50,357 nucleotides of DNA from NCBI GenBank assembly GCA_021825655.1, contig JAKAGU010000001.1, forward strand, positions 1-50,357, read 5' to 3'. The position numbers and the translations under genes are program-made. The notes beneath the pieces are model-generated. The model made no database searches, had not been told where the DNA came from, and was given only the letters and a program-made list of their open reading frames with translations. This DNA comes from a bacterium (GTDB taxonomy: Bacteria; Patescibacteriota; Doudnabacteria; UBA920). Positions 1-50,357 of this stretch are shown here, one piece after another. Numbering within the stretch: the stretch's first letter is position 1; every line of letters starts with the position of its first letter.

Positions 1-258
1 TTTTATTCCCAAAATTTGGTAATACTTCTGCCAAGCGGCCACGTGTTCGGGCAGGCCGCTGCTGGGCGCATAACCCAAAGCCTCGGGCTGGTAATTCCTG
101 ACGGCTTTAAAAAACGCGGGCGGCACCGCGTAGTCCGGATCGCCGCTGCTTAACGCATAAACTTTTACGCCCCGGGCCTGGGCCGCGCGCGCCAAAGGCA
201 AAAACTTGCGGATGGGCGAAGCCGGAGTCAGTTGGGCGCGTTGGGAAAGTTTGGGCAT
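1..258 (-). CDS. Class I/II aminotransferase (aspartate aminotransferase-like), N-terminal part, truncated by window edge
   Basis: Manual translation from ATG at 258: MPKLSQRAQLTPASPIRKFLPLARAAQARGVKVYALSSGDPDYAVPPAFFKAVRNYQPEALGYAPSSGLPEHVAAWQKYYQILGIK; SGDPD..PP and GYAPSSGLPE motifs are typical of class I aminotransferases. Not in the ORF track. Confidence 0.8.
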   Translation of the reverse strand, partial: MPKLSQRAQLTPASPIRKFLPLARAAQARGVKVYALSSGDPDYAVPPAFFKAVRNYQPEALGYAPSSGLPEHVAAWQKYYQILGIK

Positions 259-306
259 GAAATTTAAAATTAACATTCCCAGTTTAACAAATCCGCGGGT
301 CTAAAT

Positions 307-343
307 CAAAACCCCCGCCTCTTAAACGAGGCGGGGTTTTTAA
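307..343 (-). terminator. Rho-independent terminator downstream of rpoC
   Basis: AAAACCCCCGCCTC-TTAAAC-GAGGCGGGGTTTTT inverted repeat directly after the rpoC stop. Confidence 0.85.
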
Positions 344-351
344 ACCGAAAC

Positions 352-3300
352 TTAAATTTCTTCAGGCTTTTCTTCGGGTTCAGCCGGCGCGGCCACGGCC
401 AACAGTTCGGCTTCGCCGTCCAGTTCGCTCGGGGCCAAAGATCCGCCTTCGCCCAGCTGCAGATTTTCCCGGGCAATATTGGCGTTAAAACCCGTACCGG
501 CCGGAATCAGCTTGCCGATAATCACGTTTTCCTTGAGGCCTCTTAAATAATCGGTTTTGCCGGTCACCGCGGCTTCAATCAGCACGCGGGTGGTTTCCTG
601 GAACGACGCGGCAGCCAGGAAGGAATCCGTATTCAGGGAGACTTTGGTAATCCCCATTAACAGCTGTTCGGCTTTGGCCTGCACCTTGCCGTTCTTGGCC
701 AATTCTTCGTTCATGGCATTAAACTTGGAACGGTCCACAATTTCGCCGGGCACCAGTTCGCTGTCGCCGGATTCCAAGACGCGCATCTTGGAGAACATCT
801 GGCGGACAATCACTTCAATGTGCTTGTCGTGGATGTTTTGCCCCTGGGACACGTAAATGTCCTGGACTTCCTTCACAATGTACTTCTGCGCGTCTTCCGT
901 GCCCTTTAAGGACATAATCAGGTTGGGGTTGAGGTTGCCTTCGGTCAGCGGCTGGCCGGAGGTCACCAGGTCCCCGTCTTTGACAAACAGGGTAAAGCCG
1001 GCCGGAATGGCATACTCTTTAACCTGGTCGCTCTCGTGGATAATGTGAATCTGCCCCTTATCCACGCGCACAAAACCGTTGTTTTTGGCCTTCACGGCTT
1101 TGCCGGCTTCATCGATGTATAAAGTTTCGCCCGCGCTGACCTGGCTGCCATCTTTAATGGCGGAGTGGGCTTTACCCAAATCATAGGTGTCTTTCTCCAC
1201 ATCTGCGCCCTGGATGCGCACCATGACTTCCTTGTTGGAGAGCTTGGAAATGTACGCCTGGCCGTCAATTTCGGAAACAAAGGCCATACCTTTGGGTTCG
1301 CGCGCTTCGAACAGTTCTTCCACGCGGGGCAAACCTTGGGTAATGTCTTTAACCGAAGCGGATCCGCCGGTATGGAAAGTTCTCATGGTCAGCTGCGTAC
1401 CCGGTTCGCCAATGGCCTGGGCGGCCACAATGCCTACGGCCGCACCCAGTTCCACCATACCGTTGAAGCCCAGATCGTAACCGTAGCACAAGCGGCAGAT
1501 GCCGCGGGTCAGTTTGCATTTTAAGACCGAGCGGCACTTAACGGCTTCTGCCCCGGAATCCACAATCCGCTTGGCCATGAAGTCATCAATGCCCTGGTTT
1601 TTAGCTACAATCACTTCGCCGGTCTTATCTTTAATGTCCTCGGCAGCCACGCGGCCGAACAGCCTGCGGTCAAACGGCTTGTTCATGCGCTGGCTTTCCG
1701 CCAGAGTCACAACGTCATAATCTTCGGTGCCGCAGTCTTCGGCATTCACTACCACGTCCTGGGACACGTCCACCAGGCGCCTGGTCAAATAGCCCGCGTC
1801 CGCGGTTCTCAGCGCGGTGTCGGACATACCTTTACGGGAACCGTGAGTCGAGAAGAAGTATTCCAGCACGGCCAAGCCTTCCTTAAAGCTGCCGCGCACG
1901 GGCAATTCAATAACGTCGCCGGCCGGGTTAACCACCAAGCCTTTCATGCCGGACATCTGGGTTACCTGAGAGAAGGAGCCGCGCGCGCCACTGGACACGA
2001 AATAGTTGATGGACCCGTATTCGGGCACAGCCTTGGTCACGCTCTTGGCAATTTTTTCCGAAACGTCCGCCCAGATTTCCACCACGCGGTTTTTGCGCTC
2101 TTCTTCGGTGAGCAGCCCTTCCTGGAACTGCTGGTAGGTATTTTCCACTTCCACGTCCGCGCCTTTGAGCATTTCATATTTTTCCGCAGGCACCACCAGG
2201 TCGTCCATACCCCAGGACAGGCCGGACTTTTTCATGTAGGTAAAGCCGGTACGCTTAATTTCGTCAATCAGTTCGGCGGTGCGCTCGTTGCCCAAAGTGC
2301 GGTGCGCTTCGCGCACCAGCGCCTGGAGCTTTTTCTTGTCAAAATTTTCGTTCCGAAAGCCCATTTCCGGGGGCACAACTTTGTTGAAAATCAAACGGCC
2401 CACGTTGGTTTCGACAAATTCGCCGTTTTCCAGCCGGACTTTAATCTTGGCCTGAATATGCACGAAGTTGTTGTTGTAAGCCATAATGGCTTCTTTGGGG
2501 CTGGAGAAAATTTTGCCTTCGCCCTTCACGCCTTCGCGGATGCGGGTAATGTAGTAGCAGCCCACCACCACGTCCTTGTCCGGAGTCATGACCGGATCGC
2601 CGGACGCGGGCTTTAAGAGGTTGTGCGCGGAGACCATAATCTCGCGGGCTTCTTTCTGGGCCGGCTCAGTCAAAGGCACGTGCACGGCCATTTGGTCGCC
2701 GTCAAAGTCCGCGTTAAAGGCGGCACACACCATGGGATGCAATTGGATAGCCTTGCCTTCAATCAGCACGGGCTGGAAAGCCTGGAAACCCAAACGGTGC
2801 AGGGTCGGGGCGCGGTTTAAGAGCACGTAGTGGTCTTTAGTGACCTCTTCCAGAATATCGTAAACTTCGGTTCTGCCCTGTTCAATCAAGCGGTTGGCGC
2901 TTCTCACGTTGTGCGCATATTCGCGGCCAATCAGCTTGGAAATGACGAACGGCTTGAACAATTCCAAAGCCATTACCTTGGGCAAGCCGCACTGGTGCAG
3001 TTTTAAGTGCGGGCCCACCACAATCACGGAGCGGCCGGAATAGTCCACGCGCTTACCCAGCAGGTTCTGGCGGAACCTCCCCTGTTTGCCTTTCAGCATG
3101 TCCGCCAAAGAGCGGAGCTTGCGCTTCTGGCCCGTGGAAGCGGTAACTTCCTTGCCGTGGCGCACGGAGTTGTCCACCAGCGCGTCTACGGCTTCCTGCA
3201 GCATGCGCTTTTCGTTTCTGGTAATGACTTCCGGGGCTTTAATTTCCAAAAGTTTGCGCAAGCGGTTGTTGCGGTTAATCACCCGGCGGTAAAGGTCGTT

Positions 3301-4308
3301 TAAATCCGAGGCCGCAAACCGGCCGCCGTCGAGCTGCACCATGGGGCGCAGGTCCGGCGGAATAACCGGCAGCACGGTCACCAGCATCCATTCCGGCCGG
3401 AGGCCGGAATTAATTAGGGACTTAATCAAGCGCAAACGCTTGAGCATTTTGCGCTGCGCCTGGCCTTCCAAATTCGGCAGTTGGGTCTGCATGTCGCGGG
3501 CCAGCTCTTCCAGGTTCACTTCTTCCAAGAGGCCCTTTAGGGCTTCGGCGCCAATGCCGGCGGTAAACACCGGTCCGTACTTTAAGGACAAGTCGCGGTA
3601 GGCCAGTTCGGAAATGACCTGCAGTTTCTTAATACCCTTCAGTTCGCTTCTGGCCTGGTCGCGGATAGATTCCAAGGCATCCAGTTCTTTGGCCCAGGCA
3701 TCCTTCAGCCGGGTGACTTCCGTGTCAATTTCCGCCTGGAGCACGTCCGCATCCACTTTGCCAGCCTTGTGCGCCAGCTCGCTCTTGGCTTTGGCCAGCA
3801 AGCTTTCGTATTTTTCTTCAATGGCCTTTTTCTTGGCTTTGAATTCTTTTTCAATCTGCTCCAATGTGGCGACCCGCACCTCTTCGTCCACGCTGGTAAT
3901 AATATAGGAAGCAAAGTACACCACGCGCTCCAGTTCCTGCACGCCCAAATCCAGAATTAACCCTAACCGGCTGGGGACGCCGCGCAAAAACCAAATGTGG
4001 GCTACGGGCACGGCCAGCTTAATGTGGCCCATGCGCTCGCGGCGGACCGAGGACTTGGTAACTTCCACGCCGCACTTGTCGCAGACAATCCCCTTGTAGC
4101 GGATGCGCTTGTATTTGCCGCAATAGCACTCCCAGTCCTTAATCGGTCCGAAAATTTTCTCGTCGAACAAACCATCCTTTTCCGGGCGCTGCGTGCGGTA
4201 GTTGATGGTTTCCGGCTTGGTTACTTCGCCGTGCGACCAGTCCATAATAGTGGTCGGGCTGGCCAGCCTTAGTCTCACACCCTTGAAATTTTCTGTTAGC
4301 GTTGACAT
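352..4308 (-). CDS. rpoC: DNA-directed RNA polymerase subunit beta'
   Basis: 1318 aa; NADFDGDQMAVHVPL catalytic motif, CYCGKYKRIRYKGIVCDKCGVEVT zinc finger, GEPGTQLTMRTFHTGG. Confidence 0.99.
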   Translation of the reverse strand: MSTLTENFKGVRLRLASPTTIMDWSHGEVTKPETINYRTQRPEKDGLFDEKIFGPIKDWECYCGKYKRIRYKGIVCDKCGVEVTKSSVRRERMGHIKLAVPVAHIWFLRGVPSRLGLILDLGVQELERVVYFASYIITSVDEEVRVATLEQIEKEFKAKKKAIEEKYESLLAKAKSELAHKAGKVDADVLQAEIDTEVTRLKDAWAKELDALESIRDQARSELKGIKKLQVISELAYRDLSLKYGPVFTAGIGAEALKGLLEEVNLEELARDMQTQLPNLEGQAQRKMLKRLRLIKSLINSGLRPEWMLVTVLPVIPPDLRPMVQLDGGRFAASDLNDLYRRVINRNNRLRKLLEIKAPEVITRNEKRMLQEAVDALVDNSVRHGKEVTASTGQKRKLRSLADMLKGKQGRFRQNLLGKRVDYSGRSVIVVGPHLKLHQCGLPKVMALELFKPFVISKLIGREYAHNVRSANRLIEQGRTEVYDILEEVTKDHYVLLNRAPTLHRLGFQAFQPVLIEGKAIQLHPMVCAAFNADFDGDQMAVHVPLTEPAQKEAREIMVSAHNLLKPASGDPVMTPDKDVVVGCYYITRIREGVKGEGKIFSSPKEAIMAYNNNFVHIQAKIKVRLENGEFVETNVGRLIFNKVVPPEMGFRNENFDKKKLQALVREAHRTLGNERTAELIDEIKRTGFTYMKKSGLSWGMDDLVVPAEKYEMLKGADVEVENTYQQFQEGLLTEEERKNRVVEIWADVSEKIAKSVTKAVPEYGSINYFVSSGARGSFSQVTQMSGMKGLVVNPAGDVIELPVRGSFKEGLAVLEYFFSTHGSRKGMSDTALRTADAGYLTRRLVDVSQDVVVNAEDCGTEDYDVVTLAESQRMNKPFDRRLFGRVAAEDIKDKTGEVIVAKNQGIDDFMAKRIVDSGAEAVKCRSVLKCKLTRGICRLCYGYDLGFNGMVELGAAVGIVAAQAIGEPGTQLTMRTFHTGGSASVKDITQGLPRVEELFEAREPKGMAFVSEIDGQAYISKLSNKEVMVRIQGADVEKDTYDLGKAHSAIKDGSQVSAGETLYIDEAGKAVKAKNNGFVRVDKGQIHIIHESDQVKEYAIPAGFTLFVKDGDLVTSGQPLTEGNLNPNLIMSLKGTEDAQKYIVKEVQDIYVSQGQNIHDKHIEVIVRQMFSKMRVLESGDSELVPGEIVDRSKFNAMNEELAKNGKVQAKAEQLLMGITKVSLNTDSFLAAASFQETTRVLIEAAVTGKTDYLRGLKENVIIGKLIPAGTGFNANIARENLQLGEGGSLAPSELDGEAELLAVAAPAEPEEKPEEI

Positions 4309-4355
4309 AAGTTTTGTAAAAGTAAGAAATTAGTAATTAGTTTAAATTTGCCCCA

Positions 4356-7844
<3,489 letters not shown>

Positions 7845-8168
7845 GAAGATTATTTAATAATTTAAGGCTAAACTATAGGGTTTTTATGTGATGTTCGACG
7901 CATCACGAGAATTTTACGCAATAAAAACTTGCCCCTTTTGGCTTATTTAAAAGGGTTTTTACTATTTAATTATTGACCGCGGAAAATTTTACCATTCGAG
8001 GCTTTTGTGCCCTAAAACAAACTGCCCTGGAAACCCCAATTTCCAGGCAAATTGTTTGTTAATTTTCCCGATTTTTACGCCTGAAGCGAGTCAAACCGGG
8101 TGGTACACGTTCATCCCCTAGTCGTGTAATGTGTATAGCTAATATACCAGTTCTTGAGCCTTTGTCAA
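7845..8168 (-). promoter_or_regulatory. rpoB promoter and long structured 5' leader
   Basis: Minus-strand TTGACA (8163-8168) with TATATT (8141-8146), then ~290 nt of non-coding leader with inverted repeats at 8016-8060, 7933-7955 and 7888-7906. Confidence 0.6.
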
Positions 8169-8203
8169 GTGCTTCAAATCTTGTAAATATTTCTTAAAAA
8201 TAC

Positions 8204-8232
8204 TTGCCATGTGGATAACTTTATGATATAAT
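8204..8232 (+). promoter_or_regulatory. Sigma70-type promoter for small RNA candidate
   Basis: TTGCCA (8204-8209), 17-nt spacer, TATAAT (8227-8232). Confidence 0.7.
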
Positions 8233-8238
8233 TTAATA

Positions 8239-8306
8239 AAGGTTCCAACCCCTCGATAAGAGCCCCCGGGCTCTTCCGCAAGGATAGAGGGGTTGGTCGT
8301 TTTTTA
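8239..8306 (+). ncRNA. Small structured RNA candidate (three stems, terminator-like 3' end)
   Basis: CCAACCCCTC (8245-8254) pairs with GAGGGGTTGG (8287-8296). Inner hairpin AAGAGCC-CCCG-GGCTCTT (8258-8275), small CC-GCAA-GG hairpin (8276-8283), then TCGTTTTTT. Confidence 0.6.
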
Positions 8307-9050
8307 TTTATACTCATAGTACGTTGTAGTTCCTTTTCTAAATATTTCAAACTCCGTACCATCAACCCTATTTACTATCCTATTTTGGATGACGTTATAA
8401 GGTCTGATTTCGCCTCTTTCCCACTTAACGGCAACGGCCCAGCAACAATAATCAGCGAGTTGACAATTTAAGTCTGAACATGTTTGGTGGCAAAAAATTT
8501 CAAAAGGAATATTTTCAAAGTTGGTTTTTAGATACCTCTTTAAAGTACCTAAAATAACTTTCTTCTTGTCACCCACAAACAAAGAACCCAATACAACCAC
8601 AATCTTTTGCACCCCCGTTCCATTTCCTACAAAAATATATTTGAGCAAAGTTTTGCATAATTGTTGGTACAAACCGATCCCCGTTACCCTCTCGATAAGT
8701 TTGTCTTTTTTATAATAAACCTCTTTATAAAGAGAAGAGTGGGTTTTATTTTTTTGAGCAATAACTGAATAAATTTTGTAGGACTCACCCATTGAGGACA
8801 AAATTGCGTATACTTTGTCTCGAATTTTTTGTGCGTCCTCCGTGGCATGAAAATACTCATGGTCAACTCCTTCGGTCAATAAATCATATCGAAGTTTTAC
8901 TAATTCATCACGTTTAGTTATAGGGTCGTTTGTTACCAAACAAGTCAGTGAAAAAAATTTGGTCCCTTTTGGAGAAAAATCAAAATTTCCTGATTCATCT
9001 ATAAATAAAAATAGGGTTTTTGACTGTTCAGACATCGAACTTTTGCTCAA
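8304..9050 (-). CDS. DUF3800 domain-containing protein (putative RNase H-fold)
   Basis: LFLFIDESGNFDFSPKGTKFFSLTCLV N-terminal signature of DUF3800; an alternative start MSEQSK is 18 nt downstream. Confidence 0.8.
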   Translation of the reverse strand: MSKSSMSEQSKTLFLFIDESGNFDFSPKGTKFFSLTCLVTNDPITKRDELVKLRYDLLTEGVDHEYFHATEDAQKIRDKVYAILSSMGESYKIYSVIAQKNKTHSSLYKEVYYKKDKLIERVTGIGLYQQLCKTLLKYIFVGNGTGVQKIVVVLGSLFVGDKKKVILGTLKRYLKTNFENIPFEIFCHQTCSDLNCQLADYCCWAVAVKWERGEIRPYNVIQNRIVNRVDGTEFEIFRKGTTTYYEYK

Positions 9051-9067
9051 AACATTTGAGGCTTTAG

Positions 9068-10165
9068 TTATTTCCCAGACTTCCTTCTATTATCTTCTTT
9101 ACACAACATTTGACAATTTTCGGCGATGGTCTTACCACCCTCATGCCAAGGTTTGATGTGGTCAGCCTCCATCTCTTCTATTTCAAAATGTTTACCACAT
9201 TTTGGACAAATGCCATCTTGCTGCTCATATTTAGCCCTTTTAATATCTTGGCCAAATACCCTTAAACTCAAAGGTTTTTCGTCTCCTGTTAAAATATATT
9301 CGTAAATGCCAGACTTTTTCTGGATTTCTTCATCAGACATCAAATCCTTTACCCGCTTCTCTATTTCTACTGGTTTATATTTATCGTGCTTATGTTCATT
9401 ATAGAATTCACCCCAATTTAAACCATCCATCTCCTTACGATAGACTGTAAATACACTTTTTATCCAATCAATTACATCATTAAAATATTCCCAAAGCTCT
9501 TTAGCATTTTCATCCTTGCGGTGCTGCGCCATATAACCTTGAGCATCACCACTGCTTATCCATTTGAGGGCTGTTGCTAAATAGTCTTGTCGTTCCACTG
9601 AACCATTTACATAATCTTTTCCAACTCCATATGCAGCACAGTTTGGTTTACTGAAATATTTTTTTGCATCTGCAAGCCACTTACCAGTATGGGTTGCATT
9701 TAGTGCTTCTTGTTCGTTAAGATTTTTACCTTTAATATTGATAGTTTTAAACCAGTCCAGTATCTCCCCCTCTGTACCTTCACAAACACATATATCCAAC
9801 TCGTAGTTCCTTATCCTCTCAAGATCATCAGAGAGCATCGTGTCTACATAAATCTTATTTTGGTCTTTGTCAAAAACGTAATATTGATGGTCAAGAAAAC
9901 GACAGATGGATAAAGTTCTTTGTTGACCGTCAAGTAACTCATACTCTCCTTTAGCAATCTGAACCCAATACATAATGTTTAGAGGGTGGCCCTTTAAAAC
10001 AGTCGCTATGACAGCCTGCTCATCCGGTATATCGTAAATAAACTCGCGTTGATAAGCTGGACGAATATCTAGTTTACCACCATAACCAACAACACCGTCC
10101 CAATCTTGATCCTTATAACCATAAAAAAGATCACTAACCTTTATGGTTTTGCGAAGAGTCTTCAT
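9068..10165 (-). CDS. DUF262 (ParB-like/GmrS-like) protein with C-terminal HNH endonuclease domain
   Basis: Start adjusted to ATG at 10165 (MKTLRKTIKVSDLF). DUF262 motifs PAYQREFIYD and LLDGQQRTLSICRFL; HNH CPKCGKHFEIEEMEADHIKPWHEGGKTIAENCQMLCKEDNRRK. Overlaps the methyltransferase 3' end by 32 nt. Confidence 0.88.
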   Translation of the reverse strand: MKTLRKTIKVSDLFYGYKDQDWDGVVGYGGKLDIRPAYQREFIYDIPDEQAVIATVLKGHPLNIMYWVQIAKGEYELLDGQQRTLSICRFLDHQYYVFDKDQNKIYVDTMLSDDLERIRNYELDICVCEGTEGEILDWFKTINIKGKNLNEQEALNATHTGKWLADAKKYFSKPNCAAYGVGKDYVNGSVERQDYLATALKWISSGDAQGYMAQHRKDENAKELWEYFNDVIDWIKSVFTVYRKEMDGLNWGEFYNEHKHDKYKPVEIEKRVKDLMSDEEIQKKSGIYEYILTGDEKPLSLRVFGQDIKRAKYEQQDGICPKCGKHFEIEEMEADHIKPWHEGGKTIAENCQMLCKEDNRRKSGK

Positions 10166-11105
10166 TTTTCCCCTTTCTTTTAATAACAATCCTATCGAAT
10201 TTACGCTCAAATGTTCCATCACCATTAGCAATATAAAACCTCGCACCACCTTGCATATATGTTCCTTTAGGAGCCAGTTCTGACATCGGCCGGGCAAGCT
10301 CAAGACTTATTCCTAAAATTTCAAATTGGTCTGGATTGTATTTATCAAGAAAAGAGATGGGAACGCCCATGGCATCAAAATAATCTGATGGGATTTCTGC
10401 TGTCTTATCAACACTTATTGCATCATAGTTAATATATTTAGGGTATTTTTCTGGTACAAACTTTTCGTACAAAGGTAGTTCTTCATGGCGCTTTTTTACA
10501 TCAAGATTGGTCCACCACTGTACATTCCCAAGCTTCTCAATTTTATTTTGTGGATTAATAAATTCTTTTGGATTTACATACCCACCCCACATCTTATTAT
10601 CCTTAATATAAGGAAAAATTTCCTTATAAGTTATTGCATTTATAGGTCCGATGATTAAAAACTTTTTATTGTGACGCATCAGCTGGGCGATATATTCACG
10701 AAAAAGACTAAATGGCGGATTGGTACAGACAATATCAGATTCTTTCAACAATTCTATGCATTCAGGACTACGGAAATCGCCGTCACCTTTCAGGTCAATC
10801 TTTTGTAAACTATTCCTACCAGTAATTTCTAATCTGTAACCGTACTTTTTTACTGGGTCAAGTTGTCGAAATAAATCGGATTTAGAATAACGGGTACAAA
10901 CAAGCTTCTTAAGCCCAAAATGGTCAAAATTAAGTTTAAAAAATTCAGCAAACGCACTCTCAGCCGGATCATCACAATTACAATACACGACCTTATTTTT
11001 AAATTGTTCTTTGTAATAATTCAGCTCTCTCTGCACATCATCAAAACGAGTATAGAACTCGTCATTTTTAGCAGTTTTTGCAGATTGTAAGCTTCTATTC
11101 GCCAT
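10134..11105 (-). CDS. Adenine-specific DNA methyltransferase, EcoRI-methylase family
   Basis: AKNDEFYTRFDDVQRELNYY start characteristic of the EcoRI_methylase family; CNCDDPAESAFAEFF SAM region; CTNPPFSLFREYI (NPPF motif IV). Confidence 0.88.
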   Translation of the reverse strand: MANRSLQSAKTAKNDEFYTRFDDVQRELNYYKEQFKNKVVYCNCDDPAESAFAEFFKLNFDHFGLKKLVCTRYSKSDLFRQLDPVKKYGYRLEITGRNSLQKIDLKGDGDFRSPECIELLKESDIVCTNPPFSLFREYIAQLMRHNKKFLIIGPINAITYKEIFPYIKDNKMWGGYVNPKEFINPQNKIEKLGNVQWWTNLDVKKRHEELPLYEKFVPEKYPKYINYDAISVDKTAEIPSDYFDAMGVPISFLDKYNPDQFEILGISLELARPMSELAPKGTYMQGGARFYIANGDGTFERKFDRIVIKRKGKNEDSSQNHKG

Positions 11106-11108
11106 GGT

Positions 11109-12044
11109 TTATTTCTTTTGATAATTGGATCCAAAAGTATAATCTGTTAATTCCGCCATTGTTTTTGACTTTTTTATATCTACCAACTTGTAATATCGAG
11201 GGCCGAAGAGGGAAAGTTCTGGATTTTCTCCTAGTATTACATGGTTTTCTAGTTCAATAATATTTCCGTCATGATGAATAATATATTTTGAGGGTTTTTC
11301 CGGATAAGGCTCTATTTTAACTACTTTTGCGTAATAGCGAATTGCGCTAACAGGCGCGCCTTCATACAGTCCAACATATTTTATTTTTGAAATATTGTCA
11401 TGACTTATACGTACCGCCCACCATGCACTCTTCTTTTCAAAAGCCATTTCCCGTCCATCGCCAGTTGCCGGACAAATTAGAGTATCAAACTCTCTTGTAT
11501 CTTTTTCCTTTTTTTCTTGTTTAATCTGTTCTGGCTCTGCGTTGTCTTCTCGTAACGGTTCAAAAAGGTTAAAACCAAGGGTTGATATTAATAATTCAAA
11601 GTCTTCAAACAGGTCAATAATTGAAGCTTGTTTAAATTCACCTAGATTATTCTGATTTGGGTTCGTCTTGTTTTGAACTTCGAACCTACCAACTTCAATT
11701 GCTTTATTTATTGCGTAAGATTCCAGGAATTTTACATCTGCCTTGTCCATACCTTCTGCTTGGGCAATACAAATAACAGCCCACTTCCAAAAACTCTTAT
11801 TTACTAAGTGGCCAATAACTCTATTTTTAAAATTTTCACTTTCACCGATATAAACAGTAGACCTCTCGTCATCAAAAAGCATGTACAAAGCCGGGGTAGA
11901 CAAATCCGGCCGTGATTGGATAAAGTCAATCTTATCTCTTGGCACGACATACACACGTGCAAGTGCGTTTAAGAGATTTGCAATCTTAACACCATCAACA
12001 TCCGAATCTTTCAAAAATATTTGTATTGTCCTTGATTTTGCCAT
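11109..12044 (-). CDS. GIY-YIG nuclease family protein with additional C-terminal domain (possibly PUA/EVE-like)
   Basis: Start adjusted to MAKSRTIQIFLKD (12044). PALYMLFDDERSTVYIGESENFKNRV matches the GIY-YIG core; C-terminus KSAWWAVRISHDNISKIKYVGLYEGAPVSAIRYYAKVVKIEP is a separate compact region. Confidence 0.78.
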   Translation of the reverse strand: MAKSRTIQIFLKDSDVDGVKIANLLNALARVYVVPRDKIDFIQSRPDLSTPALYMLFDDERSTVYIGESENFKNRVIGHLVNKSFWKWAVICIAQAEGMDKADVKFLESYAINKAIEVGRFEVQNKTNPNQNNLGEFKQASIIDLFEDFELLISTLGFNLFEPLREDNAEPEQIKQEKKEKDTREFDTLICPATGDGREMAFEKKSAWWAVRISHDNISKIKYVGLYEGAPVSAIRYYAKVVKIEPYPEKPSKYIIHHDGNIIELENHVILGENPELSLFGPRYYKLVDIKKSKTMAELTDYTFGSNYQKK

Positions 12045-12045
12045 G

Positions 12046-12219
12046 TTATTTCTTCCAATCCTTAACCAACAACCCCCCTCTGACTTTCTTAACAAGAACT
12101 TTTTGCTTTTCGCGCCAGCGCAGCTTTTCCACCAATTCCACGGGCAAAGTCAGGCCCAACGAGGTTTTGCCCATTTTCTGGATTTTCCTAATGTTTTTCT
12201 CAGATTCTTTGCGGTTCAT
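12046..12219 (-). CDS. AbrB/SpoVT/MazE-like swapped-hairpin DNA-binding protein (57 aa)
   Basis: Manual translation: MNRKESEKNIRKIQKMGKTSLGLTLPVELVEKLRWREKQKVLVKKVRGGLLVKDWKK*; GKTSLGLTLPVELVEKLRW matches the AbrB consensus. Stop is 1 nt before the GIY-YIG ATG. Missed by the ORF track. Confidence 0.8.
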   Translation of the reverse strand: MNRKESEKNIRKIQKMGKTSLGLTLPVELVEKLRWREKQKVLVKKVRGGLLVKDWKK

Positions 12220-12222
12220 ATA

Positions 12223-12241
12223 TAAATACGTATTTAAATAC
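12223..12241. promoter_or_regulatory. Overlapping palindromic operator candidate upstream of AbrB-like gene
   Basis: TAAATACGTATTTA (12223-12236) and GTATTTAAATAC (12230-12241) are perfect overlapping palindromes starting 4 bp upstream of the ATG. Confidence 0.55.
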
Positions 12242-12296
12242 TAACTACATATTAATCCTGTTGTAGGCCTTTTGCAAAAACTGGCTCAAAATAGCC

Positions 12297-12320
12297 AAAA
12301 CCCCGCTTTCGCGGGGTTTT
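12297..12320. terminator. Bidirectional-looking Rho-independent terminator
   Basis: AAAACCCCGC-TTTC-GCGGGGTTTT. Confidence 0.85.
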
Positions 12321-12347
12321 GTGTACTAAGGTAGACCATTCAGCTAC

Positions 12348-12698
12348 TTACTCAAACAGCTTGCGTTTACGTTGACCACCTTCGAATGGAGTCTGCGACT
12401 CTTCAGGTTCGGGTGTTGGCTTAGACTTAGGCTCGACCACAGCCCGTGGCGCCACCGGATTGCTCCCTGTTGAATTTTTTCTCGTATTTGATTCGATCTT
12501 TTTTAATAAACCTATTGCTTCATTTATTTTCCAATACCATAAAACTATTTCACGAAAAACTAAAAAAACAACAACAATTATACACAGTATAAAAATTAAA
12601 GTAACAACTGACAAAGCGGCGGTGGATGATTGGTTTTGTACTGGATAAGAACCCCCTTCGTTAAAGGCTTGGGCAGTCAATATATTTAGATGGATCAT
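12348..12698 (-). CDS. Small membrane protein, unknown function
   Basis: 116 aa with TM segment VVTLIFILCIIVVVFLVFREIVLWYW and Pro-rich C-terminus. Confidence 0.6.
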   Translation of the reverse strand: MIHLNILTAQAFNEGGSYPVQNQSSTAALSVVTLIFILCIIVVVFLVFREIVLWYWKINEAIGLLKKIESNTRKNSTGSNPVAPRAVVEPKSKPTPEPEESQTPFEGGQRKRKLFE

Positions 12699-12714
12699 GA
12701 AATTTTTTATTTAA

Positions 12715-13284
12715 TTAATTTAAAATTTCGTTCACTAGATCCATAACCCCAATCCGCTTTTCCGCGGAATACGGCAGCACCTGGTAGTCGCCCACCGCAT
12801 CCTGGATGGCTTTCAGTTTTTTGTGGTATTCGGATTTTTTTAGCTTGTCCACTTTGTTGGCCAATATAACTACATTTTTGTCCGCCTGTTCCAAGCTATG
12901 GAGCATTTGCAGGTCTGTATCCGTAACCCCCACCACGGCATCTACAATCATAACCACTTTTTTCTGGCTGTAAGGCGAGCCCAGGAGGTACCAATAAATG
13001 CGCTGCTGGAGCAGGTTCTGCACGTCTTTGGACGCGCGGGCAAAACCATAACCCGGCAAGTCCACCAAGTAGACTTTGTTGTTTATAAGAAAAATGTTTA
13101 TTTCCTGGGTGTGCCCGGGAAAGGCGCTGGTTTTGGCCAAACCTTTTTTGCCTGTCAGAGAATTGATGACGCTGGACTTGCCCACATTGGACCGCCCAAT
13201 AAAAGCCACCTGGGGCATGCCATCATCCAAAAGCTCGTCTTCTCCTACTATCCCTTTTACAAATTTTGCCGATGTTATATTCAT
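12715..13284 (-). CDS. engB: Ribosome biogenesis GTP-binding protein YsxC/EngB
   Basis: AFIGRSNVGKSSVINSLTGKKGLAKTSAFPGHTQEINIF...VDLPGYGFARASKDV...ANKVDKLKKSE. Confidence 0.97.
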   Translation of the reverse strand: MNITSAKFVKGIVGEDELLDDGMPQVAFIGRSNVGKSSVINSLTGKKGLAKTSAFPGHTQEINIFLINNKVYLVDLPGYGFARASKDVQNLLQQRIYWYLLGSPYSQKKVVMIVDAVVGVTDTDLQMLHSLEQADKNVVILANKVDKLKKSEYHKKLKAIQDAVGDYQVLPYSAEKRIGVMDLVNEILN

Positions 13285-13324
13285 AGGATTTCCCGTGTAT
13301 ACATATTAGACTTATGCCTCTGCT

Positions 13325-13355
13325 TTGGCAAAAGCAGTCTTTAAAATGCTATAAT
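13325..13355 (+). promoter_or_regulatory. Promoter for leaderless ABC transporter gene
   Basis: TTGGCA (13325-13330), 19-nt spacer, TATAAT (13350-13355); ATG at 13362, exactly 6 nt after the -10. Confidence 0.65.
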
Positions 13356-13361
13356 TCCCCT

Positions 13362-14303
13362 ATGCCTAAAGTGATTGAAGTCAAAAATCTGGTAAAGACC
13401 TATAAGAAAGGCCGGAAAGGCGGAGAAACCTTCCGGGCCGTGGACAACGTGTCTTTTAGCGTGGAAAAAGGCGAAATTTTCGGGCTCCTGGGCCCGAACG
13501 GCGCGGGCAAGACCACGACTTTGGAAATTATAGAAGGCTTAAAAAAACAGGACAGCGGCAAAGTTACAATTTTGGGCCTCGACAACCTGCAGCACACCAC
13601 GGAAATTAAAAAGCGCATTGGCGTGCAACTCCAGGAGTCCGGCTACTTGCCCAACCTTACCTTAGGCGAGCTCCTCAGCCTGTTTGCCTCCTTTTACCGC
13701 CACGAAACCACGGACATTAAGTGGCTGCTTAAGCTCGTAGATTTGGAAAGCAAGGAGCACGCCTATGTCAAAGACCTTTCGGGCGGTCAGCGCCAGCGCT
13801 TTACCATTGCCACCACCATGGTCAACAGCCCGGAAATTGTGTTTTTGGATGAACCCACCACAGGCCTGGACCCTTCGGCGAGACGCTCCTTGTGGCAGCT
13901 GGTTAAAAACATCAACGGCCAGGGCATTACGGTAATTCTCACCACCCACTACATGGAAGAGGCGGAGTTTTTGTGCCACCGCGTGGGCATTATGGACCAG
14001 GGCAAAATTTTGGAAATTGACGAGCCGGCCAAGCTCATTGACAACCTCTCCCAAACTTCGCAGATTTCTTTTCTGACCGATGCCGCGGTGGACGAGGCCG
14101 TGTTTTACCAGGCGCCCGGCGTAACCAAGGTTTATAACCACGCGCCCAAGACCATTTTGGAAATTGACTCGCTCAACCACATTGGCGAAATTGTGGAAAT
14201 CCTCCGCAGCCACCGCATAAAATTTTCCGGCTTTATGGTAAAAACCGCTTCCTTGGAAGACGTATATTTGGATTTGACGGGAAAGGAGTTCGATAATGAC
14301 TAG
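13362..14303 (+). CDS. ABC transporter ATP-binding protein
   Basis: Start adjusted to MPKVIEVKNLVKTYKKG. Walker A GPNGAGKTT, LSGGQRQR signature, Walker B VFLDEPTTGLDPSARR. Confidence 0.97.
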   Translation: MPKVIEVKNLVKTYKKGRKGGETFRAVDNVSFSVEKGEIFGLLGPNGAGKTTTLEIIEGLKKQDSGKVTILGLDNLQHTTEIKKRIGVQLQESGYLPNLTLGELLSLFASFYRHETTDIKWLLKLVDLESKEHAYVKDLSGGQRQRFTIATTMVNSPEIVFLDEPTTGLDPSARRSLWQLVKNINGQGITVILTTHYMEEAEFLCHRVGIMDQGKILEIDEPAKLIDNLSQTSQISFLTDAAVDEAVFYQAPGVTKVYNHAPKTILEIDSLNHIGEIVEILRSHRIKFSGFMVKTASLEDVYLDLTGKEFDND

Positions 14304-15039
14304 TTTCAAGCAGCTGTTTTTGGCCAACCTCAAAATTTTCTACCGCGAAAAGTCGGGTTTCTTTTGGACTTTGGCCATGCCCGCGTTCATTTACATTGCC
14401 CTGTCCGTGCTGCCCATTAGCGGGGCTTTCGGCAGGGGCTCCAATTACGCGAACTTTGTGCTGCCCGGCATTATTGCCATGGTCATTATGCAGGGCGGGA
14501 TTTACGGCCTGGCCTACTGGATGACGGACCTAAAGGCCCGCGGGGTGATTAAGCGGCTGAACGCCACGCCCATAGACCCCAAAGAACTGGTGCTCTCCCT
14601 GGTGGCTTCGCGCGTCTTGGTAATTTTCGGACAGGTAATCATTCTCACGCTTTTGGGCGTGGTGTTTTTCCACGCCCAGTTTGCGGGCAACATTTTGTCC
14701 GTAGCCGTCCTGGCCACGCTGGGCGGCGGAATTTTCCTGACTTTGGGCCTGCTTATTTCCACCTTTGCCACTTCCTACGATTCGGCTGCGCCCATTACTT
14801 CGGCAATTGGCCTGCCCATGACTTTTCTGGGCGACATTTTCTACCCGGTTTCCGTGCTGCCGCACGGGCTCCAGGTGTTTGCCAAATGCCTGCCCATTAC
14901 CTATTTGGCGGACGGCATGCGCCTGGCCTACTCCCAGCCTTTTGCCTGGACCACGTTTTGGCCGGATGCTGCCATTTTGCTGGCTTGGCTGCTGGGCATT
15001 TTGCTGCTTGCCTCCCGGGTATTTAAACTCAAAGAATAA
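14296..15039 (+). CDS. ABC-2 type transporter permease
   Basis: 247 aa multi-TM protein overlapping the ATPase gene by 8 nt; LPGIIAMVIMQGG and FYPVSVLPHGLQVFAKCLPITYLADGMR typical of ABC-2 permeases. Confidence 0.92.
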   Translation: MTSFKQLFLANLKIFYREKSGFFWTLAMPAFIYIALSVLPISGAFGRGSNYANFVLPGIIAMVIMQGGIYGLAYWMTDLKARGVIKRLNATPIDPKELVLSLVASRVLVIFGQVIILTLLGVVFFHAQFAGNILSVAVLATLGGGIFLTLGLLISTFATSYDSAAPITSAIGLPMTFLGDIFYPVSVLPHGLQVFAKCLPITYLADGMRLAYSQPFAWTTFWPDAAILLAWLLGILLLASRVFKLKE

Positions 15040-15043
15040 CAAA

Positions 15044-15072
15044 ACCGCTCCCTCCAGGGGAGCGGTTTTTTA
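15044..15072 (+). terminator. Rho-independent terminator
   Basis: AACCGCTCCC-TCCAG-GGGAGCGGTTTTTT after the permease. Confidence 0.85.
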
Positions 15073-15369
15073 TTTGAGCAGCTTTTGCATTTGGGCCCGG
15101 GTTTTGGGCACCACTTTCACGCCCCAGGAAAGGCCTAAAGCCTCTGCCATGACCACGCCCACCCGCACGCCCGTATAACTCCCCGGGCCTTTGTTTACAA
15201 AAATCTTTTGCAAAGCCGGCCGGCGGCCGTGCAAAAATTCTTCCAGCTTGGCCAAAGTTTCATGCGACTTTTGCGCCTCCAGCTTGTAAACTTTTTTTTC
15301 CAGTTTTGCGCCTTCGCCGAGCGCAAAGGTGATTTGGTCAAAATCCGCAGTATCAATGTATAAGTTCAT
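15070..15369 (-). CDS. tsaB: TsaB-like tRNA threonylcarbamoyladenosine biosynthesis protein, very short form
   Basis: 99 aa; MNLYIDTAD...KIFVNKGPGSYTGVRVGVVMAEALGLSWGVKVV (GPGSYTGVR motif of TsaB). Confidence 0.85.
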   Translation of the reverse strand: MNLYIDTADFDQITFALGEGAKLEKKVYKLEAQKSHETLAKLEEFLHGRRPALQKIFVNKGPGSYTGVRVGVVMAEALGLSWGVKVVPKTRAQMQKLLK

Positions 15370-15374
15370 AGTGC

Positions 15375-16679
15375 CTAGTGCTTAGTGCTTAATAAATCCC
15401 GTACCACCTGCCGGTCGTCCCAGGCAATGCGTTGGTTGCCCGGCAGCACCAAGAACTGTTCGCTGCCCTTGCCCGTAATAACCACAATGTCCCCGGCCCG
15501 GGCCTGACCCAGCGCCTGCTTAATGGCCGCGCGCCGATCCAGGATAATTTCAAAGTCCTTTTGCGGCGCTGCCTGCCTAATGCCGGTTACCACATCGGCC
15601 GCGATTTTTTGCGGGTCGGAGTCGTACACGTCATCATTGGTAACAAAAATTTTGTCCGCGTATTGGGCGGAGATTTTTCCAAACTCAAATCGTTTGCCTA
15701 CGTCCCGATGTCCGCCCGTGGACCCGAACACGTGCAGAATTTTCCCGTGGGGCAAAGCGGCCAGGGCCTGGAGCGCTGTGGCCATGCCCGCAGGCTCCGG
15801 CGCGTAGTCCACAAACACGCGGAAGGCTTGCCCGGCTTTTATTTCTTCCAAGCGCCCGGCCGAGCCGGTAAAGTCCTCTAGGGCCCGGGCAGCGGCAGCC
15901 AGGCTAATGCCCAACGCTTCGGCCGCGGCAGCGGCCAGGCTGGCATTGTAAGCGTTAAACTCCCCGGCTACAGGCAAACTAAAAGCCGTGTGCTCCAAAG
16001 CGAAGGCCAGTTTTTCCCCGGCCTGGATATCGGTCAGCAGCAAAACTTTTTCCAGCTGGTAAAACTTCTTGGCCTGATCCCGGGTAATGCCCAGCTTGTG
16101 CGCAGCCGGAAACTGTAAAAAATACTCGGCCTGCGCATCGTCCAAATTCGCCACAATCGCCGAATTCTTGCCGACCAGCTTGGCAAAAAGCTTGCCTTTG
16201 GCCTGTTTGTACTTTTCAAAACTGCCGTGCGCTTCCACATGCGCGGGGTGAAGGTTGGTAAACAGAGCCAGGCTGAAAGGAATGCCCAGGTGCCGGTTCT
16301 GGGCCAGGCCTTCGGACGTGCATTCCACAATGGCAAACTTACAGCCGTTTTTTTTCATGGCCAAAAGCTGCTTTTGCAAAAGCGGCCCGCCGGGCATGGA
16401 CAGGCCGTGCCGGTTCATGTGTTCCGCCCGGCCGTCATGAAAACTGATGGTGGTAATAAAGCCGCAAGCGCGCTGGCTGCGGTTTAAAATATGCGCCAGC
16501 ATGCGCACCGTGGAAGACTTGCCCGCCGTGCCGGTCACGCCAATGACGGTCATACCCTGCCCCGGCCGGCCGTAATAATAGGAAGCGGCCACGGCCAAAG
16601 CGCCGTGGTAATAGGGCTGTAAAACCTTAAACAGTTTTTTGGGCAGCAAGCTACGGAGCGCCTGTTTGAAAAAGCTCAT
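15375..16679 (-). CDS. MurE-like Mur ligase family protein
   Basis: GVTGTAGKSSTVRMLAHIL ATP-binding motif; VECTSEGLAQNR; LFTNLHPAHVEAHGSFEKYKQAKGKLF; DYAPEPAGM; FGSTGGHRDVGKR. Preceded by TATAAT-N6-ATG. Confidence 0.9.
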   Translation of the reverse strand: MSFFKQALRSLLPKKLFKVLQPYYHGALAVAASYYYGRPGQGMTVIGVTGTAGKSSTVRMLAHILNRSQRACGFITTISFHDGRAEHMNRHGLSMPGGPLLQKQLLAMKKNGCKFAIVECTSEGLAQNRHLGIPFSLALFTNLHPAHVEAHGSFEKYKQAKGKLFAKLVGKNSAIVANLDDAQAEYFLQFPAAHKLGITRDQAKKFYQLEKVLLLTDIQAGEKLAFALEHTAFSLPVAGEFNAYNASLAAAAAEALGISLAAAARALEDFTGSAGRLEEIKAGQAFRVFVDYAPEPAGMATALQALAALPHGKILHVFGSTGGHRDVGKRFEFGKISAQYADKIFVTNDDVYDSDPQKIAADVVTGIRQAAPQKDFEIILDRRAAIKQALGQARAGDIVVITGKGSEQFLVLPGNQRIAWDDRQVVRDLLSTKH

Positions 16680-16697
16680 GCAGGCATTATAGCGAAA

Positions 16698-16726
16698 TTG
16701 GCTTAAAAGAAAAAATATCGTATAAT
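16698..16726 (+). promoter_or_regulatory. Promoter, back-to-back with the murE-like promoter
   Basis: TTGGCT-N17-TATAAT (TATAAT at 16721-16726). Confidence 0.6.
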
Positions 16727-16757
16727 AAAGGCGAAGAAAACCTTTTTAAGAAACAAA

Positions 16758-17093
16758 GTGAACAATTTTCCCTTAAACCTCCTGACCCTGCCCGTGTGGT
16801 GGTATACCACGGGCTTGAAATTGGTCTGGCGCTGGTACCGGCGGCGGACCAATTTTTTCCTGCAATCCACGGGCCTGGTGCTGTTTGCCCGCCACATGAA
16901 CGAACCGCTGTACCAGGACTACAGCAAGAGCGGCGTATTCATCAGCTTCTTTTTAAGGATCCTGGTGCTCTTGTATAAAGCCCTGGCCTCGGGCCTGAGC
17001 CTCGTGGTTTACGGCCTGGTGCCCGTGCTTTACGTCTGCCTCCTGCCCGGCGTGCTGGTTATGATTATTTTTCAACTTCTAAACCATGCTTGA
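16758..17093 (+). CDS. Small membrane protein (GTG start)
   Basis: 111 aa with hydrophobic segments GVFISFFLRILVLLYKALASGLSLVVYGLVPVLYVCLLPGVLVMIIFQLL; overlaps the next ORF by 8 nt. Confidence 0.65.
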   Translation: MNNFPLNLLTLPVWWYTTGLKLVWRWYRRRTNFFLQSTGLVLFARHMNEPLYQDYSKSGVFISFFLRILVLLYKALASGLSLVVYGLVPVLYVCLLPGVLVMIIFQLLNHA

Positions 17094-19764
17094 ACTGGAT
17101 TTGCAAAAAAATTCCGGGCCCGGCTGGCCGCTGGCCGCGCGCGCGGGCAAAGTCACCCTAACTTTTGGCGGCAGCCTGAAAGCCGAACGCATTGGCAAGG
17201 AACGCCTGGGTTTTTTGCTGGAACGGGTGGTGGATGTTGTACTCTGGTCTTTGCTGTTTTTGGGCCTCTTGGCCCTGGCGGCCTCGGCTTATTCGGGCTT
17301 CCAAGCCTGGGGCGGCCGCTACTTGTGGGAAGGCCGCTTTCTGTGGGAAGGTTCGGCTTACAGCTTTGTTTTCTGGCTGTCGGCTTTAACCGACCTGTAC
17401 CTCTGGGCCCGGCGGGCGCAAAAAAATCTGGACAACCAGGATACGGACCTAATGGCCCTGGAAGAACGCACCTGGCAGCCGGTGAGCGAAGAAACCGTGG
17501 ACGTTTACGAGCTGTTTAACCGCGAAGCCAAGCTGGCCTGGAACGGCGCGCTGAAGTTTGCCCAAAAACGGCAAGCCGCGGCGGCGCGGCTGGCTTTGGA
17601 GCCGGACAGCGCTGTCCCTGCTAAAATTACGGCCGCCGACCTCCTGCTCTCGCTCCTGGAAAACCGCAGCGTGGCTTCCCTGTTTTTCCGGATCGGGGTG
17701 AACGTGCACGACATTGCGGAAGTCATAAAAAACTACGCGCTCTTGGCCGGCGAAAAAGCCGAAGGCCTGGAACACTTTGACCAAATCCCCTTTGCCGCCC
17801 TGCAGGAAGCCACCAAGCTGCACAACAAAACCATTGACCCGCTCATGCTGCTCTGCAGCCTGCCCGCCTGTCTGGGCGACGAGCATATTATCCAGGCGGT
17901 GTTTTTAAACATCAACCTCAGCCAGGAAAAGCTGGAAAATATCGCTTCCTGGATTTTCCACTTAAGGCTGCTGAGCGAAGACTTGCGGCTGTTTAAAAAA
18001 CTTTCCAAATTCAAGCCGGACAGCGACATTAACACGGGACTGACTTCCGTGCCCACGATTTACCTGGACCGCTACGGCCAGGACCTTACCCGGCAGGCCA
18101 AGTACGGCCGCCTGCCCGTGGCTTTGGGCCGGGGCACGGATTTGAAGGAAATTTTCAAACTGGCCACCGCGGGCACGGGCAACATTGTGGTAAAAGGCGA
18201 AGTCGGCAGCGGCCGCACCACCCTGGTTAACGAGTTGGCTTACAAAATGGCCAGCGAGCAGGTACCCAGCCTCTACCAGGACAAGCGTTTGGTGCGTTTG
18301 GATATTGCGGGTATTTTGGGCAGCGGCCAGAAAACCGAAAGCCTGTTCGTCCAGACCCTGAAAGAAGCCGTGTTCTCCGGCAACATTATTCTGGTGATTG
18401 AAGATATCCAGGAGCTGGCCCAAACCATGTCCGGCTCGGGCTTAAGCCTGCTGGACATTCTTATAAATTTTTTGCAGAGCCACCGCCTCACGGTTATTGC
18501 CACCACCTCCGTGGAGGGCTACACCGATTACCTGCGCGACGCGGCTAATTTCGAACAGGTCTTTAACCCCTACGAGCTGCGCCATTTGTCGCACAACGAA
18601 ATCCTGCTGGCCTGTTGCATCCGCGCCAGCCTCTTGGAAACCCACAATGACTGCCTCTTTAAATACCAGGCCATTGAACAGGCCGTAGATTTGACCGATG
18701 TGTACATCCACGGGCAGAACCAGCCGCAGAAAGCCATTGCCGTGCTGGTGGAAGCCGCTTCCCGGGCCAAGCACCAGAGTAAAAAAATCGTCAGCGAAAA
18801 TTTGATCCAGCAAATCATCAGCGAAAAAACCCACATCCCCGCGGACACCTTAAAAGAAGATGAAACCGAAAAACTGCTGCACCTAGAAGAGCTTATCGGC
18901 CAGCGCGTGATCGGCCAGCGCTCCGCGGTCACGGCCGTGGCCGAGGGCCTGCGCCGCGCGCGCAGCGGCCTGGCTTCCGGCAGCCGACCGTTGGCTTCTT
19001 TCCTGTTTTTAGGGCCCACAGGCGTGGGCAAAACGGAAATCGCCCGCACTCTGGCGGATATTTATTTCGGCGAAAGCAAATTCCTCCTGCGGCTGGATAT
19101 GTCGGAATTCCGGGGCCCGGACGGCATGGAAAAACTTTTGGGCCGGGCCGACAGCGCGCTGGATACGCCCATTGTCAAACACATCAAGAACTACCCCTTC
19201 TGCCTCCTGCTTTTGGATGAATTTGAAAAGGCCAGCCCGGAAATTACCAACCTCTTCCTGCAGATCTTGGAAGACGGCCGCCTGACTTCAGGCCGGGGCG
19301 AGGTCTTGGACCTCACCCACACGCTGATCATTGCCACTTCCAATGCGGGCAGCGCGGAAATTCAGGACGGCATCCGGCAAAACCTAAGCCTCGACCAGAT
19401 AAAGACCCGGCTGTTCAACCAGACCCTGCACCAATTTTTCCCGCCCGAACTTTTAAACCGCTTTGACGCGGTGGTGGTGTTCTCGCCCTTAAGCCAGGAC
19501 GAGGTGGAGCAGGTCAGCCTGCTGCAGCTGCAGGCCCTGCAGCACGACCTGCTGCAAAAAGGCGTTAAGGCGACTTTCACCCTGAATGTGGCGCGGGATG
19601 TGGCCAAGAACGCTTTCGATCCGTCGCTGGGCGCCCGGCCCATCCGCCGCTACATCCAGGACCATCTGGAAAGCTTTGTGGCCAAGCTGCTGCTGCAGAA
19701 AAAACTCAAGCGCGGCTCCATTGTGACCATTGATTTTGTGGACAACGAATACCGGCTGGTCTAA
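17086..19764 (+). CDS. Membrane-anchored Clp-family AAA+ ATPase (ClpC/ClpB-like)
   Basis: 892 aa: N-terminal TM pair, Clp-N-like region, D1 GEVGSGRTTLVNELA, D2 FLFLGPTGVGKTEIARTLADIYFGESKFLLRLDMSEF with LLLLDEFEKASPEI and LLNRFD. Confidence 0.92.
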   Translation: MLELDLQKNSGPGWPLAARAGKVTLTFGGSLKAERIGKERLGFLLERVVDVVLWSLLFLGLLALAASAYSGFQAWGGRYLWEGRFLWEGSAYSFVFWLSALTDLYLWARRAQKNLDNQDTDLMALEERTWQPVSEETVDVYELFNREAKLAWNGALKFAQKRQAAAARLALEPDSAVPAKITAADLLLSLLENRSVASLFFRIGVNVHDIAEVIKNYALLAGEKAEGLEHFDQIPFAALQEATKLHNKTIDPLMLLCSLPACLGDEHIIQAVFLNINLSQEKLENIASWIFHLRLLSEDLRLFKKLSKFKPDSDINTGLTSVPTIYLDRYGQDLTRQAKYGRLPVALGRGTDLKEIFKLATAGTGNIVVKGEVGSGRTTLVNELAYKMASEQVPSLYQDKRLVRLDIAGILGSGQKTESLFVQTLKEAVFSGNIILVIEDIQELAQTMSGSGLSLLDILINFLQSHRLTVIATTSVEGYTDYLRDAANFEQVFNPYELRHLSHNEILLACCIRASLLETHNDCLFKYQAIEQAVDLTDVYIHGQNQPQKAIAVLVEAASRAKHQSKKIVSENLIQQIISEKTHIPADTLKEDETEKLLHLEELIGQRVIGQRSAVTAVAEGLRRARSGLASGSRPLASFLFLGPTGVGKTEIARTLADIYFGESKFLLRLDMSEFRGPDGMEKLLGRADSALDTPIVKHIKNYPFCLLLLDEFEKASPEITNLFLQILEDGRLTSGRGEVLDLTHTLIIATSNAGSAEIQDGIRQNLSLDQIKTRLFNQTLHQFFPPELLNRFDAVVVFSPLSQDEVEQVSLLQLQALQHDLLQKGVKATFTLNVARDVAKNAFDPSLGARPIRRYIQDHLESFVAKLLLQKKLKRGSIVTIDFVDNEYRLV

Positions 19765-19774
19765 ATAAAAACCT

Positions 19775-19804
19775 AAAACCCCGCCTTAAGGCGGGGTTTT
19801 AAAA
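19775..19804 (+). terminator. Rho-independent terminator
   Basis: AAAACCCCGCC-TTAA-GGCGGGGTTTT. Confidence 0.85.
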
Positions 19805-19812
19805 TGAACAAT

Positions 19813-20838
19813 TTATCTGCCCAAAAAACCGGCAGCCCGCCGCGCCAGCTTATAGAGCTGGTAGCCGGATTTTAATACGGGCAAGTCATAAGCGCCGGCA
19901 TATTCCCGCGTTTGCCCGCCAAAGCCGGACTTAAAACGCGCAAAGCCCGCGGCCTTGCCGGCCGCGGTTTCCAGGCCCCAAAAATCATACGTTTCCAGGC
20001 CCTTGGCTTTGGCATCCATTACTGCCTGCCAGTGCAGGGCATACGGCGCCATCACCTGTTTGTCTTCCTCAGCCGAGCCGCCAAACAAATAAGTGCGGGT
20101 GGGGCCGAAGTCCAGCATAATAGCCGAAGCCAAAAGCCGGCTATGGTACAAAGCTTTGTAGATACTCAAACTGACGCTGTGGGTCGGCGGATTTTTCCGG
20201 GCAAAAAAATCCACCATGTTTTCATAATATTTTTGGCCGTGGCCTTTATAGCCTTGCCTCTTGGCGGTTTCCACAATCAGCCCCACCGCTTCCTTATAAT
20301 ACAAGCCGTGGCCGGGGGTAATAGCCAAATCTTTCTGCACTTCCACGCCGTGCTTGAAAGCCAGCCGGATATTGTAGCGGGTCTTGGGGTGCATGTGCGC
20401 CAAAAGTTCGGCCTCCGTCTGATTAAGGTCCAAAACCAAGGTCTTGCCGGGCTGGATATTTTTAGTCTTACGCCAGGCCAGAGCCTCAGGCTTCCCGCCC
20501 AAGGCTGTTTTTGGTTCTATGCGGACAAACAGCGCCTCGGGATACTGGTTTTTAATTTCCGCCGCAAAGGCCGGCAAATATTCCGGACCGATTACGGGCC
20601 CGTATGGCGCATACCAATAGTGCCGGCCCAAAGGCAGCGGCATCCGGACCAGCTGGACTGCGCCCGCGGGGTTTTCTTTTTCTGTCTGCAAAAAATATCT
20701 GGCCACCTGCCGCCCCAAAGCCTTCTGCCACTCGCCCCAGTCCCAGCTCTGCAAAAAACTGCCGCTTGCGGCCCCGGCCACCAAGCGGTCGTATGCGGTT
20801 TTTTCAGTTGCGGGAATCAAAACTGGCTGCATGTGCAT
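19813..20838 (-). CDS. FemAB/FmhB-family peptidoglycan bridge aminoacyltransferase-like protein
   Basis: FLQSWDWGEWQKALGRQVARYFL...YWYAPYGPVIGPE...HPKTRYNIRLAFKHGVEV...LFGGSAEEDKQVMAPYALHWQAVMDAKAKGLETYDFWGL. Confidence 0.9.
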   Translation of the reverse strand: MHMQPVLIPATEKTAYDRLVAGAASGSFLQSWDWGEWQKALGRQVARYFLQTEKENPAGAVQLVRMPLPLGRHYWYAPYGPVIGPEYLPAFAAEIKNQYPEALFVRIEPKTALGGKPEALAWRKTKNIQPGKTLVLDLNQTEAELLAHMHPKTRYNIRLAFKHGVEVQKDLAITPGHGLYYKEAVGLIVETAKRQGYKGHGQKYYENMVDFFARKNPPTHSVSLSIYKALYHSRLLASAIMLDFGPTRTYLFGGSAEEDKQVMAPYALHWQAVMDAKAKGLETYDFWGLETAAGKAAGFARFKSGFGGQTREYAGAYDLPVLKSGYQLYKLARRAAGFLGR

Positions 20839-21396
20839 TTATGCCTTACCTAAAAATTTCAGCGCCTGTTTAATCTGCGCGCCGGAAGACAAGGCGGCAT
20901 CCACCTTGCCGATGACTTCCCTGACCTCGCGCTGCGAATAGCCCAGCGCCAAAAGCGCGTCGAACACCTCGCTGGACGACTTGGCGCCGGGAATATCCAG
21001 CGCGCCCACCTTATTTTTCAGCTCCACGATAATCTTTTCCGCGGTCTTGGTGCCTACGCCGGAAATCCGGGTAAAAATACCCGCGTCCTGGTTGGCAATA
21101 GCCTGGCGCACGGCATCCGCGCGCGCCGCGGACAAAATAGCCAAGGCCACTTTGGGCCCCACGCCGGAAACCGTTATCAGCATTTCAAAAAACTGCAGTG
21201 TGGCAAAGTCCGGCAAGCCAAACAAAGCCTGGCCGTCCTCGCTGACTTTCAGGTAGGTGTAAACCGCAACCACATCACCCAGGCGGGCTTCCAGAATTTC
21301 GGGCGTGACAAAAACCTTGTAACCCAGGCCGTTGTTTTCCAAAACCAGATACTGGGGAGCTTTCTCCAAAACTTTTCCCTTTAAATATGCGAGCAT
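20839..21396 (-). CDS. ruvA: Holliday junction branch migration protein RuvA
   Basis: MLAYLKGKVLEKAPQYLVLENNGLGYKVFV...LITVSGVGPKVALAILSA...ISGVGTKTAEKIIVELKNK. Confidence 0.97.
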   Translation of the reverse strand: MLAYLKGKVLEKAPQYLVLENNGLGYKVFVTPEILEARLGDVVAVYTYLKVSEDGQALFGLPDFATLQFFEMLITVSGVGPKVALAILSAARADAVRQAIANQDAGIFTRISGVGTKTAEKIIVELKNKVGALDIPGAKSSSEVFDALLALGYSQREVREVIGKVDAALSSGAQIKQALKFLGKA

Positions 21397-21439
21397 TTAT
21401 ATGGCTTTATTTCCTTCATCTTACCAATTCTGAAACTGA

Positions 21440-21468
21440 TTGACAAAAGTGCGTGTAAAAAGTACTAT
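21440..21468 (+). promoter_or_regulatory. Sigma70-type promoter for ncRNA candidate
   Basis: TTGACA (21440-21445), 17-nt spacer, TACTAT (21463-21468). Confidence 0.75.
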
Positions 21469-21474
21469 GCCTGT

Positions 21475-21900
21475 ACTCCAAACCCTGCTCTGGACTTGAA
21501 GTTTGCGGAGCTTTGCTCCGTTTTGCCCACACAGGGGATTAAAGGCTCTTTGCCGATTGGCAAACATTAAAGAGGGTTTCGTTTCCGGGTGGAAACACGC
21601 AGCGCCGTCCGGCGCTGCCAGACAAGCGTAAGGCTTGAGGCCTTTATTGGCTCTCGCTAAAATGCTTGCGTTCCCACCCCCGGGTGGCGTGAGTTGTGTT
21701 GCTCCTTGCACATGCGCGATTAAGTTCGCCTACGCCACCCGTACCCATCTTGGGTGCCACACTCCCAGAGGCCTCCGACTCTGAGACTGCGGCCACGGGG
21801 TCCTTCCCCGCCCAAGCACTTCCCCGCTTGCTCCTCCGGCGACGCGGAAGTGTTTACAGAAGGCCGCGGTCTCCTCCGGATCCGGCCTTCTCTTTTTTTT
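21475..21900 (+). ncRNA. Unidentified structured RNA (~425 nt) with its own promoter and terminator
   Basis: No credible ORF. Many hairpins (CGGAGC/GCTCCG, GTTTCC/GGAAAC, CAGCGCC/GGCGCTG, CAAGC/GCTTG, CAGAG/CTCTG, CGGGG/CCCCG, CACTTCC/GGAAGTG). Long-range GGGTGGCGT/ACGCCACCC. 12-bp stem 21783-21794 with 21862-21873. Terminator AGAAGGCCG/CGGCCTTCT plus T8. Confidence 0.75.
21858..21900 (+). terminator. Rho-independent terminator of the ncRNA candidate
   Basis: AGAAGGCCG (21858-21866) pairs with CGGCCTTCT (21883-21891), followed by CTTTTTTTT. Confidence 0.85.
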
Positions 21901-21928
21901 GCCTTTCTTTGGTGTTAAACTTTACTTT

Positions 21929-23950
21929 ATGAACCGTTTTGCTTTAAAAAGCAGCTACCAGCCGGCCGGGGACCAGCCCCGGGCCATCCAGCAGCTCCTC
22001 GCCTCCCTTAAGGCCAAAAACCGCTATACCACGCTTTTGGGCGTGACCGGCAGCGGCAAGACTTTTACTATGGCCAACGTGGTGGAAAAAATTCAAAAAC
22101 CCACGCTGGTTATTTCCCACAACAAGACCCTGGCTGCGCAGCTGGCCGCAGAATTTCAGGAATTTTTTCCGGACAGCGCCGTGCACTATTTCGTTTCCTA
22201 CTATGACTACTACCAGCCCGAAGCCTACATCCCCCGCTCCGACACCTACATTGAAAAAGAAACCCAGATTAACGAGGAAATCGACCGCCTCAGGAATGCG
22301 GCCACCCAGTCGCTCTTAACCCGCAAGGACGTGCTGATCGTGGCTTCCGTGTCCTGTATTTACGGCTTGGGCGACCCGGCCAACTATCTGGACCTTTCGT
22401 TTAAAATCGAATTGGGCCAAAAGCTCAAGCGCGACACCTTCCTCCGCCGCCTCACCGATTTGCAGTACCACCGCAACGACCTGGATTTACAGCGCGCCAC
22501 TTACCGCGTGCAGGGCGACACGATCGAGATTATCCTCTCCTCCGAGGACACCATCATCCGGACGGAAATGTTCGGCGACGAGGTGGAAAAAATCGAACGC
22601 CTGGATGCGGTCAGCGGCCACCGCCTGGAAAGCCTGAAAGAGTTTACCATTTTCCCGGCCAAACATTTTGTGGCGCCCGAAGAAAAAACCAAGCTGGCCA
22701 TTGAATCCATCCGCACGGAACTGGTTGAACGCTTGCGGGAGCTTAAAGCCCAAAACAAGGTTCTGGAAGCCGCCCGCCTGGAGCAGCGCACCAATTTCGA
22801 TTTGGAAATGCTTTCCAACACCGGCTTTGTGGCCGGCATTGAAAACTATTCCCGGCACATGGACGGGCGGCCTCCCGGCCAGGCGCCCTCCACCCTGATT
22901 GACTACTTTCCCGACGACTTCCTGCTGTTTATTGACGAGTCGCACCAAACCATCCCGCAAATCGGGGCCATGTACGAAGGCGACCACTCCCGCAAAGCCA
23001 CACTGATTGACTACGGCTTCAGGCTGCCGTCGGCTTTTGACAACCGGCCTTTGAAATTTACCGAGTTTGAAAAGAAAATCAACCAGGCCGTGTTTGTGTC
23101 CGCCACGCCCGGGCCCTGGGAAATTCAGCACTGCCTCAGCCAGCATAAAGATGCCGCGAAGGCCAAAGCCACCATAGTGGAACAGATTATCCGCCCCACC
23201 GGCCTGATTGACCCCACTATTGAAATTAAGCCCATAAAAAACCAGGTGGACGACCTGGTGGAGAGAATCAAGCAGCGGGTGGCCAAAGGCCAGCGCGTGC
23301 TGGCCGCCACCCTGACCAAGCGCATGGCCGAAGAACTGACCGAATATTTGACGGAAGAAGGGGTAAGGGTCCAGTACATCCACAGCGACGTGGACACGTT
23401 CGAGCGTCTGGAAATTTTGCGCGACCTGCGCTTGGGTGTTTATGACGTGCTGGTGGGTATTAACCTCCTGCGGGAAGGCCTGGATTTGCCCGAAGTCTCT
23501 TTGGTGGCCATCCTGGATGCGGACAAAGAAGGCTTTTTGCGCTCGGAGACTTTTTTCATGCAGATGATGGGCCGGGCGGCCCGCCATTTGGAAGGCCACG
23601 TGGTCATGTACGCGGACCGGATGACCGGCTCAATGCAGCGGGCCATTGAGGAAACCACCCGCCGCCGGGAAATTCAGGCCGCCTACAACCAAAAGCACCA
23701 CATTACGCCCCAGGGGATTATGAAAAAAATCGCGGACACCCGCCTGACCGGGGCAAAGCAGGAAGAAGCGCCGGCACCGGATGACCGGGATGTCACGCAA
23801 ATGGACGCGCAGGAAGTGAAGTACTACGTGGCGGAACTGGAAGAACAAATGGATCTGGCGGCCAAAAACCTGGAATTCGAACTGGCCGCGCGCCTTCGGG
23901 ACAGGATTGAAGAAGTAAAAAAACTCCGGCGCCTCAAAGGCAAAAAATAA
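21929..23950 (+). CDS. uvrB: Excinuclease ABC subunit UvrB
   Basis: Start adjusted to MNRFALKSSYQPAGDQPRAI. LLGVTGSGKTFTMANV, YDYYQPEAYIPRSDTYIEKE, INLLREGLDLPEVSLVAILDADKEGFLRSE. Confidence 0.98.
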   Translation: MNRFALKSSYQPAGDQPRAIQQLLASLKAKNRYTTLLGVTGSGKTFTMANVVEKIQKPTLVISHNKTLAAQLAAEFQEFFPDSAVHYFVSYYDYYQPEAYIPRSDTYIEKETQINEEIDRLRNAATQSLLTRKDVLIVASVSCIYGLGDPANYLDLSFKIELGQKLKRDTFLRRLTDLQYHRNDLDLQRATYRVQGDTIEIILSSEDTIIRTEMFGDEVEKIERLDAVSGHRLESLKEFTIFPAKHFVAPEEKTKLAIESIRTELVERLRELKAQNKVLEAARLEQRTNFDLEMLSNTGFVAGIENYSRHMDGRPPGQAPSTLIDYFPDDFLLFIDESHQTIPQIGAMYEGDHSRKATLIDYGFRLPSAFDNRPLKFTEFEKKINQAVFVSATPGPWEIQHCLSQHKDAAKAKATIVEQIIRPTGLIDPTIEIKPIKNQVDDLVERIKQRVAKGQRVLAATLTKRMAEELTEYLTEEGVRVQYIHSDVDTFERLEILRDLRLGVYDVLVGINLLREGLDLPEVSLVAILDADKEGFLRSETFFMQMMGRAARHLEGHVVMYADRMTGSMQRAIEETTRRREIQAAYNQKHHITPQGIMKKIADTRLTGAKQEEAPAPDDRDVTQMDAQEVKYYVAELEEQMDLAAKNLEFELAARLRDRIEEVKKLRRLKGKK

Positions 23951-23959
23951 TTCTGTATT

Positions 23960-23993
23960 TAAAAAAGCGCTTCCTTAGGGGAGCGTTTTTTTA
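23960..23993. terminator. Terminator hairpin between convergent uvrB and TrmB-like gene
   Basis: AAAAAGCGCTTCC-TTAG-GGGAGCGTTTTTTT. Confidence 0.65.
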
Positions 23994-24739
23994 ATGGCTT
24001 GTTCATAAGGCAGGGCCGCGGTCCAGGCAAACTCATACAAAGTCTTGAGGGATTTATACACGCCATCGCTGCGAATAAGCACGGCATATAAAAACGGGTC
24101 AAAGGCAAAGAAGGCCACCTGGCCGTCAAACAAACAGTTGTCGGTAAAAAATTCCCCAATCCCCGCGGCAAATCGCTGCTGAAAAGATTCGCTGTGCTTC
24201 ATGGTTCTGGCATAAGCCAGATCGCTTGGGCTTAAAGTCAGCAGTTCCCTCACCCGCACCTGGCCCAACAGCGCCTTTTCATTGAGTCTTTTAGGAAACT
24301 CCGGAAACAAAGAAAGAATGTCGCGGATCGTGGAAAAAAACGCCACGTCTTTGGAATGGTAAATTTTTTCATACAAACCGTAGACCGCCTCGCGGCCTTC
24401 GAAAAACTGAACCTGCGGCTTTTCCTTTTTGGACGCGTCCGCATACAGCGCCTCCAGGTTCGGCAAAAATCTTTTATACAGCTCTTTCTTTTGTTCAATC
24501 TCCCCCAAGAGCTTGCCCGGGTCGCCCGCCACGTACAATTTCCTTTCGCCTTGAGGCACCACAGACACCAGTCCTCTGGCCTGCAGGCTGTCCAGCACCA
24601 CATAGGCAATGGAGCGTTTAATGCCTGCCTGGGGCGCAATGCGATAAGCCGTAGCCGGTCCCAGGGCCAGCATGGCCAAATAAACGACGGCCTCTTTTTC
24701 ACTCAGCCCGATCTTAATCAAAACCTCGGAAAGTTCCAT
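23975..24739 (-). CDS. TrmB-family transcriptional regulator
   Basis: MELSEVLIKIGLSEKEAVVYLAMLALGPATAYRIAPQAGIKRSIAYVVLDSLQARGLVSVVPQGERKLYVAGDP wHTH; C-terminal effector-like region. Confidence 0.85.
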   Translation of the reverse strand: MELSEVLIKIGLSEKEAVVYLAMLALGPATAYRIAPQAGIKRSIAYVVLDSLQARGLVSVVPQGERKLYVAGDPGKLLGEIEQKKELYKRFLPNLEALYADASKKEKPQVQFFEGREAVYGLYEKIYHSKDVAFFSTIRDILSLFPEFPKRLNEKALLGQVRVRELLTLSPSDLAYARTMKHSESFQQRFAAGIGEFFTDNCLFDGQVAFFAFDPFLYAVLIRSDGVYKSLKTLYEFAWTAALPYEQAIKKTLP

Positions 24740-24785
24740 ATTTTTGCCTTAATCCTCATTTATAGTTTAGCAGGGTTAAAGAAAT

Positions 24786-24804
24786 TCGTCAATATTTTTG
24801 ACGA
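24786..24804. promoter_or_regulatory. Operator candidate overlapping the -35 of the TrmB-like gene
   Basis: Perfect inverted repeat TCGTCAA-TATTT-TTGACGA. It includes the minus-strand -35 TTGACG, with -10 TAAACT at 24764-24769 (17-nt spacer). Confidence 0.55.
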
Positions 24805-24946
24805 TTATTTTATATAAACAATTAAACCTTTAAATAAGCCTTATTTCAATAAACTATTAGTCTAAAGCATTGACTATAAGGCGTTTTTAAGGTATATTTA
24901 TTGGTTAAAAACAAATACTCTCAGGTCTTTAAGGAGGACCAAAATC

Positions 24947-25534
24947 ATGTCGAAACTACTGCCCGCGCTTCTTGTACTCGCAGCCGCTGCCCCGGCTCAA
25001 ACCCTGGTTACCGCAGACACCCTGGGCCAGGGCAAGTTTTCCGGTTTTGCTGCCACAAACGCCCTGCGGGTTAAAGGCTTCACCACTTTGGGCCTGTCTA
25101 TGGCTCAGGTGTGGTACGGCGCCACGGACCGTGCCGATGTCTTTGCCGGAGCCAGCGACACAGTGGCTTTCGGCCAACACCAGGCTGCGCTGATGGCTGG
25201 CGGCAACCTGAACCTGCTGAAAACCAAGCAGGTGTCGGTTTCCACTTTCCACGCGCTGTCCGTCCCCCTTACCCGGCGGGAAGACGCCTGCGGCCTCTCG
25301 TGGTTCGCCGCTGTCGTGGCCAGCCGAAGCTTCGGCAAACTGACCGCCTACACAGGCTACAGCGCCACGATCCCGCTGGGCAATACGGCGGACAAACTGT
25401 TTACCCCGGCTCAAACCGTGCACAATGTGCCCCTGGGCGTCTTTATTCCCAAAGGCAAGTGGGGTTTGTTCGTAGAATATGACTACGGCCCCAGAGTGCA
25501 GGCAGTCGGCGTAGGCATGAGCTTTACCCCATAG
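24947..25534 (+). CDS. Secreted beta-rich protein of unknown function
   Basis: Signal-peptide-like MSKLLPALLVLAAAAPAQ; alternating hydrophobic pattern; strong SD AAGGAGG; upstream TTGACT-N17-TATATT. Confidence 0.7.
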   Translation: MSKLLPALLVLAAAAPAQTLVTADTLGQGKFSGFAATNALRVKGFTTLGLSMAQVWYGATDRADVFAGASDTVAFGQHQAALMAGGNLNLLKTKQVSVSTFHALSVPLTRREDACGLSWFAAVVASRSFGKLTAYTGYSATIPLGNTADKLFTPAQTVHNVPLGVFIPKGKWGLFVEYDYGPRVQAVGVGMSFTP

Positions 25535-25557
25535 GAGCAATCCTATGGGGTTTTCTT
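25527..25557 (+). terminator. Rho-independent terminator overlapping the stop codon
   Basis: CCCCATAGGA-GCAA-TCCTATGGGG-TTTTCTT. Confidence 0.85.
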
Positions 25558-25670
25558 ATAGGGCCTGTGTCAAGCCACAAAGGCCTTGATTTTTGCAGAA
25601 GTTTTTGCTAACTTATACGCTTGGTATCATCCGGATACCGTTTTTGCAATCCCAATCTAAAGGATGGAGA

Positions 25671-26312
25671 ATGAAGAAACTGCTGCTTCTCGTATTTTTG
25701 CCTGCTGTAATCGGTGCTGAGGAAAAAACCAAAGTCCCGAGCCGTACGGAAGGCGAAATCGAAGCTGCCCATGACGGCAGTTATGCTTACATGGGCGCGG
25801 GCGTGGAATTTGAACGCCCGAAACTCAACCTGTTTGCGCGCGGCTACCGCCTGACCGAAGACGGCCGCACCGCACACCAAGTGCACGTGGGTGTTGGCCG
25901 GCTCTTAAGCCTCGCCCAGAGCCGCGTCAGCCTAACGCCCGGCATAGCTTTTGTGGCCGGGGAAGAAAAGCTGAGGGGCATTGCCCTGACCCTGGACGCC
26001 GGAGCCGAATTCAAAGGCCTGATCGTGGAAGCCTCGCTGACACAGACCAACCCGATCAGCGCGGAAGGCCAGACAGCGCTCTGGCTCTACCCGTTGGCTG
26101 TAGAGCGTAAAATCAGCCGTAATTGGGGCGTGGCCGGGGTCTTGGAAACCCTTTGGACGGAGCGCGGCGCGGCCAGTGAATACGGCTTCCGGGTAATCCG
26201 GCACGACCGGTTCGGCCAATGGTACACGGGCTATATGACGGCCTCGGCCGAGCATGGCCGGGACCACCACCTGCGCTTTGGCCGCGTGTTCCTCATCGGA
26301 CGCAACAACTAA
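25671..26312 (+). CDS. Secreted beta-rich protein of unknown function
   Basis: Start adjusted to MKKLLLLVFLPAVIGAEE (signal peptide), SD AAAGGATGGAG; beta-barrel-like alternation. Confidence 0.7.
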   Translation: MKKLLLLVFLPAVIGAEEKTKVPSRTEGEIEAAHDGSYAYMGAGVEFERPKLNLFARGYRLTEDGRTAHQVHVGVGRLLSLAQSRVSLTPGIAFVAGEEKLRGIALTLDAGAEFKGLIVEASLTQTNPISAEGQTALWLYPLAVERKISRNWGVAGVLETLWTERGAASEYGFRVIRHDRFGQWYTGYMTASAEHGRDHHLRFGRVFLIGRNN

Positions 26313-26328
26313 GCAAGCAGAGCCCTTG

Positions 26329-26383
26329 CAACCCCCGACGTTTTGCCTGAAGCTGGCAGGACACAGGGGGTTGTATTTTTTAC
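26329..26383 (+). terminator. Terminator-like hairpin with elaborated loop
   Basis: CAACCCCC...GGGGGTTG followed by TATTTTTTA. Confidence 0.55.
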
Positions 26384-26483
26384 CCGAAAATGCTAAGCTA
26401 TTCAAGTCGCACCACATAATTCCTGCGTCGCAGCAGAACGATTGGTGGACGCGAAAAGCTAATTTGTAATTTCCCACTCTCTC

Positions 26484-26747
26484 ATGCCCAATACCAAATC
26501 AGCAGCCAAAGCCATGCGCCAGTCCATCAAGCGCCGCGTCCAGAACTTAACCAAAAAAGAAGCTTTTAAGAAAGCCGTTAAGGAAGTCCGGAAGCTGGTG
26601 GCCGCCGGCAAAAAGACCGAGGCCGCGGACGCCATGAAAAAAGCCATGCAGGCTTTGGACAAGGCCGTCAAAACCCGCGTAATTCACAAAAACACGGCTT
26701 CCCGCAAAAAATCCCGTTTGGCCAAAGCCATCGGCAAAATGAAATAG
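26484..26747 (+). CDS. rpsT: 30S ribosomal protein S20
   Basis: MPNTKSAAKAMRQSIKRRVQNLTKKEAFKKAVKEVRKLV...IHKNTASRKKSRLAKAI. Confidence 0.97.
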   Translation: MPNTKSAAKAMRQSIKRRVQNLTKKEAFKKAVKEVRKLVAAGKKTEAADAMKKAMQALDKAVKTRVIHKNTASRKKSRLAKAIGKMK

Positions 26748-26759
26748 TTTTGTTTTTTA

Positions 26760-26797
26760 AACTCCCGCGCGTTGCTTAAACGCTCGGGAGTTTTTAT
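26760..26797. terminator. Terminator hairpin after rpsT
   Basis: AAACTCCCGCGCG-TTGCTTAA-ACGCTCGGGAGTTTTT. Confidence 0.75.
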
Positions 26798-26862
26798 TTA
26801 AAGAAAAGTTTGGCAATGCTGTGGACCAAAAAAGAAAGGGCAATCTTCAATTTTCGCTTCAT
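26794..26862 (-). CDS. Possible 22-aa cationic amphipathic peptide
   Basis: ATG directly abuts the Fic stop codon (TAG|ATG): MKRKLKIALSFLVHSIAKLFFK*. Confidence 0.35.
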   Translation of the reverse strand: MKRKLKIALSFLVHSIAKLFFK

Positions 26863-27858
26863 CTAGGGTTTGTTAATTAAGTTCACAATTAATTTTACCA
26901 TAACTTCTTTCTGTTCGGGCTTGCTTTCCGCAATGAGCAGGGCCAAGGCCGTCAGGGCCGAATCGTTTATCCTGCGCTCGCCTTTTTTGTTGTTTAACTG
27001 CCCGTTCTGGATTAAGTAGAGCAAAAACAGCAGGGAACCGATCCGTTTATTGCCGTCCGCAAACGGGTGGTCCTTAATGCAAAAATACAGCAAGTGCGCG
27101 GCCTTCTCTTCTAAGCTGGGGTACAGGTCTTTGCCGCCGAAAGTGTGGGAAATACTGCCTAGCACGCCCAAAAACTTCCCGCCCACTTCCTGGCCGAACA
27201 GGTTTCCGGCTTCTTTTTTTGCCACCAGCCGCGCTTTGAACTTATCTATGCTTTTCCTGATGTCTGCATACTCGAAAACTTTCGGTTTTTTCTTGCTAAC
27301 TGTGCCAGTGTCCAGTTTGCCCTTATCGTACTGGCTCAGCACAAACCAGGTATTGGTATAATCGGTGATAATGTTCAACAGGTCTTTTTCGTAACCTTCA
27401 AGCCGCCGGCTCTCCAGCGCTGCCTGGATCAAACGGTTTGCACCTTCCAGCTCTTTCAGTTTTGCTTGCAGGTTGTCCAGGTCTTTCAGCCGCTTTTCGT
27501 TTATGGCGTAGCCTTTGACCAAATAGTCCTTAAGCCTCCCTGTGGCCCATACCCTGAACTGCGTGGCCCGCTTGGAATTGACCCTGTAGCCTACCGAGAG
27601 AATAAACTCCAAATTGTAAAACTTTACCGGCTTATTAGAATTTGCAACGTGCAAAAATTGCACATTGCTTTTTTCGCTTAATTCGGAGGAATTCACGATG
27701 TTCCGGATATGTTTGGTTATGGAACTGCGGTCGGTCTGAAAAAGCGCGGCAATTTGGACTTGGGTCATCCAAACGGTTTCCCCGTCGGTTTGAACCTGCA
27801 AGTCGGTTCCCGAGTCTGCTTTGTATATTATTATTTCTCCCTTTTTTGTTTCTTCCAT
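26863..27858 (-). CDS. RhuM-like N-terminal domain fused to Fic/Doc domain
   Basis: VWMTQVQIAALFQTDRSSITKHIRNI...VKFYNLEFILSVGYRVNSKRATQFRVWATGRLKDYLVKGYAINEKRL (RhuM); DHPFADGNKRIGSLLF (Fic HxFxDGNKRxG). Confidence 0.93.
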   Translation of the reverse strand: MEETKKGEIIIYKADSGTDLQVQTDGETVWMTQVQIAALFQTDRSSITKHIRNIVNSSELSEKSNVQFLHVANSNKPVKFYNLEFILSVGYRVNSKRATQFRVWATGRLKDYLVKGYAINEKRLKDLDNLQAKLKELEGANRLIQAALESRRLEGYEKDLLNIITDYTNTWFVLSQYDKGKLDTGTVSKKKPKVFEYADIRKSIDKFKARLVAKKEAGNLFGQEVGGKFLGVLGSISHTFGGKDLYPSLEEKAAHLLYFCIKDHPFADGNKRIGSLLFLLYLIQNGQLNNKKGERRINDSALTALALLIAESKPEQKEVMVKLIVNLINKP

Positions 27859-27864
27859 ATGTTT

Positions 27865-28524
27865 TTATATTCCAAAGTTTTTTAAATTGTCCATCTCGGT
27901 CGAAACTTTTTCCTCGGTAATTTCTTCCGGCCGAATTTTGCACTCGCGAAAAAGCTGGGCCTCCACCTGCCGTAAGCCATTTTCAAACTCCAGGCGCGCT
28001 GTCTCGTCCCCGCCCATGAGCCGGTGCTTGTCTTCGTACCTCAGCCTTAAGTCTTCAAACCTTTGCTCCAGGCTAATAACCCCCAAAGGCCCCACGCGCA
28101 TATCGCTGTAGGCGCAGATTTTTTTGCCAAAGTCCGCGCTGTCCGCATTGCTTTGCCCGTGCTGGAAGCCAATGCAGTCGATAAGCTCCAAAATTCTCTG
28201 GCTTAAGCCCATCTCCCTGACAATCGCCAGTGAGGCCTGGTGTTCGTCCTTGCCGTACTTGGCGATAACTTGGTTTTTTACCTCTTGCCACAAAGCCAGG
28301 TCCTGCTTCGAAAATCTGCCCGGCAGCAGCCGGTCGGTTACGGACAAGTCGAACTTAATAATGTTCCCCATGTCATGCAACAAACAGGCGGCCAGGATAT
28401 TTGCCTCGTCGACCTTAACTGTAGAATTATCGCACAGCACCTTGGCCACGCCGGCCACTTTTAACTGATGCTCCATCAGCTGGGGCATGATGCGGTATTT
28501 TTGATAAATCTCCAGTGGCCTCAT
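27865..28524 (-). CDS. HD-domain phosphohydrolase-like protein
   Basis: MEHQLKVAGVAKVL...ILAACLLHDMGNIIKFD; HD motif. 4-nt overlap with polA stop. Confidence 0.8.
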   Translation of the reverse strand: MRPLEIYQKYRIMPQLMEHQLKVAGVAKVLCDNSTVKVDEANILAACLLHDMGNIIKFDLSVTDRLLPGRFSKQDLALWQEVKNQVIAKYGKDEHQASLAIVREMGLSQRILELIDCIGFQHGQSNADSADFGKKICAYSDMRVGPLGVISLEQRFEDLRLRYEDKHRLMGGDETARLEFENGLRQVEAQLFRECKIRPEEITEEKVSTEMDNLKNFGI

Positions 28525-31307
28525 ACTTCCAGTTTCTCCATCTCCCCCCAGTTATCGCCCTGGCGCGCTTCCACGGTCACAGGCACTGACAGCCGGATGG
28601 CGTTTTCCATAACGGGCACCAGTTTTTTCGCCCAAGCCGCCACCGCAGCCTCTTTGACCTCAAAAAGCAGTTCGTCGTGCACCTGCAGCAGCATGCGGCA
28701 CTCATCCGTATCCGCCAGCTCTTTGGCAATATCAATCATGGCCACCTTGATCACGTCCGCGGCCAAAGACTGAATGGGGAAATTCACAGCCGCGCGTTCG
28801 GCTGCGGCGCGGACCTGCCAGCGGGAATCCCTGATTTCCGGAAACCGGCGCAGCCGGCCCAGTTCGTTTTTAACAAACCCCTCTTCGCCCACCTGCAGCT
28901 TGATTTGTTCAATATACTCTTCCACTTTGGGGTAGGCGGCAAAATATTTGGCAATAAACTCCTTAGCCTCGGCGCGGGACATGCCGCCCACGCGGCTGGA
29001 AAGACCGAAGGAAGACACGCCATACAGGATGCCGAAGTTGATGGTTTTGGCGTCCCGGCGCATATCTTTGGTCAACTTTTCCGCCGGCACTCCAAAAATT
29101 TCCATAGCCGTCTTGGCGTGAATGTCTTCGCCGTTTTTGAACACGGCCATCATTTTGGCATCCTTGGCCAAATGAGCCACCACGCGCAGTTCAATCTGGG
29201 AATAGTCTATGGACAAAAATTTACAGCCTCTGGCCGCCACAAACGCCTTGCGGATTTCACTGCCCAGGCCTTCGCCCCGCACGGGAATATTCTGCAAATT
29301 CGGGTCTGTGGAGGAGAGCCGGCCCGTGGCCGCCACGGTCTGGTTATAGCTGGTATGAATCCGCCCGTCCTGTTTGCTGACTAAATCCGGCAAAGCCATG
29401 AGGTAAGTGGACTGCAGTTTCGCCAATTCCCGGTATTCCAAAATTTTAGGGATGGCCGGATGCTGGCCCAACATTTTTTCCAAATTGTCGGCAGAGGTCG
29501 ACAGGCCGGTTTTGGTTTTGCGGTTTTCCACGGGCACCAGGCCTAATTTCTCAAACAGCACTTCTTTCAGCTGCTTGGGCGAGTTAAGGTTGAACTCTTC
29601 GCCTGTCTGCTTGTAAATTTCGTTTTCCAAGTCCTTAATCAGCACCTCTGCTTCGCCGGAAAGCCGGTTTAGGGTTTTTACGTCCAGCCCAATCCCCGCG
29701 GTTTCCATTTTGGCCAGCACTTCCACGAGCGGCATTTCAATTTCTTTAAAAATTTTGGCCAGGCCTTCGGTTTTGAGGCGCGGCTCGAACAGCTGCTTCA
29801 GCCTAAGCGTCACGTCCACGTCTTCGCAGCAATACCAGGAAACTTTGGCCGGCTCCACCCGGTCCATGGTTATCTGGTTCTTGCCCTTGCCAATCAGCTC
29901 TTCAATGGGCTGCATCTGGTAGCCCAGCTCCGAAAAAGCCAGGGCCTCAAGGTTGTGCTGGCGCGTACCCGCATTCAAAAGGTAGGAAGCAATCATGGTA
30001 TCAAAGGCCAAACCGTTTAGGGCATAGCCCGCGGCCGTTAAAACTTCCAAATCGAATTTCAAGTTATGCCCAATTTTCGCCACTTGCTGAGACGCCAAAA
30101 TTTTCTGCAACGTTTCGGCTTGGCTGAAAATTTCCGCGGGGACATAGTAGGCCTGGCCCGCGGCGGCGCATAAGCCCACGCCCACCAGCCGCGAGCTCCG
30201 CGGGTCCAAACCGCTGGTTTCCGTATCCAGCGCTAGGGCGGCCACTGTTCCGAGAAGCTTTTCCAACGCCGCCAGTTTTGCGGGCGTGTCCACTAAGCTA
30301 TACTCCTGCCGGCCAATTTTTTCCTCGTTTTCCTGGCCCGCGGCCGTTGACAGTTCCCCTGCCGCAGAGCCTTCCGGCTCCGCCCCGCCGGTTTTTAGGC
30401 CGCCGTAGCCGGGCAGTTTGGCAAGCAGGCTCCTGAACTCGAGCTCTTTAAATAACTCCAAAGTCTGTTTTTGGTGCAGGCTATCGAAATCGTAAGCCGG
30501 AACCTTAGTGTCCAGCGGCACGCTGCACACAATCTGCGACAGCTGGTAAGACTGCCGCGCCTGGGCTTCCTGCTCGGTTAACAGATTTAAGATGCGGGGC
30601 TTAATTTGGTCCCGAATTTTCTGTTCATGAATTGCCTGATACAGCCCATCCAAAGTCTTAAACTCCTTAATCAGTTCGCTGGCCGTTTTCTCCCCAATAC
30701 CTTTTACTCCCGGAATATTATCGGAAGGGTCGCCGCGCAAAGCCTTGTAGTCCACCATCTGTTCCGGCACCAGGCCATAGCGTTCGCGGACAGCCTTGGC
30801 ATCGTAAATCACGGTGTCCGTAATGCCTTTACGCATCGTATACACCTTAATCTTATGGTTGACCAGCTGCAGCGTATCCAAATCTCCGGTCACAATCAGC
30901 ACTTCCGCTTCGGGGTCAAACTTGTGGATACCCGCAGCCAGGGTGCCCAGACAGTCATCGGCTTCAAAACCCGCCCGCTCAAAAATTGGAATATTCAACG
31001 CCCTGACCACCTCTTTGACGCGAGGAATCTGGTCGTACAGCTCTTGGTCCGCCTTCACCCGCGTAGCCTTGTATTCTTTGTACTGCTCGTGCCGGAAAGT
31101 CGGGCCCGCCAAATCAAACGTACAAGCCACATGGGTGGGCTTAATGTCTTTCATGGCCTTAAGCAAAATCATGGTAAAGCCATAAACCGCATTGGTGTTT
31201 TCGCCGGATTTGGTGGCCAGCGCCGGAATGGCGTGATAACCGCGGTGGATGAGCGCATTGCCGTCCACCAGCATATACCGGCTGGTGTTGTTTTTGGGAG
31301 GAGTCAT
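28521..31307 (-). CDS. polA: DNA polymerase I
   Basis: 928 aa; 5'-3' exo domain, ALDTETSGLD (3'-5' exo), SIDYSQIELRVVAHLAKDAKM, MRRDAKTINFGILYGVSSFGLS, LLQVHDELLFEV. TATAAT-N6-ATG upstream. Confidence 0.98.
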   Translation of the reverse strand: MTPPKNNTSRYMLVDGNALIHRGYHAIPALATKSGENTNAVYGFTMILLKAMKDIKPTHVACTFDLAGPTFRHEQYKEYKATRVKADQELYDQIPRVKEVVRALNIPIFERAGFEADDCLGTLAAGIHKFDPEAEVLIVTGDLDTLQLVNHKIKVYTMRKGITDTVIYDAKAVRERYGLVPEQMVDYKALRGDPSDNIPGVKGIGEKTASELIKEFKTLDGLYQAIHEQKIRDQIKPRILNLLTEQEAQARQSYQLSQIVCSVPLDTKVPAYDFDSLHQKQTLELFKELEFRSLLAKLPGYGGLKTGGAEPEGSAAGELSTAAGQENEEKIGRQEYSLVDTPAKLAALEKLLGTVAALALDTETSGLDPRSSRLVGVGLCAAAGQAYYVPAEIFSQAETLQKILASQQVAKIGHNLKFDLEVLTAAGYALNGLAFDTMIASYLLNAGTRQHNLEALAFSELGYQMQPIEELIGKGKNQITMDRVEPAKVSWYCCEDVDVTLRLKQLFEPRLKTEGLAKIFKEIEMPLVEVLAKMETAGIGLDVKTLNRLSGEAEVLIKDLENEIYKQTGEEFNLNSPKQLKEVLFEKLGLVPVENRKTKTGLSTSADNLEKMLGQHPAIPKILEYRELAKLQSTYLMALPDLVSKQDGRIHTSYNQTVAATGRLSSTDPNLQNIPVRGEGLGSEIRKAFVAARGCKFLSIDYSQIELRVVAHLAKDAKMMAVFKNGEDIHAKTAMEIFGVPAEKLTKDMRRDAKTINFGILYGVSSFGLSSRVGGMSRAEAKEFIAKYFAAYPKVEEYIEQIKLQVGEEGFVKNELGRLRRFPEIRDSRWQVRAAAERAAVNFPIQSLAADVIKVAMIDIAKELADTDECRMLLQVHDELLFEVKEAAVAAWAKKLVPVMENAIRLSVPVTVEARQGDNWGEMEKLEV

Positions 31308-31338
31308 GGGTTTATTATAGTGGATTTAGGGCATAAAA

Positions 31339-31370
31339 AAAACCGGTCCGCCAGGGGGCGGACCGGTTTT
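31339..31370. terminator. Rho-independent terminator (minus-strand gene end)
   Basis: AAAACCGGTCCGCC-AGGG-GGCGGACCGGTTTT. Confidence 0.85.
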
Positions 31371-31380
31371 AATAATGTTT

Positions 31381-33261
31381 TTATTTCACCACGTACTCTA
31401 TCCACTTGTCGTCCGTAGCCGGATTTGCGGTTGAGGCTTTTAGGCTGCCGATTGCGGTATAACTTTGCCCGTCGACGCTCCCGGATAATTCATCCACCCT
31501 ATCCGTACTCTGTCCCATGGGCAAAATCCGAATCTTGGAAACTTGCACTGTGGAGCCAAAATCCACCTGCAGCCAAGCCTTGCGCACCGTATAGGCCGCG
31601 CAGCCGTAACCGTAAATACCGTCATTGCGCGTGTGCAAAACGTACCAGCTGCAATTATCCGCGGTTTCGCCCGCGTTCCAAACTAATTGGGTGTCGCCGT
31701 CAATCGCGCCCTTGGCACCCACGGAATAGGAAGGCGCGGTACCGTAATTGCACCAGTCACAGCTAGTGCTGGCACCCGTGGGCTTAAGCTTGCTGCCGTC
31801 GGGGCCGTAAAATTCCATTTCACGAATAGCCACCCAGCCGGATTTCGTAATGCTGTCTTTAATGTATCGCACGCTCACGCTGGGCGCGGTTTGAGTTCCG
31901 GTGTTGGCACTAACATCCGTGCTGGTTGCGGTGCTAGTGCTGGTATTCTGCAAGTCGTCGGAAGCCGCACATTTGAGCACCATGCCGCAGGCGGTTTGCT
32001 CATTGTAATTCGGGCCTTTAATATACTGGCAGCCCGCGGGCGGAGCCGCATAGTCGCAGACGGCCAACGGCTGGCTCTCGGGATACACGAGCCAGGTGTT
32101 GCTCTTTATGTCACCCTTAAATTCATATAATTTAGTATAAGTCGTACCGTCCGAACTGATTAGCAGTTGGTGATCGGCACTGGCCGGATTAGGCGAATTT
32201 TCGGTAAGCAACCGAATTTTGCTTACGTCTTTTACGCTGCCTAAATCTATTTGGATCCATGCCGACTGGTTACCGCTGCCGCAACCCATCCGGTCGGCGG
32301 CGCTGGTGCCGAACCAGTTGCAATTCGGCGCGGTTTCGCCCGCGTTCCAGACCGTGTTGGTATTGCCGTCAATGGCTAATTTCGGGCCGTGATCCTGGCC
32401 GTCCGACGGATAATTCCGCCAGGTGTACTGGGCTGTGGCATTTACAGGGACTAGCTTGTTGCCGCTGGCATCATATATTTCAATTTCGCGCCAAGCCACC
32501 CACGAACGGCTGACTACAGTCTGGACTTTCAAATAGCGGAACGAAACGCCGCTGCCCGAGCTGCCGCCATCCGAGCTCCCGGCCGTTGGACAGGCGCTAA
32601 ATTCACAGTTGGGCCCGGTGGGGCTGACATAAGTCTTGCCGTCCGAACACAGCTTGGCAATGGTGGGACAAGCCACGGGGCCGTCCGGCGCCGGCAGGGT
32701 GGTAAAATATTTTCTGACCAATAAAATGCCTTTTTTGTTCGGCTGGGAATAAAACTCCACCTTGGTTCTGCTTTTTGGCTTAAGCTGAACTTCGGCCTCA
32801 CCCTGCTGCTCAGCGGTCGCAGCTAAAGCGGTTCCGTTGATGTAAATAGAACCTTGGGCGTTCCTCACCCGGCTCCAGGCAATTTGATAATTCCACAAGT
32901 TCACGCCATATCCGATAGGTTGGGCAGTGATGGTGATTACCCGGTTGCCTTTGGTGGTAACCGAAACTTCCGGATAGGCTGACTCGGCCTGCGTCTCCGT
33001 GCCCAGCACGCTGGAAATTGTTGTCTGGTGAGCTCGGGCCACCTGCACTCCCGGATCATAAACGCTTGCTGCAATTTCCTGCTGCGCAGCCAAGCTTAAG
33101 GCGCCGACGCTGCTGGCGGCAAAAATTACCATGGCAAGAGCCACGGCGCTGCTCATTCGGGATGTAAAGGCCGACTTAATCACGCCGGCCGCATCTCCCA
33201 GCCCGACCCTGCGGGCTTTGGAAAGGCTTAAAACCTTCCGCCTATAAACATATGGGTTCAT
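31381..33261 (-). CDS. Exported protein with two discoidin (F5/8 type C)-like domains
   Basis: 626 aa; TM/signal MSSAVALAMVIFAASSVGALSLA. Duplicated domain (WVAWREIEIYDASGNKL...AIDGNTNTVWNAGE...AWIQIDLGSVKDVSKIRLL and WVAIREMEFYGPDGSKL...AIDGDTQLVWNAGE...AWLQVDFGSTVQVSKIRIL). SD GGAGGGGG. Confidence 0.8.
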   Translation of the reverse strand: MNPYVYRRKVLSLSKARRVGLGDAAGVIKSAFTSRMSSAVALAMVIFAASSVGALSLAAQQEIAASVYDPGVQVARAHQTTISSVLGTETQAESAYPEVSVTTKGNRVITITAQPIGYGVNLWNYQIAWSRVRNAQGSIYINGTALAATAEQQGEAEVQLKPKSRTKVEFYSQPNKKGILLVRKYFTTLPAPDGPVACPTIAKLCSDGKTYVSPTGPNCEFSACPTAGSSDGGSSGSGVSFRYLKVQTVVSRSWVAWREIEIYDASGNKLVPVNATAQYTWRNYPSDGQDHGPKLAIDGNTNTVWNAGETAPNCNWFGTSAADRMGCGSGNQSAWIQIDLGSVKDVSKIRLLTENSPNPASADHQLLISSDGTTYTKLYEFKGDIKSNTWLVYPESQPLAVCDYAAPPAGCQYIKGPNYNEQTACGMVLKCAASDDLQNTSTSTATSTDVSANTGTQTAPSVSVRYIKDSITKSGWVAIREMEFYGPDGSKLKPTGASTSCDWCNYGTAPSYSVGAKGAIDGDTQLVWNAGETADNCSWYVLHTRNDGIYGYGCAAYTVRKAWLQVDFGSTVQVSKIRILPMGQSTDRVDELSGSVDGQSYTAIGSLKASTANPATDDKWIEYVVK

Positions 33262-33370
33262 AAGTTCCCCCTCCGCGCAAAATTTTGTGCACGGAAATTA
33301 TTTAATTTTGTTTTTGTTTCAAAGTTTTGGCTAATTTTGGCCGCAACTTTTCTTTTGACCTTGTAAATAA

Positions 33371-33399
33371 ATTATAGCACACTTTTAGAAATTTTGCAA
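33371..33399 (-). promoter_or_regulatory. Promoter of the discoidin-like protein gene
   Basis: Minus strand TTGCAA (33394-33399)-N17-TATAAT (33371-33376). Confidence 0.6.
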
Positions 33400-33460
33400 C
33401 TTACCGCCCCTTGCTTTTATAGCTGGCTCCGCTATATAATCCGCGCATGGAGGTTCACCG

Positions 33461-33820
33461 GTGAATCGATGGCGTTGGATAATCGTGATCGTAGTTGCCA
33501 TCTTTGCGGTTCGGGCTGGTTTTTTCCCGGACGAGAGATGGTGGGCAAGTTGGGGCATCCTGCTGGTAGCCGGAGGTGTCTGGCTTCACCGCCATGAACT
33601 GGCGAAAGAGCAGCGCGCGGCAGCGGCAATGGAGGAAGACAATGATTGCGTAGCTTTCTACTCCATGATGATCGGGGCGTTTCTGGCCGGAGGCGGCTGG
33701 GCCCTTTACCACCACCTTCAGTGGTGGTCGATACTCTTCGGGGTTGGAAGCTCCATGGTGGTCTTCTGCATCTTCATTTTTGACATGATGGGGGCAGAAA
33801 GACCGGCGCAACCGGCCTAG
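33461..33820 (+). CDS. Small membrane protein (GTG start)
   Basis: SD GGAGG; TM segments WIIVIVVAIFAV, WGILLVAGGVW, SMMIGAFLAGGGWALY, ILFGVGSSMVVFCIFIFDMM. Confidence 0.6.
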   Translation: MNRWRWIIVIVVAIFAVRAGFFPDERWWASWGILLVAGGVWLHRHELAKEQRAAAAMEEDNDCVAFYSMMIGAFLAGGGWALYHHLQWWSILFGVGSSMVVFCIFIFDMMGAERPAQPA

Positions 33821-33838
33821 GCCGGAAGCAACTCAAAC

Positions 33839-33876
33839 ACCGGCGCGCTCATGCTGTAAGAGCGCGCCGGTTTTTT
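33839..33876 (+). terminator. Rho-independent terminator
   Basis: ACCGGCGCGCTC-ATGCTGTAA-GAGCGCGCCGGTTTTTT. Confidence 0.85.
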
Positions 33877-33968
33877 ATTATGCAAAAGAAAGACCGCCGG
33901 AAACCTGTGAAGGTCGCCGGCGGCCTAAAAGTCCCATTAAAGGGATCAAGGAGAGAGGAAAACGAGAG

Positions 33969-35027
33969 CTATCGGAGGATCAGTTGGCCGTTGACGCCCA
34001 AGGCATCGGCCCGGGACTGGCTGATGCGGTTACTGTTGGAACGGTCGAACTGGCGGATATTGACGGTATAGTAGCCGTTGGGAAGGTAATACATATTCTC
34101 TCCCAACGACCCCCGGTTGAAGATGAGTATGGTCTGGTTGCCCTGGGGGTAAGCATAGAGCTCTCCCCGGGACTGAGCCAACTCAACCCGGAACTGATTG
34201 CCGCGGAGCAGGACCACAGTGTAGTCTATTGAGGCGCTGTAAGGGGCATCCAGGGTAAACACCAGGTCATTGTTGTCATTCAGCCCCGCACTGACGCCTT
34301 TCCACTCACTCAGCCCCACGCTGGCTCCGTAGCCTTCGGCCACCAGATTGCCGCTCTGTCCGTAAAACTGGACGCGGAAATTGCGGCGGTCGCGGAACGA
34401 CAGCGGGTACAGGGTGTCAGTATTGATCTCAATGCGCTGCCCGTAGCGGATGCCGTCCGGAAAGTAAATGTGGCGGCTGGCGGAGTCCGGCGCGTTCACG
34501 TAAATCGCATCGGCCTGCACCATCACGGGTCCGCTGATGGATACCGGGGAAGTGGCAATGAGGCTGCTGGTCGTGCCTTCCTCACCCTGAGCCATGGACG
34601 CGGTTACGTCCACGTTGGCGGGAAAGTCCATGCGCAGGTTGACGAAGTTGAGCGCCACCTGCTGCAGGCCAAAAACCCCGTTCTGCCAGACCGTGATCAG
34701 CAAGACCTGCGGCTTATCGGACTTAACCGAACATGTGCCAACCTTGAGGTCGCACTTCGTTGTCTGAGCGGTCAGGTCGTGGCCGTCCAAGTCAGACGTA
34801 CCCACGACCACGGGCAGTGCGAAGAGGTTGTTAGTGGTCACGTTGCCAATGCGGGCGCGGAATTGCACAGCGGCAACTTCGCCCACTTGGTAGACAGCCG
34901 CGATCTTCGGGGTAGCGGTAATTTCAATCTGCTGCTGCACGGTCGGCACCGGCGTCGGGTTAGTGGTCTGAGCGCTGGCGCACGCGGCGGCCAGGGAAAA
35001 CGTCATCGCGATAACGGAAAATTTCAC
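33969..35027 (-). CDS. Secreted protein of unknown function
   Basis: Start adjusted to GTG at 35027 (VKFSVIAMTFSLAAACASAQ signal peptide) with SD GGAG; the upstream 21 codons of the ORF-track call look spurious. Confidence 0.7.
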   Translation of the reverse strand: MKFSVIAMTFSLAAACASAQTTNPTPVPTVQQQIEITATPKIAAVYQVGEVAAVQFRARIGNVTTNNLFALPVVVGTSDLDGHDLTAQTTKCDLKVGTCSVKSDKPQVLLITVWQNGVFGLQQVALNFVNLRMDFPANVDVTASMAQGEEGTTSSLIATSPVSISGPVMVQADAIYVNAPDSASRHIYFPDGIRYGQRIEINTDTLYPLSFRDRRNFRVQFYGQSGNLVAEGYGASVGLSEWKGVSAGLNDNNDLVFTLDAPYSASIDYTVVLLRGNQFRVELAQSRGELYAYPQGNQTILIFNRGSLGENMYYLPNGYYTVNIRQFDRSNSNRISQSRADALGVNGQLILR

Positions 35028-35181
35028 TTGTCTTCTCCAATCTGGTGTCCCAATAGAACTCTCGAGTTGTTCTCTGGGCGAACTGGGCACGGATACCCAT
35101 GCGCAAATCGCCCAGAAAACCTATTTTCTCCTTGTATTTATCAGTCCTCCTACGGACTCTGATTTAAAAGAACGAAATATA

Positions 35182-35210
35182 ATTATACACCATTTTGACT
35201 ATTTTGTCAA
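35182..35210 (-). promoter_or_regulatory. Perfect-consensus sigma70-type promoter
   Basis: Minus strand TTGACA-N17-TATAAT; ~155 nt upstream of the proposed GTG with hairpin-forming leader. Confidence 0.8.
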
Positions 35211-35221
35211 GAATAATACAA

Positions 35222-35249
35222 AAAACTCCGCATTTCTATGCGGAGTTTG
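35222..35249. terminator. Rho-independent terminator after pilB
   Basis: AAACTCCGCAT-TTCT-ATGCGGAGTTT. Confidence 0.8.
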
Positions 35250-35261
35250 ATTATTTAACCC

Positions 35262-36914
35262 TTATTCCCCTGCCACCCTAAACACCTCTTCCACGTCTGT
35301 TATGCCTTCCAAAGCTTTTAAAAGCCCATCCTGGGTCATGGTAATCATGCCTTGGGCTTGGCCGCCCTTTTTGAAATCCGTCATGCTGGCTTCGGAAAAA
35401 ATTAGCTTTTGGATATTGTCGGTGTTTTCCAGGACTTCGTAAATGCCAATCCGGCCCGAATAGCCTAAGTGGTGGCATTCTTCACAGCCTTCGCTGTGGA
35501 AAAACTGCAAGGCTTTGGGCACCACCAGTCCGGAACTTTTCGGAATTTGGCTTAGGATTAATTTCACGTGATCCATGAGGGTGGGCGAAAGCTGGGCCGG
35601 TTTTTTGCATGCCTGGCAGAGCCTTCTCACCAGCCGCTGCGCCAGGATGCAGGACAAAGCGGGCGCCACCACAAAGGGTTTGATCCCCATATTCAACAGG
35701 CGCGGGATGGCGCCGGCTGCGTCATTGGTATGGAGCGTAGACAGCACCATGTGGCCGGTCAGCGCGGCCTGCATGGAAACTTCCGCGGTTTCCTGGTCCC
35801 GGATTTCCCCCACCATCACGATATCCGGATCCTGTCTTAAAATTGCGCGCAGTCCCTGGGCAAAATCAAAATTATGGCTGTGGTCAATGGGGGTTTGGAC
35901 AATGCCTTCCAGCTTGTATTCCACCGGGTCTTCCAGGGTGATAATTTTCACGCCCGGCTCATTGAGTTCGTTTAAAAAAGCATACAAGGAAGTAGTCTTG
36001 CCGCTGCCCGTGGGCCCCGTGGTGATCACCATGCCATTGGGCTTGGCTAAAACGCGGTGCAGGATTTCCTGGTGCTCGGGCCTGAAGCCTAAATCCTTAA
36101 GCTTTAAATTGACTGCGCCCGTGCCCAAAAGCCGCATCACCACTTCTTCGCCATAGGCGGAAGGCAGCACGGAGACGCGCACGTCTATGGGCTTGCCCAA
36201 ATAATAAAAAGTTATGCGCCCGTCCTGGGCTTCGTTTTCTACGTTAAGCTTAAGTTTGGAAATAATTTTCAGGCGGGTGATAAAGGATTTCTGCAAAGTC
36301 TTGCTTAAGTGCAAAATATCCTGCAGCACGCCGTCCACGCGGAACCGCACTTTCACAAAATGCTCTTCCGGTTCAATGTGAATATCAGAAGATTTATAAT
36401 ACAAGCTGGCGCCGAAAATCATTCCCACCAAATCCGTGGCCGTATGTTTTTTTTGTTCCTCTTCCGAAGCCAGTGTTTTAAAAAGCTCGTGGTAGTCTTC
36501 TGTCTTTTCCACCCTAACGACATCGTCGTGCGCGGCCTTGGGCCGCATCACCTTGGCGTAAAACCTTAAAACCTGTTCCAGGCTTTTATGGGAAATTACA
36601 TACACGGTCAGTTTGTTGTGCTGGGAAAACTCTCTAAGTTTTTCCAGCAGCAAGGGGTGGTCCGGGTCAGTGATGCCGATCCGCAAGTCCGTTTGTTCTT
36701 TATAGAACGGCACTGCGCCCATTTCCTTCGCCTCCTCTTCGGTAAACATGCCCAGCACATTCAAATCAATGGGGAAATTGTGCAAGTCAATATAGGGCAG
36801 GCCCAAAGCCCCGGCGCGGGCCTGGGTTTCGCGCTCCTGCATCTGCCGGTTCAGCTCATCCAAGCTTTGTTGCAGGTCCGTTTTGGAACTGGAAAACATG
36901 GTATTTTTAGGCAT
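35262..36914 (-). CDS. pilB: Type IV pilus assembly/type II secretion ATPase (PilB/GspE family)
   Basis: GPTGSGKTTSLYAFLNELNEPGVKIITLEDPVEYKLEGIVQTPI; LRQDPDIVMVGEIRDQETAEVSMQAALTGHMVLSTLHTNDA. Confidence 0.95.
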   Translation of the reverse strand: MPKNTMFSSSKTDLQQSLDELNRQMQERETQARAGALGLPYIDLHNFPIDLNVLGMFTEEEAKEMGAVPFYKEQTDLRIGITDPDHPLLLEKLREFSQHNKLTVYVISHKSLEQVLRFYAKVMRPKAAHDDVVRVEKTEDYHELFKTLASEEEQKKHTATDLVGMIFGASLYYKSSDIHIEPEEHFVKVRFRVDGVLQDILHLSKTLQKSFITRLKIISKLKLNVENEAQDGRITFYYLGKPIDVRVSVLPSAYGEEVVMRLLGTGAVNLKLKDLGFRPEHQEILHRVLAKPNGMVITTGPTGSGKTTSLYAFLNELNEPGVKIITLEDPVEYKLEGIVQTPIDHSHNFDFAQGLRAILRQDPDIVMVGEIRDQETAEVSMQAALTGHMVLSTLHTNDAAGAIPRLLNMGIKPFVVAPALSCILAQRLVRRLCQACKKPAQLSPTLMDHVKLILSQIPKSSGLVVPKALQFFHSEGCEECHHLGYSGRIGIYEVLENTDNIQKLIFSEASMTDFKKGGQAQGMITMTQDGLLKALEGITDVEEVFRVAGE

Positions 36915-36982
36915 GGTTTTTGTTTCAAAAAACAGGCGAATCTTCTCGCCTGTATTATACCATAAATTCCCGTTATCGGTTT

Positions 36983-38134
36983 TTACAGCATGAGCACGGA
37001 ATGCAGCAGTTTGTCTTCAACCGCTTCCAAGGAAGCTTCCGCCACCGCAAACTCATAAATATGATAGGGCTCACCCGCAGCTTCCAGCACCTTGAGCGGC
37101 TGGCCAAAATTTTTTTCATAGGGTTCGCTTTTGGCTTCCAGGTGCAGGGCAAAAAACAAACGCGCGGGCGCGCCCAGACGGCTCTGCGCCAGCAGCCCTA
37201 AAACCTGGTACCCCGACACGTTGGCCAAAAGTTCTTTTAGGGCAGGAAGCAGCAAATCTTCGCTTGCCTCGGTTTTTTCAAAATCACCCGCATTAAGTAC
37301 GGAGTAAGCCGCGCGCGCCGTTTCCAAAACTTTCAGCCTGGCCAAAGCCCGGCCCCAAAGCTTGAGCAAAGGCAAAGACTTGGTTTTGTAGACATGCTTA
37401 ATAATCTCCTGCTGCCGGCCGCCTAAGGCCACCAGGCGCGAAGCTTTCATTAAGGCCTGGGGTGTGGTCTGCGCGTGCTGGAAACTGTTGGTCTGGGTAA
37501 TGATTCCGGTTAAAAGACAAGTGGCGATCTGTTCATCAACCAGCTGCTGTTCGTACTGCTCGAATAGCCCGGACAAAACTTCGGCCAGGGAAGTGGCGGT
37601 AACATCCACCAGATTCACCGCGCCGAAATACTCATTGCCGGGCTTATTGTCGACGTTGATTTTCGGAGTCTCGTAAAAAACTTCCGTGTTGTCACGAAAC
37701 AGTCCGCCCAGGTCTTCAAAAGCCTGGCAGCCCAGGACAACCAGCAGGTCCACCGGAAATTTTTCATTCTTGAATTTGACCTCATCGGGCACAAACGGCG
37801 CGCTCTTGGATTTGAGGTAAATTTCCACCCTGTTTTCCAGCACCTGATAGCTTAGCTCATCCAATTTTTTTTGGGCCGTGTCTAATTCCACCACCAGGCT
37901 CTTTACGCTCTGTACGGTGTTTTTTAGTTCTGCGGCTTTGGGCAAAAAAGCAAACTCAGCGCCGGGCTGAGCGCTGGTCACCACCTCGACCTCCTTGCCC
38001 AATTTTTCCAAAAACAGGCGCATGGCCAAACCGGAAGCCAGGGCGTCTGCGTGCAAAACTTCCGGCAAGGCGACCAGGATTTTTTTGGCTTTGCCAATCT
38101 GGTCAAAAACCTGCTGTTCAATTTTTGTATCCAT
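36983..38134 (-). CDS. DHH-family-like protein with degenerate catalytic motifs
   Basis: NrnA/DHH-like order: KKILVALPEVLHADALASGLAMRLFLEKLGKEVEVV; LLVVLGCQAFEDLGGL; KINVDNKPGNEYFG where the DHH motif would be. Confidence 0.6.
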   Translation of the reverse strand: MDTKIEQQVFDQIGKAKKILVALPEVLHADALASGLAMRLFLEKLGKEVEVVTSAQPGAEFAFLPKAAELKNTVQSVKSLVVELDTAQKKLDELSYQVLENRVEIYLKSKSAPFVPDEVKFKNEKFPVDLLVVLGCQAFEDLGGLFRDNTEVFYETPKINVDNKPGNEYFGAVNLVDVTATSLAEVLSGLFEQYEQQLVDEQIATCLLTGIITQTNSFQHAQTTPQALMKASRLVALGGRQQEIIKHVYKTKSLPLLKLWGRALARLKVLETARAAYSVLNAGDFEKTEASEDLLLPALKELLANVSGYQVLGLLAQSRLGAPARLFFALHLEAKSEPYEKNFGQPLKVLEAAGEPYHIYEFAVAEASLEAVEDKLLHSVLML

Positions 38135-38226
38135 AAAAATATAAAGGGTTATCTCCCCGCAACATGCAAAGGATTTTCCATTATAGGCAATTTTACTTAA
38201 AGAGTCAATCCAGGTAAAATACCTTT

Positions 38227-38625
38227 ATGAAAAGCGCTTTTATCGCATCCCTAAACGAGCTGGACAAACTGGCAGACCAGCTGGCCAAAAGCCTGACTGG
38301 CGGGGAAATACTGGCTCTGGTGGGAGATTTAGGCGCCGGCAAAACCACCTTTACCCAAAAGCTTGCCAAGCGCTTAAAAGTAACGGCCCGCGTATCCAGC
38401 CCGACTTTCGTGCTTATGAACTTGTTTAAGGCCCGGCTAAAAAACGGACGTGCTGTTACCCTTTACCACCTAGACCTGTACCGGGCGCAAAATTTTAAAG
38501 AAGTGAAGGCTTTGGGGATTACCGAATTCTGGGAACAAAAAAATTCCATAACCGTCATTGAATGGGCGGACAGGATAAAAAAATATTTGCCGAAACATGC
38601 CCTGCTTATTAAATTCAAAAACTAA
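38227..38625 (+). CDS. tsaE: tRNA threonylcarbamoyladenosine biosynthesis ATPase TsaE
   Basis: LVGDLGAGKTTFTQKLAKRL...VSSPTFVLMNLF...LYHLDLYR...VIEWADR. Confidence 0.95.
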   Translation: MKSAFIASLNELDKLADQLAKSLTGGEILALVGDLGAGKTTFTQKLAKRLKVTARVSSPTFVLMNLFKARLKNGRAVTLYHLDLYRAQNFKEVKALGITEFWEQKNSITVIEWADRIKKYLPKHALLIKFKN

Positions 38626-39841
38626 ATTTAGCTTGCTGCCGGCAACGCTGTTTATGCTGGCGGCTTTTCCGGCTCATGCCGCTACCCCGGGACTGACCTT
38701 GTTTTATCAGGACCAGAAATTCCCCGTGGACACCCAAACCCTGAGCTCCTGGCAGCGGCAGGCCCAGCTGCCCACCAGCAGCAACCTGGTGTTCAGCCAG
38801 CCTAAGCCCCAGCAGCTGGCCGCTGAATTTTTTGAGCAGTCGCCGGAACCAACGCCCCTGCAAAAAACCGCCTACAATTACAGCCCGGCCGCCGTATACG
38901 GCTACATCAGCAGCCTGGCGCAAAAACTCGACACGCCGGCAGTCGAACCGGAACTTACCATTTTAAACCAGCGGGCAATAAAATTTACTCCGCCCCAGGA
39001 CGGACTCTCTACGGACGTATTCGCCAGTACGCAAAACGCTCTTTCTGCCCTGGAAAACAACACCACCTCCACCCGGCTGACCATTAGCGTCGCTCCGCCG
39101 CGGACCAAACTTTCCGACCTGAACGACTTGGGGATTAACGAACTGGTGGCGCGGGGAGAATCCGCTTTTAAAGGCAGCCCCAGCAACCGGCGGCACAATA
39201 TTAAAATCGGGGTGGAAAAAATGTCCGGCATCATCCTGGCGCCGGGCGAAGAGTTCAGCTTCAATAAATTCTTGGGGCCGGTGGAGGCTGAAGAAGGCTT
39301 CTTGCCGGAACTGGTTATTAAAAAAGAAGGCACCATCCCCGAACTGGGCGGCGGCCTCTGTCAGGTGTCTTCCACCACTTTCCGGGCCGCCATGGCGGCG
39401 GGCCTGCCGATTAAAGAGCGGAAAAACCATGCCTACGCAGTCCAGTACTACTCGCCCCAAGGCACGGACGCCACTATATACCCGGGGTCTGTGGACTTAA
39501 AATTTGTGAACGACACGCCGGGCAGCCTGCTTATCTGGCCCTATTTAAAAGACAAAGATCATTTGAACTTTGATTTTTACGGCACCAAAGACAACCGCAC
39601 GGTCACGCTGTCCAAACCCGTCACCTACGACCGAAAGGATGACGGCTCAATGAAAGCCACCTGGGAACGGGAAGTGGTAAAAAACGGCATCACAAAAAAA
39701 GACGTTTTTAAATCCGTCTACCAGTCACCGGCCCTGTTCCATAAAGAAGAAACCTTTGTCAAAGCCTCCTCCACTCCGCCCAGCTCTCCATCCACGCCCG
39801 CCACCACCGGCAACTCAACCCCCCAATCTTCCACCAACTAA
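38597..39841 (+). CDS. Exported VanW-family protein
   Basis: Signal peptide SLLPATLFMLAAFPAHA; RRHNIKIGVEKMSGIILAPGEEFSFNKFLGPV...ELGGGLCQVSSTTFRAAMAAGLPIKERKNHAYAV. Overlaps tsaE by 29 nt. Confidence 0.9.
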   Translation: MPCLLNSKTKFSLLPATLFMLAAFPAHAATPGLTLFYQDQKFPVDTQTLSSWQRQAQLPTSSNLVFSQPKPQQLAAEFFEQSPEPTPLQKTAYNYSPAAVYGYISSLAQKLDTPAVEPELTILNQRAIKFTPPQDGLSTDVFASTQNALSALENNTTSTRLTISVAPPRTKLSDLNDLGINELVARGESAFKGSPSNRRHNIKIGVEKMSGIILAPGEEFSFNKFLGPVEAEEGFLPELVIKKEGTIPELGGGLCQVSSTTFRAAMAAGLPIKERKNHAYAVQYYSPQGTDATIYPGSVDLKFVNDTPGSLLIWPYLKDKDHLNFDFYGTKDNRTVTLSKPVTYDRKDDGSMKATWEREVVKNGITKKDVFKSVYQSPALFHKEETFVKASSTPPSSPSTPATTGNSTPQSSTN

Positions 39842-39844
39842 TTT

Positions 39845-40903
39845 ATGATTCAAGCTCAAAAACCAGACAACCAGCCGGAAACGATTACTCCCTTGGATGC
39901 TGCCCAGAATGCGCCCGAGGACGCTTCTTTGGACCAAAATCTGCGCCCCGGCAAACTGGCCGACTACGTGGGGCAAACTGCGGTCAAAAACAACCTCTCC
40001 GTGGTCATGTCTGCAGCCAAACAGCGCAATGAAGTCTTGGAACACGTTTTGCTATACGGGCCTCCTGGCCTGGGCAAGACCACGCTGGCCCACATTATTG
40101 CGCGCGAAATGGGTTCTAACATTAAAATCACTTCCGGTCCGGCCATTGAGCGGGCCGGGGATCTAGCCTCCCTGCTTACCAACCTGGAAAGCGGCGATGT
40201 TTTGTTTGTGGACGAAATCCACCGGCTCAACAAGGCGGTGGAAGAAGTACTGTATCCGGCCATGGAAGACTACGTTTTGGATATTATTTTAGGAAAGGGC
40301 CCGGGTGCCCGCAGCATCCGCATGGAACTGCCCCGCTTTACCTTAATCGGCGCGACCACGCGCATCGGCCTCCTCTCCTCCCCCCTGCGGGACCGTTTTG
40401 GCGCAACCTACCGCCTGGAATATTATGAACAGCCGGAGCTGGAAAGCATTATCCTGCGCAACGCCGGAATCCTTAATGCCAAAATCGATGCCGCGGCCGC
40501 GGGCGAGCTGGCCAAGCGGAGCCGTTTCACCCCGCGCATCGCCAACCGGCTCTTAAAGCGCATCCGGGATTTTGCCCAAGTTTTCGGCCATGATACAATT
40601 ACCATACCAACGGCGCAAAAGGCTCTGGATCTGCTGGAGGTGGATGCTTTGGGCCTGGATAAAAACGACCGCCGCATACTGGATGCGCTGATTAATAAAT
40701 TTTCCGGCCGGCCTGTGGGCTTGAACACCCTGGCCGCGGCCACAGGCGAAGAAGAGGACACCATCACCGATATCCACGAACCCTTCCTCATCCGCCTGGG
40801 CCTGCTGGTAAAAACCCCGAAGGGCCGCCAGGCCACCGAGGCCGCCTACAAACACCTGGGCTTAACGCCGCCCCCCGCTTCAGGACAAACCGCTTTGCTT
40901 TAA
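39845..40903 (+). CDS. ruvB: Holliday junction branch migration DNA helicase RuvB
   Basis: [21 protein letters not shown]...[12 protein letters not shown]...[20 protein letters not shown]. Confidence 0.98.
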
Positions 40904-40942
40904 TTTTATTTAAATTACCCCTACGATTTAACCCGCCCTTTT

Positions 40943-41155
40943 ATGAACCTTTCCTCCCCGATTAATCTGCTGATTGCTGGAATATATTTTTTGTTGGTTG
41001 TTGTCCTGAGTTTCTTTTCTGTGTTCGGCGTGTATGTGCTGGTGCGCTACGCCCAGTCGCGCATGGTAGCTTTGGGTGTAAGTTTGCTGTACGGCTTTTT
41101 TTACCTGACTATCCTTTCAGCCTCATATTCTAACCTGCAGCAAATCCTCAAATAA
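40943..41155 (+). CDS. Small membrane protein
   Basis: 70 aa, two hydrophobic segments, directly upstream of the PH-domain protein gene. Confidence 0.6.
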   Translation: MNLSSPINLLIAGIYFLLVVVLSFFSVFGVYVLVRYAQSRMVALGVSLLYGFFYLTILSASYSNLQQILK

Positions 41156-41161
41156 CCTCCT

Positions 41162-41698
41162 ATGCGCCGCCTTTTCCCCAGCCAGCAAGACGAAGAAAAA
41201 ATTTTTTTGGTCATTCACGAACACTGGTTTCATCTTTTTTTAAAAGTTGTGGTTTGGTTTATTTTTGCCGCTGCGCTCCTGGCTTTTAACCGGTACGCGC
41301 CCGAATACCTCCCCATGCTGTTTGAGGACACGGCCGGGTCAGTCACCCGCCTGTTCACCCAGGTTTACACTCTGTTTTTAACCTTAAGTATTTTTATTAT
41401 CTGGCTGTCCTACTACCTTAACCTGCAGGTTATTACAGACCGCCGGATTGTGGACGTGCACCAAGAGGGCTTGTTTTCCCATACTGTATCCGAACTCCAC
41501 ATAGAAAACATCGAGGACGTCACCAGCGACACCAAGGGCCTGTTTGGCACTCTGTTCAACTACGGCATGGTGTACGTGCAGACCGCTGCCAGCATCGAGC
41601 GCTTTGAGTTTGACAACGTGCCCAACCCGGCAGCGATTGAAAAGCTGATTTTGGACCTGTATGAAAAAAATCCCCACGGCGGACTGCACCAGGGGTAA
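41162..41698 (+). CDS. PH domain-containing (bPH2/YdbS-like) membrane protein
   Basis: Two TM segments then YYLNLQVITDRRIVDVHQEGLFSHTVSELHIENIEDVTSDTKGLFGTLFNYGMVYVQTA. Confidence 0.8.
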   Translation: MRRLFPSQQDEEKIFLVIHEHWFHLFLKVVVWFIFAAALLAFNRYAPEYLPMLFEDTAGSVTRLFTQVYTLFLTLSIFIIWLSYYLNLQVITDRRIVDVHQEGLFSHTVSELHIENIEDVTSDTKGLFGTLFNYGMVYVQTAASIERFEFDNVPNPAAIEKLILDLYEKNPHGGLHQG

Positions 41699-41707
41699 GC
41701 CGCTTCA

Positions 41708-41737
41708 TCCCCCGCTTTTTTCCAGGCGGGGTGTTTA
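41708..41737 (+). terminator. Rho-independent terminator
   Basis: CCCCCGC-TTTTTTCCAG-GCGGGG-TGTTTATTTTT. Confidence 0.65.
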
Positions 41738-41761
41738 TTTTTAATCTCCCAAACCACTTTC

Positions 41762-42826
41762 ATGTTTGCACTTCTTATGGCCGGAGGGCAGGGCACGCGC
41801 CTCTGGCCCGTATCCCGCAAAGCCAAACCTAAGCAGCTATTAAAGCTTATTGAGAACAAAACCCTGCTGGAAGCCACCTACCACCGGCTCCTGCACGGCT
41901 TTGCGCCAAAAGAAATTTTTATTGCCACCACGGCGGATTACGAGAGGCACATAAAAAAACAGCTCCCGGAAATCCCAAAAACCAACTACTCCATTGAGCC
42001 GGTATTAAAAGACCGCGGCCCAGCCTTAGGCTTGGCAGCCCTGCTCATGCACCACGCAAATCGGCAAAGCGCCTTTGTCACCTCCTGGAGCGACCACTAC
42101 ATAAAAGACCAGGCCGCGTACTTTAAAACCCTGGATTTGGCGGAACAGGTTTTAAAAACCCACCCTAACAGCTTCATTACCATTGGCGTAAAACCCGCCC
42201 ATGCCCACACCGGCTTGGGCTACATTAAGCTGGCCGGCCAGCTGGGACACAAGGCCTTCAAAGTTTCGGCTTTTAAGGAAAAACCCGACCTGAAAACAGC
42301 GGAAAAATTTGTTAAAAGTAAAAAATACTTATGGAATACCGGCTACTTTATTTGCCGCACTGAACACCTGCTGGAGCTTTATGCCGAACACCTGCCCGAA
42401 ATCTATGCCCTGTTGATGAAAATCAAGCCCTTTATCGGTAGCAAGAAGCAACAGTGGGCCATCGACAAATATTATCCGGCCATGCCAAAACAGGATATTG
42501 AAAAAGGTTTGATTGAAAAACTTAACCAGGTGGCCGTTATTGAAGCGAGTTTTGACTGGGCGGACATCGGCAGCTGGCAAATTATCAAAGACGTGCTTTC
42601 GGAAAAAAACGACAACTTAATCAAGGGCCTGGCCTTGCACCACAAAGCCGAGGGCAGCCTGATTTATAACTTCGAAAACAAGCTGGTGGCCGTAACCGGA
42701 CTCAAGGATATTATTGTGGTCAACACCAAGGATGCCTTGCTGATTGCCCCCAAAAATCAAAGCGAAGCGGTTAAGGAATTGATTGAAAAAATCAAAAGCG
42801 AGCCTAATTTGAAAAAATACCTCTAA
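41762..42826 (+). CDS. manC: Mannose-1-phosphate guanylyltransferase
   Basis: LMAGGQGTRLWPVSRKAKPKQLLKL; WNTGYFICRTEHLLELY; SFDWADIGSW. Confidence 0.93.
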   Translation: MFALLMAGGQGTRLWPVSRKAKPKQLLKLIENKTLLEATYHRLLHGFAPKEIFIATTADYERHIKKQLPEIPKTNYSIEPVLKDRGPALGLAALLMHHANRQSAFVTSWSDHYIKDQAAYFKTLDLAEQVLKTHPNSFITIGVKPAHAHTGLGYIKLAGQLGHKAFKVSAFKEKPDLKTAEKFVKSKKYLWNTGYFICRTEHLLELYAEHLPEIYALLMKIKPFIGSKKQQWAIDKYYPAMPKQDIEKGLIEKLNQVAVIEASFDWADIGSWQIIKDVLSEKNDNLIKGLALHHKAEGSLIYNFENKLVAVTGLKDIIVVNTKDALLIAPKNQSEAVKELIEKIKSEPNLKKYL

Positions 42827-42835
42827 ATAATAAAA

Positions 42836-42871
42836 GCAGCCGGTATGGAAAATTCCATACCGGCTTTTTTA
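42836..42871 (+). terminator. Rho-independent terminator
   Basis: AGCCGGTATGGAA-AAT-TTCCATACCGGCTTTTTT. Confidence 0.85.
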
Positions 42872-43444
42872 GAGCAGCCACCGTAACCCGACCAGCGGCG
42901 TGAGGGAGCCGCTTTTCCAGAGCGGGGCAAACCACAGCTTAAACGGGGTGTGGGGCAGCGCCAGCTCAAGCTTGGGTCCGGTCCCTTTAGCGGCTTCAGT
43001 CAGCGTACCAAGGCCAAGCTTGGCTGTAACCTGGCAGTTGGTTTCCACTTTATACCAGAAACCGCTGCCGCCGTCTTCGAACACCGCGAGACCGGAAACC
43101 CGGCCCTTGCCAACCCACACGTAAGAGCCGATACGGGCCGGATGCTTGTCCTCCTCCAGTCCGCCGCCCAGGGCAAGCTGCACCCAAGGCTGCGGGCTAT
43201 AGGTTGCACCCGCGTATGCCTGGCTATAGCCTTGCTGCACCTGGAACCAGACAAAACTGCCCAAGCTGCCCTTTACCGGCTTGGTGAGCAGGCCGTCAAT
43301 CCGGGGAGTTGCGTTGCCGCCGGAAAAATAAGTGCGCTCTTCCACCCAATTTTGGCCAAATGCCAATCCTGCCAAGAGCAGCGTAAATGCGGCCAGTTCC
43401 CCAACCGTCAACGCCAACCGAGCTTTCAGTGACTGTTTTACCAT
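42869..43444 (-). CDS. Secreted beta-rich protein of unknown function
   Basis: N-terminal hydrophobic LTVGELAAFTLLLAGLAFGQN; beta-rich pattern; strong SD AAAGGAGG; divergent from the second TrmB-like gene. Confidence 0.65.
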   Translation of the reverse strand: MVKQSLKARLALTVGELAAFTLLLAGLAFGQNWVEERTYFSGGNATPRIDGLLTKPVKGSLGSFVWFQVQQGYSQAYAGATYSPQPWVQLALGGGLEEDKHPARIGSYVWVGKGRVSGLAVFEDGGSGFWYKVETNCQVTAKLGLGTLTEAAKGTGPKLELALPHTPFKLWFAPLWKSGSLTPLVGLRWLL

Positions 43445-43591
43445 CTTAATCCTCCTTTGCGTTGTGAACCCCGCCAGGTGTTTTTGTTTTGACCAATAAC
43501 AATAACCTAAAATCTACAAATTGTCAATACTTTTATAACAACATATTATAAAAATAGATAAATTTGGCTTTATTTATGAAATAAAATTGTG

Positions 43592-43620
43592 TTGACAAAA
43601 CTTCAACAACATGCTATCAT
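43592..43620 (+). promoter_or_regulatory. Promoter for leaderless TrmB-like gene
   Basis: TTGACA-N17-TATCAT, then 6 nt to ATG at 43627. Confidence 0.75.
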
Positions 43621-43626
43621 TTAGGT

Positions 43627-44397
43627 ATGGTAAATGATTTGCTCAGCCAATTAGGTTTTGGCGAAAAAGAAATCAAAGTGTATTTGGCTTTGCTTCAGCA
43701 CGGCAAACTCTCCCCCGCCTCATTGGCCAAGTTAACCAGCCTGAACCGCACCACTATTTACAGCACGGCCAAAGAACTGGCCCAGAAAGGGGTTATTGCC
43801 GAAGACTTGGGAGGGAAAACTTTGTATTTGGTGGCCAAAGACCCGCGTGATTTGGATTACCTGGCCCAAAAAGAAGAAAAACAGCTGCGGGAAAAACGGG
43901 CCATTATAAAAAACGCGGTTATAGAGCTGCAGGCCATTGCCAAACCTACCCAGTACACTATCCCCAAAATTGTCTTCGTGGCTCAAGATGAAGTAGAAAA
44001 CCATTTATATAAAGCCACTCCCCGGTGGGACGCAAGCATTTTAAAGTACGACGGAACTTGGTGGGGCTACCAGGACCACACCTTTGTTGACTCGTATGAA
44101 AAATGGATCGACTGGTACTGGGAAACCGGCTCAAACCCCAAAACCTCGCTCAAACTTTTAAGCAACGAGACGGCCGAGCAGATAAAAAAGAAAAAGTTTG
44201 AACGAAGGCAAATTCAATTTTGGAAAGAAAGCCACAATTTTAAAACTACCACCTGGATACTGGGCGACTATGTGGTAATGATTGTCACGAACCAAAAACC
44301 GCACTACTTGGTGGAAATCCACGACGCAGTGCTCGCCCATGACCAAAGAGAAATATTTAAGGCCATATGGAAATCCCAAATCGAAAAACCTGTCTAA
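43627..44397 (+). CDS. TrmB-family transcriptional regulator
   Basis: MVNDLLSQLGFGEKEIKVYLALLQHGKLSPASLAKLTSLNRTTIYSTAKELAQKGVIAEDLGGKTLYLVAKDP. Confidence 0.88.
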   Translation: MVNDLLSQLGFGEKEIKVYLALLQHGKLSPASLAKLTSLNRTTIYSTAKELAQKGVIAEDLGGKTLYLVAKDPRDLDYLAQKEEKQLREKRAIIKNAVIELQAIAKPTQYTIPKIVFVAQDEVENHLYKATPRWDASILKYDGTWWGYQDHTFVDSYEKWIDWYWETGSNPKTSLKLLSNETAEQIKKKKFERRQIQFWKESHNFKTTTWILGDYVVMIVTNQKPHYLVEIHDAVLAHDQREIFKAIWKSQIEKPV

Positions 44398-44404
44398 CTT
44401 GGCC

Positions 44405-44430
44405 CCACCTCCCAATCGGGAGGTTTTTTG
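44405..44430 (+). terminator. Rho-independent terminator
   Basis: CCTCCC-AATC-GGGAGGTTTTTTG. Confidence 0.8.
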
Positions 44431-44501
44431 TTGACAGCACGCGCAGATTTTGTAAAATAAATTCCTGTTTAACCCCACTGCCCCCAAAGGAGGATTGTTA
44501 A

Positions 44502-44756
44502 TTGAAAAAGCAGCTCTGTGGCGGAGAAACCTGCCGCAACCCGCAACACCAGGCCATCGGCAACTTGCCTACCAACACGCTCTTTGTGGCCCGTCTGGAT
44601 GGCGATACCGCAACCCGCACTTTTTCCAAGGCCGTCGGCCATCGGATTTTTGCGGTCGGGACTGAAACAACTACGCTCACCAAACAAAAACGGCCAGTTA
44701 TTGAAGGCAGCACCATCAGCATCTGTCGGGTTACGGAGTACTTCCCCGCTGAGTAG
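44502..44756 (+). CDS. Hypothetical protein (TTG start)
   Basis: 84 aa preceded by SD AAAGGAGG; no recognised family. Confidence 0.45.
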   Translation: MKKQLCGGETCRNPQHQAIGNLPTNTLFVARLDGDTATRTFSKAVGHRIFAVGTETTTLTKQKRPVIEGSTISICRVTEYFPAE

Positions 44757-44829
44757 CCGCCTTGCTACGGCCTGGACAAAAAATCGGGCCTGTGGTATTT
44801 TTTAGGGTCCGACAAAGAAAGGGGGAAGC

Positions 44830-45003
44830 ATGTCGGAAAACACCCGGCCGGGAAAACCTGGCTTTAGCAAACCCCACTACCAAAAGAAGGAGCGCGCCAG
44901 CCTGAAGGAGTGGCTTGCAATCGCCGCGGGATTCATTGCGGCCTGGGCGCTGATTATTTGGGGTCTTATCTGGGCTTACCACAAATGGCTCAAACAACCC
45001 TGA
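44830..45003 (+). CDS. 57-aa single-TM protein
   Basis: Manual translation MSENTRPGKPGFSKPHYQKKERASLKEWLAIAAGFIAAWALIIWGLIWAYHKWLKQP*; purine-rich SD GGGGGAAG. Below ORF-track cutoff. Confidence 0.6.
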   Translation: MSENTRPGKPGFSKPHYQKKERASLKEWLAIAAGFIAAWALIIWGLIWAYHKWLKQP

Positions 45004-45021
45004 AAGGAAGGAGGAAACACC

Positions 45022-45144
45022 ATGCCGCAGAGTTTGTTCGGCGATGACGGCCCCAGACAGACCGGCAAATCGCCGGTAGCCAAGATCGTCATCGGCCTGC
45101 TCATCGTGCTCGTGGTCATCGGCTATTTTCTTCTCAAGAAGTAG
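45022..45144 (+). CDS. 40-aa single-TM protein
   Basis: Manual translation MPQSLFGDDGPRQTGKSPVAKIVIGLLIVLVVIGYFLLKK*; SD GGAAGGAGG. Below ORF-track cutoff. Confidence 0.6.
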   Translation: MPQSLFGDDGPRQTGKSPVAKIVIGLLIVLVVIGYFLLKK

Positions 45145-45252
45145 CCTGCTACCAACCTACAACCAGGCCGGCCCCGCCTGGAACCATTCGCAACCGGAGG
45201 TTTGCGCAACATGGTTTAAAGGGGCTTTTTCATTTGCTATAATAGTTTCACT

Positions 45253-45792
45253 ATGACTCAAGCTTTAGAAACTGCATATTTTGGCTCTGGCTGCTTTTGG
45301 TGCACGGAGGCTGTCTTTAAAAATTTAAAAGGTGTCGTTTCGGTCGTCTCCGGCTATGGCGGCGGCAAGGTGGAAAACCCCAGCTACGAAGCTGTCTGTT
45401 CCGGTCAAACGGGCCACGCCGAATGCACCAAGGTTGAATTCGACCCAAAAATCATACCTTACGGAAAATTGGTAGAAGTATTTTTCCTTACCCATGACCC
45501 CACCACCTTAAACCGGCAGGGCAACGACGTGGGCGAACAATACCGGAGCGTTATTTTTTACTTAACCCCCGGGCAAAAATCGCAGGCAGAAAAGGTTAAG
45601 GACGAAATTGAAAAAGAAAATATCTACAAATCCCCGATTGTAACCCAAATTGAACCTTTTAAAAACTTTTTTTCTGCGGAAAACTACCACCAAAACTACT
45701 TTGCCAATAACCCCAACGCGCCTTATTGTCAGGTGGTAATCAACCCCAAGATTGCCAAGTTCAGGCAAAAATTCGCAGCCTACCTGAAATAA
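45253..45792 (+). CDS. msrA: Peptide-methionine (S)-S-oxide reductase MsrA
   Basis: YFGSGCFWCTEAVFKNLKGV...SGYGGG...VEVFFLTHDPTTLNRQGNDVGEQYRSVIFY. Confidence 0.97.
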   Translation: MTQALETAYFGSGCFWCTEAVFKNLKGVVSVVSGYGGGKVENPSYEAVCSGQTGHAECTKVEFDPKIIPYGKLVEVFFLTHDPTTLNRQGNDVGEQYRSVIFYLTPGQKSQAEKVKDEIEKENIYKSPIVTQIEPFKNFFSAENYHQNYFANNPNAPYCQVVINPKIAKFRQKFAAYLK

Positions 45793-45805
45793 GCACATCA
45801 AACAT

Positions 45806-45834
45806 AAAACCGCCCCAAGGGGCGGTTTTATGTT
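45806..45834. terminator. Bidirectional Rho-independent terminator between convergent genes
   Basis: AAAACCGCCCC-AA-GGGGCGGTTTT. Confidence 0.85.
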
Positions 45835-46150
45835 ACCGGATCTGCCAGCGATACCTCTTCATATCCAGTACAAAACCAGCGCCCATTTCCAACCCGTCCT
45901 TTTCCAAAAACGCACGTTGCTCGATTTTTGTGGCAATCGGGTTGCCTTTAATGGAAAGCTCGCCTTTTTGGTTAACCACGCGCCACCAGGGAACAGGCTG
46001 GTCCTTAGGACCCAGGCTGCGAAGCACCCAGCCCACTTGCCGGGCTGCGCGCGGGCTGCCCAATGCGGCGGCAACCTGACCGTAACTGACCACCCGGCCC
46101 TTGGGGATTTTACTGACTAGTTTTAAAACTTCTTCCTTAAATCCGTTCAT
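45833..46150 (-). CDS. Alkyltransferase-like (ATL) protein, MGMT family lacking the acceptor Cys
   Basis: IPKGRVVSYGQVAAALGSPRAARQVGWVLRS...PVPWWRVVNQKGELS; PWWRV replaces PCHRV. Confidence 0.9.
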   Translation of the reverse strand: MNGFKEEVLKLVSKIPKGRVVSYGQVAAALGSPRAARQVGWVLRSLGPKDQPVPWWRVVNQKGELSIKGNPIATKIEQRAFLEKDGLEMGAGFVLDMKRYRWQIR

Positions 46151-46694
46151 GGTTTTTTAGCTCCTTGCGGCAGATTTTATAATTGGGAATCGCCAAGGAA
46201 ACCAGCGTCCAAAATTTTGCGGAATGGTTAAATTCTTGCAAATGGCAAAGTTCGTGCACCACCAGGTAATCCACCAGGTAATCCGGCAGATAAAGAATTT
46301 GGTAATTAAAATTCAAATTGCGCTTGCGGCTGCAGCTGCCCCAGCGGGTTGATTGGTTTTTAACGCTGACTCGATTATAAAAAAAGTTATACCTCTGATT
46401 CCAGAGTACCACTTTTTGCTTGGCTAAAACCAAAGCTGCAGCTTTCTGGTTCAGGTATTCTTTTCTGGACGCTTTCCGGATGGGGGCCGGGTGGTGGTTT
46501 TTAAAAAAATCCAATTTTTTGATTACCCAAGAAATTTTCTGCTGAAGGAAGTCTTCTATCCGTCCCACTTCAAAACCCAAAGGTGCGGTCACCACCACGT
46601 CTCCGGTGTAATATACCGCCAAACGCAAATTCCGCGCCCGCCGGCTGTGTTTTAATTTATAAGCAACGTTTTGCTTATCGGTCTTAAAAATCAT
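46137..46694 (-). CDS. YgjP-like/M48-type metal-dependent hydrolase
   Basis: TRWGSCSRKRNLNFNYQILYLPDYLVDYLVVHELCHLQEFNHSAKFW. Confidence 0.92.
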   Translation of the reverse strand: MIFKTDKQNVAYKLKHSRRARNLRLAVYYTGDVVVTAPLGFEVGRIEDFLQQKISWVIKKLDFFKNHHPAPIRKASRKEYLNQKAAALVLAKQKVVLWNQRYNFFYNRVSVKNQSTRWGSCSRKRNLNFNYQILYLPDYLVDYLVVHELCHLQEFNHSAKFWTLVSLAIPNYKICRKELKNHERI

Positions 46695-46696
46695 AC

Positions 46697-47206
46697 CTAA
46701 GTCCTACGGCTGTCATAAGCCCAGTGCAACAATACCTGACGTTGCCGAGGCCGGCAGCTGCAATCCCCGGGCCGGCAGTGCTTCTTTATCTGAGCAAGGT
46801 GACGTTTAATATTCCTCCAACGCTTAATTTGAACTTGGTCGTAATCAGGCATCCGTCGCCCTAGGTAATACCGACAGTACCATTGAAACCACCCGCGGGG
46901 GTCGACCGGATGAACCCAGCCTTTTTTCCGCCAAGCTTTCAGGGACTGGCTAGCATCAACCTTAAAATAATTAAGTTGGATGTCTTTCTTACCCGGCGAC
47001 AATTTGGCCTTCTTAAACCAAACTGCCGGAAACTCTGCCCGACAATCAGTGAGGTACTTGCCGCCAAATACCCCCAGCTCAAGCATTTGTCTGGGGGTGA
47101 GCTGGGGCTTAAAGTCCGGAGAAAACCTTTTGCCCACCGGAGCCACCAGCTGGTACTTGTAATTGTGCTGCAGCTTGTCGTTGACCAAAATAAACCGCGG
47201 GCTCAT
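46697..47206 (-). CDS. Hypothetical protein with GWFQWYCRYYLGRR signature
   Basis: 169 aa ORF; HPVDPRGWFQWYCRYYLGRRMPDYDQVQIKRWRNIKRH. Overlaps the YwbE-like gene by 4 nt. Confidence 0.7.
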   Translation of the reverse strand: MSPRFILVNDKLQHNYKYQLVAPVGKRFSPDFKPQLTPRQMLELGVFGGKYLTDCRAEFPAVWFKKAKLSPGKKDIQLNYFKVDASQSLKAWRKKGWVHPVDPRGWFQWYCRYYLGRRMPDYDQVQIKRWRNIKRHLAQIKKHCRPGDCSCRPRQRQVLLHWAYDSRRT

Positions 47207-47418
47207 AAGCTTTCCAAAGTGGCTTTACTTAAAATGTTTTGCACCCGGCCCACCTGCCCGTCCTCCAGCCGCACTTTAATGCCGTGGGGATGGAAAGCGG
47301 AACTGGTTAAAAGCTCTGCCACCTTGCCGCGCGTCAGGCGGCCGCTTTTCTGGTCGGCTTTTAACACAACCTCCACCTCAGCGCCAATTTTAATATCTTC
47401 ACGATGTTGTCCGTTCAT
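47203..47418 (-). CDS. YwbE family protein
   Basis: DIKIGAEVEVVLKADQKSGRLTRGKVAELLTSSAFHPHGIKVRLEDGQVGRVQNI. Confidence 0.9.
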   Translation of the reverse strand: MNGQHREDIKIGAEVEVVLKADQKSGRLTRGKVAELLTSSAFHPHGIKVRLEDGQVGRVQNILSKATLESL

Positions 47419-47486
47419 ACCTATATTATACCATCCTTAATTTAAAAGCCGCCTGCCAAAAGGCAGACGGCAAGACAGGGGTTGGA

Positions 47487-47711
47487 TTAAACGTTGTCCG
47501 CAGTTTTCTCCCACACGTCCTCGAACATCTGGTTCCACTTGCTGTTATCCTCTGGCGACATGGTCTTCATCTGCTCAGCCACTTTCATGTGGTCTGGGTC
47601 TGTGGAGGCCATAACGTGCTGAGCCCCCTGGTCCATGACTGATTTCGGCGTACTGCCGGTGAAAGCCATGTCGCAAGGCCCGCCCGTCTGCCTGCATGTG
47701 ATTGTTTTCAT
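47487..47711 (-). CDS. DUF1059-like small protein
   Basis: MKTITCRQTGGPCDMAFTGSTPKSVMDQGAQHVM resembles DUF1059. Confidence 0.6.
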   Translation of the reverse strand: MKTITCRQTGGPCDMAFTGSTPKSVMDQGAQHVMASTDPDHMKVAEQMKTMSPEDNSKWNQMFEDVWEKTADNV

Positions 47712-47772
47712 ATGCTTTGAAGGTTAATAATCAGTACTAAAAGTTTATAAAAGCTTGAACGCAAAGTCAAAA

Positions 47773-48111
47773 CTACCTGTGTGCCATACCTTCCTCTTCG
47801 GCTTTAATTGCTTTCAGTTGTTTTTGGGCAACTGCAACTATGGCTTCAAGTCGATGGTGGTTTTCTTGGGGCGCTTTAAGCACAGCCTCGGCGTCGTACA
47901 CGATAGTTTGTAAAGCTTCTTTTAACCTAAACATGACTTCTTTATCCATAAGTTTGATTTTAGTTAATCTAGCTTGAGTATAACTGAGTTGAACCAAACC
48001 GAACAGGAGCAAGAGAAGTAAAACTGCTTGAGTTTTAAGGGTTGACAAAATATAATACTTATGATATAATCTCATTACATTAATAACGACTCGGCACTCA
48101 TTTTTCAGCAA
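47773..48111 (-). CDS. Small membrane-anchored hypothetical protein (start uncertain)
   Basis: TM segment TQAVLLLLLLFGLVQLSY followed by a helical tail. The annotated N-terminus overlaps the helicase promoter, so the start is probably at or after MRLYHK. Confidence 0.45.
   Translation of the reverse strand: MLKNECRVVINVMRLYHKYYILSTLKTQAVLLLLLLFGLVQLSYTQARLTKIKLMDKEVMFRLKEALQTIVYDAEAVLKAPQENHHRLEAIVAVAQKQLKAIKAEEEGMAHR
48042..48070 (+). promoter_or_regulatory. Perfect-consensus promoter for DEAD-box helicase
   Basis: TTGACA (48042-48047), 17 nt, TATAAT (48065-48070). Confidence 0.85.
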
Positions 48112-48116
48112 TACAC

Positions 48117-48153
48117 TTTCTGACCTTGAGAATTTCGGGTCAGAAATTTTTTT
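48117..48153 (+). terminator. Terminator-like attenuator in 5' UTR of the DEAD-box helicase
   Basis: TTTCTGACC (48117-48125) pairs with GGTCAGAAA (48138-48146), then T7 (48147-48153), 5 nt before ATG 48159. Confidence 0.7.
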
Positions 48154-48158
48154 ATCTC

Positions 48159-49466
48159 ATGCAGACGGACTCTTTTAACGGTTTGGGTATTGCGCCCAAA
48201 CTTTTGGAAATTTTGGATAAGCTGAAATTTACTGTTCCTACCCCGATTCAAAAACAGTCCATCCCCCACGCGCTGTCAGGCAAGGACTTAATGGGGATTG
48301 CCCAGACAGGTACGGGCAAAACCTTGGCTTTTGGCGTACCCATGATCCAGCGCCTGGCCCAGCACAAAGGCTTGGGCCTGGTCATCCTGCCCACCCGGGA
48401 ACTTGCTTTACAGGTTAACGACTCGTTGGGCCAGGTTGGCAAAAGCCTGGGATTAAAAACCGCAATTCTAATTGGCGGCGAAAACATCCGCAGGCAAATC
48501 CAACAGCTCCGCGCCAGGCCCCATATTATTATCGGCACGCCCGGACGGCTTATCGACCATTTGGAACAGCGAACTTTAAAATTGGACGCGGTCAACGTGT
48601 TGGTTTTAGACGAAGCCGACCGCATGCTAGACATGGGCTTTGCCCCGCAGATTAAGCGCGTCCTTGAAACAGTGCCCAAAAACCGGCAGACCCTGCTGTT
48701 TTCTGCAACCATGCCCGAAGAGATTGTAAATATTGCCAAATCTTATATGCACTTACCGGTGCGGGTGGAAGTGGCTCCGGCCGGCAGTGCCTCAAAAAAC
48801 GTGGAACAGGAATTGTTTTTTGTGCGCCGCGAAGACAAGATGGCCCTACTGCAAAACCTACTCACCGAATATAAGGGCAGTGTATTAGTTTTTACCCGCA
48901 CCAAATTCGGCGCAAAAAAAATTGCAGCCGCCCTAAAAAAGAACGGGCACGCTTCCGCTGAAATCCATTCCAACCGCAGCCTAAACCAGCGCTTGGAGGC
49001 CTTGGCTGGATTCAAAATCGGCAAGTACCGGGTTATGGTTGCCACGGACATCGCGGCCCGGGGCATTGACGTCACGGGAATTGAGCTGGTAATAAACTAC
49101 GACCTGCCGGAGCAGCCCGGCGACTATGTCCACCGCATTGGCCGCACCGGCAGAGCCTCTCATATGGGCCGCGCCATATCCTTTGCCACACCCGAACAAA
49201 AACACGACGTACGCGCTATTGAGCGGCTGATTAAGAAACAATTGCCAATCTCCCCTTTGCCACAATTACCTAAAGCAGCCTTCAGCCCCGCTCCGTCTTT
49301 ATACAGCCGTTACCCCCACAGTCCGGCAGAGCCCAAACCAACGGAGTTTAAGCCGCGCGGTTTTATGGCACGGCCCAAGAAAAATTTTGGCAAAAGAAAA
49401 GCTCCGGCCTACTTCCAGAGGTCCAACGGCCCCAGACGCGGCTGGCCTCAAGACGGCAGCTTCTAA
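48159..49466 (+). CDS. DEAD/DEAH-box ATP-dependent RNA helicase
   Basis: Start adjusted to MQTDSFNGLGIAPKLLEIL. AQTGTGKTLAF, PTRELALQ, VLDEADRMLDMGF, SATMP, ATDIAARGID, HRIGRTGRA. Confidence 0.96.
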   Translation: MQTDSFNGLGIAPKLLEILDKLKFTVPTPIQKQSIPHALSGKDLMGIAQTGTGKTLAFGVPMIQRLAQHKGLGLVILPTRELALQVNDSLGQVGKSLGLKTAILIGGENIRRQIQQLRARPHIIIGTPGRLIDHLEQRTLKLDAVNVLVLDEADRMLDMGFAPQIKRVLETVPKNRQTLLFSATMPEEIVNIAKSYMHLPVRVEVAPAGSASKNVEQELFFVRREDKMALLQNLLTEYKGSVLVFTRTKFGAKKIAAALKKNGHASAEIHSNRSLNQRLEALAGFKIGKYRVMVATDIAARGIDVTGIELVINYDLPEQPGDYVHRIGRTGRASHMGRAISFATPEQKHDVRAIERLIKKQLPISPLPQLPKAAFSPAPSLYSRYPHSPAEPKPTEFKPRGFMARPKKNFGKRKAPAYFQRSNGPRRGWPQDGSF

Positions 49467-49468
49467 AT

Positions 49469-49498
49469 AAAAAACCGCCTTTATTAGGCGGTTTTTTT
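49469..49498. terminator. Rho-independent terminator
   Basis: AAAAACCGCCT-TTATT-AGGCGGTTTTTTT. Confidence 0.85.
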
Positions 49499-49509
49499 AT
49501 TTACTTGCC

Positions 49510-50238
49510 CTACCCAGCTACCACATCCTGGCTGATAGCCACAGCCGCAAGCGCTGCAGTTTCCGCTCTTAACAGCACTGGCCCCAAACTCGCCGCAGCA
49601 GAACGGGGCAACCCCAACACCTGACGGTTTTCAGCTTGAGTAAAGCCGCCTTCCGGGCCCACAAACAAACCTAAGGTGGCCAAACCCCGTCCCACCACTT
49701 GTCCGAGCTTTTTTTCAGCCGTTGGGTCGAGCAAAATTACCTGATCCAATTTTCCCGCCAGCGCAAGCGCGGCTGGCAGATCTTTTACGTACGCCAGCTC
49801 AGGTGGCGCAACTCTTTCGCTTTGTTTAGCCGCCTCCCATAATATTTTCCCCCAGCGGGATTGTCGTTCTTCAAACTTTTGCCGGGTCAGGACATGGGCC
49901 ACGTTCTGGGAATTAAATAGCACCACCCTGCCTGCAAGCAACTCGGTGGTTTTCTGCAAGACCATATCCAGCGCCGCTTGGTTTATGTAGGCCAAAAAAA
50001 GGGTTGTGGTGGTTTTGGGTTCCTGCGGCACAACCACCGGTTCCTTAACCACAGCTGTCAGGCTCTTTTTCTTAACTTCAACCGCTTCGCATAAAAACCT
50101 TTTTCCGTCAGGCCCCTGAAACCGCACCACCTCGCCCGGCCTCAGCCGCCGGGACAGCAACAAATGACCTGCCTCTTCGCCGGTTAAATCCAAAGTTTGG
50201 CCGATATGCAAATTTTCAGGGCTTAAAAAATACGGCAT
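49510..50238 (-). CDS. rsmE: 16S rRNA (uracil1498-N3)-methyltransferase RsmE
   Basis: Start adjusted to MPYFLSPENLHIGQTLDLTGEEAGHLL. WEAAKQSERVAPPEL, LFVGPEGGFTQAE, LGPVLLRAETAALAA. Confidence 0.95.
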   Translation of the reverse strand: MPYFLSPENLHIGQTLDLTGEEAGHLLLSRRLRPGEVVRFQGPDGKRFLCEAVEVKKKSLTAVVKEPVVVPQEPKTTTTLFLAYINQAALDMVLQKTTELLAGRVVLFNSQNVAHVLTRQKFEERQSRWGKILWEAAKQSERVAPPELAYVKDLPAALALAGKLDQVILLDPTAEKKLGQVVGRGLATLGLFVGPEGGFTQAENRQVLGLPRSAAASLGPVLLRAETAALAAVAISQDVVAG

Positions 50239-50242
50239 AGTT

Positions 50243-50357
50243 TCAGGCTTCCACTTGAATCGCAAAAACCACCTGCTTGCCCACCAGCTGGTTTAGGACA
50301 AAAATAATCCGGGCCGCGAGCAGTTTAATCTGGTAGGCTATTTCCCTGTCCAGGCAA
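50243..50357 (-). CDS. C-terminal fragment of an upstream ORF, cut by window edge
   Basis: Open frame to the edge: ...CLDREIAYQIKLLAARIIFVLNQLVGKQVVFAIQVEA*; 4 bp (50239-50242) separates its stop from the rsmE ATG. Confidence 0.5.
   Translation of the reverse strand, partial: CLDREIAYQIKLLAARIIFVLNQLVGKQVVFAIQVEA

Follow-up and report, generated by a model that had tools for sequence, protein, structure and literature searches.

The window, a stretch of 50,357 nucleotides on contig C6 of a Doudnabacteria genome (838 kb and recorded as 100% complete, a size that we judge typical of the candidate phyla radiation), carries a cluster of five tightly packed minus-strand genes, with rpoB and rpoC downstream of it (Table 1). 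In order of reading they encode an AbrB/MazE-like protein, a GIY-YIG nuclease, an EcoRI-type methylase, a DUF262-HNH protein and a DUF3800 protein, spaced by 1 nt (from the stop codon of the AbrB/MazE-like ORF to the start codon of the GIY-YIG gene), 3 nt, an overlap between the end of the methylase gene and the DUF262-HNH gene, and 17 nt. The AbrB/MazE-like ORF is probably both the first gene of the operon and its regulator. An AT-rich near-palindrome, TATTTAAATACGTATTTATATA, precedes this ORF (region 12046-12260) and is possibly an autoregulatory site of the restriction-modification (R-M) operon. The EcoRI-family methylase that the initial annotation placed next door to the nuclease is real, as its Pfam match attests, and the DUF262-HNH protein matches the PADLOC REase_II model over its full length (E 3e-122). 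A clear homologue of the DUF3800 protein adjoins the DUF262-HNH gene in one other genome (L177).

Table 1. Features of the five-gene cluster and of the parts of the GIY-YIG protein.
Feature	Coordinates	Strand	Basis
AbrB/MazE-like ORF, 57 aa	12046..12219	-	Pfam MazE_antitoxin E 5e-4, 20.4 bits, under the cutoff of 24.7
GIY-YIG nuclease with predicted PUA-superfamily-like C-terminal domain, 311 aa	11109..12044	-	Translation, PADLOC, AlphaFold, Foldseek
GIY-YIG module, residues 1-166, PDC-S14 family	11547..12044	-	PADLOC, conservation
Charged linker, residues 167-183	11496..11546	-	Sequence; between the GIY-YIG module and the modelled domain
Predicted PUA/ASCH/EVE-like domain, residues 184-305	11130..11495	-	AlphaFold, Foldseek, conservation
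EcoRI-type adenine methyltransferase, 323 aa	10134..11105	-	Pfam EcoRI_methylase E 2e-109; PADLOC MTase_II E 1.5e-101
DUF262 (GmrSD_N) + HNH protein, putative cognate restriction endonuclease	9068..10165	-	Pfam GmrSD_N 2.5e-13, HNH 9e-13
DUF3800 protein, 248 aa, last gene of the cluster	8304..9050	-	Pfam DUF3800 E 1.9e-10

The second gene is read from an ATG as a single uninterrupted translation, and it is not a chance ORF, because full-length homologues exist, one of them 64% identical in the same phylum and others, more distant, in cyanobacteria and proteobacteria. The GIY-YIG core, the linker and the second region described in the initial annotation were all recovered, together with every string it had quoted: EQIKQEKKEKDTREFDTL, the linker string, at about residues 171-188, AWWAVRISHDNISKIKYVGLYEGAPVSAIRYYAKVVKIEP at residues 207-246 and KYIIHHDGNIIELENHVILGENPELSLFGPRYYKLVDI at residues 253-290. 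Residues 1-178 match PDC-S14, a candidate defence family of PADLOC (E 7e-50), and the Pfam GIY-YIG match falls just under its cutoff (20.7 versus 22.6 bits). The catalytic residues of a PDC-S14/GIY-YIG nuclease are intact: Y54, Y65, G67, R75, H79, E108 and N125 are 100% conserved in all 47 aligned proteins that share this two-part architecture, which makes an active enzyme probable on sequence grounds. The PDC-S14 family usually carries DUF4357 at its C-terminus, as do four sister GIY-YIG proteins of the phylum (Pfam E 2e-9 to 9e-20), of which one shows a weak RAMA match besides. A DUF4357-type tail had also been envisaged for the window protein; this identity was rejected, as a Pfam search of the 311 residues found no DUF4357, a domain that the four sister proteins do have.

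The tail itself (about residues 184-305) found no match in Pfam, PADLOC or the PDB in single-sequence searches, and a profile of 78 tail sequences drew only chance matches from the PDB (T-cell receptors, E about 1.5). None of these 78 members has a Pfam match, hence none to EVE (PF01878) or ASCH (PF04266), and no EVE match occurs anywhere in the window's genome. By hhalign, the tail profile reached 1% against 18 EVE sequences and 0.8% against 28 ASCH sequences, in alignments built for this analysis in which EVE and ASCH reach just 12% against each other. A G-x-K-x-x-E-like segment seen in the aligned ASCH sequences was not found in the tail. Membership of EVE or ASCH by sequence was therefore rejected, on the lack of Pfam matches and the hhalign values of about 1%. 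Positional conservation of the tail is strong, with invariant F, W, Y and P across 76-78 sequences, and P192, F202, W208, Y227, P231 and A239 are invariant in the tails that are linked to GIY-YIG.

An AlphaFold model of the tail, computed from 76 sequences (pLDDT 90.7, pTM 0.84), found ZmASCH as its top Foldseek match in the PDB (E 2e-4, prob 1.00, TM 0.52), and ZmASCH was again at the top for an independent model made on a second architecture (E 4e-4, prob 1.00, TM about 0.5). Further PDB matches were MJECL36, the YTH domains of Mmi1 and YTHDC1, VcaM4I (PDB 6YEX, rank 13, prob 0.91) and the PD-T4-3/CMoRE chain (PDB 9U75, rank 39, prob 0.89); in a library of viral structures, the model matched ASCH proteins. 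With MJECL36 (2p5d) and PH1033 (2hd9), which we take to be EVE-like, the fold match is at superfamily level only (TM 0.36-0.39). At the level of the model, the tail has both the PUA-superfamily beta-barrel fold of EVE and the ASCH fold, so that the PUA/EVE/ASCH-like fold guessed in the initial annotation gains support from structure prediction, and a fold unrelated to PUA/EVE, the outcome named there as contrary, was not what Foldseek returned. As these fold matches come without a link in sequence, we regard the tail as PUA-superfamily-like in its predicted fold, with a TM to known members of just about 0.5, and not as an EVE or ASCH member by sequence. YTH domains bind m6A, a surface pocket for a modified base is typical of YTH, EVE and ASCH domains, and ASCH/PUA proteins include RNA binders, a ribonuclease and amidohydrolases.

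Across 381 genomes scanned in the phylum, the tail behaves as a separate evolutionary unit: it accompanies the same nuclease, at 64% identity over the full length, in one other genome (L005), sits on a different N-terminal domain at two loci (L010, L011) and is standalone at another (L015). The distribution is patchy, at 11 of the 381 genomes, two of which have the GIY-YIG form with the PUA-like tail. Among 85,462 species genomes, a pattern scan restricted to two peptide motifs gave 138 confirmed tail relatives, with 80 loci retained, from Cyanobacteria, Proteobacteria, Chloroflexi, Acidobacteria, Bacillota, Bacteroidota, Patescibacteria, Thermoplasmata, Methanophagales and others. Close relatives lie on plasmids and one IMG/VR contig carries the tail (L019); phage records yielded distant homologues of the nuclease part only, and the tail was not found in them. 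Rough sorting of 78 loci by regular expressions distinguished 45 GIY-YIG fusions and 23 proteins with a second nuclease-like domain; the other 10 are standalone, partial or of another form. The tail is a mobile module, found on GIY-YIG, on a putative PD-(D/E)XK-like partner, and alone.

This second partner domain, with the motif IPDGYLIDF...YIIENEL..HDPY.HIGQQ, is seen in L093:5365-6342, L010 and L068-L099. It matches no Pfam family and has conserved E, D, E-x-E and Q positions, and its model weakly matches PD-(D/E)XK enzymes (EndoMS/NucS, the best, with prob 0.82, as well as BsmI, BspD6I and EcoRV). These weak matches make it a candidate PD-(D/E)XK-like nuclease.

The relatives have DNA-defence genes as neighbours, a PADLOC search of 54 operonic neighbours having MTase_II, MTase_III, a IIG/DrmM-like enzyme, BrxL and the MADS methylase mad2 among its matches. 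Within the phylum, the nuclease, whichever of the two tails it has, is the last gene of a complete R-M operon or breaks into one, in examples of Type I (L104), Type III (L100, L105) and Type II (the window), and the 64% identical homologue (L005/L100) lies directly 3' of a Type III mod gene, ending its operon. A serine recombinase-like ORF was seen beside L005. In three other loci (L080, L085, L078) the nuclease-tail gene either follows brxL immediately or lies close to it, and L080 has pglZ just upstream; the putative reader-nuclease thereby joins BREX loci too. In L095 and L096, a standalone tail lies between a DUF6079 ATPase and an N6/N4 methylase followed by a SNF2 helicase, which makes a defence locus whose small subunit is a putative reader. 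Among loci of at least 9 kb, a motif search without background control placed a methylase-motif ORF near 9 of 29 GIY-YIG and 7 of 16 PD-(D/E)XK-like loci, and detected none near the other 20 GIY-YIG-tail loci or the remaining PD-(D/E)XK-like ones. The 20 would fit an enzyme that needs no cognate methylase; the 9 and 7 would also fit a self/non-self role.

The methylase and DUF262-HNH genes (9068-11105) form a compact two-gene R-M module, which is spread across the phylum and is also carried by plasmids of Gram-positive and Gram-negative bacteria. The DUF262-HNH gene is present in 36 of the 381 genomes; in 20 such loci that were checked, the methylase adjoins in 18 and the GIY-YIG-tail protein is found in the window only, and the plasmid copies of the pair are likewise without it. 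The pair is thus a self-sufficient R-M module. We therefore rejected the idea that the GIY-YIG-tail protein is the restriction enzyme cognate to the EcoRI-type methylase, since the pair nearly always occurs without the GIY-YIG-tail gene. As the pair is complete elsewhere and the 64% identical homologue belongs to a Type III operon, the protein is best seen as an accessory able to join different R-M operons. The initial annotation had it working alongside the EcoRI-family methylase: the two share an operon, but the functional tie is weakened, because the pair normally does without the protein and its closest homologue lies beside a Type III methylase. The modification dependence, or self/non-self discrimination, also suggested there is consistent with the context.

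Several known systems combine a nuclease with a reader. VcaM4I, an HNH nuclease with a true EVE domain as its reader, resembles the window tail in fold and differs from the window protein in both of these parts. PDC-S14 proteins (GIY-YIG + DUF4357) are alike in their nuclease part, DUF4357 having been exchanged for the PUA-like domain in the window. In CMoRE (PD-T4-3), a Type IV restriction endonuclease, the GIY-YIG domain cuts and a C-terminal domain, without structural homologues according to its authors, senses 5hmC/5ghmC (PMC12923530). Unlike this sensor, the window tail clearly matches ASCH/YTH folds; moreover, the window protein is without the third tyrosine of the GIYxY-YIG motif (it reads ALYMLF...VYIG), and PADLOC assigns it to PDC-S14 only, not to PD-T4-3. 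Given the Foldseek match of 9U75, the CMoRE sensor may itself be a divergent PUA-like fold. The EVE census predicted EVE-GIY-YIG fusions as well as standalone EVE in COG1743-DUF499-SNF2 systems (PMC7641849). The proposed union of a PUA-superfamily reader with GIY-YIG and its proposed role are the same, as are the standalone copies in methylase-SNF2 operons, the order DUF6079, tail, methylase, SNF2 of L095/L096 being comparable to the COG1743-DUF499-SNF2-EVE operons of that census (PMC7641849), but the window tail matches neither Pfam EVE nor the EVE profile. The winged-helix-GIY-YIG proteins, Type IV endonucleases whose winged helix recognises 6mA in Dam-methylated DNA (PMC11037411), likewise join a reader domain to GIY-YIG, whereas the window tail is PUA-like. 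Fusions of a reader with GIY-YIG are thus already known (CMoRE) or predicted (EVE-GIY-YIG, PMC7641849; wH-GIY-YIG, PMC11037411). What appears to be new is a PUA-like family without a Pfam model, although the EVE census (PMC7641849) may count some of its members as divergent EVE, as well as the finding that this tail and DUF4357 replace each other on one nuclease scaffold and that a second nuclease, one without a Pfam family, has the tail too.

We propose, with a probability of roughly 0.55, that the window protein cuts DNA as a single-chain, modification-dependent (Type IV-like) endonuclease and serves a Type II R-M operon as an accessory. This proposal follows the analogy with CMoRE (PMC12923530) and with the islands in which BREX and the Type IV enzyme BrxU form complementary layers (PMC8565348), a model of how a system based on methylation can share one island with a Type IV enzyme, even though BrxU is a GmrSD-family DUF262-DUF1524 protein and not a GIY-YIG enzyme. 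The C-terminal PUA-superfamily domain would bind DNA, with the modified base probably held in a surface pocket, and the N-terminal GIY-YIG domain would then cut DNA nearby. The methylase and DUF262-HNH pair would attack unmodified phage DNA, leaving to the GIY-YIG-tail enzyme the phage DNA that a base modification shields from the R-M pair. The analysis established the gene, its intact catalytic motif, the predicted fold, the recurrence of the tail as a module and membership of the operon, and we infer DNA as the substrate, recognition of a modified base and this division of labour. Since the methylase of the operon puts m6A on the host, the enzyme would have to ignore m6A so as not to cut host DNA, and cytosine or hypermodified bases would be likelier targets.

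One might instead suppose that the PUA-like domain senses the m6A of the host, or its absence, and that the GIY-YIG domain cuts unmarked DNA, as a second or cognate enzyme discriminating self from non-self. Such a role, which we consider unlikely, would suit a gene placed directly before the methylase of the same operon, at a gap of 3 nt, a homologue directly after Type III mod (L005/L100), sister proteins in Type I (L104) and Type III (L105) operons, and the presence of m6A-binding YTH domains among the fold matches. Yet the methylase and DUF262-HNH pair is complete without the protein (18 of 20 loci with the methylase, and plasmids too), the same protein beside unrelated methylases of different type cannot read one site, and most of the relatives, 20 of 29 by the motif search without background control, have no methylase nearby.

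Less probable again is an RNA-targeting effector, in which the ASCH-like domain would bind RNA and the protein would defend abortively by degrading RNA of the host or the phage. ZmASCH, the best single fold match, is indeed a single-strand-specific ribonuclease and nucleic-acid binder (PMC5615036), but DNA is the substrate of the known GIY-YIG enzymes that carry a modification-sensing domain (PMC12923530, PMC11037411), the second partner of the tail resembles PD-(D/E)XK DNA nucleases, and the neighbours are DNA-defence genes. Repeated placement in R-M operons and next to BREX and MADS genes also leaves little room for a mobile or homing-type GIY-YIG endonuclease whose tail binds DNA generically and which has no defence role, as does a tail that is conserved on several nucleases in the form of one specific folded domain and not of a DNA-binding array; this is the least probable of the readings, in spite of the patchy distribution (11 of 381 genomes, two with the PUA-like form), the close relatives on plasmids and the serine recombinase-like ORF beside L005.

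Beyond the modification-dependent endonuclease proposed for the window, and at slightly less than even odds, the tail may be an undescribed PUA-superfamily family of modified-base readers, swapped among GIY-YIG, Pfam-less PD-(D/E)XK-like and standalone methylase-SNF2/BREX-like subunits, which here would turn an ordinary R-M operon into a defence of two layers, one for unmodified and one for modified phage DNA. Without a Pfam model, the host proteins of the tail are labelled just 'GIY-YIG nuclease' or 'hypothetical', and if the tail does read a modified base, a large set of Type IV-like defences has gone unrecognised and the tail is a marker for them. New modification-specific nucleases would then be at hand as tools, and built-in enzymes against modified phages in the R-M operons of ultra-small bacteria would become directly testable.

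Two loci carry incomplete forms of the tail. In L101:5734-7900 (L015), a GIY-YIG-Schlafen-group helicase, a separate GIY-YIG ORF and a stop-interrupted standalone tail follow in a row, perhaps a related system in decay. On a Tolypothrix plasmid (L180:1080-1421), a second, truncated copy of the linker and tail lies beside a gene annotated as 'restriction endonuclease' and is apparently a partial duplication.
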